Origin: Natronomonas sp. CBA1123
Lineage (GTDB): Archaea > Halobacteriota > Halobacteria > Halobacteriales > Haloarculaceae
DNA: 64,000 bases
Assembly (NCBI RefSeq): GCF_009741925.1
Contig: NZ_WPCC01000004.1
Span: 1 to 64,000 of the forward strand
Reading direction: 5' to 3'
Shown here: positions 1 through 64,000 of the stretch, one piece after another
Layout: each line of letters opens with the position of its first letter
Numbering within the stretch: the first letter of the stretch is position 1
Notes under the pieces: model-generated
Database searches by the model: none
Told to the model about the DNA's origin: nothing
What the model saw: only the letters and a program-made list of their open reading frames with translations
Made by a program: the position numbers and the translations under genes

Positions 1-20
1 TCGAGACCTTCTGAAACGAA

Positions 21-160
21 CTTTTTGCGCCTCGGGTCGCGCGGAGCGCGACCCCTCGGCGCAAAAACTTCGATGAAAAAGGCGGCGACTCGCTTCGCTC
101 GTCGCCGTGAACCGCGCGCCTGCGGCGCGCGGATGCTCCGCTCTCTGTTCTGTTGAACTA
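21..160. repeat. Palindromic intergenic repeat, copy 1
   Basis: This stretch contains three successive GC-rich hairpins: 34-54 (9-bp arms around a GGA loop), 83-107 (7-bp arms) and 112-132 (9-bp perfect arms around TGC). They are joined by linkers that recur almost unchanged in a second copy at 51926-52052, notably the A-rich linker at about 60-82 (core tcgatgaaaaagg) and the tgaa and atgct joints. Stem sequences differ between the copies but pairing is kept. It lies between the window edge and a small membrane-protein gene and encodes no plausible protein. It could be a mobile palindromic element, a transcribed structured RNA or a bidirectional terminator. Confidence 0.7.
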
Positions 161-237
161 ATCTGCGAGAGATATTTTGACTTCGGCTCCGGTTGGTACA
201 GGGCAAGCAATCATCGGTTGAATCGGGTTGAAATATT

Positions 238-615
238 ATGTATGAAACATCTGAAGTGGAAATAATGCTTGACCCCGTTCTTGGCTCCGCTCTCTTAGGG
301 ATAGCCGGTGTCTCGTTCTTGGTGGGTGCGTATTCAGCGTATCAGCGCCACCAACGACAGAAGAGTTCGGGCACGGAACGGCAAACCGAAGAGTTTCGCT
401 TGCGACAGAGTATGAGTCAAGCGAAAATTCCTGCATTACTCGTGTTTTTGCCAACCGCAATTAGCAGCGTCCTCGCCTCCTTGTTTGTCGGTCGGGCAGG
501 TGGCCCTCCGCCAACGAGCGTATACCTGATGGAAATCGGGGGTGTGATACTTATTCTCGGGACGATTATCGGTGGGGCCACTATTATTGGAAGTATTGTC
601 GGTGGAGTTCTTTAG
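238..615 (+). CDS. Small membrane protein of unknown function
   Basis: A 125-residue protein that I do not recognise. It has a hydrophobic segment near residues 14-32, a charged polar stretch at about 36-60 rich in Arg, Gln and Glu, a second hydrophobic segment at about 62-84 and a Gly/Ile-rich third one at about 98-125. Two or three membrane passes are therefore likely. An internal ATG at 265 would give a 116-residue form that begins directly before the first membrane segment and is an equally good start. Codon use is less GC-rich than in the surrounding genes, so it may be a recent acquisition. It stands alone, downstream of the palindromic repeat and convergent with hisH. Confidence 0.55.
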   Translation: MYETSEVEIMLDPVLGSALLGIAGVSFLVGAYSAYQRHQRQKSSGTERQTEEFRLRQSMSQAKIPALLVFLPTAISSVLASLFVGRAGGPPPTSVYLMEIGGVILILGTIIGGATIIGSIVGGVL

Positions 616-764
616 CAAACGGCCTCAACGAGTGAATAGCTGACTCCCTTCCGCTCAATCCGCAGCCCTACGTAACGACTGTTTCACTGAGAACAGAGCC
701 TCATGAATATATTTCAACAGCACCGTTCTTTCGTCCCTTCAGTACTGATGACTCGGCGATATCG

Positions 765-1412
765 TCACCGCTCGATACAGTAGTCGACGAAGTTTCGGAG
801 GATGCGGAGGCCCGTCTCGCCGGATTTCTCGGGGTGGAACTGCGTGCCGAAGACGTTACCCGCCTCGTTTGCGACAATGGCCGGGAAGTCGATATCGTAG
901 TCGGTCGTCGCGACGACGGCGTCGTCGCTGTCGGGGGCGGCGTAGTAGGAGTGGACGAAGTAGGCGTAGTCGCCGTCGACGCCCTCCGCGATGGGGTGTT
1001 CGCGCTGGACGGATAGTTCGTTCCAGCCCATGTGCGGAACCTTCTGGCCCTCGCTGAAGCGGACGTTGCGGCCCGGAATCAAATCGAGGCCCTCGACGTC
1101 GCCCTGTCCGACGTGGTCGGCCTCCTCGCTGGAGGTCAGAAGCATCTGCATCCCGAGACAGATGCCGAACAGCGGTTTGCCGTCGGCGGCGGCCTCGACG
1201 AGCGGTTCACGGAACGGCCCGGCGTTGTCCATGCCTTCGCTGAACGCCCCGACGCCCGGCAGGACGATGCCGTCGGCGGTCTCGAAGTCGGCTGGGTCGT
1301 CGGTCAGCGTCACCTCGGCGCCGGCGCGTTCGAGCCCCCGGGTCGCACTCCGGAGGTTCCCGAGCCCGTAGTCGACGAGGACGACCTCGGCGGTCCGTTG
1401 GGTGGTGCTCAT
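765..1412 (-). CDS. hisH: Imidazole glycerol phosphate synthase subunit HisH
   Basis: This is the glutaminase subunit of IGP synthase in histidine biosynthesis. It hydrolyses glutamine and channels ammonia to HisF, which makes IGP and AICAR from PRFAR. The 215-residue product is a class I glutamine amidotransferase of normal length. DYGLGNL is at residues 14-20, the nucleophile elbow GICLGMQ places the catalytic cysteine at about 85, and the HPEKSG motif near the C-terminus supplies the catalytic His and Glu. The start MSTTQRT is chosen because the HisH fold begins a few residues later; upstream in-frame codons overlap the UDG gene and are not HisH-like. No other his gene is visible in the window, as is common in archaea with scattered his genes. 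Confidence 0.95.
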   Translation of the reverse strand: MSTTQRTAEVVLVDYGLGNLRSATRGLERAGAEVTLTDDPADFETADGIVLPGVGAFSEGMDNAGPFREPLVEAAADGKPLFGICLGMQMLLTSSEEADHVGQGDVEGLDLIPGRNVRFSEGQKVPHMGWNELSVQREHPIAEGVDGDYAYFVHSYYAAPDSDDAVVATTDYDIDFPAIVANEAGNVFGTQFHPEKSGETGLRILRNFVDYCIER

Positions 1413-1549
1413 ACTCGTTGGTGGGCGGGCGGGGGCAAAGTGGGTTTCCATCCCCGGAGTCAATATCCGAGTACAGACGTGCGCGGATTGGCGCAGGCCG
1501 AACAACTCGTTCGCGTGTTCGTCAATTTTCGTCTCGGAAAACTGTATCT

Positions 1550-2134
1550 CTAAAAGTCTCCAAGCCGCGATTGGCCGTCGCTTCCCTCGTCGTCGACGAG
1601 GGCGAGTGCTTCGTCGAGGGCGTCGTCGAAGGTTTCCCGTTGGCTGGGGTCGTACAGCGTCGCTGCGGGGTGGACACAGACGAGCAGCCGTCGCGTCGAC
1701 CCGGCGATGCGGGCGTCGTGGAGCGTGCCGGCCTCCTTCGTCACCGCGACCGACCGCTCCAGCAGATGTTCGGAGGGAACTTTCCCGAGCGTCACGACGA
1801 CTGCGGGGTCGACGGCGTCGATTTCTGCTTCGAGGTACTCTCGGCAGTTCTCCCGTTCCTCGACGGTCGGGTCGCGGTTCTCCGGCGGCCGACAGCGAAC
1901 GCAGTTGGTGATGCGAACGTCCCGGCGTGCCAGTCCGCGGTCCCGGAGCGCCTCGGTCAGCACGTCGCCGGAGCGACCGACGAACGGTTCGCCCTCGGCG
2001 TCCTCCTGTGCCCCCGGTGCCTCGCCGACGAACAGCAACTCGGCGTCGGTCGCCCCGACGCCGTTGACGATGCGACTCCGGGAGGCACACAACTCCTCAC
2101 ACCGAGTGCAGTCGTGAACTGCGATGTCGTCCAT
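1550..2134 (-). CDS. udg: Uracil-DNA glycosylase, family 4 (Fe-S)
   Basis: This enzyme should remove uracil from DNA as the first step of base excision repair after cytosine deamination. The 194-residue protein has the family-4 signature GEAPGAQEDAEGEPFVGRSG at about residues 37-56. Four cysteines at about 9, 12, 81 and 97 have the CxxC...C-x15-C spacing known for the 4Fe-4S cluster of thermostable UDGs. VCVHPAA at about 151-157 matches the second active-site motif. It lies downstream of the DUF99 gene on the same strand with a gap of about 24 nt, so the two may be cotranscribed. A second, more divergent UDG-superfamily gene is at 44268-44918. Confidence 0.92.
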   Translation of the reverse strand: MDDIAVHDCTRCEELCASRSRIVNGVGATDAELLFVGEAPGAQEDAEGEPFVGRSGDVLTEALRDRGLARRDVRITNCVRCRPPENRDPTVEERENCREYLEAEIDAVDPAVVVTLGKVPSEHLLERSVAVTKEAGTLHDARIAGSTRRLLVCVHPAATLYDPSQRETFDDALDEALALVDDEGSDGQSRLGDF

Positions 2135-2158
2135 GACGGTCGGTCATTGGCCGGCGAG

Positions 2159-2749
2159 TTAATCCCGCCGGAACTCGTCGTCTTCCGTCCGCTCTCGGAA
2201 CGCGTCCACGCGTCGAGCGGCCCGTTTTGCCACCCGAAGCGGTTCGGGCCGACGTTCGGGGGTGTAGGCGGCGACGATACTATCGGCTTCCGCGGCCTCG
2301 ATGCCGACGCTCCGAACGAAGAGGTCCCGACCGTCGACCGTAACACGCCGCCGCTCCGGCAGCGCCAGATAGCTGTCGAGGCGGCGTTCGCGCTCGGCGC
2401 CCTCGAAGGCGTCTTCGATGGCTTCGGAGAGTCCCTCGCTGTCCTCGAAAGTGACGGCGACGACCGGCCGGTCGGTCGCCTCGTGGAGCACGTCGAGGTC
2501 GGGTATGTTGTACCACGCGAGCGCGACGCCGGCGAGGAACACGTACCGAACGTCCGGGCGGTCTAAGCGACGCCAGCAGTCGATAATGGCGTCGGTTGCG
2601 TCACTGCCGCCGACGGTACACGACCCGAAAACGAAGTCGTCGACGACTCGGTTAGCGCGAACCACCGCGCCACCGAGTGTGCTGCTCGCGCCGTCGTCGG
2701 TGCCTCGGTATGATTCCGCGATGCCGAGCGCGCGGCGGCCGGGTTTCAC
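2159..2749 (-). CDS. DUF99 (UPF0215) family protein
   Basis: A 196-residue protein matching the archaeal DUF99/UPF0215 family. It has the N-terminal VKPGRRALGIAESY region, the central VVRANRVVDDFVFG segment and the AGVALAWYN-DLDVLH block I associate with it. The family has been proposed to include an endonuclease acting at deoxyuridine or another deaminated base; I recall this from family naming and cannot test it here. The GTG at 2749 is preferred because it falls one base after the TGA of the upstream small gene, giving tight coupling, and gives normal family length. The adjacent uracil-DNA glycosylase gene fits a shared role in handling deaminated DNA, which is inference. Confidence 0.8.
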   Translation of the reverse strand: MKPGRRALGIAESYRGTDDGASSTLGGAVVRANRVVDDFVFGSCTVGGSDATDAIIDCWRRLDRPDVRYVFLAGVALAWYNIPDLDVLHEATDRPVVAVTFEDSEGLSEAIEDAFEGAERERRLDSYLALPERRRVTVDGRDLFVRSVGIEAAEADSIVAAYTPERRPEPLRVAKRAARRVDAFRERTEDDEFRRD

Positions 2750-2750
2750 C

Positions 2751-2924
2751 TCACTGCCCTTTGATTTCCTCGAACGTCTCCAGGAGGTCTTCGCTGGAGG
2801 CGTCGTCGTACTCGAATTCGACCTCGCCGTCGTGAGTGGGCAGCGTCGACTGGTCGGATTCCTCGATGTCGGTATCGATTTGCTGGGACTCCTGTTCGGA
2901 TTCGTCGTAGCTTCCGAACCCCAT
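2751..2924 (-). CDS. Small acidic haloarchaeal protein (DUF5786-like)
   Basis: A 57-residue, very acidic protein beginning MGFGSYDESEQE and ending EEIKGQ. The MGFGSYDESEQ opening matches a small haloarchaeal family I recall as DUF5786, whose function is unknown. About a third of residues are Asp or Glu, there is no hydrophobic core of any length, and a disordered or partner-folded protein is likely. Its TGA ends one base before the GTG of the DUF99 gene, so translation of the two should be coupled. It is divergent from the MBL-fold hydrolase. Confidence 0.8.
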   Translation of the reverse strand: MGFGSYDESEQESQQIDTDIEESDQSTLPTHDGEVEFEYDDASSEDLLETFEEIKGQ

Positions 2925-3028
2925 GGTCGTCCGTGGGTACGTGTTTCATGATTGTAAATGATACGCCGCTCGGAGTCGTCGCCGATGGTGCCGCCAGCAT
3001 CAATACGCCGCGGCATGAGGTGGTTCGT

Positions 3029-3640
3029 ATGGACGTAACCAACGTAACCGCGGACGCGGAGACGTTCACCTGCAACGCGTATCTCGTCGAGGGCGACCGA
3101 ACGGTACTCGTCGACGCGGGTGCGATGGAGGGTGTCGTCGATGTCATCCGCGAACACACTGACGGCCTCGACGCCGTCGTGTTGACACACCAGCACGGCG
3201 ACCACGTCGCTCAACTCGACGCGGTTTTGGACGCTTTCGACGCGCCGCTGTACGCCTACGCCGACCACCCGCGCCGGGCCAGCGACCTCGACGACGGCGA
3301 GCAGGTGTTCATCGGCGACGAGGCTTTCGACGTGGTGTACACGCCGGGACACGCCGACGACCACGTCTCCTTCGTCTCGGAGACGACGCTGTTCAGCGGC
3401 GACGTGGTCGTCCACGACGACGGCGCCTTCGACTACGGCAGTTTCGGCCGCACCGACATGGCCGGCCAATCGAGGGAACGGCTCATCGAGAGCATCGAGA
3501 CGTTACTCGACCGGATGGGCGATGGCGTCGAACACATGTACGCCGGCCACGGCGAGGAGTTCCACGGCGACGTTCGGGACGTGGTGGAGACGGCACTCGG
3601 CCGAGCGGAGAAACGCGAACCGAAGTACCCCGAAGAGTAG
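3029..3640 (+). CDS. Metallo-beta-lactamase fold hydrolase
   Basis: A 203-residue MBL-fold hydrolase. THQHGDH at about residues 53-59 is the HxHxDH dinuclear metal motif, and further ligands are expected in TPGHADDH, FSGD and YAGHGEE. The compact size and the GHGEEF ending resemble glyoxalase II-like or persulfide dioxygenase-like enzymes, but the substrate cannot be told. The ATG at 3029 is chosen over an in-frame start at 2933 because a GAGGTGG Shine-Dalgarno-like sequence lies just upstream and the fold begins at this point (MDVTNVTADAETFTCNAYLV). It appears monocistronic. Confidence 0.85.
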   Translation: MDVTNVTADAETFTCNAYLVEGDRTVLVDAGAMEGVVDVIREHTDGLDAVVLTHQHGDHVAQLDAVLDAFDAPLYAYADHPRRASDLDDGEQVFIGDEAFDVVYTPGHADDHVSFVSETTLFSGDVVVHDDGAFDYGSFGRTDMAGQSRERLIESIETLLDRMGDGVEHMYAGHGEEFHGDVRDVVETALGRAEKREPKYPEE

Positions 3641-3707
3641 CGACGGCGAGCCACAGCGACGAGCCGATGGCTACCGGACGCGATTGACGAGAGAAACGAG
3701 TGCCGGC

Positions 3708-3857
3708 TTAGGCCGCGCGGCGCTCCTTCGCCTTCGGACGGAGGTTCTTGTAACCGCACTTGCGGCATCGTTTCGCTCGCTTGGAGTTTCGGGCGTTACA
3801 GCGCATGCAAATCATCTTCTCGAGGGTGCGCTTTTCCGCCTCTTCGAAGTTAGCCAT
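3708..3857 (-). CDS. rpl40e: 50S ribosomal protein L40e
   Basis: A 49-residue zinc-ribbon protein, [10 protein letters not shown] then [20 protein letters not shown], ending in a basic tail. The two CxxC pairs (about 17/20 and 31/34) bind zinc. Size, basic character and motif order match archaeal L40e closely. It is translated on its own, convergent with the upstream MBL-fold gene and divergent from the enolase-like gene. The protein is basic, unlike almost every other product in this halophile, as expected for an rRNA-binding protein. Confidence 0.95.
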
Positions 3858-3960
3858 ACGCGTTCGGAGGCGGTCGCTACCGTTTAACCTTTCCCTTCGT
3901 CGTCGCTCGCCGACCGTCCCGTTCGAGTGGATTTAGGTGGTTCCTCATCGAAGCCGGGGT

Positions 3961-4998
3961 ATGTACGACCGACTCGCGGACCTGCCGCTCGTCGTCGACG
4001 ACTACGAGCTCGACGCCGCCCAACGCGACGTTTCGAGTGGGTTCACACGTGTTTCCACGACGATTTCGCTGTCCGGCGACGGCGAGACCGGCCGCGGCGA
4101 GGACGTGGGCTACGACGCCGACGACCAGCGACTGTTTCAGGACGCTTACGCCGACGGCGGCCTCGACCTTTCGGGAGCGTACACGCTCGATTCATTCTCC
4201 GAACACCTCGATACGCTCTCGCTGTTCCCCGAACCGCCGGCGAACGAGGCCGACGCCCACTATCGGCGGTGGGGCTTCGAGAGCGCGGCGCTGGATTTGG
4301 CACTGCGGCAGGCCGACACCGACCTCGGGAGCGTCTTGGACCGGACGTACGACCCGGTCCGGTTCGTCGTCAGCACGCGACTGGAGTCGCCCGAACGCCT
4401 CGACGACATCCGGTCGGTCGCTCCCGACGCCGAGTTCAAACTCGACCCCACCGAGGAGTGGGACGAGGCGTTCTGTGCCGCAGTCGCCGAACGCGGCGGC
4501 GTCCGGACGCTGGATTTGAAGGGTCACTACGAGGGGACGACCGTCGACGGCTCCGTCGACCCCGACCTCTATCGACGGGTCGCAGAGACGTTCCCGGAGG
4601 CCGTCATCGAGGACCCCGCGGTGACCGACGAAACGCGACCTATCCTCGAATCTGTCAGCGACCGACTGTCGTGGGACGCGCCGATAACGAGCGTCGCAGA
4701 CATCGAGGCGCTGCCGTTCGAACCGAACTGGCTCAACATCAAACCCTCCCGGTTCGGGACCGTCGAGTCGCTGCTCGCTGCCATCGACTACTGCGAAGAC
4801 AACGGAATCTCGATGTACGGCGGCGGACAGTTCGAACTCGGCGTCGGCCGCGGACACATCCAACTGCTCGCCTCGCTGTTTTACCCCGAGACGCCGAACG
4901 ACGTGGCGCCGGGTGCGTACAACGCGACTGACCTTGACGACGACCTACCGCAAAGTCCGCTCGACCCGCCGGCCGACCCCGTTGGCTTCCGGTGGTAA
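3961..4998 (+). CDS. Enolase-superfamily protein (function unassigned)
   Basis: A 345-residue protein with features of the enolase/mandelate racemase superfamily. DLKGHYEG (about 180) and IEDPAVTDETRPIL (about 220) correspond to barrel strands carrying metal ligands. NIKPSRFGTVES (about 260) contains the strand with a catalytic-type lysine, and MYGGGQFELGVGRGHIQ near the end matches the capping region. The N-terminal capping domain seems abbreviated. o-Succinylbenzoate synthase, muconate cycloisomerase and dipeptide epimerase all share this fold, and I cannot choose among them. It ends one base before the convergent tsr3 gene. The start is the ATG giving MYDRLADLPL; 24 nt upstream is another in-frame start. 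Confidence 0.7.
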   Translation: MYDRLADLPLVVDDYELDAAQRDVSSGFTRVSTTISLSGDGETGRGEDVGYDADDQRLFQDAYADGGLDLSGAYTLDSFSEHLDTLSLFPEPPANEADAHYRRWGFESAALDLALRQADTDLGSVLDRTYDPVRFVVSTRLESPERLDDIRSVAPDAEFKLDPTEEWDEAFCAAVAERGGVRTLDLKGHYEGTTVDGSVDPDLYRRVAETFPEAVIEDPAVTDETRPILESVSDRLSWDAPITSVADIEALPFEPNWLNIKPSRFGTVESLLAAIDYCEDNGISMYGGGQFELGVGRGHIQLLASLFYPETPNDVAPGAYNATDLDDDLPQSPLDPPADPVGFRW

Positions 4999-4999
4999 T

Positions 5000-5503
5000 T
5001 CACTCCTCGCCGCGGTCGAGGTACTCCTGTTGGACGGCGACGACCTCCGCGGAATCCGCACAGTCGGCGTAGCGCCGGAGGGGTTCGTCGTTCAACTCCA
5101 GAAACGTGTGGCCCCACCGGAACTTCCCGAGCAGTTCCTCGGCGTGGTCGCGCTCGCCGAGGATACACAGCGCCGCGGCGAACGCCTCGACGGTGTTCAA
5201 CTGGAACGGCGTCCCGTAGTTGACCGGATTAGCGGCGACGAGAAACGGGAGTGCCCGGTGTGGGCCGTCGAGTTTGAACGCCTCGGCCTCGGCGGTTTCC
5301 CACGAACAATCGAGGGCGACGAGGGCATCGCTTTCGTCGGCATCGGCCGGCGACAGCGCCTGCTCGGCGTGGGGGTCGAGCACGATACCGGGCGGGGTCG
5401 CCCGCGCCGAGCGATGGAGGTCGACGAAGTCGAAGCGCGCGAGTTTTCGAGCCGAGCACTTCTCGGGGTCGTCGTCGCCCTCGTATCTGACGTGGAGGTC
5501 CAC
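5000..5503 (-). CDS. tsr3: rRNA aminocarboxypropyltransferase Tsr3 (DUF367)
   Basis: Transfers the aminocarboxypropyl group of SAM to a hypermodified small-subunit rRNA nucleotide (the m1acp3-pseudouridine position in eukaryotes, acp3U in archaea). The 167-residue sequence has the Tsr3/DUF367 blocks: [13 protein letters not shown] near residue 15, LDCSWE near 65, [15 protein letters not shown] near 83-97 and [11 protein letters not shown] near 102. Length is normal for archaeal Tsr3. The start is a GTG, preferred because the conserved [11 protein letters not shown] region begins immediately after it. Confidence 0.9.
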
Positions 5504-5542
5504 ACCGACTCCAGCGCGTCGGCGAAGAAAAGCCCCTCGGCG

Positions 5543-6767
5543 TCAGGCTCGCTCGCGGTCCAGCGCCTCGGCGGCCCGAGTGTCGCCGCCGACGGAGCGG
5601 CGACTCGGCGACCCGCCCGATTTCACGATGTCGAGGGCGGTCATCACGTCGGTTCGGGAGAGCAGGCCGACCAGCCGGCCGGACTCCTCGGCGGTTTCAC
5701 CCTCGATGACGAGCAGGCGGCCGACGCCGTTCTGCTGCATCGTCTCGAAGGCGGTCATCACCGGCACGTCCGGTTCGACGGCGTGGATGTCGTGGCTCAT
5801 GATGTCTTCGACGCGGTAGGCGTCGCGTTCGACTGCGTCGACCTCGCGGGCGTCGTCGAGGGTGACGACGCCGGCGACGCGGTCGCCCTCCATGACTGGG
5901 TAGCCGGTGTGGCGCTCACGGAACATCCGTTCGACCAACTCGGCGACGGTCGTCTTCGGGGTGACCACGTCGAGTCGGTCCCGGGGCGTCATCACGTCGC
6001 CGACGGTGACGCCATCGAAGGCAGCGTTCATGACCGTCCGCGTCGATTCCGAGGCGGCGGCGATGTAGATGAAGAACGCCAGCACGATGAGAAACGGATT
6101 GAAGTTCACGAGCAGGCCGAACAGCCCCAGGAGGATGGCGAACAGTTGGCCGACGCGGGCGGCCTGCTGGGTCGCCTGTGCGTGTGGTCGGTTCCGGGCC
6201 AACAGTGCCCGGAGGATGCGGCCGCCGTCCATCGGAAAGCCCGGGAGCATGTTGAACACCGCCAACACGATGTTCATGATGGCGAGATACGCGAGCGTGA
6301 ACTGGGGTGGCTTCCAAGAGGAAGCCGCCGTCGGGAACCGTCCGGAACGCGAAGTAGGCGGCGACGCCGGCCAGCACCGAGACGATGGGGCCGGCGATGG
6401 CGATGTTGAACTCCTGTTTCCAGTCTTCGGGAATCTCCTGCATCTGTGCGATGCCGCCGAGCAGCCACAGCGTAATCGAGTCGATGTGGACGCCGTAGCG
6501 ACGCGCCACCAGCGAGTGGCCGAACTCGTGGAGGACGACACAGAAGAACAGCCCCAACGCGGCCGCCAACCCGATACCGAAGCGGGTCCCGGTCGACGCC
6601 GCGAGCACGCTGGCGTCGAAGGCGACCGTGAACTGCGCGTTGAGGAGTTCGACGAGACTCTCTAACTGGATGCCGATGAGGTAGGCGAACACCGGCAGAA
6701 TCAACAGGAACGTCAGGTCCAATTTGATGGGTATTCCGAAGGCGCTGCCGACGCGGAAGTTCTTCAT
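5543..6767 (-). pseudogene. Site-2-type M50 protease with CBS domains, frameshifted
   Basis: An integral membrane zinc metalloprotease. The N-terminal part starts MKNFRVGSAFGIPIK, has membrane segments, and HEFGH at about residues 80-84. Reading then shifts frame near 6305-6308 and continues with [13 protein letters not shown] (the NxxPxxPxDGG motif of M50 proteases), more membrane segments and two CBS domains. Restoring one C to the CCCC run of the coding strand joins both parts into one protein of about 407 residues with family-typical architecture. The CBS domains probably sense adenine nucleotides. Because the lesion is one base in a homopolymer, a sequencing error is at least as likely as a pseudogene. 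The gene is divergent from the cupin gene. Confidence 0.85.
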
Positions 6768-6842
6768 GGGTGTCAGTGGGTCCGCGAACCTATTAAAAGA
6801 CTGACCGACGGGTTCGTACTCCCCCGGTTCGTAGTCCCGAGT

Positions 6843-7223
6843 ATGTCCGAACCTGAACCAGACCGACCGCTCGTCCGCCGCGACGACGACATCGAGTACG
6901 AACCAGTCTCCGCCGCCGAGGGCCTCTCGAAGGGCGTCCTCGTCGGCCCCGAACACGGAACGCCGAACCTCGCGTTGCGGCGGTTCGTCCTCGACGCGGG
7001 CGCCGAGGTGCCGAAACACACCAACGACATCGAACACGAGCAGTACGTCCTCGAGGGCGAGTACACCGTCGGACTCGGGGACGAGGAGTACACCGTCTCC
7101 GCCGGCGATTCGCTGCACATCCCCGCCGGCACGGTCCACTGGTACCGCAACGAAGGCGACGACCCGGGAGCGTTCATCTGTGCGGTGCCGAACGGCGACG
7201 ACGCTATCGAGTTGCTGGAATAG
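6843..7223 (+). CDS. Cupin domain protein
   Basis: A 126-residue single-domain cupin. Cupin motif 1 is seen as HTNDIEHEQYVLEGE (about residues 59-73) and motif 2 as GDSLHIPAGTVHWYRN (about 88-103), giving the usual metal ligands of two His, one Glu and a later His. The fold serves isomerases, dioxygenases and sugar-binding regulators, so the substrate is unknown. There is no extra domain. The start codon MSEPEPD follows a short divergent promoter region shared with the M50 protease gene. Confidence 0.85.
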   Translation: MSEPEPDRPLVRRDDDIEYEPVSAAEGLSKGVLVGPEHGTPNLALRRFVLDAGAEVPKHTNDIEHEQYVLEGEYTVGLGDEEYTVSAGDSLHIPAGTVHWYRNEGDDPGAFICAVPNGDDAIELLE

Positions 7224-7670
7224 CAGTAGATAGTATCGCGACTTCGTCAGTCAGAATACTCCCTGAAACCGAATCTGGTCGTCCGGTCACTACACGTGCA
7301 AACCCGACGCTCTCGGTTCGGTGCGTCTTGGGTATGGAGTAGCGGTCGCTCCTCGGTGTTAGAGTGACGGGGTAGGTCAGCCAGCGGCAATTACACGTGG
7401 AAACCACGTGAGTTGAAAGGTGGCTGTCTGACCGTGCCGTCTATCTTCTTCTCTCTGCTACCGCTACAAAACCCCTCCGGTACAACCGGGTGCGTGTCGG
7501 GGTGTTCGAGAAACCCGGTCTGAGCGCGACGGCCGCTGTACCGACCTATCGGTGACTCTCCTATACTGAACCCGAGTTCCATGAGCTGTTCTGAATAATG
7601 AAACCGATTGTCTACTACTCATAATGGAGTCTCCGGCTGTTGGGCCGTGGGATACCCGAGGTGGGTGCCG
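7224..7670. other. 447-nt intergenic region without a convincing gene
   Basis: No reading frame here has haloarchaeal codon character, and base composition is lower in GC than the flanks. Its one clear structural feature is the nested inverted repeat at 7366-7441, listed separately. The rest, including runs of pyrimidines near 7440-7456 just after that structure, could hold a promoter or the end of a transcript. I see no tRNA, 7S RNA or RNase P RNA signature. Confidence 0.6.
7366..7441. ncRNA. Candidate structured RNA (nested stem-loop)
   Basis: Nested complementary segments can fold into one long hairpin. GACGG 7366-7370 pairs with CCGTC 7437-7441, and GGTCAG 7375-7380 with CTGACC 7428-7433. 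CCA 7381-7383 can pair with TGG 7421-7423, AATT with AGTT (one G-U), and CACGTGG 7394-7400 with CCACGTG 7404-7410 around an AAA loop. That is over 20 pairs in 76 nt, with internal loops GCGGC opposite GAAAGG. A pyrimidine-rich tract rich in T follows at 7442-7456, so on the plus strand it could be a terminator-like or stable small RNA. The structure is nearly symmetric and strand is not determined. It matches no RNA family I know. Confidence 0.4.
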
Positions 7671-7967
7671 TCAGGCTATCTTTTCGACGACCTCCGCGTC
7701 CCACTCGGCTTCGGTGAATGCCGGCAGCGTCTCGACGCTCGTGTTGCCCTCACCGCGGAACGTGATGGCTGCGCGTGCGGCCGCACCGTCGTCGGGGTAT
7801 TCGGCGACGGCGACCACGTCGTACCGGCCGAACGTGTAGTAGAAGTCCAGCAACTCCCCGCCGTGGTCGGCGACCATCTCCCGTGCGGCCTGCCGTCTGT
7901 CTGGACTCCGCTCCATCGTTTCGAGGCTCTCCTTGCCGAGTTCCATCAGGTGGACGTAGGTTGGCAT
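7671..7967 (-). CDS. GYD domain protein
   Basis: A 98-residue protein of the GYD family. It begins MPTYVHLMELGKESLETM and carries the diagnostic FGRYDVVAVAEYPDD (about residues 46-60), then FRGEGNTSVETLPAF. The fold is a small ferredoxin-like alpha/beta domain that usually forms dimers. The family's function is unknown, though it resembles stress-responsive dimeric barrel proteins. It stands alone, divergent from the helicase gene. In-frame codons upstream of 7967 run into the helicase gene and are rejected. Confidence 0.88.
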   Translation of the reverse strand: MPTYVHLMELGKESLETMERSPDRRQAAREMVADHGGELLDFYYTFGRYDVVAVAEYPDDGAAARAAITFRGEGNTSVETLPAFTEAEWDAEVVEKIA

Positions 7968-8121
7968 TGGTTTCCCTCCTCGTCCTCCCGACTCCGAGCG
8001 GGAGGACAGTGTGTTAGAGTACCACACGCTCGATATTATAGGTTGGTCGCCCATTCGCCGGTTGGCATCCGTTTGCATCCGTCCCGGACGACTGAAATAC
8101 CCCGATACACTACACACCCTC

Positions 8122-10150
8122 GTGTCACAGCAGGTCGCCGAGGTCGACACGCTGTTCCTCCACGAGGCGCGTGACGATTTCACCGTGGTAATCCGCCGCG
8201 ACGGCGAGCGACTGCTACAGGGCCGTCTCGACCTCAAGGAGACGAGTGCCGGTCCCCGTCCCGGCCGCTTTCGGGTGAAAGACGGCGACGACGAGATACC
8301 GCGCCGCCCCGAGCAGTTCGTCGAGATGGCTCGACGCGCCGGCCGAATCCGCATCTCCCAGCAGACCTCCCGGGAGGGCCGCCGGGACCTCGAGGCCATG
8401 CTGGAGGGGTATCAACTCGACGCGAAACAGGTCCGGACCTGCCGCATCTGTGCGGGCAAGGGCCGATACTCGCCGCTGACCTCCGAGACGGCCATCAAAT
8501 ACGACAACGAACACATCTGTCTCGACTGTGCGAAACGGGAGCTCGAACGGGAGGCGAACTATCGTGGCCTTCGCTCGGGCGCGCGGGACCGCCTCGAGGA
8601 CCTCCTGTTGGAGGTCGGCGACCTCGAACGCGTTGCGAACCTGCTCTCGGGGCAACTCGACCCCGAGTTGACGAAGTTCGACGAGATTTCGGCGACGACC
8701 GACGACATCGACCTCGTTCCGACGAGCGACATCGACGTACACCCGGAGTTGAAAACGCGACTCGAAGAGTTCGACACCCTGCTGCCCGTCCAGAGCCTCG
8801 CCGTCGACAACGACCTCCTGAAGGGACGGGACCAGCTCGTCGTCAGCGCCACCGCGACCGGCAAGACGCTGGTCGGCGAACTCGCCGGCATCGACCGCGC
8901 GCTGAAAGGGGAAGGGAAGATGCTGTTTCTCGTCCCCCTCGTCGCGCTGGCGAACCAGAAACACGAGGACTTCGAGGACGACTACGGCGACTTACTGGAC
9001 GTGACGTTGCGGGTCGGCGCCTCCCGCATCCGGGATTCGGGCAACCGCTTCGACCCCGGAGCCGATGTCATCGTCGGCACTTACGAGGGCATCGACCACG
9101 CGCTGCGGACCGGCAAGGACCTCGGCGACATCGGCACCGTCGTCATCGACGAGGTCCATACGCTGGGCGAGGAGGAACGCGGCCACCGCCTCGACGGACT
9201 CATCTCGCGGCTCAAACACTACTCGGAGAGCAACGACTGCGACACCCAGTACGTCTATCTCTCCGCGACGGTCGGCAATCCCGGCGACCTCGCCGGGAAA
9301 CTCGACGCTCAACTCATCGAGTTCGAGGAACGTCCGGTGCCCATCGAGCGCCACGTTACCTTCGCCGACGGTGGCGAGAAGTTGGACATCGAGAACAAAC
9401 TCGTCCGGCGGGCCTTCGACTCGAAATCCTCGAAGGGGTATCGCGGCCAGACAATCATTTTCACGAACTCCCGGCGGCGCTGTCACGAGATATCCCGACA
9501 ACTCGAGTACGATTCGGCGCCGTATCACGCGGGTCTCGATTACGGCCGCCGCAAGCAGGTCGAACGGCAGTTCGGCGAGCAGGACCTCGCGGCCGTCGTC
9601 ACCACGGCGGCGCTCGCGGCGGGGGTCGACTTCCCGGCTTCACAGGTCATCTTCGACTCGCTGGCGATGGGCATCGAGTGGCTCTCGGTTCAGGAGTTCG
9701 AACAGATGCTGGGCCGCGCGGGCCGCCCGGACTACCACGACAAGGGGACCGTCTACACGCTCGTCGAACCCGACTGCTCGTATCACAGTTCGATGGAGAT
9801 GACCGAAGACGAGGTGGCGTTCAAACTGTTGAAGGGGGGAGATGGAGCCGGTCGTCACGCGCTACGACGAGGCCGCCGCAATCGAGGAGACGCTCGCCAA
9901 CATCACCGTCGCGGGCAAGCGGGCGAAGGCGCTCAACGACCGCATGGTCGGGGAGGTGCCGACGAAACACGCCGTCGGCAAACTCATCGAGTACGAGTTC
10001 ATCGACGGCTTCCAGCCGACGCCGCTCGGGCGAGCGGTCACCGAACACTTCCTCGCGCCCGACGAGGCCTTCGCGATGCTCGATGCGATTCGGAAGGGCG
10101 TCGACCCCTACGAACTCGTCGCGGAAATCGAACTCCGCGACGAGCACTGA
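8122..10150 (+). pseudogene. DEAD/DEAH-box helicase, frameshifted near the C-terminus
   Basis: A superfamily 2 helicase of a type widespread in haloarchaea. An N-terminal domain with a CRIC...CLDC zinc-ribbon-like motif (about residues 107-137) is followed by TATGKT (Walker A, about 245), DEVH (about 342), LSATVGNP, IIFTNSRRRC (motif IV) and QMLGRAGRPDYHDKG (motif VI). At 9834-9839 a run of six G shifts the frame. With one G removed the sequence continues KGEMEPVVTRYDEA and runs another 100 residues to the stop at 10150. The GTG at 8122 (MSQQVAEVDTLFLHE) is taken as start. The lesion in a G run suggests a base-calling error. The protein is probably a DNA or RNA unwinding enzyme of uncertain pathway. 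Confidence 0.85.
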
Positions 10151-10384
10151 TTACTCGGCGGGCGCGATGCGCCACGTCGTCGCGTTGGTGTAGGACCACT
10201 GCTCGATGTCGAGGGTCTCCGCCGAATCCTGCAGTCGGCCGAGCAGCACGCCAATTTGGGACGCCGAGAGGTCGAGGTCTTCCGCGAGGAACTTGCTCTT
10301 GACGTATATCTCGCCGTCGGCCGCGCGACGTTCGAGGTACTCGAGGAGGCGGCCGGCGGGGTGGGTCTGTTGGCGCATCGTCAT
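10151..10384 (-). CDS. Small haloarchaeal wHTH-like protein
   Basis: A 77-residue protein beginning MTMRQQTHPAGRLLEYLERRA. The segment EIYVKSKFLAEDLDLSASQIGVLLGRLQD (in two adjoining parts, about residues 25-53) reads as a helix-turn-helix in which SASQIGVLLGRL is the recognition helix. The C-terminal IEQWSYTNATTWRIAP looks like a beta wing. I recall a family of this kind in haloarchaea without known function. Its ATG overlaps the TGA of the upstream membrane-protein gene (ATGA), so the two are translationally coupled. Confidence 0.75.
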   Translation of the reverse strand: MTMRQQTHPAGRLLEYLERRAADGEIYVKSKFLAEDLDLSASQIGVLLGRLQDSAETLDIEQWSYTNATTWRIAPAE

Positions 10385-10617
10385 GGCTGTGAGCGGTGCT
10401 GGTGGCCGACGACTATCGAGACGGCATTGAGCGCGACCAACGCGACCAGTTCGGTTTCGGAGACGACACCGGCGTCGTACAGCAGGACCGCGACCACGTA
10501 CACCAGCGGGAAGACGGCGGCGGCCCAGAACGCCACCCCCTCGACGATACTGAGGAGCGTTCCGGTGGCCGCCCGGAGGGGTTCGAACAGTCGGCGAGGC
10601 ACCGTGACGTGTCGCAT
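10381..10617 (-). CDS. Small membrane protein
   Basis: A 78-residue protein starting MRHVTVPRRLFEPLRAATG. It has two hydrophobic segments, about residues 22-45 (VEGVAFWAAAVFPLVYVVAV) and about 50-70 (VALVALNAVSIVVG), and a short His-rich tail. It is a two-pass membrane protein of unknown function. A start nine codons upstream is possible. The stop overlaps the start of the downstream HTH-like gene, making a two-gene operon. Confidence 0.65.
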   Translation of the reverse strand: MRHVTVPRRLFEPLRAATGTLLSIVEGVAFWAAAVFPLVYVVAVLLYDAGVVSETELVALVALNAVSIVVGHQHRSQP

Positions 10618-10702
10618 ACGAGAGCGAACGCACGGGGATATCAAAGGGGTACCCTAAGCTCAAACGGCCGTTTGTGCTACTCGGTCTCAAAAGACAACGG
10701 CG

Positions 10703-10978
10703 CTACACTAATAGCGGTGCCATCGTCCCGACGAAGGCGATGTCGAGATACGCCAACGCGATGACGAGTATCGCACCGGGGACGCCGCCGACGGCACAGA
10801 CGAGCACCGCCACCGCCGTTATCTCTATCGGCACTCCCAGGAAACTGGCTACGAACAGGATTATCACGCCGACGACGGCGTTGACGATGAACGGTTTGAC
10901 GGCCTTGATGACTCGATAGGCGCCGAACAGCAGCGCCAACACGAGCACGAACAGGCCGATTTCGACTGGTGTTACCAT
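10703..10978 (-). CDS. BofA-like small membrane protein
   Basis: A 91-residue hydrophobic protein beginning MVTPVEIGLFVLVLALLFGA. It has the KPFIVNAVVGVIILFVASFLG block and a GGVPGAILVIALAYLDIAF ending. This matches archaeal members of the pro-sigmaK processing inhibitor BofA family. In Bacillus, BofA is a membrane inhibitor of a site-2 protease; the archaeal role is unknown. The window also encodes an M50 protease at 5543-6767, but the genes are not linked in an operon. The upstream in-frame extension (20 residues) is hydrophilic and does not look like the family. Confidence 0.75.
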   Translation of the reverse strand: MVTPVEIGLFVLVLALLFGAYRVIKAVKPFIVNAVVGVIILFVASFLGVPIEITAVAVLVCAVGGVPGAILVIALAYLDIAFVGTMAPLLV

Positions 10979-11063
10979 ATCGACGCGATTCTCTGTGCGA
11001 AGATATAGCCCTTGGGGCCCGGAACGAAACGTTTTCACGCTCGGGGGGTCTCGGTAGGAATGC

Positions 11064-11136
11064 GGGACCGTGGGGTAGCTTGGTATCCTTCAGCGTTTGG
11101 GACGCTGTAACCCCGATTCAAATTCGGGCGGTCCCA
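11064..11136 (+). tRNA. trnP: tRNA-Pro (anticodon TGG)
   Basis: A complete cloverleaf of 73 nt. Acceptor GGGACCG pairs with CGGTCCC, with discriminator A. The anticodon arm CAGCG-TTTGGGA-CGCTG gives anticodon TGG. The T arm CCCGA-TTCAAAT-TCGGG is canonical, and a D arm with GGTAGCTTGG is present. There is no intron, and the 3' CCA is not encoded. It decodes CCA and, by wobble, other Pro codons. Confidence 0.95.
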
Positions 11137-11165
11137 CTTTCTGTCGAGGTGTTTCGGCCCAGTAG

Positions 11166-11732
11166 CTACTCCGACGGCGCCGTCGCCGTGAGCAGGAACG
11201 TTTCCGGTCGAACGGCCTCGTGCGTGACGGTGAACCCCGCCTCCCGGAGGGCGTCGACCGCTTCCTCGGCGGTGAATCGCTCGTCGACCGGCGGACCATA
11301 GCTTCCGTCGCCCGAGGCGGCCCAGTCGACGATGGCGAGGGTTCCCTCGCTTTTCAGCACGCGAGCGATTTCTGCGAGCGCCTCGTCGCTGGCGAACTCG
11401 TGGTACGTCATCGTCGAGAACGCACCGTCGAGGCTCCCGGTGGCGAGCGGGAGGTCGCCCACGCCGCTCGTCACGAGTTCGACGTTGTCCGGAACGCCTT
11501 TCTCTCGGTAGTAGTCGTGCATCGACTCCTGAACGTCGACTGCGTGCACCGTGTCGACGTGCGGGGCAACGTCGTCGGTGAAAAACCCCGTGCCGCTCCC
11601 GAAGTCGGCGACGTGGTCGTCGTCGCTCGGCGAGAGCGCCCAGAGCAACTCCTCGGCCGAGAGGAACCGATACCGCTTGCCCGCCTCTTCGAGCTTGTCG
11701 GCACGCTCGGCGTCGAAGGTGTGAAACCCCAT
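11166..11732 (-). CDS. Class I SAM-dependent methyltransferase
   Basis: A 188-residue Rossmann-fold methyltransferase. ADFGSGTGFFTD at about residues 43-54 is motif I (SAM binding), HAVDVQ about 63-68 motif II, and MTYHEFASDEALAEIARVLK (about 108-127) the post-motif III region. VDWAASGD follows. It is of the small UbiE-like type and the substrate is unknown. Its ATG shares a base with the stop of the upstream DUF302 gene (TAATG), so they are cotranscribed and coupled. Confidence 0.82.
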   Translation of the reverse strand: MGFHTFDAERADKLEEAGKRYRFLSAEELLWALSPSDDDHVADFGSGTGFFTDDVAPHVDTVHAVDVQESMHDYYREKGVPDNVELVTSGVGDLPLATGSLDGAFSTMTYHEFASDEALAEIARVLKSEGTLAIVDWAASGDGSYGPPVDERFTAEEAVDALREAGFTVTHEAVRPETFLLTATAPSE

Positions 11733-12172
11733 TATAGGTTCTCGAAGGCGTCGTCGACGAGTTCACCAGTCTCGGCCACGATGTCCGCCATCTCCTCGTC
11801 GTCGGGTGCCATGCCGATGAGCCGGGCGATGCGCATAATCGAGACGTGATAGACGCGCTGGGTGCCGGGACTCTCCTCCCAGATAACGACGTTGCAGGGC
11901 ATCAGCGCGCCGAGTTTGTTGTCGGTCGCGTTGAGCGCCTTCTCGGCAACCGCCGGATTGCAGGCGCCGAGCACGTAGTAGGGGTCTCGGCCGGCGTCGA
12001 CCTTCTCGTTGAGCATCTCCGAGGGCGAGAACTCGACTGGGATGCCGAACCCGGCGTCTGTGAACACCTCGCGGACGTGTTCGATGGCTTCCTCGTGGTC
12101 CATCTCCAGGGTCGCTTCGGCTTCACCGATGTCGTCGGGGCTAATCTGTGTCGGGTCAATTGGGAGCGTCAT
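11732..12172 (-). CDS. DUF302 domain protein
   Basis: A 146-residue protein of the DUF302 family. The central part contains VREVFTDAGFGIPVEF, YYVLGACNPAVAEKAL and LGALMPCNVVIWEE, which are the conserved blocks; the family folds as a small alpha/beta barrel and its function is unresolved. The two conserved cysteines (in GACNP and MPCNV) could bind a metal or be redox active. It is the first gene of a two-gene operon with a methyltransferase and is divergent from the DsbA-like gene. Confidence 0.85.
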   Translation of the reverse strand: MTLPIDPTQISPDDIGEAEATLEMDHEEAIEHVREVFTDAGFGIPVEFSPSEMLNEKVDAGRDPYYVLGACNPAVAEKALNATDNKLGALMPCNVVIWEESPGTQRVYHVSIMRIARLIGMAPDDEEMADIVAETGELVDDAFENL

Positions 12173-12317
12173 TCCTGTGGAGTATTGGGCTCTCGGGACA
12201 AACCCCTTTCGGGTTCTTCGGATGAATGGTGGCGGGAACGCACTCGGCCTTGTGAGTCACCTCCGAAGTCGCACGACCGAAACACAAATGACGTTGGATA
12301 GTGGCACTTGCACGTGA

Positions 12318-13055
12318 ATGGATAGCAAGAGCAAGATTACGCGCAGGCGGGCGATCGCCGCCGGCGGTGCGACGGTCCTGTTCGGCGGTGGAGTCGCGTA
12401 CCTCGCATCCGGCTCCGAATCCGACGAACCCGAATACGTCCCGGAGACGTTCCACACCAGCGAGGAGACGACCGGATTCGGTGTCGAACTCGCCGGGCGA
12501 CCGCTCGTGGGTGACCCTGATGCGACGGTCGACGTCTACTACTGGACGGACTACCTGTGTCCGTTCTGCAAGAAATTCGAAACCGAAACCCTCCCGAAAA
12601 TCGGCTCGAACTACATCGACACCGGGGACGTGCGACTCGTCGTCTTGCCGTATCCGAACATCGGCGAGTACTCGATGCCGTCGGCCGTCTGGAGTCGCTG
12701 CGTCTGGCGAACCGTCGCAAGGACCAACCCCGAAGCATTCTGGCGGTGGCACGAGGCAGCGTTCGACGCCCAATCGGAATCGGGCCACGACTGGGCCGAT
12801 GAGGCGACGTTCAGGGAAATCACCGAACGGACCGACGGCGTTTCCGTCTCGGCCGTCGACAGCTGTCGGAAGTCCCGCGGCGACGCCATCCGTGACGCCA
12901 TCGAGACGAACGTCGGCGTCGCCCAATCGGTCGAAATCAGGGGGACGCCCGGGTTCGTCCTCTACAACCGCGACGCCGACGCGGCGGGCAAACTCGTCGG
13001 TGCACACCCCTACGACACCTTCTCGAATGCGCTTGACCGGGTGTTGGAAGCGTGA
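12318..13055 (+). CDS. Tat-exported DsbA-like thiol oxidoreductase
   Basis: A 245-residue protein with a twin-arginine signal (RRR at 9-11, then a short hydrophobic stretch to about residue 30), placing it outside the membrane. The mature domain is a DsbA/thioredoxin fold: the active site LCPFCKKF has cysteines at 81 and 84, and IRGTPGFVLY near 213 contains the cis-proline loop. A helical insertion (about 115-200) carries additional cysteines at C-terminal positions. It likely oxidises or isomerises disulfides in exported proteins. Its stop overlaps the GTG start of the next membrane-protein gene, so the pair is likely a functional unit. Confidence 0.88.
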   Translation: MDSKSKITRRRAIAAGGATVLFGGGVAYLASGSESDEPEYVPETFHTSEETTGFGVELAGRPLVGDPDATVDVYYWTDYLCPFCKKFETETLPKIGSNYIDTGDVRLVVLPYPNIGEYSMPSAVWSRCVWRTVARTNPEAFWRWHEAAFDAQSESGHDWADEATFREITERTDGVSVSAVDSCRKSRGDAIRDAIETNVGVAQSVEIRGTPGFVLYNRDADAAGKLVGAHPYDTFSNALDRVLEA

Positions 13056-13588
13056 GTATCACACGCGATTCGGCTCCGGCGTGGCTCCGAGGGCTCCCCG
13101 ACGCACTCGGCTATCCGCTCACCTCCGATGGCCGACTCGTGACTGCCGGCGTCGTGACCGTCCTCGCGTATTCGGTTTTGGTGTTGAGTACGTTCCCGCA
13201 GTTCACGATTCAACTCCTGACGAGGAATCCGGCCGACCTCCTCTACGGGATTGCCGCCCTCACGCGGGAAACGTATCTGAGCGTCGGGTGGCTCGGACTC
13301 TTCTTGGTCGTGACCTACGCGCTGTTGACGGGTATCGCGACGACGCATGCGATTACCCTCTTCCGGCGGGCCCGCCGAACGAGTGCGTCGACGATGCTCG
13401 GCGTCGTTCCCGGGTTCCTCGCGGCCGGGTGTGCGAGTTGCGGTGCCGGCGTTCTCGGCGCGCTCGGCTTCGTCGGTGCGATGGCCGCACTGCCCTTCGA
13501 GGGGAACCTCCTCCGACTCGGCGGCATCCTGCTGTTGCTGTTTTTCCTCGGGCGAACGGGTAATCCACAGACGTGCTCGATTGCGTGA
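13052..13588 (+). CDS. Membrane protein with CxxC motif, partner of DsbA-like protein
   Basis: A 178-residue membrane protein with about four hydrophobic segments (about residues 30-50, 80-100, 115-145 and 148-168). The motif GCASCGAG places cysteines at 127 and 130 inside or at the edge of a membrane helix, and another cysteine is at 175. The GTGA overlap with the DsbA-like gene implies coupled translation. I infer that it passes electrons between the DsbA-like protein and a membrane or cytoplasmic partner, as DsbB, VKOR or CcdA do, but it is not clearly any of these families. A MerT-like metal transporter is another possibility. Confidence 0.65.
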   Translation: MSITRDSAPAWLRGLPDALGYPLTSDGRLVTAGVVTVLAYSVLVLSTFPQFTIQLLTRNPADLLYGIAALTRETYLSVGWLGLFLVVTYALLTGIATTHAITLFRRARRTSASTMLGVVPGFLAAGCASCGAGVLGALGFVGAMAALPFEGNLLRLGGILLLLFFLGRTGNPQTCSIA

Positions 13589-13610
13589 GTTGACGCTCTC
13601 ACCGGTTCTA

Positions 13611-13645
13611 TACTTGTGCAGAATTGCAAATTCTATACACAAGTA
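13611..13645. promoter_or_regulatory. 35-bp palindromic operator candidate
   Basis: Outer arms TACTTGTG (13611-13618) and CACAAGTA (13638-13645) and inner arms AGAATT (13620-13625) and AATTCT (13629-13634) are all perfect inverted repeats around a GCA centre. The 28 paired bases sit 37-70 nt before the HTH regulator's ATG, in AT-rich DNA that also offers TATA-like sequence. This is the expected position for an autoregulatory operator overlapping the promoter. Confidence 0.6.
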
Positions 13646-13681
13646 TTTTGGTCCCGGAGCACGTAGTCGAACGTGATACCA

Positions 13682-14077
13682 ATGGTCGACTCGATGGCTG
13701 AACAACTCCAGCAGGATATGGCGTGTGAGGGGCTCTTGGAGTGCTTTCACGGGCTCAAACGGCTCGACAGGGAGGTCTTCCAAACGCTCGTTCACACGGA
13801 CGAACCGCTGACCGTCGACGCGATTGCGGAGGCGGTCGACCGCGAGCGCTCGACGGCGTACCGCGCCGTCCAGCGGCTGCTTCAGGCCGGTTTCATCCAG
13901 AAAGAGCAGGTCAACTACGACCAGGGCGGCTACTACCACGTGTACAAACCGGCCTCGAACGTCACCGACGACATGCAGCGGTTCCTCAACGACTGGTACG
14001 CGAAGATGGGCCAACTCATCGAGGAGTTCGAGAACAAATACGAACGGAACGACGCCGCGAACTCACTCGAAGATTAG
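13682..14077 (+). CDS. Winged-helix transcriptional regulator (TrmB-like)
   Basis: A 131-residue regulator. The wHTH spans about residues 25-95: DREVFQTLVHTDEPLTVDAI, then the recognition helix RSTAYRAVQRLLQAGF and a wing ending YYHVYKPAS. The C-terminal third is a helix likely used for dimerisation. Cysteines at 15 and 21 (C-x5-C) precede the HTH and could sense thiol redox state or a metal. A GTG nine bases upstream is an alternative start. It follows the 35-bp dyad and lies between an exported DsbA-like pair and thioredoxin/thioredoxin reductase. Control of thiol-redox genes is therefore a fair inference, not a demonstrated role. Confidence 0.75.
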   Translation: MVDSMAEQLQQDMACEGLLECFHGLKRLDREVFQTLVHTDEPLTVDAIAEAVDRERSTAYRAVQRLLQAGFIQKEQVNYDQGGYYHVYKPASNVTDDMQRFLNDWYAKMGQLIEEFENKYERNDAANSLED

Positions 14078-14228
14078 TCATTCTCGGGGTTTCGAACACG
14101 GGCAATACAGCGTCGAGTCGGGTCTCTCTTTTGCCGTCGGTTACGCTCAGGTCGATAGGGTATTGCGATAGAAGTATTGTAGAAAATCCCCATAACTCTT
14201 AATTACTGCCGGTCCCTATCGAGAGGTG

Positions 14229-14588
14229 ATGACAGTCGAAACTGCTTCCGACGCAGGAGCAACCACGCCCGATGAACCACGTCCTATCGCCGGTCAGAGC
14301 GAACTGGACCAATTCGTCGCGGACAACGACGTGGTCCTCGCGGACTTCTACGCCGACTGGTGTGGTCCCTGTCAGATGATTGCGCCCGTCGTCGAGCGAC
14401 TGGCCGCGGAGACCGACGCCGCGGTCGCGAAAGTAGACGTTGACGCGAACCAACAGCTGGCGGCCGCCTACGGCGTCCGCGGGGTGCCCACGCTCGTCCT
14501 CTTCGCCGACGGCGAGCAGGTCGAGGAAATCGTCGGTGTCCAGGGCGAAGACCAACTCCGGTCGTTGATAGAGGGGTACACCGAGTAA
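14229..14588 (+). CDS. trxA: Thioredoxin
   Basis: A 119-residue thioredoxin with the classic WCGPC active site at residues 44-48, the ADFYADWCGPC strand-helix junction, and the cis-proline loop RGVPTLVLF. A roughly 25-residue hydrophilic N-terminal extension precedes the fold. It reduces cytoplasmic disulfides and is followed with no gap by thioredoxin reductase, its expected electron donor. An in-frame GTG directly before the ATG is a possible alternative start. Confidence 0.93.
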   Translation: MTVETASDAGATTPDEPRPIAGQSELDQFVADNDVVLADFYADWCGPCQMIAPVVERLAAETDAAVAKVDVDANQQLAAAYGVRGVPTLVLFADGEQVEEIVGVQGEDQLRSLIEGYTE

Positions 14589-15608
14589 ATGAGCGAGGAC
14601 ATCCACGACGTGGTCGTCGCCGGGTCGGGTATCGCCGGCCTCTCGGCGGCCGTCTACGCGGCGCGTGCCGACCTCGACCCCCTCGTCCTCGAGGGCGACG
14701 AGCCCGGTGGCCAGCTGACGCTGACCACCGACGTCGAGAACTTCCTCGGGTTCCCCGACGGCGTCGGCGGCATGGAACTCGTCCAGCGGGGCAAAGAGCA
14801 AGCCGAGCGGTTCGGCGCGACGTTCCAACACGGGAGCGTCGAGTCCGCGACCCTCGACGGGCAGCCGAAAGAACTCACCCTCTCGACGGGTGAGACGATT
14901 CGAACGCGTGCGCTCGTCGTCGCCACCGGCGCCAGCGCCCGCTGGGTCGGCGCCGAAAACGAATCCGAACTGATGGGCTACGGGCTGTCGACGTGTGCGA
15001 CCTGTGACGGTGCGTTCCACCGCGGGGACGACGTTCTCGTCATCGGCGGTGGCGACAGCGCGATGGAAGAGGCGCTGTTCCTCACGAAGTTCGCCGAGTC
15101 GGTCACCATCGTCCACCGACGCGAGGAGCTCCGCGCCTCCGAAATCATGGCCGAACGCGCCCGCGAGCACGAGGACATCGAGTTCCGCTGGAACACGGAG
15201 CTACAGGCCCTCCACGGCTCACAGGAAACGGGCGTGACCGGTGCGACGCTCGTCTCTCATCCCGACGGGTATCCGCGGGAGAAGGCCGATGCCGGCGTCG
15301 ATGTCGACACCGAAACGGTCGACGTCGGCGGCGTGTTCTACGGCGTCGGCCACACGCCGAACACGGACTTCCTGGAGGGAACGGGCGTCGAGCGCGATGA
15401 CAGCGGCTACATCGTTCCGCAGACCGACGCGGACGGTCGCCCGACTGGTCGGACGACCGTCGACGGCGTTTTCGCCGCCGGCGACGTTGCAGACCCCAAC
15501 TACCGGCAGGCGATTACGTCCGCCGGAACGGGGAGCATGGCCGCACTCGATGCTGAGGAATATCTGGAGACCCTCTCGGAACGGAAGCGCCAGCGCATCG
15601 AAGCGTAG
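14589..15608 (+). CDS. trxB: Thioredoxin reductase
   Basis: A 339-residue FAD/NAD(P)H-dependent reductase of the low-Mr TrxR type. The FAD motif GSGIAGLSAAVYAAR is near residue 12, the redox-active CATCDG places cysteines at 136 and 139, the pyridine nucleotide motif GGGDSAMEEA is near 155 and the C-terminal FAD motif GVFAAGDV near 295. It reduces the adjacent thioredoxin, and the stop of trxA abuts the ATG of trxB. The C-terminus beyond the FAD motif is normal (ITSAGTGSMAALDAEEYL). Confidence 0.95.
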   Translation: MSEDIHDVVVAGSGIAGLSAAVYAARADLDPLVLEGDEPGGQLTLTTDVENFLGFPDGVGGMELVQRGKEQAERFGATFQHGSVESATLDGQPKELTLSTGETIRTRALVVATGASARWVGAENESELMGYGLSTCATCDGAFHRGDDVLVIGGGDSAMEEALFLTKFAESVTIVHRREELRASEIMAERAREHEDIEFRWNTELQALHGSQETGVTGATLVSHPDGYPREKADAGVDVDTETVDVGGVFYGVGHTPNTDFLEGTGVERDDSGYIVPQTDADGRPTGRTTVDGVFAAGDVADPNYRQAITSAGTGSMAALDAEEYLETLSERKRQRIEA

Positions 15609-15707
15609 TCCCTTTCGACGGCGGGCCGTCGCCGCACGGTTCCGTTTGGACGGGTTTGTCAGAACGTTTTGTAAGGCACTCCTCGACCGGCCGGTAGAGC
15701 GACCAGC

Positions 15708-18420
15708 ATGTCCGACAACCCGTTCACCGATTCGCCGATTTCCCGCCGGCAGTTCGTTCGACTCTCCGCCGCGACGGGCGGAGCGCTCGCGCTGCCGGGA
15801 CAGGCCAGCGCCGACGCATCGGCGTCGGCGTTCGACGCCGAGTACGAGTACCTCCTGAACCACACGCCCGACGACTACGCGGTTCCGACGCTCGTGACGT
15901 TCGACGACGTGGGGGGGTCTGCGAGCGATGGAGGCGCTCGTCGCCGAGACACGAACGACGACCGACCCGCAGCCGGCCGGCTACGCGACGCTGTCGACGA
16001 CACAGGCCCAGCGAGTCGCCGACCTGCCGACGGCGGAGACGCTTCACTTCTCGCCGGGGGCGAACCCGTTCTGGCAACTCGGCTACTACCCACTCGGCGT
16101 CTTCCCGGAACCCGAACGGAGCGTCGATTTCCTCGATTACGAGGAGGTGGCCGCCGGACTCGAACATCTCGCCGACGTACACGACGACCGGATGCGATTG
16201 CTGTCGGTCGGGGAAAGTGCGGGCAAGTACAACAACGTCAGCGACCGTCGCGACCCACGCGACGCATTGGTGGTCGAACTCGCCGAGAACGTCGACGACC
16301 GCGAGGCCTTCCCCGAGAAGGAGGGGGTACTGATTAACTGCACCATCCACGGCAACGAGCGGGCCGGCGGCGAGGCCGCACCGCGGTTCATCGAGGAGGT
16401 GCTGACCGGCCGTGAGCGACACATCGAAGCGCTGCTCGAGGAGTACGCCCTCGTGTTCACCTTCACGAACCCCGACGGGTGGGCGGCCCGTCGACCGCAG
16501 TACGACAGCAACGGGGTTCCGGGGGCACCGCTGCACGAACGCGGCAATCTCGGCGGCGACACCAACCGCCAATTCCCCAATCCGGGATGGGTGTCCGCAG
16601 CCCACACCATCGCCGAACCGCTCGGGAAGAGCCTCGACGGCGAGACACGGCCGCCGCAGTACGTCGAGGAGACGACGCCCGACACCCTCGCGTTCGTCGA
16701 GCACTGTCGGTCCTACGAGAACCTCGTCTGTGGTATCGACCTCCACGGGATGTTGACCTCGAAGGATTTCGTGCTCGCCCTCGATGGAGCCTCCCAGTCG
16801 TCGACGGACCAACTGCAGAACAGTTTCGACCTCATCGAAATCATCGACGACCACGTCACCGAGGCGTTGCCGGAGTGGGAGCAGGCCGGCGAGGCACTGT
16901 CGCCGCTCACCGACCAGTTCAACCCCAGCGCGGCGGGGCTGTCGGCGGTTCCCGAACAGGCGTTCAACTACGGGACGCCCGTCGAGACCATCGGCTACTC
17001 CGGGACTGGCTTCGTCGACGAGTGGATGTCGTTCCCCGAGGAGTTGGGCGGGCTCGGCATCCCGAGTCTCACCATGGAGATGGCGTACTCGAACACCGTC
17101 GGTGGGAACGTTTTCGACCCGGTCCGCGTCGGAATGCAGGCCGACGGCTATCGGGCGTCCATTCGCGGTGCCGTCGAGTTCGCCACCCGCGACGTGGAGG
17201 GTCGCTTCGAGGGCGACGGCGACATCGCCTACGTGGAGACGGATTCACTGACCGCCAGCGCCGAGGACCTACCGCACTCCGCCGACGCGCCGGACGCAGA
17301 GGAAGCGAGCGTCTCGACGACGAGTGAGACGACCGTCCCGGCCGGCGGCGCGGGGGTGACAACGACGAACGTCGCGCCCGAGACGACCGCACTCGCGGTC
17401 CATCCCCACGTTCCTCAGTCGGTCGCAAGTGCACGCCTTCGGGCCCCCGACGGCGATGTCGTTCGCGAGTTCGATGCAACCGACGGTCGAGCACTCGGTG
17501 GGGCTTGCTGTGGGCTGCCGACGTGGGAGGTGTCGAATCCGGCCGCCGGTGAGTGGACGCTCGAACTGCGTGACGAACTGGGCGAGGGAAGCGACGCGCG
17601 GGCGTCGTTCGTCCAGGCCCGCGGCGCCGGTGAGGCGCCGGACCCACGCGAGCAACTTGGCTACGAACAGCGCGACTACGAGGTGACGCCGCTGCGGTAC
17701 TTCGAGGACCTCGCTGACGACTCCGACGTGGCTGTCGACGGTGTGACTGTCGAGGAGGTCGTCGAAGCACCGGCGCCCGGAAAGAGTGTCGAGAACGGCA
17801 ACGCACCGTTCACCGACGGTGTCGATCTTTCGGGTTACGACCATCTCGTCGCAATCCATGACGACGGCGGGGCCGACGAGGAGTACGTCGAGTCAGTCGA
17901 GTCGTTCGTCGAGTCGGGTGGCAACCTCGTCGTCACCGACAGCGGCCTGAACCTGCTTTCGGCGTTCGAGAGCCTCGATATCGGTTCGACGGACATCTAC
18001 GAGCAGACGGGCTACGTCGGCCAACTCGATTCGGTGAACGACGGTCACCCACTGGTCACCGACCGCCGTCCGATTCAGGACCACCTGTGGTACATCGCGC
18101 CGGTCGGCTACTCCGAGGACGAGGCGCCGGTGTGGAGTATCGACAGCAACACCTTCGAGGAGTCGGGTGGAACCGTCGCCGGAACGGCCGGCGGCGATGT
18201 CGTCGTCGGAACGCTGGAACTCGGTGCGGGAACGATACAGGTCGTCGGGTCGCTGCTGCCGGAGGCCAACCAATCGAACCTCCACCCCTTCGGCATGTGT
18301 GACTACGCGACGACGTACTTCGGCCATCTCGTGATGACGAACGCGCTTCGAGGCCAGCAGGTCCGGTCGGTCGACGGCCGTGAGACGGTTCGGGTCGGTC
18401 GCGGGAGCGACGGCGCGTAG
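15708..18420 (+). pseudogene. Tat-exported M14 zinc carboxypeptidase-like protein, frameshifted
   Basis: The N-terminal part begins MSDNPFTDSPISRRQFVRLS, a Tat signal with RR at 13-14. After VTFDDVGG the frame is lost in a run of seven G at 15912-15918; with six G it reads on as LRAMEALVAETRTT into a further 830 residues. The main domain shows M14 peptidase features: INCTIHGNERAGGEAAPRF with zinc-binding His and Glu, LVFTFTNPDGW and GDTNRQFPNPGW. The long C-terminal part, from about residue 590, contains beta-rich and flavodoxin-like segments and is of unclear role. The intact protein would be about 903 residues and secreted. One extra base in a homopolymer points to a sequencing error. Confidence 0.82.
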
Positions 18421-19155
18421 TCAGGCGCCAGCGATTTCGACGACGCGGCCCTCCTCGACGGTCGCGAGGGTCCACGCCTCCGGAATGTGGTCGTCGCCGA
18501 CGATTTCTTCGGGGACGAGCGGTGCGGGAATCGGACGGTAGGCGTGGTCTTTCATCGCCGTCACGGAGTTGAAGCGGCCAACCGTTCGGCCATCGTCGAC
18601 CGTGCGAACGCGGAACCGCCCCTCGTCGTCCCGGTCGTAGGCGTAGGGAAAAGCCGACACTCGCGGACAGGAGAGGTTTTCGGCGGTCTCGAAGGCAGCA
18701 ACGACGCTGTCGTCGGCATAACAGACGACCCGCGACCCCTCGCCGGTCACGCCGTCGGCGGCCGCCTCGCGCCAGACCGGCGATTCGTCGGCGCGACAAC
18801 AGGCCCACCCCAAGTCGCCGGCCGGGAGTCTGTCGGGCCCGTTGTAGAACGTCCGTCCCGTGTCGTCCCGTGTACGGAGTCCGGGTGGCGCCGTAAGCAC
18901 CTCGCGGATGGCCGCCGCGTCGACAGGGTGGGCGGCAAACAGGGCGGTCCGATTCGCCCGCCGTGCCTGTCCAACCACCTCGAGCACCGCCACCGGCTCC
19001 GGAGCGGCATCGACGACGTGTAACGGTCCCGAAACACCGACTGCGTCGGTGTCGTCGACCGGCGTCGCCACGGCGTATCCCGCACGACGGTCGAGTTCGT
19101 AGCCACGCGCGGCGAGCGTTTCACAGACGGCCCCCAGCCGTTCGGAGTCTGTCAT
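18421..19155 (-). CDS. Conserved haloarchaeal protein of unknown function
   Basis: A 244-residue protein starting MTDSERLGAVCETLAARGYEL. I do not recognise the family. It has no membrane segment or signal; it contains several aromatic and cysteine residues (WACCRADE near 130) and ends TLATVEEGRVVEIAGA. Acidic composition and codon use are like those of neighbouring genes, so it is a real gene. Its stop codon abuts the convergent M14 gene. A start nine codons upstream (MSFRPICQ) is less likely because it is not acidic. Confidence 0.65.
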   Translation of the reverse strand: MTDSERLGAVCETLAARGYELDRRAGYAVATPVDDTDAVGVSGPLHVVDAAPEPVAVLEVVGQARRANRTALFAAHPVDAAAIREVLTAPPGLRTRDDTGRTFYNGPDRLPAGDLGWACCRADESPVWREAAADGVTGEGSRVVCYADDSVVAAFETAENLSCPRVSAFPYAYDRDDEGRFRVRTVDDGRTVGRFNSVTAMKDHAYRPIPAPLVPEEIVGDDHIPEAWTLATVEEGRVVEIAGA

Positions 19156-19211
19156 CGATTGACATATGGGGCGGAACGACAAGAGTATCGCGGACGGCGA
19201 ACCCGCCGCCG

Positions 19212-19676
19212 TCAGCCGAAGATGCCGAAGCCGAGGCCGCCGAGGAAGCCGACGATGACTGCAACGGGGTTGTCCTGGGTTTCGATGTCGACGGTGGCGA
19301 CTTCCTCGCCGTCCTGCATGACGGCAAAGGAGTCACCGAAGCCACCGTCGCTCCGGTTTTCGAACTCGTTGTATCCCTCGTAGGTCAGCGACCCCGGTCC
19401 GAGGTACAACTCGCCGTCCTTCTCGCAGTAGCTGGCCTGCGAGTTGCTCTCGACGCAGTCCACGCGGGCGTGGCCACCAGCGACCACGCCGTCGACGACG
19501 AGCGTGCTGCCGTCGTCGGTTTCGAAGGTTATCTCGCCGGGAACGCCGTCGCCGCCGAGTTCGATATCGTTGTCACCGAGAGGGTCCTCGACTGATTGGG
19601 CGGCTACTGGCATCGTCGCGATACCGATGCCGACCAACAGCGTCAGGAGGGCCACGATTGCAGTACGGGTGACCAT
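19212..19676 (-). CDS. Secreted protein of unknown function
   Basis: A 154-residue protein with a Sec-type signal peptide (VTRTAIVALLTLLVGIGIATM, cleavage probably after AAQ at about 27). The mature region is acidic and beta-rich, with two cysteines (about 73 and 83, VDCVESN and ASYCEKD) that could form a disulfide. The C-terminus NPVAVIVGFLGGLGFGIFG is hydrophobic and could anchor the protein in the membrane. It is divergent from mcm. Confidence 0.7.
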   Translation of the reverse strand: MVTRTAIVALLTLLVGIGIATMPVAAQSVEDPLGDNDIELGGDGVPGEITFETDDGSTLVVDGVVAGGHARVDCVESNSQASYCEKDGELYLGPGSLTYEGYNEFENRSDGGFGDSFAVMQDGEEVATVDIETQDNPVAVIVGFLGGLGFGIFG

Positions 19677-19727
19677 ACCAACTATACAACAACAAATAAA
19701 TTCATAGTTCTGCCGGAAGCTCCCTGC

Positions 19728-19736
19728 TTTTTATAT
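19728..19736 (+). promoter_or_regulatory. TATA-like element upstream of mcm
   Basis: The sequence TTTTTATAT lies about 80 nt before the mcm start in an otherwise GC-rich stretch. It is the best TATA candidate in the interval between the divergent secreted-protein gene and mcm. A transcript starting about 25 nt downstream would carry a leader of roughly 55 nt. Confidence 0.45.
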
Positions 19737-19815
19737 CGTGGCGGGAATCACCCGTCCACTTTCACCCCGGTTGGCAAAGTTCTTATTCGGTGCCGCGCCA
19801 AGACGTGATACTCTC

Positions 19816-21912
19816 ATGGCGCGCGCGGAGAACACCGAAGTCATCGACAAGTTCGAGCAGTTCTACCGCGACTACTACCGCAACGAAATCGGCGAACTCG
19901 CCCAGAAGTACCCGAACGAACAGCGCTCGCTGTACGTCGACTGGGACGACCTCTATCGCTTCGACCCCGACCTCGCCGACGACTTCGTCGCCCAACCCGA
20001 CCAGATGCGCGACTACGCCGAGGAGGCCCTCCGCCTGTACGACCTCCCGGTCGACGTGAAACTGGGCCAGGCTCACGTCCGCGTCCAGAACCTCCAGGAG
20101 ACGACGGGCATCCGCGACATCCGCGCGCGCCATCGCGGACAACTGGTCGCCGTCTCCGGCATCATCCGGAAGGCGACCGACGTACGCCCGAAAGTGACCG
20201 AGGCCGCCTTCGAGTGTCAACGCTGTGGCACGCTCACCCGCATCCCCCAGACCTCCGGTGAGTTCTACGAACCCCACGAGTGTCAGGGCTGTGAGCGGCA
20301 GGGCCCCTTCGAAATCAACTTCGACCAATCGGAGTTCGTCGACGCCCAGAAACTCCGCGTTCAGGAGTCCCCCGAGGGACTGCGCGGCGGGGAGACGCCC
20401 CAGAGCATCGACGTGAACATCGAAGACGACATCACTGGGAAGGTGACTCCCGGTGACCACGTTCGGGTCATCGGCATCATCCATCTCGACCAACAGGAGC
20501 AGAATCAGAGCAAGACACCCATCTTCGACGTGTACATGAGCGGCATCTCCGTCGAAATCGAGGACGAGGAGTTCGAGGAGATGGACATCACCGACGAGGA
20601 CAAGAAGGAAATCTACGCCCTCTCCGAACAGCAGGACATCGAACAGCAGTTCATCGACTCGATGGCGCCTTCCATCCACGGCTACGAACAGGAGAAACTC
20701 GCCATCATCCTCCAGTTGTTCGCCGGCGTCACGAAGAACCTCCCCAACGACTCCCGAGTGCGTGGGGACATCCACATCCTGCTGATGGGCGACCCCGGGA
20801 CCGGGAAATCCCAGTTGATTCAGTACGTCAAGAACATCGCCCCGCGGGCGGTGTCGACCTCCGGGAAGAGCAGTTCCGCGGCAGGCCTCACTGCGGCTGC
20901 GGTTCGCGACGACTTCGCCGACGGCCAGCAGTGGACCCTGGAGGCTGGCGCGCTCGTGTTGGCCGACCGCGGCGTCGCTGCCGTCGACGAACTCGACAAG
21001 ATGGACTCCTCGGACCGCTCGGCGCTCCACGAGGGCCTCGAACAGCAGCAAATCAGCGTCAACAAGGCCGGCATCAACGCGACGCTGAAGAGTCGGTGTT
21101 CGCTTCTGGCGGCGGCGAACCCGAAGTACGGCCGCTTCGACCAACACGAAAAGTACAGCCAGCAAATCGACCTCGAACCGGCGCTGCTCTCGCGGTTCGA
21201 CATCATGTTCATCATCACCGACGTACCGGACCAAGAGAAGGACAAGGAACTGGCCGAACACATCGTCCAGACCAACTACGCCGGTGAGGTGTACACCCAC
21301 CAACAGCAGAACCCGACCTCGAACTTCTCGGAGGACGAAGTCGAGAAAGCAACTGAGGACGTCCAGTCGGCCATCGACCCCGAGTTGATGCGGAAGTACA
21401 TCGCCTTCGCCAAGCGGAACGTGTTCCCGACGATGACCGAGGAGGCCAAGACGGTCATCGAGGACTTCTACGTCGACCTCCGCTCGAAGGGGCTCGACGA
21501 GGGCTCGGCAGTTCCGGTGACGGCACGGAAACTGGAGGCGCTGGTTCGGCTCTCGGAGGCCAGCGCCCGGATGCGGTTGGGCGACCACGTCGAAAAGCGG
21601 GACGCCGAGAAGGCCGTCGACATCGTCATGTCCTCGCTGAAAGACGTTGGCGTCGACCCCGAAACCGGCGAGTTCGACGCCGACATCGTCGAGACGGGCA
21701 CCTCCAAGAGCCAACGCGACCGCATCAAGAACATCAAGGCGCTCATCAGCGAAATTCAAGAGGAGTACGAAGAGGGCGCCCCCATCGAAGAAGTGCTCGA
21801 CCGCGCCGAGGAGATGGGTACCGAGCGCTCGACGGCCGAACACGAAATCGAAAAGCTCCGGCAGAAGGGCGAAGTGTACGAACCGCAGGGCGGGCACCTG
21901 CGGTCGGTGTAG
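19816..21912 (+). CDS. mcm: MCM replicative DNA helicase
   Basis: The hexameric 3'-5' replicative helicase. The 698-residue protein has an N-terminal DNA-binding domain with a zinc ribbon (CQRCG at about 134, CQGC at about 156) and an OB fold. The AAA+ core carries Walker A GDPGTGKS (about 324), Walker B VDELDK (about 387) and arginine finger LLSRFD (about 456). A C-terminal winged helix (about 630-698) follows. No intein is present, although inteins are frequent in haloarchaeal mcm genes. The start MARAENTEVIDKF is chosen on family alignment; 26 in-frame upstream codons overlap the promoter. Four small genes follow on the same strand, the first with no gap. Confidence 0.97.
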   Translation: MARAENTEVIDKFEQFYRDYYRNEIGELAQKYPNEQRSLYVDWDDLYRFDPDLADDFVAQPDQMRDYAEEALRLYDLPVDVKLGQAHVRVQNLQETTGIRDIRARHRGQLVAVSGIIRKATDVRPKVTEAAFECQRCGTLTRIPQTSGEFYEPHECQGCERQGPFEINFDQSEFVDAQKLRVQESPEGLRGGETPQSIDVNIEDDITGKVTPGDHVRVIGIIHLDQQEQNQSKTPIFDVYMSGISVEIEDEEFEEMDITDEDKKEIYALSEQQDIEQQFIDSMAPSIHGYEQEKLAIILQLFAGVTKNLPNDSRVRGDIHILLMGDPGTGKSQLIQYVKNIAPRAVSTSGKSSSAAGLTAAAVRDDFADGQQWTLEAGALVLADRGVAAVDELDKMDSSDRSALHEGLEQQQISVNKAGINATLKSRCSLLAAANPKYGRFDQHEKYSQQIDLEPALLSRFDIMFIITDVPDQEKDKELAEHIVQTNYAGEVYTHQQQNPTSNFSEDEVEKATEDVQSAIDPELMRKYIAFAKRNVFPTMTEEAKTVIEDFYVDLRSKGLDEGSAVPVTARKLEALVRLSEASARMRLGDHVEKRDAEKAVDIVMSSLKDVGVDPETGEFDADIVETGTSKSQRDRIKNIKALISEIQEEYEEGAPIEEVLDRAEEMGTERSTAEHEIEKLRQKGEVYEPQGGHLRSV

Positions 21913-22167
21913 ATGGACCGTATCGCTGCTATCCGTCGAATCGAGGAGGCGTTGGCCGACTTCGAGGCCGGTGAGACGGAACTGGAAACCTGCGAGCGGC
22001 AGGTCAGAAGTGCCGTTCGAACGTTCGCCACGGAGTTCGACGGCGAGTTGTCTGCGTATCGGGCTGATACGGGAACCGTCGTCGTCGCCGAGTCCGAGCG
22101 CGAAGCGCGCAAGCGGGTCGAAGCGTTGACCGACGCGACGGCACCGACGGTTGAACGCATCGATTGA
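21913..22167 (+). CDS. Small mcm-linked haloarchaeal protein 1
   Basis: An 84-residue acidic protein starting MDRIAAIRRIEEALADFEAG. It is predicted largely helical with one beta segment (TGTVVVAESEREARKRVEAL). Its ATG directly follows the mcm TAG, so it is translated from the same message. I know no function. Position suggests, without proving, a link to replication. Confidence 0.7.
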   Translation: MDRIAAIRRIEEALADFEAGETELETCERQVRSAVRTFATEFDGELSAYRADTGTVVVAESEREARKRVEALTDATAPTVERID

Positions 22168-22206
22168 TTCGTTAATTTTAGTACATGGTGGCGAATACGA
22201 CCGGTC

Positions 22207-22545
22207 GTGCTGTTGGTCGTGACGTACTCTCAGGCGGCGAGAACGTCGCTTCGGAACGTTTGCCGAACACACGAGGACAGCGTCGTTCGTCGGTTCGGCC
22301 GGGCGGCGCTGCTCCGAGCCACGGAGTTCGGGGCGTTTCTCGCCTTGCGACTCCGGGAGAAACACCCCGACGACGTACAAGTAGAGCGCACCGAACCGTT
22401 CAACGAGTTTCGAGACGTACCCGAGTCGGTTCGGGAGGCCGCGACGGCCTACGAGTGTCGGGAGAACCCGAATACGGCGTACGCGAAGTTCGCCGTCGAC
22501 GCGCCGCATCCATCGCCGTCGACGCTGAAGGAGCGAGAACTGTAA
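22207..22545 (+). CDS. Small mcm-linked haloarchaeal protein 2
   Basis: A 112-residue protein with a GTG start, MLLVVTYSQAARTSLRNVCR. The region HEDSVVRRFGRAALLRATEF suggests a helical basic patch, which is uncommon in this acidic proteome and may bind nucleic acid. The C-terminus EVFNEFRD-like segment and YAKFAVDAPHPSPS are conserved-looking but unassigned. A 39-nt gap separates it from the previous gene; a TTAATTTTAG stretch in that gap could be an internal promoter. Confidence 0.65.
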   Translation: MLLVVTYSQAARTSLRNVCRTHEDSVVRRFGRAALLRATEFGAFLALRLREKHPDDVQVERTEPFNEFRDVPESVREAATAYECRENPNTAYAKFAVDAPHPSPSTLKEREL

Positions 22546-22551
22546 CGAGCC

Positions 22552-23217
22552 GTGCGATTGTACGAGTACGTCCGTATCATCGCCCCGGGAATGGCCCTGG
22601 ACCGGCGTGAGGCGCTCGCGGCTGCGGCACGCTCTCGCGGAGTCGAGACGAGCGTCGACGAGGAAATCGAATCGATTCGGCGCCGGCTTTCGGACCACGA
22701 AGCGTCGGTTCCCACGCTGTCGGACGCCCGTCGGCGGGTCGCCGAAACAGAGGCCGCACTCGAGGAGCGTCGCGAGCGCGTGGCGACGCTTCGCGGGCGG
22801 GTACAGGCGTCCGACGACGACGCAGTGACCGACGAGTACCGGACGGCGATTCGCGAACTCTCGGAGGCCGAAACGGAGCATCTCGCTGCGACGGAAGCTC
22901 TCGAAGACGCACGTTCGCGTGCACGGTCCGCCCGGGACGAACGTGACCGTCGTCTTCGACTGCAGGACCGACTCGAAAACCGCCGTCGGGAGGCGCGGGT
23001 GGAGCTCGTCGAATCGGTCCGCCCGGCCGCCGATGAGGCCGTCGTCTCGGCTCCGGGCGGGGACGGACGCACCTTCGCGGACGCCGATTCGGTCACCGCG
23101 GCGCTCGCCGTCGCTCGCGTCGGAACCGTTCATGCGCCGGTCGCCCTCGCCTGTCGGCGCTTCTCGGACGCGGCCGAGGCGACGGCGTGGCTGGAGGCCC
23201 CCGTCTACTGGCTGTAG
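22552..23217 (+). CDS. Coiled-coil protein of the mcm cluster
   Basis: A 221-residue protein with GTG start, MRLYEYVRIIAPGMALDRRE. Residues about 40-150 form a long Ala/Arg/Glu coiled coil (for example ARRRVAETEAALEERRERVA). The C-terminal 60 residues appear globular and end LEAPVYWL. It lies six bases after the preceding gene, so cotranscription is likely. No known family is evident; a structural or tethering role is possible. Confidence 0.68.
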   Translation: MRLYEYVRIIAPGMALDRREALAAAARSRGVETSVDEEIESIRRRLSDHEASVPTLSDARRRVAETEAALEERRERVATLRGRVQASDDDAVTDEYRTAIRELSEAETEHLAATEALEDARSRARSARDERDRRLRLQDRLENRRREARVELVESVRPAADEAVVSAPGGDGRTFADADSVTAALAVARVGTVHAPVALACRRFSDAAEATAWLEAPVYWL

Positions 23218-23247
23218 TTTATCAACGAGGTGGTGACCAACGGACGT

Positions 23248-23796
23248 ATGCCGACGCTGAGGGTCGAGTCGACGCGTGTCGATGGCGTGACGTTCGTCGA
23301 AGTCCTCGTCACTGCTGACCGCCCCCACCGGATTCGTATCGAGAGCCGTCTCGACGGCCCCGTGTTTCCGCCTCGTTCCGGGGGAACGCCGGCCGACGGG
23401 TGGGACGAACGAGGGGTAACTCGGACCGTCGATGCGGGCACCACACCGCTCGGATTCGCGACACCGGCGCGTCCCGAGCAGCCGGTCGTCGAGTTGGTAA
23501 CATCGGAACCACTGACTGCCGGCGGGCCTCCCGAGGTGTTTGTGGCGTGGTTCGAGCGAATCGAACGGCGTGTCGAACGTGCCGAAGGGCTCGCTGCGGT
23601 CGAAGACCTCGAGTCGGCGACGATAGCCGTCGCGTCAGCCGGTGGATTGGACGCCGTCGAGGAACTGGCCGCGGCGCTCGCCGCGGACGAACGGGCACTC
23701 GCTCGGCTGTCGGTCGCTCCCGAAGAGCTCCAGCGACGGGTCGAATCGGTCGACCTCCCCACGGAGACGTTCGCGGGGTTGGCGCGCGAGCGGTGA
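23248..23796 (+). CDS. Small mcm-linked haloarchaeal protein 3
   Basis: A 182-residue protein starting MPTLRVESTRVDGVTFVEV. The first 80 residues are beta-rich and include RPHRIRIESRLDGPVFPPRSG; the second half is helical and Ala/Glu-rich. It is the last plus-strand gene in the mcm run, separated by about 30 nt from the coiled-coil gene, and convergent with tfb. Its function is unknown. Confidence 0.65.
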   Translation: MPTLRVESTRVDGVTFVEVLVTADRPHRIRIESRLDGPVFPPRSGGTPADGWDERGVTRTVDAGTTPLGFATPARPEQPVVELVTSEPLTAGGPPEVFVAWFERIERRVERAEGLAAVEDLESATIAVASAGGLDAVEELAAALAADERALARLSVAPEELQRRVESVDLPTETFAGLARER

Positions 23797-23821
23797 TGCG
23801 ATGCGGTCCTTCCGGTGGCAG

Positions 23822-24685
23822 TCAGTCCCGTAGGTCCTGGTAAGTGCTCCGAACGGTCACCGCGGAGACATCGGCGACCGACGCAACCTCGGCCTGTGTA
23901 AGGTCGGCGTTGCCGTCCCGTGCGGCCGTGTATAGACAGGCCGCCGCGACGCCGCTCGGATTGCGTCCCGTCGCCAGGCCGGAGTCGCGGGCACGTTCGG
24001 CGAGGTCGCGGGCCTCCCGTTCGATTGCGGTCGACACGTCCAGTTTTGAGGCGAACCGTGCGAGATACTCCGCCGGATGTATCGGCCCGGTCGGCAGCCC
24101 GAGTTCGCGATTCAGGGCGTCGTAGGCGGCTTTTAGCTCGGCTTCGTCGGCCGCCGCGACCGCGATGATTTCGGCGAGCGTCCGGGAGACGGACGCGGTT
24201 CGACACACTGCATACACCGCGGCGGCGGCGAAGCCCTCTATCGACCGACCCTGCAACAGCCCGTCGTCCTGTGCGGACTCGAAGAGGACACACGCCCGCT
24301 CCTGGAGGCTGTCGGGCAGTTCGAGCCGACCCACGAGACGCCGTATCTCGGTGAAGCCGTACACCTGATTTCGCTCCTGCTTGCTGGCGATTTGGGCGCG
24401 TTTGTGCTGTCGCCGCATGCGTGCGACCCGGCGTCGCTTTCTCCCCTTCAGCCGGGTCGAGTGACCGATTTCCGTCGAGAGTCCTCGGTCGTGTCGCGAG
24501 CGCGTCAGGGGTGCGCCGGTCCGCTCGGGGTTCGTTCGGTCGTCCTCGAAGGACCGCCACTCCGGTCCGTGGTCGATGGCTGTCTCGTCGACGACGAGGC
24601 CGCACTCGTCGCACACTGTTTCGGTGTCGGTGCTCCGGAGGCGCCCCTCACATTCGGGACACGCCTGTCGCGTCGTGGCGCTCAT
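23822..24685 (-). CDS. tfb: Transcription initiation factor TFB
   Basis: A TFIIB homologue that bridges TBP-DNA and RNA polymerase. The N-terminal zinc ribbon has cysteines at about 9, 12, 25 and 28 (CPECEGR, CDECG). The B-reader/linker follows with EWRSFEDDRTNPERTGAPLT. Two cyclin repeats come next: the first from about residue 95 with ERACVLFESAQD, the second from about 190 with ARDLAERARDSGL and an HTH ending AVTVRSTYQDLRD. At 287 residues it is slightly short. The start MSATTRQACPEC is set by the zinc ribbon; the longer upstream frame overlaps the divergent gene. Haloarchaea have several tfb paralogues and I cannot say which this is. Confidence 0.93.
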   Translation of the reverse strand: MSATTRQACPECEGRLRSTDTETVCDECGLVVDETAIDHGPEWRSFEDDRTNPERTGAPLTRSRHDRGLSTEIGHSTRLKGRKRRRVARMRRQHKRAQIASKQERNQVYGFTEIRRLVGRLELPDSLQERACVLFESAQDDGLLQGRSIEGFAAAAVYAVCRTASVSRTLAEIIAVAAADEAELKAAYDALNRELGLPTGPIHPAEYLARFASKLDVSTAIEREARDLAERARDSGLATGRNPSGVAAACLYTAARDGNADLTQAEVASVADVSAVTVRSTYQDLRD

Positions 24686-24857
24686 CACATGCGAAGGTGG
24701 GTCGGGATGACACTTTAAAAACGACCGCAGGTGGGGGAAATCAACTTCGCTGGCCTGCTGGAGGGTACCGGTTATCGGTACCTTCATCGCAGCGTGAACC
24801 GCCGGTATCTTTCCGTTCTCCAACAGTTTAACAAACATCGGGGAGCCAGCCACGAGC

Positions 24858-25355
24858 ATGGGGCTTTCGGACATCGCCGAGGGAATCGAGGTGACGACGG
24901 AGCAACGCGACCCCGGCGTCGCGAGGAGCGACCGAACGGACGCGTCGCTGACCGAGCGCCTGATGCCGTTTGCGGAGGAACTGCCCTGTTCGGCGGAGGA
25001 AGCGGCCCTCGTCGTCGAAGCCTACGCCGAAGGAGCGAGCCTCGGCCGTTCGGCCGCCGTCGCGGAGCTCCCGAAGACGACGGCGGCGAAGACGCTGTAT
25101 CTCCTCGGCGAGCCCATCGACCCGCTGACGCCGACCGCCCGACGGGTGCTGGAAGACTGGCTGGCCGGGTCGATATCACGGACGGAGGCGAAGACGCTGG
25201 CCAACGTCGGCGAGGCGGCGTTCGCACTCGGTGTGTACGTCGTCACCCACGACCCGATACCGGCCGCCGAAACGGCGGTGGCCGACGCGCTGGCACTCGA
25301 GGACGCCCCCGACCCGCTTTCCGACGCCCGCAGCGGCGTCGACGACTGGCTCTAA
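24858..25355 (+). CDS. Conserved haloarchaeal protein next to tfb
   Basis: A 165-residue acidic, helical protein starting MGLSDIAEGIEVTTEQRD. The centre, AAVAELPKTTAAKTLYLLGEP with a following LTPTARRVLEDWLAG, looks like a helical or HTH-like DNA-binding bundle, but the match is weak. No membrane segment is present. It diverges from tfb and overlaps the convergent CpaE-like ATPase gene by four bases. I cannot assign a function. Confidence 0.68.
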   Translation: MGLSDIAEGIEVTTEQRDPGVARSDRTDASLTERLMPFAEELPCSAEEAALVVEAYAEGASLGRSAAVAELPKTTAAKTLYLLGEPIDPLTPTARRVLEDWLAGSISRTEAKTLANVGEAAFALGVYVVTHDPIPAAETAVADALALEDAPDPLSDARSGVDDWL

Positions 25356-26059
25356 ATCGGCAACCGTTCGCGAAGGCCGTCTCCGTCTTCGACGTCGATG
25401 TCGATGCCGACTGTCTCTTCGAGCACCGCCGCGATTGCGCTCCGGGCTTCGGTGTCGACCGCGACCGCCGGATAATCAGCGTCGAACGTCGGTACCGTCG
25501 CCGCCGCGTCCGGGTGGGCCTCGGTCCGTGTCACGACCGTCGTCGAGTCGTCGACGCCGATATCGGCGAGTCGGTCCCACATCCTCGGAACGGCGTCTTC
25601 CGTTCTGGCCGCGTCACACACGACGGCGACGGCGTCGGCTGCGGTGGCTGCCGCGATGGCCTGATTGGCGCCGACCGGCGGCGTGTCGAGGAGTACGTGG
25701 TCGAAGGAACGCGTCGCTTCGTCGATTTTCCGCTCGAAGGCTTCGGCGGCCTCGGGCGTCTTCGCCCGTGCGAGGCGTTCGAACGGGGCGCGTGCCGGAC
25801 AGGTCGCGAGGCGGCCGGCACCGTCGATGTCGCGGTCGACGAGCGCCGTTTCCAGCGGTGGCTCTTCGAGACAGAGTGCCGTCATGTCGGGGTCGATGCG
25901 GCCGTGCGTCCGGTCGGCCAACCCCTGGGTGGCGTAGGCCGCATCGAGTATCGCCACGTCGTGGCCCTCGCCGGCCAACAGCGTTCCACATTCGAGCGTG
26001 AGTCGCGTCGTGCCGACGCCACCGGCGGCGCCGACGAACGCGAGCGTGTCGGTGGTCAC
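25352..26059 (-). CDS. MinD/ParA-like ATPase with degenerate Walker A (CpaE-like)
   Basis: A 235-residue SIMIBI-class protein. The N-terminal FVGAAGGVGTTRLTLECGTLL (about residues 8-28, shown in two parts by GAAGGVGTT and RLTLECG) is the deviant Walker A position, but the signature lysine of GKT is Thr here. DHVLLDTPPVGAN (about 119) is the Walker B region. CpaE/TadZ-type localisation proteins show the same loss and often do not hydrolyse ATP, so a positioning or regulatory role is more likely than an active ATPase. It sits alone, convergent with an unknown gene. Confidence 0.75.
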   Translation of the reverse strand: MTTDTLAFVGAAGGVGTTRLTLECGTLLAGEGHDVAILDAAYATQGLADRTHGRIDPDMTALCLEEPPLETALVDRDIDGAGRLATCPARAPFERLARAKTPEAAEAFERKIDEATRSFDHVLLDTPPVGANQAIAAATAADAVAVVCDAARTEDAVPRMWDRLADIGVDDSTTVVTRTEAHPDAAATVPTFDADYPAVAVDTEARSAIAAVLEETVGIDIDVEDGDGLRERLPI

Positions 26060-26123
26060 AGGATAGTTGCCCTCGTTATTTGTAAAAAATATTGCCGTTG
26101 GACGCGGAAAAACGGCGGTTCGT

Positions 26124-26972
26124 TCACCGGCCGCCGACCGGCGGGACGAGCAGGACGTTACAGTTCGCTCGGGCGGTCACGGACTCGGAGGTGCTCCCCA
26201 ACAGCAGCCGTCGGATACGGCTTCGGCCCCGAGAACCCATGAGAACGGTCGTCGGCTGGACTTCGGCTTCGGCGGCGAGAATCTCCTCGACGGCTTCTCC
26301 CTCCCGAACCATCGTCGTCACCTCGATGCCTTTCTCGCGGAGCCGTTCGGCGAGGGCTTCGAGTTTCTCTTCGGCGTCCTCGACGCCCGGAGCGCCGCTT
26401 CGGCGCTCTGGTGGGCGGACGTGTAGCAGCGTCGCCTCTTGGGTCGCCTCCTCGAGGTACCGGAACTGCTCGAAGGCGTGTTCGGCGTTCTCAGAGAAGT
26501 CCGTCGCGTAGAGCACGCGCCGGAAGAGGTGTTCGTTGACGACCTCGTGGTGGTCGTCGTCTTCGGCGATGCGCTGAATCAAAAGCGGCCGACCCGCAGT
26601 CCTGGCGACGTTGCGCGTCGTCCCGCCGATGAAGCGCTCCCGGAGGGGACTCTTCCCGCGGGAACCGACGATAATCAGGTCGGCCTTGATTTGGTCGGCC
26701 AACCCGTTGATGCGTCGGTGTGGCGTCCCTCTGACGACGTGGGTCTCGACGTCGAAGCCCTCCTCTTCGAGCAGTCGCCGTTGCCGTTCGAGGGCGGCTT
26801 TCGTCTGTTTGCCGATGTCGCTGCCCGGCATGCCCGTCGTCACGTTCGGGCTGGTGACGTTGAGCAGGTGGATTTCGGTTATCCCGTAGCGGCCCAAACA
26901 CTCGAGGCACACCCGGGAGCTCATCGCCGTCTCGATGGAATCGGAGAGGTCGGTTGCGTATACGGCTCGCAT
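26124..26972 (-). CDS. Tandem universal stress protein (UspA x2)
   Basis: A 282-residue protein made of two UspA domains (about 1-145 and 150-282). Each has the ATP-binding signature G-x2-G-x9-G-S/T: GSRGKSPLRERFIGGT near 117-132 and GSRGRSRIRRLLLGST near 250-265. The tandem arrangement forms an internal dimer. These proteins respond to stress and energy state. The start MRAVYATDLSDS was chosen because it is the canonical UspA opening. It is divergent from a second tandem UspA gene across a 129-bp region holding an inverted repeat. Confidence 0.9.
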   Translation of the reverse strand: MRAVYATDLSDSIETAMSSRVCLECLGRYGITEIHLLNVTSPNVTTGMPGSDIGKQTKAALERQRRLLEEEGFDVETHVVRGTPHRRINGLADQIKADLIIVGSRGKSPLRERFIGGTTRNVARTAGRPLLIQRIAEDDDHHEVVNEHLFRRVLYATDFSENAEHAFEQFRYLEEATQEATLLHVRPPERRSGAPGVEDAEEKLEALAERLREKGIEVTTMVREGEAVEEILAAEAEVQPTTVLMGSRGRSRIRRLLLGSTSESVTARANCNVLLVPPVGGR

Positions 26973-26999
26973 GAGTGACGGTTCGGGCTGTGTGAATAT

Positions 27000-27024
27000 A
27001 ATATTGTCCCAAATTCCCAATATT
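27000..27024. promoter_or_regulatory. Inverted repeat between divergent usp genes
   Basis: AATATTG (27000-27006) and CAATATT (27018-27024) are perfect 7-bp arms around an 11-nt spacer, lying in AT-rich DNA between the starts of the two UspA genes (26972 and 27102). It could be a shared operator or simply overlapping TATA elements on both strands. Confidence 0.4.
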
Positions 27025-27101
27025 CTGGATTCGTGGGGGTGGCCGGCGAGCGTCCGTGACGGCCCCCCTTTGTTTTGGTCCTCGCTTACGATAGCCGACG
27101 T

Positions 27102-27990
27102 ATGTACGACCGAATCCTCTTTCCGACCGACGGAAGCGACGGAGCGACGCGCGTCCTCGACCACGTCCTCGACATCGCGTCGGCCCACGGGGCGACGGTG
27201 CATCTGCTCAACGTGGCCGACACGACGCGGGATAGCCTCGTCCGGATTCGGGGTGAGGTCGTCGACGTGCTCGAACAGGAGGGCGAGGACGTCCTCGAAG
27301 ACGTGACCGAGCGTGCCGGGGCGCGCGGCGTCGAGACGGTGTCGACCGTCGTACAGGGCGAACCGTACCGGACCATCGTCGAGTACGCCGACGAGTACGA
27401 CATCGACCTCATCGTCATGCCGACGCACGGTCGGAGTGGCCTCGAACGGCTGCTGCTCGGGAGCACCACCGAACGGGTCGTCAGGCGGGCCGAGGTGCCC
27501 GTGCTCACGGTTCGTCCCGACGCCGACGGGCCCCTCCGGTACCCCTACCGGGGGGGTGGCCGTCCCGACCGACGGCAGCGAGGGGGCCAACGGGGCGCTC
27601 TCGGTGGCCGCCGACGTGGCCACAGAGGCGGAAGCCGCCCTGTACGTGCTGTCGGTCATCACCTACCAGTCGCTCGGCATTGACGTCCGAAGCGATATCC
27701 AAAGTGCGATGCTGGAGGAGAGCGCCGAGGACATCGTCGAGGAGGCGACAGCATTCGCCGAAGCGGCGGGCGTCGAGGACGTCCGTGGTGCCGTCGAGTA
27801 CGGGTCGTCGGTCCACGAGGCCGTCCTCGAGTTCCTCGAGGAACGGGAGGTCGACCTCGTCGTCGTCGGCACCCACGGCCGGACCGGGTTCGACCGATAC
27901 CTCCTCGGGAGCGTTGCGGAGTCACTGCTCCGAACGTCGCCGGTGCCCGTGTTGACGGTTCGACCGCCGGAACCCGAAGACAGCGACTGA
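27102..27990 (+). pseudogene. Tandem universal stress protein, frameshifted
   Basis: A second two-domain UspA protein. Domain 1 begins MYDRILFPTDGSDGATRVLD and carries GRSGLERLLLGSTTERVVR near residue 118. Between domains a run of seven G at 27550-27556 shifts the frame; with six G it continues RGVAVPTDGSEGANGALSVA into domain 2, which ends with the signature GRTGFDRYLLGSVAESLLR. The intact protein would be about 295 residues. As with the other lesions in this window it sits in a homopolymer, so the gene is probably functional in the organism. Confidence 0.85.
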
Positions 27991-28053
27991 GCGTCGGCGA
28001 CAGCGCTCTCCGTCGAGGCTGACCTTCTTTGCCCCCGGTACCGATACCGAGAC

Positions 28054-29532
28054 ATGGAACTGGAGACGGAGCCGTTCGACCTCGATACGGCGACGCCGAC
28101 GGTCGTCATCCACCGCGAGGACGCCGAGGCGCTGGGCGTCCACGCGATGGAGCGCGTCGAGTTATCGGACGGTACGGGAACGACGGTCGGTGTGGTGAAG
28201 GTGACTACCGAACTGATAGAGCCAGGAACCATCGGCGTGACGCGACCGCTGATGCATCTCGAAGGTTCGGTCGACGTTCGGCTGTCGCCGACCCCGCAGT
28301 CGACGCGGTACGTCCGGCGAAAACTCGAAGACATCGAACTCGACCACACCGAAATCCGCAGTATCGTCCAGGACATCTACCACGACCGCTTGACCGACAT
28401 CGAGTTGACGGCCTACGTCTGTGGCCTCCAGGCCAACGGCCTCTCGCTCGAGGAGACGACCTCACTGACCGAGTGTATGGCGGACGTGGGCAGTCGAATC
28501 AGGTGGGACGACGCGGTCATCGCGGACAAACACTGTATCGGCGGCGTCCCGGGCAACCGGACGACGCCCATCATCGTCGCCATCGTCGCGGCCGCCGGCG
28601 TGAAGATTCCGAAGACCTCCTCGCGGGCGATTACCTCGCCAGCGGGGACGGCCGACACGATGGAGGTGTTCTGTAACGTCGAGTTGGGCCAGTCGGAAAT
28701 CGAGGCCGTCGTTCGGAACGTCAACGGCTGTGTCGCCTGGGGCGGTGCGGTCGACCTCTCGCCGGTCGACGACCGCATCATCGAAGTCGAGACGCCGCTG
28801 TCGCTGGACCCGGAGGGGCAGGTCATCGCGTCGGTGCTCTCGAAGAAACGCAGCGCCGGCTCGACCCACGTCGTCGTCGACATACCCTACGGCGAGAGCG
28901 CGAAGGTGGTGAGTCTCGCGGAGGCCCGTCGACTCTCTCGTGGGTTCAAACGGGTCGGCGAGCACCTCGACGTTCGCATCGAGTGTGCCATCACGCGGGG
29001 TGACGGACCTATCGGTCGGGGCATCGGGCCGGCGCTGGAGGCCCGCGAGGTGCTCGCGGTCCTCGAAGGCGACGGCCCCTCCGACCTCCGCTCGAAGAGC
29101 GTCGAGTTGGCGTCGATACTGCTGGAGCGCTGTGGCGTCGACACCGACGCCGAGATGTTACTCGAATCGGGTCGCGCCCTCGAGGCGTTCCGCGACATCA
29201 TCGAGGCGCAGGGCGGTGACCGGGACGTGACTCGGGAGGACATCGAAATCGGCTCACTGACCGAGACTGTCGTCGCCAAACGGGACGGCGTGGTGACGAA
29301 CGCCGACAACGGGGTGTTGGCCGAACTCGGCCGCCGGGCCGGAGCGCCGAAGGACAAAGGTGCGGGCGTGGAGTTGCACGTCACTACCGGCGAGGCGGTC
29401 GACTTGGGCGACCCGCTGTTGACGATTCACGCCGAGTCGGCGGCGAAACGCGACGACGCGGCGGCGCTGGAGGCCCGCGCCGATGTCTTCCGGATTCGCC
29501 GCCCCGAGGAGATGGTCATCGAAAAACTGTAG
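28054..29532 (+). CDS. deoA: AMP phosphorylase
   Basis: Converts nucleoside 5'-monophosphates and phosphate to base and ribose 1,5-bisphosphate, the first step of the archaeal NMP degradation route that feeds ribose-1,5-bisphosphate isomerase and form III RubisCO. The 492-residue protein has the archaeal N-terminal extension (about 1-85), then a thymidine-phosphorylase fold. ADKHCIGGVPGNRTTPI (about 157-173) is the phosphate/pentose motif, followed by KTSSRAITSPAGTADTMEV. Length and extension distinguish it from ordinary thymidine phosphorylase. The isomerase and RubisCO are not in this window. Confidence 0.92.
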   Translation: MELETEPFDLDTATPTVVIHREDAEALGVHAMERVELSDGTGTTVGVVKVTTELIEPGTIGVTRPLMHLEGSVDVRLSPTPQSTRYVRRKLEDIELDHTEIRSIVQDIYHDRLTDIELTAYVCGLQANGLSLEETTSLTECMADVGSRIRWDDAVIADKHCIGGVPGNRTTPIIVAIVAAAGVKIPKTSSRAITSPAGTADTMEVFCNVELGQSEIEAVVRNVNGCVAWGGAVDLSPVDDRIIEVETPLSLDPEGQVIASVLSKKRSAGSTHVVVDIPYGESAKVVSLAEARRLSRGFKRVGEHLDVRIECAITRGDGPIGRGIGPALEAREVLAVLEGDGPSDLRSKSVELASILLERCGVDTDAEMLLESGRALEAFRDIIEAQGGDRDVTREDIEIGSLTETVVAKRDGVVTNADNGVLAELGRRAGAPKDKGAGVELHVTTGEAVDLGDPLLTIHAESAAKRDDAAALEARADVFRIRRPEEMVIEKL

Positions 29533-29644
29533 CCGACGGACGCTCCGAGTATCGTCCGCCGGCCGGTTGATGTCCCATTACTCTCCAACGTCTGTTTGGA
29601 AATGTATCAATCAATAACCAATTATATGTTATTTCGACCTAGAT

Positions 29645-29684
29645 AACTATTTATTATAGTTGTGAGTACGTAAAATTTGGAGGT
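29645..29684 (+). promoter_or_regulatory. Promoter dyad and strong Shine-Dalgarno before five-gene cluster
   Basis: In an AT-rich interval, AACTAT (29645-29650) and ATAGTT (29656-29661) form an inverted repeat around TTATT, overlapping a TATA-like stretch. A perfect GGAGGT at 29679-29684 stands seven nt before the ATG at 29692. Such a strong ribosome site is unusual for haloarchaeal first genes, many of which are leaderless. It fixes the start and implies a leadered message. Confidence 0.5.
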
Positions 29685-29691
29685 ACAAACA

Positions 29692-30222
29692 ATGTCAGTC
29701 GGACAAGAACTACTAGACGTGCCGCTTCCCGAGATGGTTGCCAGCCTCGGTCAGGGTATCGCCGACGCACAGCATCAACTCGACATGAACTCGGTGGAGG
29801 TCGCAAAGACCCTCGCCGAAACGGAAATCGAGGTCGTGCCCGCGATAACTCGCACTATCAACGCCGACGGGAGCGTCGATTACGACTCCGCGGACGCTAT
29901 CGACGTTTCCCTGCTGCAGGCCGGGATGTTCCCGACGTTCTATCAGTTCTCCGAGGCGACTATCGAGGTCGAGATGGACATCAAGACTACCACGTCGACG
30001 GAGACGCAGGTAGACGTAAGCGCCAGCGGCAAGGTCGGGTTCGGTCTCTGGAGCGCCCGCATCGACACCGACGTGAGTCACAACCGGAAGTTCGGCAAGG
30101 AGGTCCACGGCACGAGCAGGCTGGTGACGAAGATGCAGCCGGTTCCGGAACCGCCGTACCTGTTCCCGGAAGTCGAAACCGTCGACAATCGGCCGTCGGG
30201 CGACGGCGAGACCGAAGCCTGA
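29692..30222 (+). CDS. Module protein A of the five-gene cluster (unknown)
   Basis: A 176-residue acidic protein starting MSVGQELLDVPLPEMVASLG. It has an N-terminal helical module GIADAQHQLDMNSVEVAKTL (about residues 19-38) and then VVPAITRTI. The next segment, TFYQFSEATIEVEMDIKTTTS, begins a beta-rich half that includes the aromatic FGLWSARIDTDVS and a KMQPVPEPP close to the end. No signal peptide or membrane segment is visible. The same layout recurs in the next two products, marking a paralogous family. I do not recognise it. A structural or scaffold role in an oligomer is possible, and that is speculation. Confidence 0.8.
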   Translation: MSVGQELLDVPLPEMVASLGQGIADAQHQLDMNSVEVAKTLAETEIEVVPAITRTINADGSVDYDSADAIDVSLLQAGMFPTFYQFSEATIEVEMDIKTTTSTETQVDVSASGKVGFGLWSARIDTDVSHNRKFGKEVHGTSRLVTKMQPVPEPPYLFPEVETVDNRPSGDGETEA

Positions 30223-30270
30223 ACCACCCGAATCTCGCATTTCCCACGCTTACCACCCGAAACTGTCACC

Positions 30271-30810
30271 ATGCCAATTCGACCGTCGGACCTACAACAT
30301 CGAGGTACCGCTCACACACAGCCGGTTCGCGAAGAGCTTGACGTCCCGTTCGACGACCTGCTATACCTACTCGCGGAGGGAATCGCCAGCGCACAGACGA
30401 AACTCGACCTCTCGACGGCCGAACTGCTCGAAACCCTCGCGGAGACCGAAGTCGACGTCGTCCCGCAACTCACCCGCCGAATCGACGAACACGGCGGGGT
30501 CGAGACCGAATCGGCCGCCACCGAATCGCGGTCGCTGCTCGAACTCGGCTTTACACCGACTCGCTATCAGTTCTCGGAAGCCACCCTCGAGGTCGGTGTC
30601 GACATCCGATTCAGCGAGGAAGGCGAACGCGAAAGCGAGTCCGAAGGGCGACGTCTCGGGCTCCGCGCGGGCACCTACGAGGTGACCGAACAGCGCAAAT
30701 ACGACCGCGAGGTCGAGGCGAACGCACGAATCAACGCGCGACTCCAGCCGGTTCCACTCCCCGTCGAGTTGTCGCCCACCGAGACGCGTGACACTCCGGA
30801 GGGTGAGTGA
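30271..30810 (+). CDS. Module protein B of the five-gene cluster (unknown)
   Basis: A 179-residue paralogue of the preceding protein. After a 20-residue N-terminal tail it shows GIASAQTKLDLSTAELLETL (about residues 37-56), VVPQLTRRID and RYQFSEATLEVGVDIRF (about 96-112). EQRKYDREVEANARINARLQ is followed by PVPLPVELSP. A charged stretch rich in Glu and Arg (ERESESEGRR) replaces the short linker of protein A. The 48-nt gap to the previous gene and the TGATG overlap with the next one indicate one transcript. Confidence 0.8.
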   Translation: MPIRPSDLQHRGTAHTQPVREELDVPFDDLLYLLAEGIASAQTKLDLSTAELLETLAETEVDVVPQLTRRIDEHGGVETESAATESRSLLELGFTPTRYQFSEATLEVGVDIRFSEEGERESESEGRRLGLRAGTYEVTEQRKYDREVEANARINARLQPVPLPVELSPTETRDTPEGE

Positions 30811-31199
30811 TGTCGACCGAGCAGTGGGCCTCCAGACCGCTGAAGGAGTTCATTCGGTCGCTGGCCGTCTCCGTCGCGGAGGGGCAAGAGGAGTTGGACC
30901 GTCGGACGATGCGGGTCCAGCGGGAACTCGAACGTGCCGCCGAGAGCGGCGAACTCGACGTCCAGATGGACGCCTCGTGGCTCCGGTTTTCAGAGGTCGA
31001 AGCCGACCTCCAAATCGCCGTCTCCATCGAGGGCGAGGAGATTCGCGACGACAGCGGGACGGTCCGTGGCTACCGCCCGAAACTCGGGGCGACGCCAGTC
31101 AACCCCCGCTCCCGGAGTCAGTTCGACATCGACGCGGAAATGACAAGCGAGGTGACCGTGCGTATGGTCCCTGTTCCCCCGGAGCGTCGACAGTCATGA
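30810..31199 (+). CDS. Module protein C of the five-gene cluster (unknown)
   Basis: A 129-residue shorter member of the same family. It opens MSTEQWASRPLKEFIRSLAV and carries SVAEGQEELDRRTMRVQREL (about residues 21-40) aligned with the helical module of A and B. WLRFSEVEADLQIAVSI (about 58-74) aligns with the YQFSEATIEVEMDI segment. The end again has MVPVPPE, like the QPVPEPP and QPVPLP of A and B. The ATG at 30810 shares a base with the previous stop; a GTG three bases upstream is less likely. Confidence 0.78.
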   Translation: MSTEQWASRPLKEFIRSLAVSVAEGQEELDRRTMRVQRELERAAESGELDVQMDASWLRFSEVEADLQIAVSIEGEEIRDDSGTVRGYRPKLGATPVNPRSRSQFDIDAEMTSEVTVRMVPVPPERRQS

Positions 31200-32173
31200 G
31201 CGGTAAGAAGTTTCCGACCGACGACCGCCGATACGTGAGTGCCCGGTCGTTTCAACTCGAAGAGATTCCGCAGGTCGAAACGAAGAAACTCGAAACCATC
31301 GAGCGGGCGGCCATCGAACGCGCTGTCAGCGAACGCGAAGCCATCATCCAGAACCTCCAGACGGACGTTCTGGAGATTCGTGGCGAGCGAAACGCCCTCG
31401 AAAGTCAACTCTCTCGTCTGGAGTCCGAGCGCGACGACCTCCGAGACCGCATCCAGCAACTCGAAGTCGAGCGCCCGAAACTCGAACCGAAGACGGTGTT
31501 TTCGAACCTCGGGTCGGCCGTCGGGGACGTACGGACGGAACTCGATGCGGCCAACTACACCATAGACGACGTGGCGTTTTCGCTCAAAGCCAACGTGATA
31601 CAGGACAACGACGGGATTCGGCTGCACTTGCCGTCGCTCGACGAGCGGTTCGCAAGCGAGAACCTGAGTGAAATCTCCTTCCGGGTCCGTGCGGGCGACT
31701 CAGAGCCGGAGGGCCCGGAAGCCGACTACAGCGAGGTGCCGGACCTCCTGGGAACCGACTTGGAGACGGCGAGAGGGCGACTGAACCGGGCCGGACTCTC
31801 CGTCGGGGAGGTCACGACGGTGGAAGACGCCACGTCGCCGCCGAACGCCGTCGTCGACCAGTTCCCCGAACCGTACGCCCTCGCACCACCGGAGGCCCCG
31901 GTCGATTTGACGGTCGCCGACGAACGCCACGTCGAGGACGCCGACTCGGATGCCGACTCCGAACCGACGGAACCAACCGAGAAACAGCCGTCGGAATCGC
32001 TTGAGGCCATCGACGGCATCGGGCCGACGTACGCAGAGCGCCTGCGCGATGCGGGCGTCGCCGGCGTCGCGGCGCTGGCGGAGATGGACCCCAAAGCGGT
32101 CGCCGAAATCGCTAACACCTCCAACAGTCGGGCCGAGTCGTGGGTCGAACAGGCGCGGTCGATGCTGACGTGA
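31196..32173 (+). CDS. Coiled-coil, PASTA and helix-hairpin-helix protein
   Basis: A 325-residue protein with no signal or membrane helix. Residues about 20-98 form a coiled coil (for example SQLSRLESERDDLRDRIQQL). A beta-type region follows at about 100-160 (VFSNLGSAVGDVRTEL, VAFSLKANVIQDNDG) that echoes the beta half of proteins A-C. Residues about 178-240 match a PASTA domain (VPDLLGTDLETARGRLNRAG, then PNAVVDQFPEP). After an acidic linker, residues about 268-325 are a helix-hairpin-helix bundle (IDGIGPTYAERLRDAGV). PASTA is normally outside bacterial cells on PknB-type kinases, so a cytosolic archaeal use is unusual. The ATGA overlap couples it to protein C. Confidence 0.8.
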   Translation: MSGKKFPTDDRRYVSARSFQLEEIPQVETKKLETIERAAIERAVSEREAIIQNLQTDVLEIRGERNALESQLSRLESERDDLRDRIQQLEVERPKLEPKTVFSNLGSAVGDVRTELDAANYTIDDVAFSLKANVIQDNDGIRLHLPSLDERFASENLSEISFRVRAGDSEPEGPEADYSEVPDLLGTDLETARGRLNRAGLSVGEVTTVEDATSPPNAVVDQFPEPYALAPPEAPVDLTVADERHVEDADSDADSEPTEPTEKQPSESLEAIDGIGPTYAERLRDAGVAGVAALAEMDPKAVAEIANTSNSRAESWVEQARSMLT

Positions 32174-32481
32174 CGATGGATATGGCAGAGCGGTTCGGCG
32201 CCGACATCACCGTCGAGGGGCCGGCGTCGGATGTCGTCGGAACGTTCCTCGTGAAACGCCCCGAAAACGTCGACCACGACCAGTTCATGGTCGGATTGCT
32301 CGGTGCCATCGGTTCTCCCGACCGACTCGTGATGCACCACCGTTCGGGGTTTGCGGTCGTCGTGCTACTATATGGCCGAGCCCAGCGGCTGAAAGCGTAT
32401 CCGTGGGTGGAAACGGTCGGTGGCATCCGATTCGACCCAGAGCGCTTTGCGGCGGTGACTGGGACCTCCGCCCCGCTTTGA
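32170..32481 (+). CDS. Small protein ending the five-gene cluster (possible I9-like)
   Basis: A protein of 101-103 residues; GTG at 32170 (GTGA overlap with the previous stop) is favoured, ATG at 32176 is an alternative. The pattern GTFLVKRPENVDHDQFMV, then HRSGFAVVVLLYGRAQRLK and YPWVETVGGIRFD, recalls the inhibitor I9/subtilisin propeptide fold (strand, helix, GFA strand, helix, P-x-V strand). This is a weak visual similarity. No subtilase gene is nearby. It is the last plus-strand gene before the convergent HIT gene, which is three bases away. Confidence 0.6.
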   Translation: MTMDMAERFGADITVEGPASDVVGTFLVKRPENVDHDQFMVGLLGAIGSPDRLVMHHRSGFAVVVLLYGRAQRLKAYPWVETVGGIRFDPERFAAVTGTSAPL

Positions 32482-32483
32482 GG

Positions 32484-32912
32484 TCATTCCGCGGCGTCGC
32501 CGATGTCGGCGGCGATGGTGTCCAACTCCTCGTCGGAGAGTTCCGGTAGCGTTCGGACGATTGAGTGGACGGCGCCGCCGCCGTCGCCGTCGAATCGCGG
32601 GACGAGATGGCCGTGGACGTGGGGGACCTCCTGGCCGGCGGCGTCACCGTCGTTCATGCCGACCGTGACGCCGTCGGCGTCGACGGCCGCCTCGACGGCC
32701 GAGGTGAGTCGGCCGAGCGTCTCGAAGACGGCATCCCTGTCGGCCGCCGGCAAATCGGAGACGCGTTCGTGGTGGTTCTTAGGAATAACCAACGTGTGTC
32801 CGCGTGCGAGCGGATTGGCGTCGAGAAACGCCAGTACGTCGTCGTCCTCGTAGACGGTTCGCGCCGGAATTTCGCCGTCGATGATGCGACAGAAAATACA
32901 GTCGTCGGTCAT
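32484..32912 (-). CDS. HIT family nucleotide-binding hydrolase
   Basis: A 142-residue histidine-triad protein. The catalytic HVHGH is at residues 98-102, and CIFCRIIDGEIPARTVYE at 5-22 is the N-terminal signature with a CxxC that may bind zinc with His residues. PKNHHERVSDLP is typical of Hint/HIT proteins, which hydrolyse nucleoside phosphoramidates or dinucleoside polyphosphates. The start MTDDCIFC is chosen over one ten residues upstream. It is convergent with the five-gene cluster and diverges from the transporter cluster. Confidence 0.92.
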   Translation of the reverse strand: MTDDCIFCRIIDGEIPARTVYEDDDVLAFLDANPLARGHTLVIPKNHHERVSDLPAADRDAVFETLGRLTSAVEAAVDADGVTVGMNDGDAAGQEVPHVHGHLVPRFDGDGGGAVHSIVRTLPELSDEELDTIAADIGDAAE

Positions 32913-32965
32913 GTTCCCGGTTTCTTCGAGGAGCGTCATCAATCTTGGCTCCAGTTACTTTTGTA

Positions 32966-33038
32966 CTTTTATACGGGCATATTAGGTTGTTTATAGGGGT
33001 AAAGAATAAACCGCATTCCTACGAACGGTTGTTTCGTA
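32966..33038 (+). promoter_or_regulatory. Promoter region of the transporter cluster
   Basis: An AT-rich interval with a TATA-like ACTTTTATAC near 32966-32975 (about 70 nt before the gene) and two small inverted repeats: GTTTAT...ATAAAC near 32989-33010 and TACGAA (33020-33025) with TTCGTA (33033-33038). The second lies only five nt from the ATG, where a bound regulator or a hairpin could limit translation. Confidence 0.4.
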
Positions 33039-33043
33039 ACGCC

Positions 33044-34300
33044 ATGGGACACGATTACAACGCACACAACCGGCGGACGTTCATGAAGGCGACGGCTGGA
33101 ACGATGGCGGTCGGCGCCCTGGCCGGTTGTCTCGGCGGTAACGGCAACGGCAACGGTAACGGGAACGGTGGGGACAGTATTACTGTTCCAGGTCTGTACG
33201 ACGAAAGCGGCGGAACCTCCGACGTGGGACGGCCGACCGCAATCGGGTCGCGGGACGCCATCACGTATTTCAACGAGAACGACCTCATTCCGCAGGAAAT
33301 CAATCACCCGAACAACGACTACGCCTACGAGGTGCCGCAGGCCCAGCAGTACTACGACGAGTACACCTCGGGGTCGGAGCCACCGATGATTATCGGCTGG
33401 GGGACTGCCGACACCGAGGCGCTGTCGGGAACGGTTGCCGAAGACGAAATCGTCTACGTCTCGGCGTCGTACTCGGCGAACCTCCTGACCGAGGAAGCCC
33501 CCTACAACTTCTTCGGCAACCTCGACTACACGAGTCAGGCGCGGGCCCACCTCAAGTGGATTGCCGACAACGACGCGGAGGCGACCATCGCCTTCATCTT
33601 CTCGAACAACCCCTTCGGACAGGCGCCCGTCGAGGGTGGCAAGCAGTACGCCGAGGAGCTGGGGCTGAACGTCGCCGAGGACATCAACCTCCCGCTGGAC
33701 GCCAACTCCGCGACGACGCAACTGCGGCAGGCGCGGGACGCCGACGTGGATTACCTCATTCACCAGAACACGGCCGCGCCGATGCAGGTGTTGCTCTCCG
33801 ACAGGGAGGACATCTACCCCGACGTGACCGTCTGTGGACTGACCTACACCGTCGACGAACCACGCATCCAGGAGTCCCCGGAGAACTTCGAGGGCGTCCG
33901 CTACGTCAGTGCCTTCCGGACCTTCCAGGGGGCACTCGATTCGGGCGGCGACGGCACGTCCATGATCGAGGAGAACTTCGAACGCGAGGGGCGGGACATG
34001 GACGACCCGTCGGTCGCGAACCTCAACTACGTCCGCGGGTGCATCCACGGGCTGCTCGTGTTGAAGGGGCTGCAGAACGCCATCGACGCCGACCGCGACC
34101 CCACGAGCGGGTCGGACGTCCGTCAGTCGATGTTCGACATCGAGGACGACACCATGTGGGACCTCGCCGAGCCGTTCACCTACACGGAGGAGGACCGCCG
34201 GCCGACGATGACCGGCCGTCTGTTCGAGGTTTCCGACGGGTCCTTCGAATTCGACACGACGGTCGAACTGCCCCGGCGTGACGACTGGATTGGGCTCTGA
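33044..34300 (+). CDS. Branched-chain-type ABC transporter substrate-binding lipoprotein
   Basis: A 418-residue periplasmic-binding-type I protein (LivK/amide-binding family). A Tat signal with RRTFMKATAG (residues 10-19) precedes a lipobox GALAGC, so Cys29 should be lipid-linked to the membrane exterior. A Gly/Asn repeat (about 32-43) links to the binding domain, which has the typical two-lobe sequence including IVYVSASYSANLLT and NPFGQAPVEGGKQYAEELGL. The start at 33044 gives the Tat motif correctly. It leads a run of transporter genes; the TGATG overlap with the ATPase gene shows one operon. The ligand could be an amino acid or a carboxylate. Confidence 0.92.
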   Translation: MGHDYNAHNRRTFMKATAGTMAVGALAGCLGGNGNGNGNGNGGDSITVPGLYDESGGTSDVGRPTAIGSRDAITYFNENDLIPQEINHPNNDYAYEVPQAQQYYDEYTSGSEPPMIIGWGTADTEALSGTVAEDEIVYVSASYSANLLTEEAPYNFFGNLDYTSQARAHLKWIADNDAEATIAFIFSNNPFGQAPVEGGKQYAEELGLNVAEDINLPLDANSATTQLRQARDADVDYLIHQNTAAPMQVLLSDREDIYPDVTVCGLTYTVDEPRIQESPENFEGVRYVSAFRTFQGALDSGGDGTSMIEENFEREGRDMDDPSVANLNYVRGCIHGLLVLKGLQNAIDADRDPTSGSDVRQSMFDIEDDTMWDLAEPFTYTEEDRRPTMTGRLFEVSDGSFEFDTTVELPRRDDWIGL

Positions 34301-35151
34301 TGACCGCGAGCGAACGCGAGGCGGTTTCGGCGGACGCCAGCGCCGAGGACGAGGAGACGCCCGTCGTCGAACTCGACAACGTCGAAATCGTCTACGACCG
34401 CCACTTCCTGGCGGTACAGGGCGTCTCGATGTCCGTCGATGAGGGCGACATCGTCGCGCTGTTGGGTCCCAACGGTGCCGGCAAGTCGACCATCCTCAAG
34501 ATGATAAGCGGTATCGGCCGCAGCGAGCGCGGTGAGGTCTCCCGCGGGCGCGTGTTCTACGACGGCGAGGACGTGACCAACAACGGGGCCAACGAGATGG
34601 TCGACCGCGGCGTCACTCACATCCTCGAGGGTCGGCGCGTGTTCGAGGACCTCACCGTCGAGGAGAACCTCCGTTGTGGGCTGTACCGCGGCGGCCGACG
34701 CTTCCGGTTCGAGGAGGACGACTACGAAATCGCCTTCGAGTACTTCCCGCAACTGGAGGAAATCCTCGATTTGAAAGCCGGCTACGCCAGCGGCGGCCAA
34801 CAGCAGATGCTCGTCATCGCGCGGGCGCTCATCCACCGGCCGCGACTGCTGCTGTTGGACGAACCCTCCCTCGGCTTGGCGCCGAAACTCGTCGAGGACA
34901 TCTTCGAGACGCTCGTCGAAATCAACCGACAGGAGGACATCACGATGATTATCGCCGACCAGAACGCCCAGCGAACGCTCGATATCGCCGACTACGGCTA
35001 CGTGATGGAGAACGGTCAAATCGAGCTGAACGACCCGGCCGACGTGTTGTTGAACCGCGAGGAAATCAAGGAGTTCTACCTCGGCACCTCCGGCGACGGC
35101 TCTCGATACACCGACATCCGTCACTACAAAATCCGCAAGAGGTGGACCTGA
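34300..35151 (+). CDS. livF: Branched-chain-type ABC transporter ATPase, LivF-like
   Basis: A 283-residue ABC ATPase. GPNGAGKST is at 56-64, the Q-loop region follows, SGGQQQM (about 166-172) is the signature and LLLLDEPSLGLAP (about 183-195) the Walker B. HILEGRRVFEDLTVEENLR is characteristic of LivF. The N-terminal 25 acidic residues are a haloarchaeal extension. It energises the LivH/LivM permease pair encoded downstream and overlaps both its neighbours' start and stop (TGATG). Confidence 0.9.
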   Translation: MTASEREAVSADASAEDEETPVVELDNVEIVYDRHFLAVQGVSMSVDEGDIVALLGPNGAGKSTILKMISGIGRSERGEVSRGRVFYDGEDVTNNGANEMVDRGVTHILEGRRVFEDLTVEENLRCGLYRGGRRFRFEEDDYEIAFEYFPQLEEILDLKAGYASGGQQQMLVIARALIHRPRLLLLDEPSLGLAPKLVEDIFETLVEINRQEDITMIIADQNAQRTLDIADYGYVMENGQIELNDPADVLLNREEIKEFYLGTSGDGSRYTDIRHYKIRKRWT

Positions 35152-35180
35152 TGTCTCGGATTGGGAGGTGGCCACGGTGA
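35151..35180 (+). other. Nine-codon coupling ORF between livF and livG
   Basis: A short reading frame, MSRIGRWPR, starts on the ATG that shares its A with the livF stop (TGATG), and its own TGA overlaps the GTG start of livG (GTGA). It also contains the GGAGGTG ribosome site for livG at 35164-35170. Its job may be to carry ribosomes across the gap; the peptide itself need not matter. Confidence 0.4.
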
Positions 35181-36025
35181 GCGTCGACGACGCTAACGTG
35201 GGGTCCGATACCGATGCCGCCGCAGCATCGCTCCGGTCGGGCCCGGCGATTCCCCCCGAAGACGCGGTTATCGGCTGTCGAGACGTGACCAAGACGTTCG
35301 GCACCGTCACCGCCGTCGACGACGTGAGTATCGGCATCGAACCCGGCGAGTGGGTGTCCATCGTCGGGCCGAACGGCGCCGGCAAGACGACGCTTCTGAA
35401 CATCCTCAACGGCTTCTACACGCCCGACCCCGGCGGGACGGTGTATCTCTCCGGGGAGGACGTGACAGGCACGCCCGAACACTACCGCGCCCGCAACGGA
35501 CTGGGGCGGACCTTCCAGGGGCTCGAACTGTTCGAAGACGAGGACGTCATCGAGAACGTGATGACGGTGCGGGCGGTCAAGAACCGACCGAACCTGCTGT
35601 CGGCGATGCTGTTCTACGGCGCCGGCCGGAAGACCGAAGCCGAGAACATGCGCCGCGTCGAGGAGATACTCGACTACCTCGAGTTGTGGGAACACCGCCA
35701 CTCGAAAATCGCGACGCTGCCGCTCGGCGTCCGCCGCCGCGTCGACCTCGCACGGTCGCTGGCGCTGGAACCGGACGTCCTCCTTCTGGACGAGGCGATG
35801 AGCGGTCTCACCTTCGACGAGAAGTACGACATGATTCGGTTCCTGACCGACCTCCACGAACAGGAGGACCTCGCGCTCGTGATGATCGAACACGACCTCG
35901 AGGTCGTTACGTCCGTCTCCGACCGGATGATCGTGATGCAGAAGGGCGGCGTCATCGCTCGCGGCCCGCCCGAAGCGGTCACCGAAGACCCCGAGGTCGC
36001 TCGCGTGTACACGGGGGTGGACTGA
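35177..36025 (+). CDS. livG: Branched-chain-type ABC transporter ATPase, LivG-like
   Basis: A 282-residue ABC ATPase with GPNGAGKTT (about 68-76) and GRTFQGLELFEDEDVIENVM, typical of LivG. Walker B LLLDEAMSGLTFDEKYDM is near 200. The signature is LPLGVRRRVDLARSL rather than LSGGQ, a divergence from the norm worth noting. The GTG at 35177 is preferred because it sits six bases after GGAGGTG; a GTG nine bases upstream is also in frame. It partners LivF in the same transporter. Confidence 0.88.
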   Translation: MSVDDANVGSDTDAAAASLRSGPAIPPEDAVIGCRDVTKTFGTVTAVDDVSIGIEPGEWVSIVGPNGAGKTTLLNILNGFYTPDPGGTVYLSGEDVTGTPEHYRARNGLGRTFQGLELFEDEDVIENVMTVRAVKNRPNLLSAMLFYGAGRKTEAENMRRVEEILDYLELWEHRHSKIATLPLGVRRRVDLARSLALEPDVLLLDEAMSGLTFDEKYDMIRFLTDLHEQEDLALVMIEHDLEVVTSVSDRMIVMQKGGVIARGPPEAVTEDPEVARVYTGVD

Positions 36026-36026
36026 G

Positions 36027-38093
36027 ATGGCGACCGAAGACGGAGTGACCGGCGATACCGACAGCAGCCTCGCGGTCGACCGGGTGCTGTCCGCCCCCGA
36101 GGGGGAGGACGTGCCCATCGTCTCCGACCAGGCACTGCCGGAAATCCTCTTCGACCACGTCGAGGAACACGGCGACGACATCGCCTTGCGGTGGAAGCGA
36201 TACGGCGTCTGGCAGGAGTTCACCTGGGAGGAGTACTACGAGCGCGTCGAACACTTCGCGCTCGGACTCGAAACGTACGGCTTCGAGGCCGGAGACGTCC
36301 TCTTCACCATCGGCTACAACCGGCCCCACCAGCTGTGGGCCTGGATGGCCGCCCAGTCGCTGGGCGGGATGGCCGCGCCGAACTACGAGGACATGCTCCC
36401 GGACGACATCCGCAAACAGCTCCAACTGCTGGAGCCGTCGGTCGTCTACGCCGAAGACCAGGAGATGGTCGACAAACTCCTGTTGGTCGCCGACGACGTG
36501 CCGTCGCTGGACACCATCATCTACCGCGACGAGAAGGGGATGTTCCGCTACGAGAACGGCGAAAAGACGGACCCCGGCGACCCCGAAATCGTCTCCTACG
36601 AACACGTCGAGGAACTGGGCGCCGAGCGGCTCGAAACCGGTGAGGTGGCCGACGACTACCTCTACGAGCGCGTGAAAGCCATCGACCCCGACACCCCGGC
36701 GATGTTGCCGCCGACCTCCGGGACGACCGGCATGCCAAAGCGGGTGAAGTTGAGTCACTTCAACTTCCTGAACCTCGCGAACGCGGCCATCGAAATCGAC
36801 CCGCTGCCGAAGGAGTCCGATTACTTCTCGTATCTCCCGATGGCGTGGGTCGGCGAGCAGATGATACTCATCGCGGCGGCGTTCGTCGGCGGTTGGACCG
36901 CCAACTTCCCCGAACAGCCCGAAACCGAGGCCGAGGACCTCCGTGAAATCGGCCCGGAAATCATCTTCTCGTCGCCGAACCGCTACGAGGCGTGGGTCGC
37001 CGACATCAAGGCGAAAATCGAGAACACCACGCGACTGAAGCGGTTCGTCTACGAGAAGGCGATGTCTATCGGCCGGAAGTACGCCGAGTACATCAGCGGC
37101 GACAAAAGCGACGAGGAGCCGCCGGCGACCCTTCGGGCCGCCCACTGGCTGTCGTACTGGGTCGCCTACCGGCCCATCCTCGACAAAATCGGGCTGAAAC
37201 GCGCGAAGAACGTTTACACGGGCGGTGGCCCCCTCGGCGAGGACCACTTCTCGTACTATCACGCCCTCGGTGTGCCCCTGAAACAGATTTGGGGCCAGTC
37301 CGAGGTGTGTGGGTTCGTGACGATGCACCGCGACGACGACATTCAGGTCGACACCGTCGGCGAGGTGTTCCCGAACGTCGAGGTCGGCATCACCCCCGGC
37401 GGGGAGTTGCTCGTCCGCGGCCCGGTCGTCACCTCGGGGTACTACGGCATGCCCGAGAAGACCGAATCCGCGATGGAAGACGGCTGGCTCCACACCGACG
37501 ACTTCGGGGCGCTCACCGACGACGGTCAGGTCAAAATCTTCGACCGGATGGACGACGTACTGGAGTTGAACGACGGCACCGCGGTCGCGCCCATCAGCGT
37601 CGAGACGAAACTGAAGTTCAACCCCTACGTGAAGGAGGCGCTGGTCGTCGGTGACGGCCGAGACTCGCTCGCTGCGGTGTTGAACCTCCGGTTCGACAAC
37701 GTCGCCGAGTGGGCCGACCAACGCGACATCCAGTACGCCGGCTACAAGGACCTGACCCAGAAGCCGCCCGTGTTGGAGTTGATGCGACAGGTCGTCGCCG
37801 AAACCAACGAGGACCTCGAACACCCCATCGAGCGGTTCCTCATCCTGTTCAAGGAGTTCGACGCCGACGACGGCGAACTCACTCGGACGGGGAAGATACG
37901 TCGGGAGGTCGTCGTCGACCGCTACGGGAAACTCGTCGACGGACTGTACGGCGACCAGGAGGACGTCGAGATGGACATAACGATAACGTATCAGGACGGA
38001 CGCGAATCGGAAGAACACGGCACGATGGCTATCGTCGATGTCGAGGAACCGGTCGAGGCCGACGACGGCGAGGAGGTGATGCTCGATGGTTGA
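36027..38093 (+). CDS. AMP-binding acyl-CoA ligase
   Basis: A 688-residue adenylate-forming enzyme that activates a carboxylic acid to its CoA thioester through an acyl-AMP. The P-loop TSGTTGMPKRVKLSH is at about 230-244, the A5-type region around YGMPEKTESAME, and WLHTDDFGALTDDGQVKIFDRM (in two parts, from about 486) holds the adenine/ribose binding aspartate and hinge. It is of the long-chain (FadD15-like) subtype by length. Its position inside the transporter operon, one base after livG and overlapping livH by eight, strongly suggests that it activates the imported acid. Confidence 0.9.
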   Translation: MATEDGVTGDTDSSLAVDRVLSAPEGEDVPIVSDQALPEILFDHVEEHGDDIALRWKRYGVWQEFTWEEYYERVEHFALGLETYGFEAGDVLFTIGYNRPHQLWAWMAAQSLGGMAAPNYEDMLPDDIRKQLQLLEPSVVYAEDQEMVDKLLLVADDVPSLDTIIYRDEKGMFRYENGEKTDPGDPEIVSYEHVEELGAERLETGEVADDYLYERVKAIDPDTPAMLPPTSGTTGMPKRVKLSHFNFLNLANAAIEIDPLPKESDYFSYLPMAWVGEQMILIAAAFVGGWTANFPEQPETEAEDLREIGPEIIFSSPNRYEAWVADIKAKIENTTRLKRFVYEKAMSIGRKYAEYISGDKSDEEPPATLRAAHWLSYWVAYRPILDKIGLKRAKNVYTGGGPLGEDHFSYYHALGVPLKQIWGQSEVCGFVTMHRDDDIQVDTVGEVFPNVEVGITPGGELLVRGPVVTSGYYGMPEKTESAMEDGWLHTDDFGALTDDGQVKIFDRMDDVLELNDGTAVAPISVETKLKFNPYVKEALVVGDGRDSLAAVLNLRFDNVAEWADQRDIQYAGYKDLTQKPPVLELMRQVVAETNEDLEHPIERFLILFKEFDADDGELTRTGKIRREVVVDRYGKLVDGLYGDQEDVEMDITITYQDGRESEEHGTMAIVDVEEPVEADDGEEVMLDG

Positions 38094-39039
38094 TTTCGTC
38101 ACGTTCCTCGACATCACCATCTCGGGAATCGGCCTCGGGGCGCTGTACGCCCTGGTCGCGATGGGCTTTGCGCTCATCTACAAGGTCACGGGCGTGTTGA
38201 ACTTCGCCCAGGGAGAACTCGCCTTGGTCGGCGCCTACGGCGTCGTCATCCTCGGCACGTCGTCGCTGATTTCGACTCCGTTGCCGGCGGTGGCGGCCGT
38301 CGGAGCGACGATTCTGTTCGGCATCATCCTCGGTATCTTCCTCGAACGGGTCATCTTCCGGCAGTTCATCGGCGAACCGGTGCTGTCGGTCATCATCGTC
38401 ACGTTGGCGCTCGGTGGCATTTTCAGCGGGTTCATCCGGTTCCTGCTCGGGCCGAACTACCGGTCGTATCCCGAGGCGCTGACGTTCGGATTCAGTATCG
38501 ACCTCCCGCTGGGAACGTCCATCTCGGCGGCGTACGCGCTGGCGGTGGCGCTGGCGCTCGTCGTCGTCGTCGCGCTGATGTTGTTCTTCCGGTACACCGT
38601 CACCGGCAGCATCCTGCGGGCGGCCGCCAGCGACGAACAGGCGGCGATGGTACTCGGCGTGAGCATCGAGCGCACCATCGCACTCGCGTGGGCGCTCTCC
38701 ATCGGCATCACCGCCATCGGCGGAGTGCTGTTGGCGATGTCCTCCGGGGGTGCTGGCTTCTCCATCGTGGCGACCGGCATCATCATCTTCGCCGCCGTTG
38801 TCTTCGGCGGCCTCGACTCCATCCCCGGAGCGTTCCTCGGGGCCATCATCGTCGGGCTGTTACAGGAGTTGGGGTCGTTCTACCTCGAGGGCGGGTCGGC
38901 CGTCGTCCTCCCAGTGGTGGACGTGCAACTGAACTTCGGTGCCGGCTTCGGCGAGATACTGCCGCTGATATTCCTGCTCGTCGTCATCGTCGTAAAACCG
39001 TACGGCCTGTTCGGCACCGAACGCATCGAGAGGCTCTAA
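38086..39039 (+). CDS. livH: Branched-chain-type ABC transporter permease, LivH-like
   Basis: A 317-residue permease with about eight membrane segments. FALIYKVTGVLNFAQGELA (about residues 28-46) is the LivH hallmark, and VLGVSIERTIALAWALS lies at the coupling helix. GGLDSIPGAFLGAIIVGLLQ is near the C-terminal part. It forms the membrane channel with LivM. Its ATG overlaps the end of the CoA-ligase gene. Confidence 0.93.
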   Translation: MVDFVTFLDITISGIGLGALYALVAMGFALIYKVTGVLNFAQGELALVGAYGVVILGTSSLISTPLPAVAAVGATILFGIILGIFLERVIFRQFIGEPVLSVIIVTLALGGIFSGFIRFLLGPNYRSYPEALTFGFSIDLPLGTSISAAYALAVALALVVVVALMLFFRYTVTGSILRAAASDEQAAMVLGVSIERTIALAWALSIGITAIGGVLLAMSSGGAGFSIVATGIIIFAAVVFGGLDSIPGAFLGAIIVGLLQELGSFYLEGGSAVVLPVVDVQLNFGAGFGEILPLIFLLVVIVVKPYGLFGTERIERL

Positions 39040-39040
39040 C

Positions 39041-39133
39041 ATGTTCGAGACACACACCTTCGAGAGGCGACCCGACCGCGTGCAGTCGGCCACGGTGGCC
39101 GCGAGTGACCGACCGACTACGGAGGTGCCGTAG
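39041..39133 (+). CDS. Possible 30-residue peptide between livH and livM
   Basis: A short ATG frame lies one base after livH and ends in TAG two bases before the livM GTG. It begins MFETHTFERRPDR. It resembles no family I know. As with the 9-codon frame before livG, its main effect may be ribosome handover, since its end contains the GAGGTG site for livM. Expression is unproven. Confidence 0.3.
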   Translation: MFETHTFERRPDRVQSATVAASDRPTTEVP

Positions 39134-39135
39134 CC

Positions 39136-40182
39136 GTGCCCTGCGGTGAGTACTTCACGAGCTACGAGTCCCGAATGGGGCTGTTCCGCTGGCGCATCCA
39201 GCGGGTCGCACTCGTCCTCGCGTTACCCATCCCGTTCATCCTGCCGTTGCTCGGGTTGGGCGGAGGGAACGTCTCGCTGCTGTCGCAGATGTTCATCTTC
39301 GCCATCGCGGTCCTCGGATTGAACGTCATTCTGGGGTACGCCGGCGAAATCGTCCTCGCACAGGGGGCGTTCATGGCCATCGGCGCGTACACGACCAGTC
39401 GGATGCTCACGACCGGCGCCGGTTTGTTGCCTTCGATGGCCGTCGGCGGCCTGATGGCGGCACTCGTCGCCGTCGCCTTCGGTCTCCCGTCGTTCCGCGT
39501 CAAGGGGTTCTACATCGCCATCTCGACGCTGGCGCTGCAGTTCATCGCCGAGTGGTTCTTCAACAACAGCCGCGCCGAGTGGATTCACGGCGGTGCCCAA
39601 CAGCAGATACCCTCGGATATCGGCCTCATCGGTCCATTCGGTGGTCTGGGCGGCGACCTCAGCATCTACTACCTCTCGCTCGTAGCGATGCTGTTCTTCG
39701 CCATCCTGTCGCTGAACCTCTCGCGGACCGGCATCGGCCGGACGTTCCGGGCGGTCCACGAGAACGACCTCGCGGCGGCGGTGCTCGGGGTCAACGTCTT
39801 CAAGAACAAACTGCTGGCGTTCGCCATCGGCGGGTTCATGATTGGCGTCTCCGGCGGGCTGTACGCCGTCTACATCGGATTCATCAGCCCCGATTACTTC
39901 ACGCTCGCGCTCACCCTCGAACACTACGTGATGCTGCTGTTCGGCGGGTTGGGTCGGGTGTGGGGTGCGCTGCTCGGCGTCGGCGTCGTCACGATACTGC
40001 AGGACATCCTACAGAGCATCCTGCAGTCGATTTCGGCGGCCACCGGACTGAACGCGACGTCGCTGGTCTCGGTGTTCTTCGGCATGGTTATCATCATCGT
40101 GCTGGCCGTCGAACCGAAGGGCGTCCTCGCGGCGCTCGGACAGCTCAAGGAGTACTTGCGGAAGTGGCCTTACGCCTACTGA
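39136..40182 (+). CDS. livM: Branched-chain-type ABC transporter permease, LivM-like
   Basis: A 348-residue permease with around nine membrane segments. GLNVILGYAGEIVLAQGAFMAIGAY (in two parts, around residues 56-80) is the LivM signature. FRVKGFYIAISTLALQFIAEW follows, then GRTFRAVHENDLAAAVLGVN, the cytoplasmic coupling region. The start is GTG, set by a GAGGTG site. It pairs with LivH. The TGATG overlap joins it to the thioesterase gene. Confidence 0.92.
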   Translation: MPCGEYFTSYESRMGLFRWRIQRVALVLALPIPFILPLLGLGGGNVSLLSQMFIFAIAVLGLNVILGYAGEIVLAQGAFMAIGAYTTSRMLTTGAGLLPSMAVGGLMAALVAVAFGLPSFRVKGFYIAISTLALQFIAEWFFNNSRAEWIHGGAQQQIPSDIGLIGPFGGLGGDLSIYYLSLVAMLFFAILSLNLSRTGIGRTFRAVHENDLAAAVLGVNVFKNKLLAFAIGGFMIGVSGGLYAVYIGFISPDYFTLALTLEHYVMLLFGGLGRVWGALLGVGVVTILQDILQSILQSISAATGLNATSLVSVFFGMVIIIVLAVEPKGVLAALGQLKEYLRKWPYAY

Positions 40183-40580
40183 TGGGCGACGCCACCGAGA
40201 CCGCACGGGAGTTGCTCGACCTCCCGTTTCACCGCGCCAACGGCATCGAAATCGTCTCGGCGTCCGCCGACGGGGCCCACACGCGGTGGCCCTTCGACGA
40301 GTCGCTGCTCGGCAACCCCGAGGTGCCGGCGATTCACGGCGGCGTCATCTCCGCGCTCGCGGACCTCACCGGCGCCGCGCCGTTCGTCGGCGGGTTGGGC
40401 CGGTACACGCCGACGGTCGACCTCCGGGTCGACTATCTGACCCACGCCGGCGAGGCCGACCTCGAAGGCCACGCCGAGGTGCGACGACACGGTGACACCG
40501 TCGGCGTCGCCGACGTGGTCGTCGAGTCGGGCGGGGACCGATGTGCGGAAGCCCGTGGGGTGTACAAGTTGGGACGATGA
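40182..40580 (+). CDS. PaaI-family thioesterase
   Basis: A 132-residue hotdog-fold protein. IHGGVISALADLTGA (about 49-63) is the PaaI/YdiI active-site region, and TPTVDLRVDYLTHAGEADLEG (in two parts, from about 74) gives the paired strands. HGDTVGVADVVVESG follows. It should release free acids from acyl-CoA esters, possibly rescuing CoA when the pathway stalls. It is coupled to livM (TGATG) and to the downstream amidohydrolase (ATGA). Confidence 0.88.
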   Translation: MGDATETARELLDLPFHRANGIEIVSASADGAHTRWPFDESLLGNPEVPAIHGGVISALADLTGAAPFVGGLGRYTPTVDLRVDYLTHAGEADLEGHAEVRRHGDTVGVADVVVESGGDRCAEARGVYKLGR

Positions 40581-41419
40581 CCGACGAGACGCTTTCGGGC
40601 GCGACGGACGTGCACGTCCATCTCATGCCCGACCGGCTGATGGCAGCGATACGCGGCGCGCTCAACGAGGACGCCGGCTGGGAGTTCCCGCACCCGACCG
40701 ACCGCGAGGCTATCGAGGCGGAACTCCGCGAAAACGGCGTCGAGCGTTACTGTGCGCTCCCCTATGCCCACAAGCCCGACATCGCCGCCGACCTCAACGA
40801 GTGGGTGCTCGACCGCGCTTCGGAATCCGATATGTGCGTTCCCTTCGCGACGGTCCACGGTGACGACGACGTTCGACCCATCGTCCGTGAGGCCTTCGAG
40901 GCGGGCGCACGCGGGCTGAAGTTCCAGTGTCCCGTCCAGGGAGTCGGCCCCGACGACCCGCGTCTCGACCCGGCCTTCGAGTTGGCCGCCGAGTACGACC
41001 GGCCGATTCTGTTCCACGCCGGTACCGCGCCGATGTTCCGGGATTCGCCGCACGTCGGCGTCGAATCGTTCCGGTCGTTCCTCCAGTCGTATCCGGAGGT
41101 CCGGGCCTGTGCGGCCCACATGGGCGCCTTCGAGACGGCGGCGTTCATCGAGACGGCGCGCAACCACGACAACGCGTTCCTCGACACCTGTTTTGCGATG
41201 TCGACGGCCGTCGGAAACTACATGGATTTCGACCCCAGCGACATCGACGATTCGGTGTTCGAGGAGCTGTCGGGGCGGGTCATGTACGGCTCGGATTACC
41301 CCAACATCCCACACCCGTATCGGGCGGAGTACGAGGGATTGCTACAGCGAGACCTCTCGGATGAGGCCTTCGAGGCGCTGTTCTCGGGAGCAGCAGAGCG
41401 GTTCCTCGGCGAACGGTAG
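40577..41419 (+). CDS. Amidohydrolase-family metal-dependent hydrolase
   Basis: A 280-residue TIM-barrel hydrolase of the ACMSD-like amidohydrolase 2 type. DVHVHLMPD (H13 and H15) gives the HxH metal site; FHAGTAP (about 148) and AAHMGAFE (about 180) supply further His ligands, and MYGSDYPNIPH (about 236) the catalytic Asp. Such enzymes decarboxylate or hydrolyse cyclic or keto acids. It is the last plus-strand gene of the transporter operon (ATGA overlap), so it probably acts on an intermediate of the imported acid. Confidence 0.83.
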   Translation: MTDETLSGATDVHVHLMPDRLMAAIRGALNEDAGWEFPHPTDREAIEAELRENGVERYCALPYAHKPDIAADLNEWVLDRASESDMCVPFATVHGDDDVRPIVREAFEAGARGLKFQCPVQGVGPDDPRLDPAFELAAEYDRPILFHAGTAPMFRDSPHVGVESFRSFLQSYPEVRACAAHMGAFETAAFIETARNHDNAFLDTCFAMSTAVGNYMDFDPSDIDDSVFEELSGRVMYGSDYPNIPHPYRAEYEGLLQRDLSDEAFEALFSGAAERFLGER

Positions 41420-42245
41420 CTACTCCACGTCTTCGGGGTCACGCGGCCGCGTCCCGTGGAACCGTCGCGGTTTCTGTTCTTCGCGTGCGAGGAACGCCTC
41501 GGCGCGCTCCTGGAACTCCGGGGAGTCCCACACTCGGGCGGTGAGGTCTCGGGCCATCTCCTGGCCGGTCAACCCGAGGTTCGTCCACTGTTTCATGACG
41601 GCCTTGATGGTTCGGTAGGCCTGTGGACTCTTCTCGTCGGCGATGGTCGTGAGAATCTCCGCGGCCTTCGCCTCGGCGTCGCCGTCGTCGACGACGCGGT
41701 TGATGAGGCCGATAGATTTCGCCTCCTCGGCCTCCAGCAGTCGCCCCGTCAACAGCAGGTCCCGGGCGCGTTTTTTCGCCAATCATCAGCGGGAGCAACT
41801 GCACGCCGCCGCCGGCGGCCGTCGAGCCGACGCCGACCTCCGGTTGGCCGAAGCGGGTCGACTCGCCGGCGACGATGAGGTCACACGCCGAGGCGAGTTC
41901 GTTGCCGCCGGCGACGCAGGTCCCCTCGGCGGCGGCGACCACGGGCTTGCCCGTATCGCGCAGCAAATCCAGCGTCTCGAAGTACGCCGTCATCCAGCGG
42001 GCGCCCTCCTCCCACTGTAGTTCGGTCAACTCCGCGAGCGAGGCCCCCGAACAGAAGGGCGGTTCGGTCGACCCGAGGAGGATGCCGCGGACGTCGTCGT
42101 CGCGGTCGGCGTCGGTAATCGCGACGGTCAACTCGTCGAGGACACGGGAATCGAGGACGTTGTTGCGGTCGGCGCGGTCGAACCGAATCCGTGCGATACG
42201 GTCGTCCTCGGGATGGCGGTCGACGGCGATGGTTTCGTACGACAT
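41420..42245 (-). pseudogene. Enoyl-CoA hydratase/isomerase family protein, frameshifted
   Basis: A crotonase-fold enzyme. The upstream part begins MSYETIAVDRHPEDDRIARI, includes the oxyanion-hole segments CSGASLAELTE and VAAAEGTCVAGGNELASACD, and then loses frame in a run of six A on the coding strand (41771-41776). With five A it reads LMIGEKRARDLLLTGRLLEA and continues to the stop at 41420, a total of about 274 residues. The crotonase Glu position after GGNEL is present. It would hydrate enoyl-CoA, fitting the CoA ligases nearby. A one-base homopolymer error is likely. Confidence 0.85.
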
Positions 42246-42298
42246 GTGTCGTGTGGTCATCCCACAGGGATATAACACCGGGGGACGACGGGTTGGTC

Positions 42299-43066
42299 AT
42301 GCGTGGTTTAGACACCAAGACGGCACTGGTGACAGGGGCGGGCGGTGGCATCGGGAGCGCCATCGCTGGGCGGTTGGCCGAGGAAGGTGCGACCGTCGCG
42401 GTCAACGATATCGACGAGGAACGGGCCGAAGCCACCGTCGAGGCAATCGAGGAAGCCGGCGGCGAGGCGTTCCCGGTCGTCGCCGACGTGACCGACCTCG
42501 AATCGGTTCGTGAGATGGTCGAGACGGTCGTCGACCGCGCCGGGCTCGATGTGCTCGTCAACAACGCCGGCTGGGACCGCATCGAGTGGTTCCTCGAACA
42601 GGACCCCGACCGCTGGGACCGCATCATCGACGTGAACCTCCGCGGGCAAATCAACTGTGCGCGCGCGGCCGGCGAGGTCTTCGCCGACCGAGACGACGGC
42701 GGCACCGTCGTCGCCATCGCGTCGGACGCCGGTCGGGTCGGCTCGTCGGGGGAGGCAGTGTATGCCGGGACGAAGGGCGGTGTCATCGCCTTCACGAAGA
42801 CACTCGCCCGGGAGTTGGCACGGGAGGGCGTCACCTGCAACGTCGTCTGTCCCGGTCCCGCGGACACGCCGCTCACGCGGGCGATGCGCGAGGAGTCGGA
42901 ACTGGCCGAAGGTATCCTCGGGAGCATCGAATCTCAGACGCCGCTGGGTCGGATGACCGAACCCGACGACGTGGCGGGTGCGGTCGCCTACCTCGCCAGC
43001 GACGACGCCGCCTTCGTGACGGGGCAGGTACTCAGCGTCTCCGGCGGCCTGACGATGGTCGGATAG
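42299..43066 (+). CDS. Short-chain dehydrogenase/reductase
   Basis: A 255-residue SDR. TGAGGGIG (12-19) binds the nucleotide, NDIDEE near 36-41 favours NAD(H), NNAG is near 88, the catalytic Ser lies in IASDAGRVG and Tyr/Lys in YAGTKGGV (about 155). GPADTPLTRAM and the TGQVLSVSGGLTMVG ending are classical. It resembles 3-hydroxyacyl-CoA/3-oxoacyl reductases and could follow the enoyl-CoA hydratase step. It diverges from that gene and converges with the PaaK-like gene. Confidence 0.9.
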   Translation: MRGLDTKTALVTGAGGGIGSAIAGRLAEEGATVAVNDIDEERAEATVEAIEEAGGEAFPVVADVTDLESVREMVETVVDRAGLDVLVNNAGWDRIEWFLEQDPDRWDRIIDVNLRGQINCARAAGEVFADRDDGGTVVAIASDAGRVGSSGEAVYAGTKGGVIAFTKTLARELAREGVTCNVVCPGPADTPLTRAMREESELAEGILGSIESQTPLGRMTEPDDVAGAVAYLASDDAAFVTGQVLSVSGGLTMVG

Positions 43067-43070
43067 CGGG

Positions 43071-44210
43071 TCAGTACCGCTCGTCGACGACGCCGGTCTC
43101 GTCGATGTCGTCGACCAACTCGACCTCGTTGGGCGCGACGAGCAGGCGGTCTTTGACCGCCGCCGCGAGTTCGTCGATGTCGGCATCTCCTTCGACGACG
43201 AGCCGTATCTGGTCGGTCGACTCCGGTCGTGAGACCTCCAGTCGGAACTCGCCGGTCAGTCCATCGAAGCCGGCCAGCACGGTGCCGAGCGATTCGGGGT
43301 ACAGTTTGACACCCTTGACCTTCAAGCGGCCGTCGGTCCGGCCGATGACGCCGTCGGGGAGGACGATTTCGCCGTCGCGTTGCTCCCACTCGGCGAGGTC
43401 GCCGGTGCGATAGCGGACGAGCGGACAGCCCTCCTTCTTGAGGTGGGTGACGACGAGTTCTCCGCGCTCGCCGAACGGGAGCAACTCGCCGGTGTCGGGG
43501 TCGACGACCTCGACGAGCGCGTAGTCGTCTAGGAGATAGAGGCCATCCTCGTTTTCGGTCTCGGCGGCGACCGGAAGGATTTGTCTGGTGCCGAAGTAGT
43601 CGACGGCGGTGTCGGCGCCGAGGGCGTCTTTGACCTGCTCGCGCATGCCCGGAATCGAGGTGAACGGTTCGCCGGCGCCGACGAAGGTGTCGACGCTCGC
43701 GCCGGCGTCGCCGACTTTCAGCGCGAAGGAGGGGTTGCCGACGAGGGCGTCGACGTCGAACTCCGAGACGGTCGCGGCGGCCTGTTCGGACTCGCCCGGG
43801 CCGGCCGGGATGACCTCCGCGCCGAGGGCTTCGAGGCCGCGCTGGACGATGATACCCGTCCCGAAGGTGTGGTACCCGAAAGTGTTGAGCACGCGGTCGC
43901 CCGCTTCGATGCCGGCGCGCTCGAAGGCGCGGGCGTTGGCCTCGGCCTGCCACTCGAGGTCCGCCGTCGTGTCGAAGACGGGTGCGAGGTCGTCGCCGAG
44001 GGGCGTGAAGCACATCATCGCCGCGCCGTCGTACAGCGACCCCTCGGGTGCGTGGTCGTCGTAGTCGGCCTTCAGGTCCTTCCCCGTGAGAAACGGCAAC
44101 TCGCGGAACGCCTCCCAGGAGTCGACTGGGCCGAGGTCGTCGTACAGTTCGTAGTCACCGACGCGTTCGAGTTGTTCGTTGACCGCAGCGAGGGTCTCCT
44201 CGTCGTCCAT
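43071..44210 (-). CDS. Phenylacetate-CoA ligase-like adenylating enzyme
   Basis: A 379-residue protein of the PaaK/AMP-forming family. The body includes PFLTGKDLKADYDD (about 37-50), FTPLGDDLAPVFDTT, NTFGYHTFGTGIIVQRGLEA, and the C-terminal CPLVRYRTGDLAEWEQ and RTDGRLKVKGVKLYPESL blocks, which hold the adenylate hinge. The usual SSGTTG loop is weak (CFTPLGDD), so it may act on an unusual substrate or be less active. It gives the neighbourhood a second CoA-ligase-type gene. Its start MDDEETLAAVNEQLERV is nine codons inside a longer frame. Confidence 0.8.
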   Translation of the reverse strand: MDDEETLAAVNEQLERVGDYELYDDLGPVDSWEAFRELPFLTGKDLKADYDDHAPEGSLYDGAAMMCFTPLGDDLAPVFDTTADLEWQAEANARAFERAGIEAGDRVLNTFGYHTFGTGIIVQRGLEALGAEVIPAGPGESEQAAATVSEFDVDALVGNPSFALKVGDAGASVDTFVGAGEPFTSIPGMREQVKDALGADTAVDYFGTRQILPVAAETENEDGLYLLDDYALVEVVDPDTGELLPFGERGELVVTHLKKEGCPLVRYRTGDLAEWEQRDGEIVLPDGVIGRTDGRLKVKGVKLYPESLGTVLAGFDGLTGEFRLEVSRPESTDQIRLVVEGDADIDELAAAVKDRLLVAPNEVELVDDIDETGVVDERY

Positions 44211-44267
44211 GCTTCGAGAATCCGGCGGAAACGACAAAAAACCGTAGGCCGGTTGACCGCCGCTCGG

Positions 44268-44918
44268 TCAGCGGGGGCCGGCGCCGACGCGTTCCAGCGC
44301 CGCCGAGATGGCCGATTCGTACTCCTCGGGCTCGTAGTCGAGTCGCGGAATCCAGACGTCCTCGTAGGAGGGGTGCAGTATCGGGACCAGCGGCGGCAGT
44401 GTGTCGGTTTCGATGGTCGTCAGGACGGTTTCGAGGAAGCCATCGAGGCTCCGGTCGACGGCGGCCAGCAGCGATTCCGTGGCGTGGCGGCCGGTCGGAA
44501 CGACACACGCCGGTTGGACGTCCGCCAGTTCCGAACGCAGGTACGGCCGACAGTTGGCGCGCTCTGCGGCCGTCGGTTCGCGGTTCGAGGAATCGGGGGC
44601 TTCGGGGTTTTCGGCGGGAAAACACTTCACGGCGTTCGTGAAGTACAGTTCCTCCTCGTCGTAGCCGAGTGCTTCGAAGCGTTCGCGGATGCGGCGGCCG
44701 CTGTGGCGTGCCGTGTAGGCCATCCCGGTGTGGTTGCCGCCCCGCCAGGGGTCGGCGTCGGGGTCGCCGGCACCTGGGGCCTCGCCGACGACGACGAGCG
44801 TCGCATCGAGCGAGCCGACGCCCCAGGAGATGCAGTTCCGGCTCTCGACGAGTCGGGGACAGCGCCGGCAGTCCGACGCGAGGGGGGTTCGGTTCTCCGA
44901 GTCGGGAAACGTCGCCAT
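44268..44918 (-). CDS. UDG-superfamily protein (family 4/5-like)
   Basis: A 216-residue uracil-DNA-glycosylase-fold protein. Cysteines at 17 and 20 (CRRC) and about 98 and 121 (VKCFP, RANC) match an Fe-S site. VVVGEAPGAGDPDADPW (about 41-57) is the N-terminal active-site region, differing from the FVGRSG of the other copy, and LHPSYEDVW (about 180) holds the second motif. It therefore belongs to the superfamily but is a divergent member compared with the one at 1550-2134. The start MATFPDSENR gives normal length; 19 upstream codons are possible. Confidence 0.85.
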   Translation of the reverse strand: MATFPDSENRTPLASDCRRCPRLVESRNCISWGVGSLDATLVVVGEAPGAGDPDADPWRGGNHTGMAYTARHSGRRIRERFEALGYDEEELYFTNAVKCFPAENPEAPDSSNREPTAAERANCRPYLRSELADVQPACVVPTGRHATESLLAAVDRSLDGFLETVLTTIETDTLPPLVPILHPSYEDVWIPRLDYEPEEYESAISAALERVGAGPR

Positions 44919-45048
44919 CGACGGGACGTGGGTCGGCGGATAAGTCAGTGTTCGCTTCGCGTGTTTTAGGGACATATTACAGCATATAAGTATGGATTCG
45001 ATATCGACAGAACGCTTAACACCGTCTACCGCTTCCGCTCACTTGCGA

Positions 45049-45234
45049 ATGAGTGACACACCCTCCGACTCGGACGAGTTGCCCGAACCGATGACCGAAG
45101 CACCGCCACACTCCGCTCGCGACGACGAGCGGTACGCACACCTCTCGCTCGGCGACGGGGAAGTCGTCATCTACGACCGGGAGGACCCCGAAACGTGGCT
45201 CCAGTCGGATTTCGCCGTCGAAATCGGCGCCTGA
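45049..45234 (+). CDS. Small acidic haloarchaeal protein
   Basis: A 61-residue protein beginning MSDTPSDSDELPEPMTEAPP and ending WLQSDFAVEIGA. About a quarter of residues are acidic. The conserved-looking core is YAHLSLGDGEVVIYDREDP, which could form a beta hairpin. I recall similar short proteins in haloarchaea with no known role. The alternative start 19 codons upstream falls in the AT-rich promoter and is less likely. It abuts a convergent membrane-protein gene. Confidence 0.7.
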   Translation: MSDTPSDSDELPEPMTEAPPHSARDDERYAHLSLGDGEVVIYDREDPETWLQSDFAVEIGA

Positions 45235-45471
45235 TTACTCGATTAGCGGGAGCACTGCGCCGAAGACGATTGGTGTAACGAGGCCGACGACCACACCGAG
45301 CGTTTCCATGCCGAAAAAGACCGTGTCCAGCGTCGCCGGCACCGTCGAGAGGAAGGCATGACCGCCGATTTCACCGACGGCGCCGACGGCGAACAGGCCG
45401 ACGCCGAACAGGAATCCCAGTTTCGCCAACCGCGCGTGGTCCAGGCTTCGACCCCCTGTTTGATGGCTCAT
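45235..45471 (-). CDS. Small membrane protein (two segments)
   Basis: A 78-residue protein starting MSHQTGGRSLDHARLAKLGF. Two hydrophobic segments are seen, about 18-36 (LGFLFGVGLFAVGAVGEIGG) and about 53-76 (GMETLGVVVGLVTPIVFGAV). No function is known. Its stop codon is flush with the preceding convergent gene's stop. In-frame codons upstream are non-acidic and Arg-rich and are rejected. Confidence 0.7.
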   Translation of the reverse strand: MSHQTGGRSLDHARLAKLGFLFGVGLFAVGAVGEIGGHAFLSTVPATLDTVFFGMETLGVVVGLVTPIVFGAVLPLIE

Positions 45472-45559
45472 AGTCGCCGTTTTCCACTCGGTAGCGAAAG
45501 CGTTTCGATTCCTTCGTTCAGCCGAAAAGCCTATTTTCCGCACTCGCCGAGTAGGGCCA

Positions 45560-45787
45560 ATGCGAGAACTCCTCGTGGCCGCGGTTGAACTCGCTGGGTA
45601 TCTCCTCGGAACGGTCGCCCTCGCGGGCGCCGGCGTCTTCGCCGAACTGACCAGCCTGACGTATCTCGATGCCGGAAACACCATGTTCGCGGCCTGGCTC
45701 GCGGTGATGGGGTTCGTCGCCCTGTACGGTGCGTTCTCGATCGGTAACGACCACCTTCTGCCGCGACTCCGCGAGCGACGCGCGTAG
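45560..45787 (+). CDS. Small membrane protein
   Basis: A 75-residue protein starting MRELLVAAVELAGYLLGTVA with two hydrophobic segments (about 5-25 and 40-60) and a basic tail LRERRA. It is divergent from the small membrane protein at 45235-45471 and lies 53 nt before ileS, on the same strand. I recognise no function. Confidence 0.7.
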   Translation: MRELLVAAVELAGYLLGTVALAGAGVFAELTSLTYLDAGNTMFAAWLAVMGFVALYGAFSIGNDHLLPRLRERRA

Positions 45788-45840
45788 AGCCCTTCGCACA
45801 GTACCGATTCTCCTTTAACAGCGGGGCCGGATTACCAGGT

Positions 45841-48800
45841 ATGAGCAGGTTCGCCGAGGTCGACGACCAGTACGACCCCGACGCGGTCGAAGCACGGGTG
45901 TTCGACCACTGGGACGACGTCGACGCCTACGACCAGACCAAGGAGCGCTTCGCGGACGAAGAGCCGCTGTTCTTCGTCGACGGCCCGCCGTACACCTCCG
46001 GGGCCGCCCACATGGGGACGACGTGGAACAAGACGCTGAAGGACGCCTACATCCGGCATCTCCGAATGCGTGGCCACCACGTCACCGACCGACCGGGCTA
46101 CGACATGCACGGCCTCCCCATCGAGACGAAAGTCGAGGAGAAACTCGGCTTCGACAACAAAAAGGACATCGAGGAGTTCGGCATGGAGAACTTCATCGAG
46201 GAGTGTAAGACCTTCGCCGACTCCCAACTCGAAGGGCTACAGGACGACTTCAAGTCCTTCGGCGTCTGGATGGACTGGGAGAACCCCTACAAGACCGTCT
46301 CCCCGGAGTACATGGAGGCGGCGTGGTGGGGCTTCGAGCAGGCCCACGAGCGCGGCCTCGTCACGCAGGGGAAACGCTCCATCACGCAGTGTCCCCGCTG
46401 TGAGACGGCCATCGCGAAGAACGAAGTCGAGTACCACACTGCCGAGGCGCCGTCTATCTACGTGAAGTTCCCCCTCCGGAACCGCGAGGGCAATCTGGTC
46501 ATCTGGACGACGACGCCGTGGACCATCCCCGCGAACACCTTCGTCGCCGTCGACGAGGACGTGACTTACGCGGAAGTCGAGTACGACGACGAGATTCTGT
46601 ATCTCGCGAGCGACGTGGTCGACGACGTGATGGGACGGGTCGGTGCTGAACCCGAAGATTACACCGTTCTCGAGGAACTCCCGGGGTCGGACCTCATCGG
46701 CTGGGAGTACGACCACCCGCTGGCCGAGGAAGTCCCCGACCACGCTCAGGCCGAGGGCTCCCAGCAGGTGTATCACGCCGACTATGTCGAGGTCGACCGC
46801 ACCGGGATGGTCCACTCCGCGCCCGGCCACGGTGAGGAGGACTTCGAGCGCGGCCAGGAACTCAACCTCGAAATCTTCTGTCCGGTCGCCTCCGACGGCG
46901 TCTACACCGCCGAAGCCGGCGATTACGAGGGCGAGTTCGTCCGCGACGCAAACGACGACATCGTCGCCGACCTTCGCTCGAACGGCCACCTCCTGCTTTC
47001 GGAGTCGGGTCACACCATCGACGAGGGGCAGTGTTGGCGCTGTGACACCGACATCGTCCGCATCGTCACCGACCAGTGGTTCATCACGGTCACCGACATC
47101 AAAGACGAACTCCTCTCGAACATCGAGGATTCGGAGTGGCACCCACAGGAGGCCCGCGAGGGCCGCTTCCGGAAGTTCGTCGAGAACTCGCCGGACTGGA
47201 ACGTCTCCCGACAGCGCTACTGGGGTATCCCCATCCCCATCTGGACGCCCGAGGACTGGGACGGCCACATGGGCGACGCCATCGTCGTCGGCACCCGCGA
47301 GAAACTCGCCGACCTCGCAGACCAGGACATCGACCCCGAGGAGATAGACCTCCATCGGCCGACCGTCGACGACATCACCATCACGGACGGCGACACCACC
47401 TACACTCGCGTGCCGGACGTTTTCGACGTGTGGCTGGATTCGTCGGTCGCCTCGTGGGGGACGCTCGATTTCCCGTCGAACGAAGACGACTTCGAGGAGT
47501 TGTGGCCCGCCGACCTCATCATGGAGGCCCACGACCAGACCCGCGGGTGGTTCTGGTCGCAACTCGGGATGGGAACCGCCGCCCTCGGCGAGGTGCCGTA
47601 CAACGACGTGCTGATGCACGGGTGGGCACTCGCTGAGGACGGCCGGAAGATGTCGAAATCCATCGGCAATATCGTCGCGCCACAGGAGGCCATCGACCGC
47701 CACGGTGCCGACCCGATGCGGGTGTTCCTGCTGAGCCAGAACCCACAGGGCGACGACATGCGCTTCTCGTGGGACGAGATGGCCAACCGCCAGCGGGACC
47801 TCAACATCCTCTGGAACGTGTTCCGATTCCCGCTGCCGTACATGCGGATGGACGACTTCGAACCCAGCGTTGCGACGGAGTCGCAACGAGGCGGAGGCGG
47901 CGCAGCCGCCGGAGCGCTCGAGGACGCCGAACTGGAGACGGTCGACGAGTGGGTGCTCTCCCGCCTGCAGTCGGTCACCGCCGAGATGACCGACCAGTGG
48001 GACGACTACCGACAGGACAAGGCACTGGACGCGCTGCTGGAGTTCATCGTCGAGGACGTCTCGCGGTTCTACATCCAGGTCGTCCGCGAGCGGATGTGGG
48101 AGGAGGAGCAATCGGAAAGCAAGCAGGCCGCCTACGCGACGCTGTATCACGTCCTCGTGGAGACGACGAAACTCCTGGCGCCCTACGCGCCGTTCGTCGC
48201 CGACGACATCTACGGGACGCTCACCGGCGAGGACGGTTTCGACACCGTCCACATGTGTGAGTGGCCCGAGGTCGACGAGTTCTTCCACGACACCCAACTC
48301 GAAACCGACGTCGAAATCGTCGCGGCCGTCGAGGAGGCGGGCTCCAACGCCCGCCAGCAGGCCGAGCGGAAACTGCGCTGGCCCGTCACGCGCGTCGTCG
48401 TCGCTGCCGACGACGAGGCTGCCGCCGAGGCCGTCGACCGACACCGCGACCTGCTCCGTGACCGCCTCAACTCACGCGAAATCGAACTCGTCGAACCCGG
48501 CGCCGACTGGGAGGAACTGCAGTACAGCGCCCGTGCGGACATGTCGGTGCTCGGCCCCGCATTCGGCGACGAGGCCGGCGAGGTGATGAACGCGCTCAAC
48601 GCCGTCACCGTCACCGAACAGTCGCTCAACGTGCTGTCGAGCGCCGTCGCCGAGGAACTCGGCCGCGAGGTCGAATTGACCGAGGAGATGGTGTCGTTCA
48701 ACACCGACACGCCCGAGGGCGTCGAGGGAACCGCCTTCGACGTCGACGGCGACGACCGGGGCGTCGTCTACGTCGACACGACGCTTACCGAGGACATCGA

Positions 48801-49053
48801 GTCGGAGGGGTACGCCCGCGAGGTCATTCGCCGGATTCAGGAGATGCGCAAGGACCTCGACCTCGAAATCGACGCCGAGATTCGGGTCGACCTCGATGTC
48901 GCCGACGACCGCATCGCGGGCCTCGTCCGCGAACACGAGGACCTCATCGCCGGTGAGGTCCGTGCGAGTGGCTTCGGCGGCGTCGACGACGGTTACGAAC
49001 AGGACTGGACCGTCGAAGACACCGACATGCGGATAACTATCGAGGCTGTATAG
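45841..49053 (+). CDS. ileS: Isoleucine--tRNA ligase
   Basis: Charges tRNA-Ile and edits Val. The 1070-residue class I synthetase has the HIGH-type motif HMGT at about 57-60, the editing (CP1) domain with VIWTTTPWTIPANTF at about 220-234, and KMSKS at 603-607. TQCPRCE is in the insertion and an anticodon-binding C-terminus follows. Compared with the smooth acidic sequence around it, residues about 677-697 (SVATESQRGGGGAAAGALED) form a low-complexity insert encoded by two perfect hairpins (47869-47910), listed separately. Length is normal for archaea. Confidence 0.97.
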   Translation: MSRFAEVDDQYDPDAVEARVFDHWDDVDAYDQTKERFADEEPLFFVDGPPYTSGAAHMGTTWNKTLKDAYIRHLRMRGHHVTDRPGYDMHGLPIETKVEEKLGFDNKKDIEEFGMENFIEECKTFADSQLEGLQDDFKSFGVWMDWENPYKTVSPEYMEAAWWGFEQAHERGLVTQGKRSITQCPRCETAIAKNEVEYHTAEAPSIYVKFPLRNREGNLVIWTTTPWTIPANTFVAVDEDVTYAEVEYDDEILYLASDVVDDVMGRVGAEPEDYTVLEELPGSDLIGWEYDHPLAEEVPDHAQAEGSQQVYHADYVEVDRTGMVHSAPGHGEEDFERGQELNLEIFCPVASDGVYTAEAGDYEGEFVRDANDDIVADLRSNGHLLLSESGHTIDEGQCWRCDTDIVRIVTDQWFITVTDIKDELLSNIEDSEWHPQEAREGRFRKFVENSPDWNVSRQRYWGIPIPIWTPEDWDGHMGDAIVVGTREKLADLADQDIDPEEIDLHRPTVDDITITDGDTTYTRVPDVFDVWLDSSVASWGTLDFPSNEDDFEELWPADLIMEAHDQTRGWFWSQLGMGTAALGEVPYNDVLMHGWALAEDGRKMSKSIGNIVAPQEAIDRHGADPMRVFLLSQNPQGDDMRFSWDEMANRQRDLNILWNVFRFPLPYMRMDDFEPSVATESQRGGGGAAAGALEDAELETVDEWVLSRLQSVTAEMTDQWDDYRQDKALDALLEFIVEDVSRFYIQVVRERMWEEEQSESKQAAYATLYHVLVETTKLLAPYAPFVADDIYGTLTGEDGFDTVHMCEWPEVDEFFHDTQLETDVEIVAAVEEAGSNARQQAERKLRWPVTRVVVAADDEAAAEAVDRHRDLLRDRLNSREIELVEPGADWEELQYSARADMSVLGPAFGDEAGEVMNALNAVTVTEQSLNVLSSAVAEELGREVELTEEMVSFNTDTPEGVEGTAFDVDGDDRGVVYVDTTLTEDIESEGYAREVIRRIQEMRKDLDLEIDAEIRVDLDVADDRIAGLVREHEDLIAGEVRASGFGGVDDGYEQDWTVEDTDMRITIEAV
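47869..47910 (+). repeat. In-frame double palindrome inside ileS
   Basis: GTTGCGAC (47869-47876) and GTCGCAAC (47880-47887) pair around GGA; a second stem GGCGGC (47896-47901) and GCCGCC (47905-47910) pairs around GCA. Both loops and stem style resemble the hairpins of the intergenic repeat at 21-160 and 51926-52052. The reading frame stays open, giving a short Gly/Ala-rich peptide. Confidence 0.55.
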
Positions 49054-49061
49054 CGGCGTAG

Positions 49062-51032
49062 ATGTCACGGGCGCGGGCGATTGCGCTTTCGGTGCTGTTG
49101 ACGTGTTGGTTGCTCGCGGGCAGCGTCGCGTTCGCGATGCCCGCGGCCGCAGCGACCATCGAGGTCGACAACACGCTCTCCCAGACCGACACGAAAGGCG
49201 AAGTCGACGTGCAAACGCAGGTGACCGTTCCCGACGGAGTAACGTCGCTGGAGATAACGATTCCCGAGGACACCGACGTGTACGAAACCGAGGGGTTCAG
49301 CCAGTCGGGAACCGACGGCCGAACCTACGAGTGGACCGGCGGGACCGACCGACCGTTCGTCCGGTACGATTTGGCCGGCAACCGTACCATCGACCGAGGC
49401 AGCGGTGAGCAGTTCCTCTATGCCGTCACCGACGAGTGGGCAGTCGTCCGGTCGCCGAGCATCAGCGTTCGGGCGACGGGCATCGACTTGCGTATCAATT
49501 GCTCGAACCACGTCGACGGCGAGGGTGTCGCCGGACGACACATCACCTATCTCGGTGGGTTCGAGGAACATACCCGCGAGGCGGCCGGACAGCGCTTCCG
49601 ACTTATCGAGTCCGAACACGGTGATATGCGCGAAAACCCGGAGGACGTTCTCGACTCGCTTGCCCACGCCGCCAACCACTTCGAGACGGGCGCTCGCGAC
49701 GACAGCGTCCTCGTCATCGCCGTCCCGTCGAACGTCGACTGGGCCGCCACCGGCGTCCAGCGCGGTGATTCCGACATGTGGGTCCGCGACGACGAACGCC
49801 TCGACACCGCTCGGAACACCTGGATTCACGAGTACATCCACACCAGACAGGACTACGACCGGACCGAGGCGACCCGGTGGACCATCGAGGGGATGGCGGA
49901 CTACTACGCCGCGTTACTCACCTACGAACAGGGGCGAATCGACTTCGAGACGTTCCAGGCACAGATGGATGACGGGACGCGCGACCGATACAGCGACGTA
50001 CAGCTATCCGACCCCGCAACGTGGGAGAACACTCGCGGCAACTACGAGAAGGGCGCGCTCGTCTTCGGCCACCTCGACCGGCGGCTTCGAGCGGACGCCG
50101 ACACGACGCTCGCGGCCGCAATCGCCGAGTTCAACGACCCCGGGACGGAGTTGACACAACGGCGATTCCTCGACGCCATCGAAACCACTGGAAATGCCGA
50201 CATCCGCGACGACGCCGAGCGGTACACCGAGACGACCGAGACGCCGCCGGTCTGGAGCCGCCAGCAGCACCTCGACGCCTTCGGCGGCGCCGACATCCGA
50301 TACGAGTTCGAGGAGTTCGCGGTGTCCGGACCCTACCGTGAGGCCACAATCGATTCGCCGCGTGTCGTCACCGGCGAGACGCTCGAACCGACCGTTCGAA
50401 TCCGCAACGTCGGCACCGACGCCGGCGAGTACACCGCCGAGCTTCGCGTCGACGGCGAGACGGTCGGAGAGCGAACCGGCACCCTCGACGCCGACGAGGC
50501 GGCGACGGTGACGTTCCAGCGACGCTTCGACGCCGCCGGCGAGTACGACCTTTCGATTGGCACGACCACCACCACGGCCGTCGTCGAGGAACCGGCCGAC
50601 GTGGCGGTCACCGACCTCACCGCCGCTCCGGCAGACCCGACGCTCGGTGAGTCGGTGACGCTCCGGGCGACCGTCGAGTCGTCGGCGGACCGACCGGCCG
50701 ACGGCGACGTGACTTTCGCCGTCGACGGCGAGTCGGTCGCGACCGAGCGGGTTCAACTGAACGACGGGTCGGTGACCGTCGAGACGACGACGACTTTCGA
50801 GGAGTCCGGCGAGTACACCGTCACCGCTGGCGACCGTTCGACGACGGTGTCGGTCAGGTCCGAGACGGCGACGCCCGGCGGAACGGAATCGGGGATGCCG
50901 CAGTCGACGGAACAACCGACCGACGGCCCCGACCGGCCAACGACGCCGACGGAAGGTGCCGGCTCCGGGTTCGGTGTCAGTGCTGCGGCCCTCGCGGCTC
51001 TCGCGGCGGTCGTGCTGTTCGGCCGTCGATAG
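49062..51032 (+). CDS. Secreted gluzincin-like metallopeptidase with C-terminal anchor
   Basis: A 656-residue exported protein with a Sec signal peptide (about 1-31). HEYIH at 256-260 with IEGMADYYAAL 15 residues later (Glu at 276) makes a gluzincin zinc site of the M1/M61 type. Beyond about residue 420 two or three Ig-like CARDB-type beta domains follow (TVRIRNVGTDAGEYTAELRV, then VAVTDLTAAPADPTLGESV). A Thr/Pro-rich stretch and a terminal hydrophobic segment with a basic RR end resemble PGF-CTERM anchors that archaeosortase processes, although the motif reads GSGFG. It is adjacent to ileS by chance of strand. The substrate is unknown. Confidence 0.83.
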   Translation: MSRARAIALSVLLTCWLLAGSVAFAMPAAAATIEVDNTLSQTDTKGEVDVQTQVTVPDGVTSLEITIPEDTDVYETEGFSQSGTDGRTYEWTGGTDRPFVRYDLAGNRTIDRGSGEQFLYAVTDEWAVVRSPSISVRATGIDLRINCSNHVDGEGVAGRHITYLGGFEEHTREAAGQRFRLIESEHGDMRENPEDVLDSLAHAANHFETGARDDSVLVIAVPSNVDWAATGVQRGDSDMWVRDDERLDTARNTWIHEYIHTRQDYDRTEATRWTIEGMADYYAALLTYEQGRIDFETFQAQMDDGTRDRYSDVQLSDPATWENTRGNYEKGALVFGHLDRRLRADADTTLAAAIAEFNDPGTELTQRRFLDAIETTGNADIRDDAERYTETTETPPVWSRQQHLDAFGGADIRYEFEEFAVSGPYREATIDSPRVVTGETLEPTVRIRNVGTDAGEYTAELRVDGETVGERTGTLDADEAATVTFQRRFDAAGEYDLSIGTTTTTAVVEEPADVAVTDLTAAPADPTLGESVTLRATVESSADRPADGDVTFAVDGESVATERVQLNDGSVTVETTTTFEESGEYTVTAGDRSTTVSVRSETATPGGTESGMPQSTEQPTDGPDRPTTPTEGAGSGFGVSAAALAALAAVVLFGRR

Positions 51033-51047
51033 TCGACGCGCCGCTCC

Positions 51048-51881
51048 TCAGAGGTATTCTGCGAGTGCGGGTGCGACGCTGACCGTCGACACCGCACGCT
51101 CGATGGTGTCCGTTCCGAACACACCGTCGACGCCGGCGCGGGCCAGTTTCGTCCGGGCACTGGCGGCGAGCATCGGGTGGACGCAGGTGACGAACACGCG
51201 GTCCGGCCCGTTCAACTGCGCGATGGCGGTGCTCATCGTCGACCCCGTGGCGACGATGTCGTCGACCAACACCACGTCGCGACCGGCCGTGTCGGCGTCG
51301 CTCGGCTGCATCTCGACCTCCGTATCCGAGAGGCGGTGTTTCTCGAAGTAGTCGAGTTCGCCGTCACCCGCGGCGTCGCGGACGGTCCTCGCGAGGTCGA
51401 TGGCACCCTCGTCTGGCGAGAGGAAAAGCGGGTCAGAAAGCGCCGGGAGGGCGTCGGCGAGCACCCCGGAGGCGTCGACGGCTCGACACGGCACGTCGAA
51501 GAAATCGCACACTGCATTCTCGTGAGGATTGACCGTCAGCACGCGGTCGGTTCCCGTCGAGATGGCTCGGGCCATCGCACGCGCGGAGACGGGTTCGCCC
51601 TCGGCGAACGCCTCGTCCTGTCGCGCATACCCCATGTACGGCAGGACGGTGATGACCTCCTCAGCCTGCTGGCGGGCGGCGTCCTGCAACTGGAGCAACT
51701 CGATGTGGGCGCCGTCGGAGACCGTCGAGGCGACGACGACCGCGCGGTCGTCGGTGTCCGGAACGCGGACGACCCGTTCCCCGTCGGCGAACTGTTCGTA
51801 CTCGACGGCCGCAAGCGGCTCTCCCAGCACGGCCGAGAGTGTGGCCGCGAGGTCCTGTGAGGCGGAGCCCGGAACTATCAT
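51048..51881 (-). CDS. prs: Ribose-phosphate diphosphokinase
   Basis: Makes PRPP from ribose 5-phosphate and ATP. The 277-residue archaeal-type enzyme starts MIVPGSASQDLAATLSAVLG. It includes LPYMGYARQDEAFAEGEP (about 79-96) with the ATP loop and VVLVDDIVATGSTMSTAI (about 205-222), the PRPP-binding site. Its length is shorter than bacterial Prs, as expected. It is on the opposite strand from the secreted peptidase, with a small gap, and upstream of it lies a copy of the palindromic repeat. Confidence 0.95.
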   Translation of the reverse strand: MIVPGSASQDLAATLSAVLGEPLAAVEYEQFADGERVVRVPDTDDRAVVVASTVSDGAHIELLQLQDAARQQAEEVITVLPYMGYARQDEAFAEGEPVSARAMARAISTGTDRVLTVNPHENAVCDFFDVPCRAVDASGVLADALPALSDPLFLSPDEGAIDLARTVRDAAGDGELDYFEKHRLSDTEVEMQPSDADTAGRDVVLVDDIVATGSTMSTAIAQLNGPDRVFVTCVHPMLAASARTKLARAGVDGVFGTDTIERAVSTVSVAPALAEYL

Positions 51882-51925
51882 GCGCGAGGCTCCGCGTTCC
51901 GGGGGTAAACGCGTTTTCCTTCGAC

Positions 51926-52052
51926 CTTTTTCCCGCTCGGGTGCGCCTCCGGCGCACCACTCGCGGCAAAAACGTCGATGAAAAAGGCGCGAACGCGCCG
52001 TCGGCGCGTTCGCGTGAACCGCGCTCGCTGCGCTCGCGCGGATGCTGGACTA
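51926..52052. repeat. Palindromic intergenic repeat, copy 2
   Basis: Three hairpins match the layout of copy 1: 51940-51958 (8-bp arms around TCC), 51988-52014 (12-bp perfect arms around GTC) and 52019-52041 (at least 6-bp arms). The A-rich linker at about 51965-51987 is nearly identical to copy 1, as are tgaa before the third stem and atgct after it. Stem bases differ from copy 1 with pairing preserved. It separates prs from the polyprenyl synthase gene. Confidence 0.7.
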
Positions 52053-52065
52053 ATTACAACACAAG

Positions 52066-52941
52066 TTACCGCTCTCGAACCACGACGAACTCCGCGAGGT
52101 CTTCGAGATACCCGACGGCCTCCGAGCCGACGGAGTCGGCGGCTTCGAGTGCCGCCAGTGCCGCGTCGGATTCCTCGCGAGCGCGTTGGTTCGCCTCTTC
52201 AGGCGTCATCTCCGTAATCTGTACCAGTGAGGGGCGGGCCATCTCCTCGTCTTGGCCGGTCGGCTTGCCGAGTTCCTCGGCGTCGGCCGTCGCGTCGAGA
52301 ACGTCGTCGCGAATCTGGAAGGCTATACCGACCCGCTCGGCGTATTGGCCGAAGGCCTCGACGGTGTAGGCGTTGGCATCGGCGGCGACCGCGCCCAACT
52401 CCGCGGCGGCCCGGAACAGCGCACCCGTCTTCCGGCGGGCGAGTTCCATGTACTCGGTTTCGTTCGTCGGTTGGGCGACGAGTTCGGTCGCTTCGCCCTC
52501 ACCGAGTTCGACCATCGACTCGCTGACGACCTGCATGGCGCGTTCGTCGGCCGAAAACAGCGCAAAGGCCTCCCCGAGCAAGCCGTCACTGGCGACGATG
52601 GCGGGGCCGTGGCCGAACGCCGCCCACGCGCTGTCGACGCTTCGGCGCAGTTCGGACTCGTCGATGATGTCGTCGACGACCAAGGAGGCGTTGTGGACCA
52701 ACTCGATGCCGACCGCGAAGTCGACGGCGTTTCGGGACGGCTTCGAGCCGCGGCCGTCCTCGCCGGACAGCTCGCCGCCGGCAGCCTCGAAGGCCAGAAG
52801 CGTCACCGTCGGGCGGACGCGTTTGCCCCCCGACAGCGAGACGTGTTCGAGGCGGTCGGTCATCGCCTCGGGGTCGGTCGAATCGAGGACGGCCTCGAGC
52901 CGGTCCTCGACGAACGACCGACGCCGCTCCAGATACTCCAT
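52066..52941 (-). CDS. idsA: Polyprenyl (geranylgeranyl-type) diphosphate synthase
   Basis: Chain-elongating trans-prenyltransferase making C15/C20 diphosphates for archaeal lipids and quinones. The 291-residue protein has GGKRVRP (38-44), the first aspartate-rich motif DDIID (90-94) and the second as IRDDVLDA (about 216-223). GRGSKPSRNAVDFAV lies between. The first motif is a short DDxxD form, as in archaeal GGPP synthases. The product chain length cannot be settled from sequence alone. It sits upstream of prs on the same strand but separated by the palindromic repeat. Confidence 0.93.
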   Translation of the reverse strand: MEYLERRRSFVEDRLEAVLDSTDPEAMTDRLEHVSLSGGKRVRPTVTLLAFEAAGGELSGEDGRGSKPSRNAVDFAVGIELVHNASLVVDDIIDESELRRSVDSAWAAFGHGPAIVASDGLLGEAFALFSADERAMQVVSESMVELGEGEATELVAQPTNETEYMELARRKTGALFRAAAELGAVAADANAYTVEAFGQYAERVGIAFQIRDDVLDATADAEELGKPTGQDEEMARPSLVQITEMTPEEANQRAREESDAALAALEAADSVGSEAVGYLEDLAEFVVVRER

Positions 52942-53019
52942 AAAAGTGGTAGGTTCGTTCCTCGGAAGTACGTGTCGGATACGGACGAAAAATGTGGATA
53001 TCGAGGGGCGAAAACCGGC

Positions 53020-53988
53020 CTACAGGTCAGGCGCTTCGCCGCCGAACTCCTCGATGAGTTCGGGAACGACCTCGAAGAGGTCGTCGACGATACCGTAGTC
53101 GGCGATGTCGTAGATGGGTGCGTTGGGGTCGGTGTTGATGGCGACGATGGTGTCGGCGCCCTTCATGCCGGCGACGTGCTGGACCGCCCCGGAGATGCCG
53201 ATGGCGATGTACACGTCGGGCGTGACGACCTTCCCGGACTGGCCGACCTGTCGGTTCTTCGGCAGCCAGCCGTTGTCGACGATGGGTCGCGACGAGGACA
53301 GCGTCGCGCCGAGGGTGTCGGCGAGTTCCTCGACGAGCGGGAGGTTCTCCTCCTCGTCGATACCGCGGCCGATGGAGACGAGCACGTCTGCCTCGGTGAT
53401 GTCGACGTCGCCGCCGCCGACTTCCTCGAAGCCGTTGACGGTCGTCCCGAGGGCGCCCTCGTCGATGTCGGCGTCGAAGGCCTCGACGGCAGCGTCGCCG
53501 GCCGCTTCGGCCTTCGGCCACTCCGCCGGCCGGATGGTCAGCGCGTAGTCGTCGGCGTCGATGTCGTAGGTCGTCTCGACCTTGCCACCGTACTGTTCGC
53601 GGGTGACTTCGAGGTTGCCGTTCGTCTCGAAGTCGACGACGTCGGTGACGAGCGGCAGGTCGAGTCCCTCGGCGACCGCCGGTGCGTAGTCGAGGCCGTT
53701 AACCGAGTTCGGCATCAGAAGCGCCGTCGGCTCGACCTCTGCGGCCAACTGCTCGATGGCCTGGGTGTAGACGCCGTGGTTGAATTCCTCGCCCTCGTCG
53801 ACGGTGTAGATGGTGTCGACGCCGTCGCGGTTTACGTCCTCGGCGAAGCCCTCGACGTCGCCGCCGATGACGGCGAGTTCGAGGTCAGTGCCGAGGTCGT
53901 CTGCCAGTTCGCGGCCGGCCGTGACGAGTTCGTAGGACACGTCACGAACATCGCCGCGGCGGTGTTCGGTGATTGCGAGAACGGTCAT
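53020..53988 (-). CDS. etfA: Electron transfer flavoprotein alpha subunit
   Basis: The FAD-binding half of ETF, which passes electrons from acyl-CoA dehydrogenases to the membrane chain. The 322-residue protein has an N-terminal alpha/beta domain (AITEHRRGDVRDVSYELVTAG) and the C-terminal FAD domain with SRPIVDNGWLPKNRQVGQSG and VVTPDVYIAIGISGAVQH. It overlaps etfB by four bases, so the subunits are made in equal amounts. It fits the CoA-linked degradation genes at 36-44 kb, though it is not next to them. Confidence 0.95.
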   Translation of the reverse strand: MTVLAITEHRRGDVRDVSYELVTAGRELADDLGTDLELAVIGGDVEGFAEDVNRDGVDTIYTVDEGEEFNHGVYTQAIEQLAAEVEPTALLMPNSVNGLDYAPAVAEGLDLPLVTDVVDFETNGNLEVTREQYGGKVETTYDIDADDYALTIRPAEWPKAEAAGDAAVEAFDADIDEGALGTTVNGFEEVGGGDVDITEADVLVSIGRGIDEEENLPLVEELADTLGATLSSSRPIVDNGWLPKNRQVGQSGKVVTPDVYIAIGISGAVQHVAGMKGADTIVAINTDPNAPIYDIADYGIVDDLFEVVPELIEEFGGEAPDL

Positions 53989-54779
53989 CCTTCAACAACC
54001 CCCTTGTCGCGGAGGAACGTAGCCAGTTCTCCTGCGGTCTCCTCTGCACTACCCTCCCAGAGCGTGGCGTCGCCCTCGGATTCGGGTTCGTACATCGACG
54101 TGCGCTCGACCGGCGACTCGACGACGCTGTCGTCGAGGCCGAGGTCATCGAGCGTGTGAACGTCCAGCGGCTTGCGCTGTGCTTGTCGGATGCCACGGAG
54201 GCTCGCGTAGCGCGGTTCGTTGATACCGGTCTGGATGGTCAACACGGACGGGAGTTCGACGTCGGTGAGTTCCTCGATACCGCCTTCGAGTTCGCGGTGG
54301 ACGGAGGCGACGCCTGCCTCGATGTCGAGGTCGAGGGCGTTGACGACGGCGGCCCACTCGAAGCCGATGCGGTCGGCCAGTGCGACGCCGGTCGCGCCGT
54401 TTGCGTCGTCGCCGGCCTGGACGCCGGTGAGGACGAAGTCGGGGTCCTCCTCTTCGACGACGGCGGCGAGGATGTCGGCTTTCGACTCGACGTCGAGGAA
54501 CTGGGCGTTCTCGAGGGAGTCGTCCCACACGCGGAGCGCGCGGTCTGCGCCCTTCGCCAGCGCCATCCGAACGGTCTCCTCGGCGCGTTCGGGGCCGATG
54601 GTGACGGTGACGACCTCCACGTCGTCGTTCTCCTCCGAAATCTGTACGGCTTCCTCAACGGCGTAGTCGTCCCACTCGTTGAGATCATACTCGAGGGAGC
54701 CCTCGTCGATGTCGAGTCCCGAAATCTGGAACTCGTCGTCGACCTCGGCCACCTCTTTGACGGTGACGAGTATTTTCAT
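53985..54779 (-). CDS. etfB: Electron transfer flavoprotein beta subunit
   Basis: The partner of EtfA. The 264-residue protein begins MKILVTVKEVAEVDDEFQIS and contains LNEWDDYAVEEAVQI (about 34-48), VTIGPERAEETVRMALAKGA (about 59-78), and VLTGVQAGDDANGATGVALA, which is the AMP-binding region of the family. It is the first gene of the etf operon. A pair of GGTTAAAC/GTTTAACC arms lies upstream. Confidence 0.95.
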   Translation of the reverse strand: MKILVTVKEVAEVDDEFQISGLDIDEGSLEYDLNEWDDYAVEEAVQISEENDDVEVVTVTIGPERAEETVRMALAKGADRALRVWDDSLENAQFLDVESKADILAAVVEEEDPDFVLTGVQAGDDANGATGVALADRIGFEWAAVVNALDLDIEAGVASVHRELEGGIEELTDVELPSVLTIQTGINEPRYASLRGIRQAQRKPLDVHTLDDLGLDDSVVESPVERTSMYEPESEGDATLWEGSAEETAGELATFLRDKGVVEG

Positions 54780-54812
54780 AGCGGCTAGTCACCGGATATG
54801 ACGACTGTCCGT

Positions 54813-54878
54813 GGTTAAACGTTTCCGAATCGTACGGCGTTTGTCACAGGTTAAGAATCCGTTGAACAGTGTTTAACC
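54813..54878. promoter_or_regulatory. Spaced inverted repeat upstream of etfB
   Basis: GGTTAAAC (54813-54820) and GTTTAACC (54871-54878) are complementary 8-bp arms 50 nt apart, with a third partial copy GGTTAAG at about 54849. They lie in the 116-bp stretch between etfB and the next minus-strand gene, and could be operators or TATA/BRE elements for etf transcription. Confidence 0.35.
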
Positions 54879-54895
54879 GCCCGACAACGTGGCGG

Positions 54896-56068
54896 TCACG
54901 CTTCGTCGTCGTCGAACTCGCCGAGCTGTTCGTCGGGGAAACTGATGAGGTTCTCCCGCCCGATTCGGAGCTTCTCGATGCGGCCGGCCTCGTCCATCGA
55001 CGACAGCAGCTGTGACACCTTCGCGTTCGACCAGCCGGTCTCCTTGACGATGTTGGCCTGCTTCATCCGCCCGCCGTTCCGTTCGAGCAGTTGTTCGACC
55101 CGCTCCTCGTCGGAGAGGAGTTCCGGGTCGGTTGGCGGCTCGGGTTCGTCGCCTTCGTCGGTCGCGGTCTCGTCGTCGGTGCTGGTACCGACACCTGCCG
55201 TTTCGTCGCTTTCGGTGGTCGTCGTCGCCGATGGGCCGTCGGTCGCTGACGGCGTCGCCTCGACGCCGCCGTCGGTTTCACCGTCCCGACGTTGCCACAG
55301 CAGGTACAGTCCCAGCAGCAACGCGGCGGCGCTCAACACCACGGCGCCGAAGAGCAGCAGCGTCGAGAGCTGGATTCCGCCCGGTCCTACTGGCGTCTCG
55401 GTGTCGGTACCTCCGGGGCCGCCGTTTCCGGGCTCGTAGACGATATCGAAGTACCCCGGCTCGAACGTTTGCGGGCCGTCCCACCGAAGCTCCCCGGCCC
55501 GCGGGGCAATCGGGGAGGTACTCGGGCCGCCGTACCCCGGCGGGGATTTCAACACGAGCGTCTGTCCGTCGCTCAGGCCCGGGAGCCACGTCCCGTTTGT
55601 GGTGTTGAACGAGTCCTGGAGGTACAGCGTCCCGCTCGTGTCCTGTCGAGCGAACGATGTCCAAGTAAACGATAGCCGGAACTCACCGCGCTGGCTGATG
55701 ACTTCTCCGTCCTCGGTTTCGTTGACGATGACTGCGTTCCGGTCGGTGGAGTCCTGCGGAATCCGCATCTCCCGGCCGGTCGCCGCCGACGTCTCTTCGG
55801 CGGCGCGTCGGAAGGTCTCGACGCCGAGGTCGAAGTCGCGTTCGCCGCTCTCGAAGGCGTTGGCGAACGATTGGAACTCCTCTATGTCCTCCTCGTCTTC
55901 CAGCGGGACGACTGCAACGACGGTCCAGCGGGCGTCGCCGTCGTCCTGTAGTTGCACCTCCAGACGGGTCTCCTCGGTCGTGGCCGGCTGTGCGGCTGCC
56001 GGTGTGGCACCGACCACGAGCGCGGTCACGAGGAGGGCACACAGCAGGACGGGAACCCGGCACCGCAT
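54896..56068 (-). CDS. Membrane-anchored winged-helix protein
   Basis: A 390-residue protein with a signal peptide (about 1-26), an extracellular beta-rich domain (about 28-220) and one membrane segment (about 232-254, LLLFGAVVLSAAALLLGLYL). An acidic/Thr-rich linker is followed by a cytoplasmic winged helix (about 318-378, RVEQLLERNGGRMKQANIVK with VSQLLSSMDEAGRI). This architecture, found in haloarchaea, suggests a one-component sensor that reads something outside and binds DNA inside. Its target is unknown. It lies between the etf genes and a divergent secreted protein. Confidence 0.8.
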   Translation of the reverse strand: MRCRVPVLLCALLVTALVVGATPAAAQPATTEETRLEVQLQDDGDARWTVVAVVPLEDEEDIEEFQSFANAFESGERDFDLGVETFRRAAEETSAATGREMRIPQDSTDRNAVIVNETEDGEVISQRGEFRLSFTWTSFARQDTSGTLYLQDSFNTTNGTWLPGLSDGQTLVLKSPPGYGGPSTSPIAPRAGELRWDGPQTFEPGYFDIVYEPGNGGPGGTDTETPVGPGGIQLSTLLLFGAVVLSAAALLLGLYLLWQRRDGETDGGVEATPSATDGPSATTTTESDETAGVGTSTDDETATDEGDEPEPPTDPELLSDEERVEQLLERNGGRMKQANIVKETGWSNAKVSQLLSSMDEAGRIEKLRIGRENLISFPDEQLGEFDDDEA

Positions 56069-56222
56069 ATTAGGTTCGATGCACGCCCACGCGGGAAAAC
56101 GCTTTCCATCACGAGATAAAACGTCTCCGCGGCGTATGAAGCGTTTCGAGGGCTCTGCGCTCCGTACAGCCGTCGGTGTCGAGTGGGCTGGATTTTTACT
56201 CGCCGGCGCCGAGAGCCCGAGT

Positions 56223-57425
56223 ATGAACGGTTCCCGCGCCGTCGTGTTCGCCCTCCTCTGCTGTCTCGCCCTGGCGTCCGGCGTCGCCGTTCACGCCCAA
56301 ACAGAAGGTGAGTCGACGATGTCTGTCACCGGCGACAACGGCACCGCGGAGTATCTGGCACCGTCGCCGTCTGCTGTCGACCGAAGCGAGAGTTCGACGG
56401 CGACGCTGGACGTTGCGGGTGCGGTCGGCGGCAACGCCATGGAACTCCAGACGACCTACCAGCGTGTCAATTTCCAGCGGGCGTATCGGAACGCCGAATC
56501 GGACACCGAACGTCGCATGGTCCTCCGGAACGCTGCCGAGTGGTATTCCGAGCGGACCGACCGACTGGAACGACGACAGCGAACCGCGATACGGCAGTAC
56601 GGTAACGGTGCAATCGATTCCCAGGAGCTGTTCCGAACGCTGGCCGCCGTCGACCGGGGCGCTACTGCGATGGAGTCGAACGTCGGCTGGTTCGAAAACA
56701 ACGCCGACGACCTCGGAATGAGCAGCGTCCAGACGCAACTGAACACCGACCGCGTTCGGCTGCTTACGCTCCAGGGCCCGCTCGGGGGCGCCCTCGAGTC
56801 GGCGTTCAAAGGCGAGCGAACCTTCGTCGTTCACACCGAAGTGAGCGGCAACGCGACCGTCCTTTCGACGGTCGACCCCGACGCGACCGGAGGCCAAACG
56901 TACGTCCGGGAGGCGCACGACCCCTCGGCGCGGTCCATCGGCGTCCCCGACACCTACGACGGTGACCTCTCGCCGGCACTCGACCGCGTCGAGACGCTGT
57001 ACCCGTGGGTGACCGACAACGGGTCGCCGACGGTCGATTTCCTCGGCCCCGACCGCGCCCGACTCTATCGCTTCGAGTACGACCACCCACACGGAACGCT
57101 CCGGACGTACCTCGACGGCGGTTCGGAAAACATCGTCACGGAAATCCAGCGCATCGACCCCGAAGCGGTGCCGACCGACACCGTCGAAACCGTCGACGGT
57201 GACCTCCTGCTTCGGGTCAACACGACCCGCGCCGGCGGCCCCTTCGGCGTGACGGTGTTGAACGAGACGAGCGGTGAACCGGTCCCCGCAGCGGTCGAAA
57301 TAAACGGCCGACAGGTGGGCGGCACCGACGGTGAGCGGGTCTGGACCGTCGGCCCGCGGGGCACCGTGACGGTCAACGCCACCCACGACGGCCGGTCGCT
57401 GTCCGTCACGACGACTCTCGAGTAG
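56223..57425 (+). CDS. Secreted haloarchaeal protein of unknown function
   Basis: A 400-residue exported protein. Signal peptide about 1-25 (MNGSRAVVFALLCCLALASG). A helical central region (about 70-170) contains RTDRLERRQRTAIRQYGNGA and is followed by beta-rich domains, the last with Asn-x-Thr sites and a VTVNATHDGRSLSV ending. No catalytic motif is seen. It is divergent from the membrane-anchored HTH gene and may be its partner, a suggestion based on position alone. The start is placed at the signal peptide; a longer in-frame reading is antisense to the neighbour. Confidence 0.75.
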   Translation: MNGSRAVVFALLCCLALASGVAVHAQTEGESTMSVTGDNGTAEYLAPSPSAVDRSESSTATLDVAGAVGGNAMELQTTYQRVNFQRAYRNAESDTERRMVLRNAAEWYSERTDRLERRQRTAIRQYGNGAIDSQELFRTLAAVDRGATAMESNVGWFENNADDLGMSSVQTQLNTDRVRLLTLQGPLGGALESAFKGERTFVVHTEVSGNATVLSTVDPDATGGQTYVREAHDPSARSIGVPDTYDGDLSPALDRVETLYPWVTDNGSPTVDFLGPDRARLYRFEYDHPHGTLRTYLDGGSENIVTEIQRIDPEAVPTDTVETVDGDLLLRVNTTRAGGPFGVTVLNETSGEPVPAAVEINGRQVGGTDGERVWTVGPRGTVTVNATHDGRSLSVTTTLE

Positions 57426-57461
57426 CGAACGTTCTTATCGGAAGCCGAGGGAACGGGCGGT

Positions 57462-57995
57462 ATGACCGACCGCGCCGCCGCTCCCGTCGTCGGAGTCGTC
57501 CTCCTGGTCGCGGTGACCGTCCTCGCGGCGACGGTCGTCGGAACGGCACTTCCCTCGGAACTCTCGACGCCCGCCCGAACGGCAGCTTTCGATGTCGAGG
57601 CCGACGACACCGGCCGAGTGACCGTCACCCACCTCGGTGGCGATGCCATCGACCCCACCGAGCTTCGGGTCCGAATCCGCGTCGACGGCGAACGGCTTTC
57701 CGAACAGCCGCCGGTCCCGTTCTTTTCGGCGCGTGGATTCGAAAGCGGGCCGACGGGGCCGTTCAACAGCGCCACGCACGGCACGTGGCGTGCCGGCGAA
57801 TCCGCGAGTCTCCGCGTGGCAGGGACGAATTCGCCGACGTTGGGAGTCGGTGCGACCGTAGAGGTACGCCTCTACGTCGACGGGACGCGAATCGCCGTCG
57901 AGACGGCGACCGTTCAGGCTGCTTCGACCGGGTCGCTGTCGACGGTCGCCTCCTCTTCGGTTTCGGGGGCGTCCTCGTCGTCGTCAGGCACGTAG
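57462..57995 (+). CDS. Archaeal type IV pilin-like protein
   Basis: A 177-residue protein opening MTDRAAAPVVGVVLLVAVTV. The short basic head and a single hydrophobic helix (about 9-29) beginning directly after it match the archaeal PilA-type class III signal. Here the APVVGVVLL segment forms the membrane anchor and assembly helix. The rest is beta-rich. The C-terminal Ser-rich tail (from about 152) is encoded by DNA that is also the end of the minus-strand methyltransferase gene, an 82-bp overlap. It follows the preceding secreted protein by about 36 nt. Confidence 0.78.
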   Translation: MTDRAAAPVVGVVLLVAVTVLAATVVGTALPSELSTPARTAAFDVEADDTGRVTVTHLGGDAIDPTELRVRIRVDGERLSEQPPVPFFSARGFESGPTGPFNSATHGTWRAGESASLRVAGTNSPTLGVGATVEVRLYVDGTRIAVETATVQAASTGSLSTVASSSVSGASSSSSGT

Positions 57996-58600
57996 GCGAC
58001 GGTCGTAATCGCCCGCGGAGTTCCCGGTGCGCGCTGTTGGATGTGGTGTTCGAACTCCTCGAAGCCGGCTTCGGCGAACATCCGGTCGGCCTCCGCCTCG
58101 TCGTAAAACAGCATGATGGTGTCGGCGAGTTTCTGGAACAGCGTCGAGTTGGGGTAGTCGGGGCCGACGACGAGCACCGGCTGGCCGGGCTTGGTGACGC
58201 GGCGGGCCTCCCGCAGCGCCGCGACGGGGTCGGGCCAGTACTCGATGGAGCCGGAGGACCAGTAGGCGTCGAAGCTGTCGTCGGCGAAGGGGAGTCGTTC
58301 GGCGTCGCCGCGGTGGAACTTCACGCCACCGCGCTTGCCGAACTTCGCGAAGGCCTTCTCCAGTTGGTGGGCCGACTGGTCGAGTCCCCACACGTCGTCG
58401 GTGTACCCCAGCAGTCCCTCGGTGGCGAAGCCGGTGCCACAGCCGACGTCGAGGACGCGGTCCCCCGAATCGAGGTCGAGCCACTCCAGGGCCTCGTCGC
58501 GCATCTCCTCGTTCCAGATGAACGGGTTGATGGTGTCGTACACCTGCGAGAGGTACTTGTAGAAGAGCCGCGCACGCGCTTTGTCTTCGAGGAGTCCCAT
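57914..58600 (-). CDS. UbiE/MenG-like SAM methyltransferase
   Basis: A 228-residue class I methyltransferase. VLDVGCGTGFATEGLLGY (about 49-66) is motif I, DAERLPFADDSFDAYWSSG (about 98-116) motif II-III, and YDTINPFIWNEEMRDE in the N-terminus resembles quinone methyltransferases of the plant VTE3/cyanobacterial type. A role in methylation of menaquinone or a related isoprenoid quinone is likely. The last 20 residues are acidic and may be dispensable; the gene's 3' end overlaps the pilin gene. Confidence 0.78.
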   Translation of the reverse strand: MGLLEDKARARLFYKYLSQVYDTINPFIWNEEMRDEALEWLDLDSGDRVLDVGCGTGFATEGLLGYTDDVWGLDQSAHQLEKAFAKFGKRGGVKFHRGDAERLPFADDSFDAYWSSGSIEYWPDPVAALREARRVTKPGQPVLVVGPDYPNSTLFQKLADTIMLFYDEAEADRMFAEAGFEEFEHHIQQRAPGTPRAITTVAYVPDDDEDAPETEEEATVDSDPVEAA

Positions 58601-58753
58601 TGACCGCCCTTTGGGGCGGTTCGGTCATAATTCCCCTGTTTCCGGCCGGTCGTGGTCCACGAGCGCTCGAAGAGACAGTTGGCATCGAACCGCGCGAAAA
58701 GCCGTTTCGCAACTACCAAATAGGCGCTTTCCGAAGCATCCGATGATATAATC

Positions 58754-59086
58754 ATGGCCAGGCCAGAGGTTCTTGACCGAATCAAGGAGGCCGAGCGGGA
58801 GGCTGACGAAATCGTCGCCGACGCGAAGGATGCGCGAGAGGAGCGCATCGCGGAGGCGCGCGAGGAAGCCGACCGCATTCGCGAGCAAGCCCGCGAGGAC
58901 GCCGCCGACCACAAGGAGGCGGAACTCGCCGAGGCGCGTGAGGAAATCGAGGCCGAACGCGAGGAACTCCTCGCCGAAGGCGAGTCCGACCGTGAGGCCC
59001 TCGAAGCGCGCGCCGACGAACAGCGCGACGAGGTGGTCGAATACACCGTGGAGTTGTTCACGGAGGCGGTGAATGCTCAGACCTAA
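58754..59086 (+). CDS. atpH: A-type ATP synthase subunit H (peripheral stalk)
   Basis: A 110-residue, fully helical coiled-coil protein (for example REEADRIREQAREDAADHKE) beginning MARPEVLDRIKEAE. It pairs with subunit E to form the peripheral stalk that holds the A1 and Ao sectors together. It is the first gene of the operon; its end overlaps atpI by 14 nt. Promoter-like AT-rich DNA (GATGATATAATC) lies just before the start codon. Confidence 0.9.
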   Translation: MARPEVLDRIKEAEREADEIVADAKDAREERIAEAREEADRIREQAREDAADHKEAELAEAREEIEAEREELLAEGESDREALEARADEQRDEVVEYTVELFTEAVNAQT

Positions 59087-61322
59087 GCAGATGAGTCGGG
59101 TCTCGGTGACGGGATCCAAGCGCGTGATGGACGAAGCCGTCGAGGCCGTCCACGACCTGAACCTGTTGCACGTCACCGAGTACGACGGCGGCTGGGAGGG
59201 GTTCGAACCCGGTGACCCAGTCGAGGGCGCCGAAGACGCCGCCGAGAAACTCGTCACCGTCCGCTCGCTGGAGAGCATCCTCGACATCACCGAGGAGGAC
59301 GCCGGTCGGACGCGAATCATCGAAGACGACGAACTCGACGAGGAACTCGAGGCGACCCGGAATCGGGTCAACGAACTCGACGACCGCCGCTCGGAGTTGG
59401 AGGACGAACTGCGGGATATCGACGAGAAAGTCGACGCAGCACGTCCTTTCGCCGAGTTAGGTATCGACCTCGACTTGCTCGCCGGCTACGACTCGCTGAC
59501 GGCCACCGTCGGCGAGGGCGACACCGAGACCATCCGTCGGACGCTCATCGACGCCGACGAGGTCGACGGCTTCGAGCTGTTCGAGGAGAGCGGCTACGTC
59601 GCCGTCTTCGTCTATCCCGATGTCGACCTCGAGGACGTGCTGGTCGGTGCGGCGTTCACCCGATACGAGGTACCGGAGTTGGGCGACGGCGACGAGGCGA
59701 CGAGTCCCGAGAAGTACATCGACGACCTCGAACACCGTCGGCAGAAGGTCGAGTCGAAGCTCGAAACCGTCGAGAACGAACTCGAAGACACCAAACACGA
59801 GGTCGCTGGCTTCCTGCTGGCCGCCGAGGAGAAGCTCTCCATCGAGGTCCAAAAGCGGGAGGCACCGCTGACCTTCGCGACGACGGAGAACGCCTTCGTC
59901 GCCGAGGGGTGGATTCCGAGTGACCGATACGCCGACCTCGCCGAGACGCTGCAGTCGGCCGTCGGCGACCACGTCGATGTTGAGGAACTCGAACAGGCGA
60001 AGTACGACGACGACGGCCACGCCCACGAACGCGAGAGCGTCGGCGGCTCCGGCTCTGCGGGCTCCGAAAGCGGCGAGGCGGTCGCGGCCGACGGCGGCAC
60101 CGCGATGAGCGGTGGCGAACCGCCGGTCGTCCAGGACAACAGCGGGGCGGTGAAACCGTTCGAAGCGCTCATCGAAGTCATCAATCGACCGAAGTACTCC
60201 GAGCTCGACCCGACGTTCATCCTGTTCCTGACGTTCCCGCTGTTCTTCGGGTTCATGATTGGCGACCTCGGCTACGGGTTGCTGTACGCCGGAATGGGCT
60301 ATCTGCTGATGAGTCGATTCGAGTCGGAGACGATTCGCTCGCTCGGTGGCGTCGGCATCTACGCTGGTGTGTTCACGGCCATCTTCGGCATCCTGTACGG
60401 GGAGTTCTTCGGGCTTCACCAGCTCGGTGGAATCCTGTGGGACGGCCACCCGCCGATTCACAAGGGGCTCCAGCCGCACTACATCTACTACGCTTACGCG
60501 TGGCTGTTGGCCAGCGTCATCGCCGGCGTACTCCACCTCGTCGTGGGTCGCGTGTTCGACTTCGTCAACAACCTCGAACACGGCTTCGGCGAGGCGTTCA
60601 TGGAGAGCGGGTCGTGGATTATCCTCACCCTCGGCGTCTGGTGGTGGGTGTTCAGTACGTCCGCGCTCGGCCCGAAACCGAACTTCATGTTCAGCGTCTT
60701 CGCCGCCGAAGGGATGACCAACCCCGCAACGGGTGAGGTTATCACCGAGGGCGTCGCGTTGCCGCTCGGCTTCAACGGCTTTGCGCCAATCGAACTCGTG
60801 ACGCTGCCGGTCGTCGGAACGCTGACGCTGCAGGTCCTCGCCATCCTCGTCGGGTTGGCGATGGTGTTGAAAGTCGAGGGCGGTATCGGCCTCGTGGAGT
60901 CGATTACCCAGGCGTTCGGGCACGTCGTCTCCTATACGCGTATCGCCGCTGTCCTGCTGGCGAAGGCCGGTATGGCGCTTGCGGTGAACCTGCTCGTCTT
61001 CGGCGCGTACCTCCACGACGGTGAGTTCCACCTCATCTTCTTCGCGGAGGCGGCCGAAGTCGCGGAGGCAGAAGCCGCAGGGGAGGTCATCTTCGGTGGG
61101 CTCCTCAACGCCGAAGGCGGTGCGATGCTCGTTCTCGGCATCATCTTCGGTATCGTCGTGCTCGTTCTCGGACACCTGCTGGTGTTGATTCTGGGCATCA
61201 CGTCCGCAGGCCTGCAGGCGGTCCGTCTCGAGTACGTCGAGTTCTTCGGGAAGTTCTACGAGGGCGGCGGCAAGAAGTACACGCCGTTCGGCTACGACCG
61301 GACCTACACGACCGAGGACTGA
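59073..61322 (+). CDS. atpI: A-type ATP synthase subunit I (membrane subunit a)
   Basis: A 749-residue protein. The soluble N-terminal half (about 1-360) is coiled coil and stalk-like, starting MLRPKQMSRVSVTGSKRVMD. A low-complexity Gly/Ser/Glu insert is found at about 320-345. The C-terminal half has seven or eight membrane segments and includes the essential arginine region HVVSYTRIAAVLLAKAGMAL (about 617-636), where the Arg contacts subunit K's carboxylate. The overlap with atpH means coupled translation. Confidence 0.95.
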   Translation: MLRPKQMSRVSVTGSKRVMDEAVEAVHDLNLLHVTEYDGGWEGFEPGDPVEGAEDAAEKLVTVRSLESILDITEEDAGRTRIIEDDELDEELEATRNRVNELDDRRSELEDELRDIDEKVDAARPFAELGIDLDLLAGYDSLTATVGEGDTETIRRTLIDADEVDGFELFEESGYVAVFVYPDVDLEDVLVGAAFTRYEVPELGDGDEATSPEKYIDDLEHRRQKVESKLETVENELEDTKHEVAGFLLAAEEKLSIEVQKREAPLTFATTENAFVAEGWIPSDRYADLAETLQSAVGDHVDVEELEQAKYDDDGHAHERESVGGSGSAGSESGEAVAADGGTAMSGGEPPVVQDNSGAVKPFEALIEVINRPKYSELDPTFILFLTFPLFFGFMIGDLGYGLLYAGMGYLLMSRFESETIRSLGGVGIYAGVFTAIFGILYGEFFGLHQLGGILWDGHPPIHKGLQPHYIYYAYAWLLASVIAGVLHLVVGRVFDFVNNLEHGFGEAFMESGSWIILTLGVWWWVFSTSALGPKPNFMFSVFAAEGMTNPATGEVITEGVALPLGFNGFAPIELVTLPVVGTLTLQVLAILVGLAMVLKVEGGIGLVESITQAFGHVVSYTRIAAVLLAKAGMALAVNLLVFGAYLHDGEFHLIFFAEAAEVAEAEAAGEVIFGGLLNAEGGAMLVLGIIFGIVVLVLGHLLVLILGITSAGLQAVRLEYVEFFGKFYEGGGKKYTPFGYDRTYTTED

Positions 61323-61450
61323 GGCCTCGGTCGTCGCCGCGGTCGCTGCGCTGAGACATCGCATAGCGTTCAGGTTGAGTACTGTTCTCACACGTGAGTG
61401 AGGGGCGCTCTCCGTGTCGTTTGGGAAGTTTTATGAACTCAGTGCGAACA

Positions 61451-61468
61451 TATCCGTCTGTTCGGATA
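61451..61468 (+). promoter_or_regulatory. Small hairpin and promoter-like DNA before atpK
   Basis: The 177-nt gap between atpI and atpK is the longest in this operon. It contains a TATA-like AGTTTTATGA near 61426-61435 and the hairpin TATCCG (61451-61456) with CGGATA (61463-61468) some 30 nt before atpK. Both may serve to raise output of the proteolipid, needed in many copies per enzyme. Confidence 0.4.
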
Positions 61469-61499
61469 GCAGTCAATCCACCCGACGGAAAATCAAACC

Positions 61500-61772
61500 A
61501 TGTTTGAACTTGCTACGGTCCTGGGCAGTGTTGCACCGGTTCTTCAGAGTGGAGCAGAAGCAGGCGGTCCTGCGCTCGACGCGACGGGGGCGGCGGCCCT
61601 CGCAGTAGGGCTCGCGGCGCTCGGTGCCGGTATCGCCGAGCGAGGTATCGGCGCGGCGGCGATGGGCGCCATCGCGGAGAACGAGGACCTGTTCGGTCGC
61701 GGGCTCATCCTGACGGTGCTGCCCGAGACGCTCGTCATCCTGGCGCTGGTCGTCGTGTTCCTCACGCTGTAA
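61500..61772 (+). CDS. atpK: A-type ATP synthase subunit K (proteolipid)
   Basis: A 90-residue two-helix proteolipid forming the rotor ring. Helix 1 is ALAVGLAALGAGIAERGIGA, and the second (about 70-90, ILTVLPETLVILALVVVFLT) contains the ion-binding Glu in LPETLVIL. The Glu without a sodium-site pattern suggests proton coupling. An N-terminal 25-residue segment may be a signal-like extension. Confidence 0.93.
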   Translation: MFELATVLGSVAPVLQSGAEAGGPALDATGAAALAVGLAALGAGIAERGIGAAAMGAIAENEDLFGRGLILTVLPETLVILALVVVFLTL

Positions 61773-61794
61773 ACCGCACCCGATTTTTAAACCA

Positions 61795-62376
61795 ATGAGC
61801 CTTGATACGGTCGTAGAGGACATCCGAGACGAAGCCCGCGCGCGTGCGGAGGACATCCGTTCGGAGGGCGAAGAGCGTGCCGAGGAGATAATCTCCGAGG
61901 CCGAGCGCGACGCCGAGGAAATCCGAGAGGAGGCCGAACGCGATGTCGAACGCACTATCGAACAGGAGCGCGAGCAGAAGCTCTCTAGTGCGAAACTCGA
62001 GGCCAAACAGAAGCGCCTCGAAGCCCGCCGCGAGGTTCTCGAGGAGGTCCGCGACGACGTAGAAGCACAGATCGCCGCCATCGACGGTGACGAACGCGAA
62101 GAACTGACGCGGGCGTTGCTGGACGCCGCGGCCGAGGAGTTCGAGGACGCCGACACCGTCGTCGTTCACGGCCGTGCCGACGACGAGGAACTGCTCGAGA
62201 CGGTCGTCGAAGACTACGATGGCTTCGACGTGGGCGAACCGACCGACTGTCTCGGTGGCGTCGTCGTCGATGCCGAGGAGTCCCGCGTTCGCGTGAACAA
62301 CACGTTCGACTCCGTCCTCGAAGAGGTCTGGGACGACAACCTGCGTGATATCAGCGCACGGCTCTTCGAAGAATGA
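61795..62376 (+). CDS. atpE: A-type ATP synthase subunit E
   Basis: A 193-residue peripheral-stalk protein, helical for the first 110 residues (EERAEEIISEAERDAEEIRE) and globular after (ADTVVVHGRADDEELLETVV, LGGVVVDAEESRVRVNNTFD). It dimerises with subunit H and contacts the top of the A1 head. It overlaps atpC by four bases. Confidence 0.93.
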   Translation: MSLDTVVEDIRDEARARAEDIRSEGEERAEEIISEAERDAEEIREEAERDVERTIEQEREQKLSSAKLEAKQKRLEARREVLEEVRDDVEAQIAAIDGDEREELTRALLDAAAEEFEDADTVVVHGRADDEELLETVVEDYDGFDVGEPTDCLGGVVVDAEESRVRVNNTFDSVLEEVWDDNLRDISARLFEE

Positions 62377-63434
62377 GCGTCAAAACCGAAGGGAGCTCGA
62401 ACTACGAATACGTCACGGCACGAGTGCGCGCTCGCCGGGCGAAACTGTTCGGCGACGACGACTACCGGAAACTGGTCCGGATGGGGCCCGGCGAGATAGC
62501 CCGCTTCATGGAGGAGACGGAGTACGAAACCGAGATGAACGCCCTCGGTGCACGGCACTCGGGCGTCGACTTGGTCGAGTACGCGCTGAACCGGAACCTC
62601 GCGAAGCACTTCGAGGACCTGCTGCGGTGGTCCGAGGGGAGTCTGTACGGCTACATCGCCCGCTATCTCCGGAAGTTCGACGCGTGGAACATCAAGACGG
62701 TCATCCGTGGCATCTACACGGACTCCGACCGGAGCGACATCGAGGACGACCTCATTCGCACCGGCGAGTTCTCCGAGCGCCTGCTCGACCGCCTCGTCGA
62801 CGCATCGAGCATCGAGGAGGCCATCGAACTGCTGGACTCCACCATCTTCGGCGGGCCGCTCGAAGACGCCTACAGCGACTTCGAGCGTGACGGCGTGTTG
62901 GTGCCGTTGGAGAACGCGGTCGACCGCGCCTTCTACGGACACCTGCTCGACGATTTGCCGAGCGCCGAACCGGACTCCCCGACGGCGCTGGTCCGTGAGT
63001 TCCTCGAAGCCGAAATCGACTTCCGGAACCTCCGGAACGGCCTGCGTATCGCACGCAGCGGCGCCGACATCGACCCCGCCGCGTACTTCATCGACGGCGG
63101 TCGACTGTTCGACCCCGAGGAGCTCCGGCAGTTGGCGAGCAACGACGAGGAACTCGTCGCCCGCATCCGGGAGGGCCCCTACGGGGACGACCTCGACGTG
63201 GCCCTCGAGGAACTGGAGGACGCGGACAGTCTCATCCAGTTCGAACACGCCCTCGACGCGGCGCTGCTGGAGTACTCCGGGAAACTCTCGAACCGCTATC
63301 CGCTGTCGGTGTGTCCGGTGCTCTCGTACATCCTCGCCAAGGAGCGCGAGGTCGAGAACATCCGCGCCGTCGCCCGCGGTCGGGAGGCCGGTCTCTCCGT
63401 CGAGGAAATCGAGGAGGAACTGGTGATACAATGA
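62373..63434 (+). CDS. atpC: A-type ATP synthase subunit C
   Basis: A 353-residue helical protein of the V/A-ATPase subunit d/C family, which caps the proteolipid ring and couples it to the central stalk. Typical blocks are ARVRARRAKLFGDDDYRKLV near the start and EFLEAEIDFRNLRNGLRIAR near residue 209. VCPVLSYILAKEREVENIRA lies close to the C-terminus. It overlaps both neighbours by ATGA. Confidence 0.94.
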   Translation: MSVKTEGSSNYEYVTARVRARRAKLFGDDDYRKLVRMGPGEIARFMEETEYETEMNALGARHSGVDLVEYALNRNLAKHFEDLLRWSEGSLYGYIARYLRKFDAWNIKTVIRGIYTDSDRSDIEDDLIRTGEFSERLLDRLVDASSIEEAIELLDSTIFGGPLEDAYSDFERDGVLVPLENAVDRAFYGHLLDDLPSAEPDSPTALVREFLEAEIDFRNLRNGLRIARSGADIDPAAYFIDGGRLFDPEELRQLASNDEELVARIREGPYGDDLDVALEELEDADSLIQFEHALDAALLEYSGKLSNRYPLSVCPVLSYILAKEREVENIRAVARGREAGLSVEEIEEELVIQ

Positions 63435-63751
63435 GTCAGGAAATCGCCGTCGTCGGCAGTCCGGACTTCACGACGGGGTTCCGACTGGCCGGCGTTCGTC
63501 GCTTCGAGAGCATCACCGACGACGAGAAAGACGAGCGTCTCGACGACGCCGTCGAGGAGGTACTCGACGACGAAGACGTCGGCATCGTCGTGATGCACGA
63601 CGAAGACGTTGCGGACCTCTCACGTACAGTTCGACAGCGAGTCGAAACGAGTGTCGAACCGGTCGTGGTCACCTTGGGTGGCGGCACCGGTTCGGGCAAT
63701 CTGCGGGAGCAGATCAAACGCGCCATCGGCATCGACCTGATGGAAGAATAA
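63431..63751 (+). CDS. atpF: A-type ATP synthase subunit F
   Basis: A 106-residue central-stalk subunit, starting [20 protein letters not shown], a Rossmann-like fold with [20 protein letters not shown] and a C-terminal helix [16 protein letters not shown]. It binds subunit D and regulates catalysis. The start is the ATG overlapping the atpC stop. Confidence 0.94.
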
Positions 63752-63752
63752 C

Positions 63753-64000
63753 ATGAGCCAAGCTACTGCAACTGAAACCACGAGTGAGGGCGTCATCGAG
63801 AGCGTCAGCGGTCCGGTCGTGACCGCCGTCGACCTCGACGCCCGCATGAACGACGTCGTCTACGTCGGCGAAGAGGGCCTGATGGGCGAGGTCATCGAAA
63901 TCGAGGGGAACCTCACCACCATCCAGGTGTACGAGGAGACCTCCGACGTCGCCCCCGGCGAACCGGTCGCCAACACGGGCGAACCGCTGTCCGTCGACCT
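63753..64000 (+). CDS. atpA: A-type ATP synthase subunit A (partial, 5' end)
   Basis: Only the first 82 residues or so are in the window. It begins [20 protein letters not shown], and the N-terminal beta-barrel sequence [17 protein letters not shown] followed by [18 protein letters not shown] is that of the catalytic A subunit. The Walker A site lies beyond the edge. It is one base after atpF. The rest of the operon (B, D) presumably follows. Confidence 0.95.

Follow-up and report, generated by a model that had tools for sequence, protein, structure and literature searches.

The window, which is the whole 64,000-nucleotide stretch of Natronomonas sp. CBA1123 DNA analysed here (GCF_009741925.1, NZ_WPCC01000004.1, positions 1–64,000, forward strand), contains at 29692–32481 a cluster of five co-directional genes, A to E (Table 1). 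The strong Shine–Dalgarno sequence and the AT-rich stretch that a sequence-only reading had placed ahead of the cluster are both present, the former as GGAGGT, while a promoter there remains putative. That reading also described the genes as packed with overlaps, and this holds for B/C (TGATG), C/D (ATGA) and, by way of an alternative GTG start of E at 32170 that reaches the stop codon of D, for D/E (GTGA), but not for A, which lies 48 bp ahead of B. All five open reading frames were recovered by codon-usage gene calling with no competing frame, and comparison with the nearest relative, N. gomsonensis (L038), gave low dN/dS ratios (A ~0.02, B 0.08, C 0.09, D 0.2, E 0.15). Because the same genes are also syntenic in many other genomes (see below), the cluster is more than a chance arrangement: A to E are real genes under purifying selection. 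As had been claimed, none of the five proteins contains an obvious signal or membrane helix (maximum 19-residue hydropathy ≤1.0 in all five), and cysteine is absent from all of them. The neighbours of the cluster in the window are metabolic rather than defence genes. Further along, a short enoyl-CoA-hydratase-like frame with an apparently truncated N-terminus (41420–41782) is possibly a remnant.

Table 1. The gene cluster and its larger bacterial relatives. Positions are those of the window, except in the last row, which gives loci in other genomes.
Feature	Position	Strand	Remarks
Upstream region	29600..29691	+	AT-rich; Shine–Dalgarno GGAGGT just before the ATG of A, read directly; promoter role putative
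Gene A, 176 aa	29692..30222	+	N-terminal helix and beta region; slowest-evolving subunit; remote kin of DUF2589
Gene B, 179 aa	30271..30810	+	Paralogue of A
Gene C, 129 aa	30810..31199	+	Remote third paralogue by profile comparison
Gene D, 325 aa	31196..32173	+	Coiled coil, helix and small beta domain, PASTA, HHH
Gene E, 101 aa	32176..32481	+	Small and conserved; its counterparts in bacteria are upstream of A
Operons of about ten genes	L066, L067, L073, L080, L085, L088–L090, L097, L099, L105		One A-type paralogue split by ~400 aa; OmpA confirmed in L099

Three of the genes had been proposed to be paralogues. Judged by their sequences, A and B clearly are (42% identity over 167 aa, E = 1e-35, BLAST), whereas C, whose relation to them is not detectable by BLAST, is linked to A and B at profile level only (99%) and is a remote third paralogue. 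AlphaFold gave only a weak model of A (mean pLDDT 66), with a confident N-terminal helix (12–43) and strands, among them long ones at 83–98 and 137–151, but with residues 98–140 unresolved (below 50). This unresolved part is nevertheless conserved (mean majority frequency 0.75), and residues 88–112 show a strict alternation of hydrophobic and polar residues that none of 2000 shuffles equalled, with a weaker alternation in the return strand (p = 0.02). Because the unresolved part is both conserved and, over 88–112, strictly alternating, A likely carries a long amphipathic beta-hairpin (about 88–150) with a conserved glycine- and aromatic-rich tip, KVGFGLW, although the hairpin has not been shown. 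A Foldseek search of the model against the PDB returned only noise (the small chain of 8kic, ‘bacterial serine protease’, at E = 3.5), and PDB sequence searches with A, C and E gave no match.

A hairpin of this kind raises the question of whether A-type subunits could close into a beta-barrel whose glycine/aromatic tips enter a membrane, i.e. a membrane-inserting or pore-forming assembly. The 25-residue alternating strand, the KVGFGLW tip and the alternating return strand would all fit, as would the glycine-rich hydrophobic tips in the variant A′ and in larger relatives and the aromatic tips in DUF2589 (all described below). Ordinary beta-sandwiches alternate likewise, however, so that this is a sequence pattern only; with no fold match to pore-forming proteins, and with the hairpin unresolved in the model, we consider a pore very improbable.

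No characterised family of known role matched A, B or C, in keeping with the earlier expectation. The sole convincing relative is DUF2589 (PF11655), a family of unknown function, with which A aligns over the whole domain in hhalign (96.1%, E = 3e-9, 169 columns), against 0.1–0.6% for nulls made of six column-shuffled profiles and one reversed profile; the Pseudanabaena B protein (L110, assigned as B by position) was left out of the DUF2589 profile. Independent support comes from a Chlorobium A query, which retrieved two Chlorobiaceae proteins at E of about 4e-4, both members of DUF2589. Against the Pfam DUF2589 model itself (gathering threshold 23 bits) the window A, B and C have no match at E ≤ 1, and the Pseudanabaena B protein scores 21.5 bits, with 1 of 72 members matching at E = 0.0055; C alone gave no significant profile match to the family. 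We take A and B, and C through A, to be distant kin of DUF2589, whose members resemble A in an N-terminal helix, an SLL/PLL motif and a beta-hairpin, and occur as adjacent paralogue pairs. Unlike A–E, the DUF2589 loci inspected have no recognised PASTA/HHH coiled-coil partner or E-type gene. The sole paper on DUF2589 that we found reports that the Archaeoglobus cluster AF0414–AF0417 is up-regulated on lactate (PMC3949148).

Other known families and systems compare less well. A has a weak match to Trypco2 (PF19631; 18 bits, E = 0.0036), the VMAP adaptor, and by eye the two share a layout of a short helix plus strands. The match lies below the gathering threshold (24.2 bits) and profile–profile comparison was insignificant, so we do not assign A to Trypco2. 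The window cluster also differs from VMAP in lacking a trypsin, MoxR or vWA partner; no trypsin-like peptidase or VMAP neighbour lies near it, and no GDSGGP-type protein was found in the loci examined. In Myxococcus (L141:7316–14768), a Trypco2 gene directly precedes one encoding a 2368-aa protein, the arrangement described for VMAP systems; the same contig carries an A homologue ~60 kb away. A viral or phage-tail particle was rejected, as neither IMG/VR nor the GenBank phages held a relative of A, and A, C and E matched no PHROG. Among PADLOC families none was convincing for A–E, with only weak coiled-coil/PASTA-type matches for D; in the absence of system-specific proteins, a PADLOC-listed defence system is not supported. 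A role as gas-vesicle accessory was likewise rejected: in a genome-wide search the Gas_vesicle family (PF00741) was present in 4 of 30 carriers and missing from the other 26 and from this genome, and no sequence relation was found. GvpA serves as an analogy only, as a small structural protein of very high conservation whose paralogues share one mobile cluster in archaea and bacteria.

The sequence-only reading of D as a coiled-coil/PASTA/HHH protein is confirmed by Pfam scores above the gathering thresholds for PASTA (38.8 against 23.2 bits) and HHH_5 (43.5 against 27). The order is coiled coil (34–92), helix and small beta domain (98–166), PASTA (180–241) and HHH (267–321), and the predicted model matches solved PASTA folds (Foldseek E = 7e-5), with weaker matches to HHH domains of the RadA/Rad51 type. 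The PASTA domain of D is a genuine one, shared with PknB and PBP2x, but D lacks a membrane helix, kinase or transpeptidase and comes from an archaeon without peptidoglycan. The suggestion that E is I9-like is not supported: E matches no Pfam family at E ≤ 1, Inhibitor I9 included, and has no NCBIfam or PDB-sequence match.

The HHH domain of D opens another possibility, that of a cytoplasmic scaffold associated with DNA or metabolism, in which HHH binds nucleic acid and PASTA is only a protein–protein module. Its similarity to RadA/Rad51 N-terminal domains points this way, and the lactate response of AF0414–AF0417 (PMC3949148) suggests a housekeeping or energy role. Among the D-type proteins scanned, however, HHH_5 occurs in only 18 of 28 and PASTA in all 28, and the bacterial D proteins of the E-A-B-C-D type (see below) end after the small beta domain; such a scaffold thus seems improbable to us.

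A is present in 14 of 242 genomes in an even sample of Halobacteria, where the cluster forms an islet in varying surroundings, and a scan with one genome per species yielded 69 loci, whose gene order and completeness were checked with tblastn and gene calling. Synteny, the absence of which would have spoken against the sequence-only reading, proved to extend beyond the window: the five genes occur together in other archaea and also in bacteria. Complete sets come in three gene orders. Natronomonas, Halorubrum and Halococcaceae have A-B-C-D-E, and four further haloarchaea (L030, L031, L061 and L072, with E there located by the gene caller) have C-D-E-A-B. The order is E-A-B-C-D in Chlorobium and other Chlorobiaceae, Pseudanabaena, Coleofasciculus, Clostridia and Sphaerotilus; short contigs, those of Dehalococcoidia among them, follow this last order as far as each extends, and two Chloroflexota loci have A-B-C-D with E not recognised (four of five genes). 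Rotating a single cycle yields all three orders. By our own count ~4 of 20 single-block moves give a rotation, which puts the chance of two agreeing moves at ~0.04; we regard the rotated orders as suggestive of a circular intermediate rather than as proof of one. In profile comparisons between bacterial and haloarchaeal counterparts, the small domain of D reached 92% and E 98%, against 23% for C, and the equivalence of C and D between the two groups rests partly on position, that of C on position.

The distribution of the set is very patchy. Only 1 of 61 genomes of the Chlorobium family has it in full, while a plasmid of the betaproteobacterium Sphaerotilus sulfidivorans carries a complete copy; other haloarchaea have a shorter variant, A′-C-D-E′, and a similar four-gene form occurs in Methanolobus. 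An empty-site comparison with other Natronomonas gave no insertion boundaries, the flanking phosphorylase gene being absent or in a different neighbourhood.

A phylogeny of the A- and B-type proteins, built by a quick method and with some long branches flagged, places bacterial and archaeal B on one side of a branch and A on the other (SH-aLRT 100), so the A/B duplication took place before the set spread across Archaea and Bacteria. The haloarchaeal A′ groups with Calditrichota (support 99), pointing to a second acquisition. Window A is 60–69% identical to copies from the bacterial five-gene form, compared with 31–35% for IleRS from the same genomes, and within the set conservation drops steeply from A outward (identity to Sphaerotilus: A 65%, B 43%, C 31%, D 21%, E 31%). 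The simplest account is that the set spreads horizontally and that A is exceptionally constrained. Although A occurs in only a few per cent of genomes, its conservation is twice that of a universal tRNA synthetase.

Larger relatives occur in Alphaproteobacteria, Gemmatimonadales, Latescibacterota, Marinobacterium and Flavobacteriales as operons of about ten genes, themselves also an undescribed system, which encode between four and six A-type paralogues together with a TPR protein and members that bear PASTA. All ten relatives of 575–602 aa have an interrupted A domain, of which the first section lies at the N-terminus and the last at about 500–594, with ~400 aa inserted at the position of the hairpin. 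The insert of the Rhodobacter aestuarii protein, the only one of the ten scanned, contains an OmpA domain (286–370, E = 3e-17, Pfam). An operon of Youngiibacter fragilis (L075:1544–11051) combines A-type paralogues with CHAT, C25-like, amidohydrolase-like and TPR-like proteins, and a Youngiibacter protein, encoded beside the CHAT and C25-like genes, fuses HHH, a C-type domain and PASTA.

These gene contents bring in the main rival to the explanation that we prefer below, namely that A–C are adaptors of a conflict or immunity scaffold, which, once they detect invasion or damage to the envelope, would assemble and bring in effectors of the peptidase type, as Trypco2 does in VMAP. It owes this place to reports that OmpA and PASTA serve in iSTAND conflict systems as effector domains associated with peptidoglycan (PMC7159879) and to the one locus with CHAT; the C25-like and TPR-like genes beside CHAT in Youngiibacter, the TPR genes of the alphaproteobacterial operons, the weak Trypco2 match of A and the patchy, mobile distribution would also agree with it. 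Yet the Trypco2 match fails its cut-off and finds no support in profile comparison, PADLOC offers no convincing family, the CHAT motif is confined to a single locus, the five-gene form has no effector and its neighbours in the window are metabolic. On this evidence we think a conflict scaffold unlikely, though less so than either a pore or a DNA-associated scaffold.

Our best explanation, which we put forward tentatively and with less than even confidence, is that the set is a horizontally transferred module whose products would assemble into one soluble, cytosol-made hetero-oligomer. A would form the structural core, with B and C as diverged copies at distinct positions, D as a tether of coiled coil that ends in PASTA and HHH domains for ligand binding, and E as a small accessory. 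Each A-type subunit would project its hairpin as an arm, and hairpin tips and PASTA domains would be presented to the cell envelope or to another polymer. That the products of A–E form one conserved complex is an inference, and in our subjective judgement a highly probable one; it is supported by the Youngiibacter fusion. Since the large relatives add a wall-binding domain at the hairpin site, it is plausible that the tip makes the contact, and the PASTA domains of D and of some C-type proteins also point to envelope contact. That the assembly is envelope-directed is nevertheless also inferred and, again subjectively, somewhat doubtful. OmpA and PASTA domains bind peptidoglycan in bacteria, haloarchaea have none, and HHH domains are often DNA-binding. 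Without a signal or membrane helix, moreover, access to the envelope would require lysis, non-classical export or membrane insertion, and these missing signals together with the lack of haloarchaeal peptidoglycan are the main difficulties. The weak model of A, without a PDB match, also counts against the preferred hetero-oligomer.

What had been proposed as an undescribed multi-subunit assembly is supported in that no described system in the open-access literature matches the set, although it is not restricted to archaea and the single complex is still inferred. It is an undescribed system rather than an unseen protein family, as its DUF2589 relatives are known as sequences. That Archaea and Bacteria keep the same members in the same cyclic order, with a core protein as conserved and as sparsely distributed as A, implies a strong and portable function for which no annotation accounts. 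The cluster also provides a setting for DUF2589, to which Pfam assigns no function, and for archaeal PASTA proteins. It is conceivable, if rather unlikely, that the five- and ten-gene forms are evolutionary variants of a new class of mobile machine common to Archaea and Bacteria, a cytosol-assembled hetero-oligomeric beta-hairpin particle made from an exceptionally conserved protein that moves by horizontal transfer and acting on membranes or walls, with the DUF2589 loci as a sister branch. Halorubrum and a possible Archaeoglobales family (L135–L138) have pairs of DUF2589 genes followed by a third small gene. We do not claim kinship between the small beta domain of D and the C-terminal part of the third gene product of the Archaeoglobus-like loci (hhalign 31–37%, not significant). 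In Sphingomonas trueperi (L142:5644–8391), two adjacent DUF2589-type genes lie beside one for a DUF4157/eCIS-core-like protein, recognised by eye from its HELAH motif.
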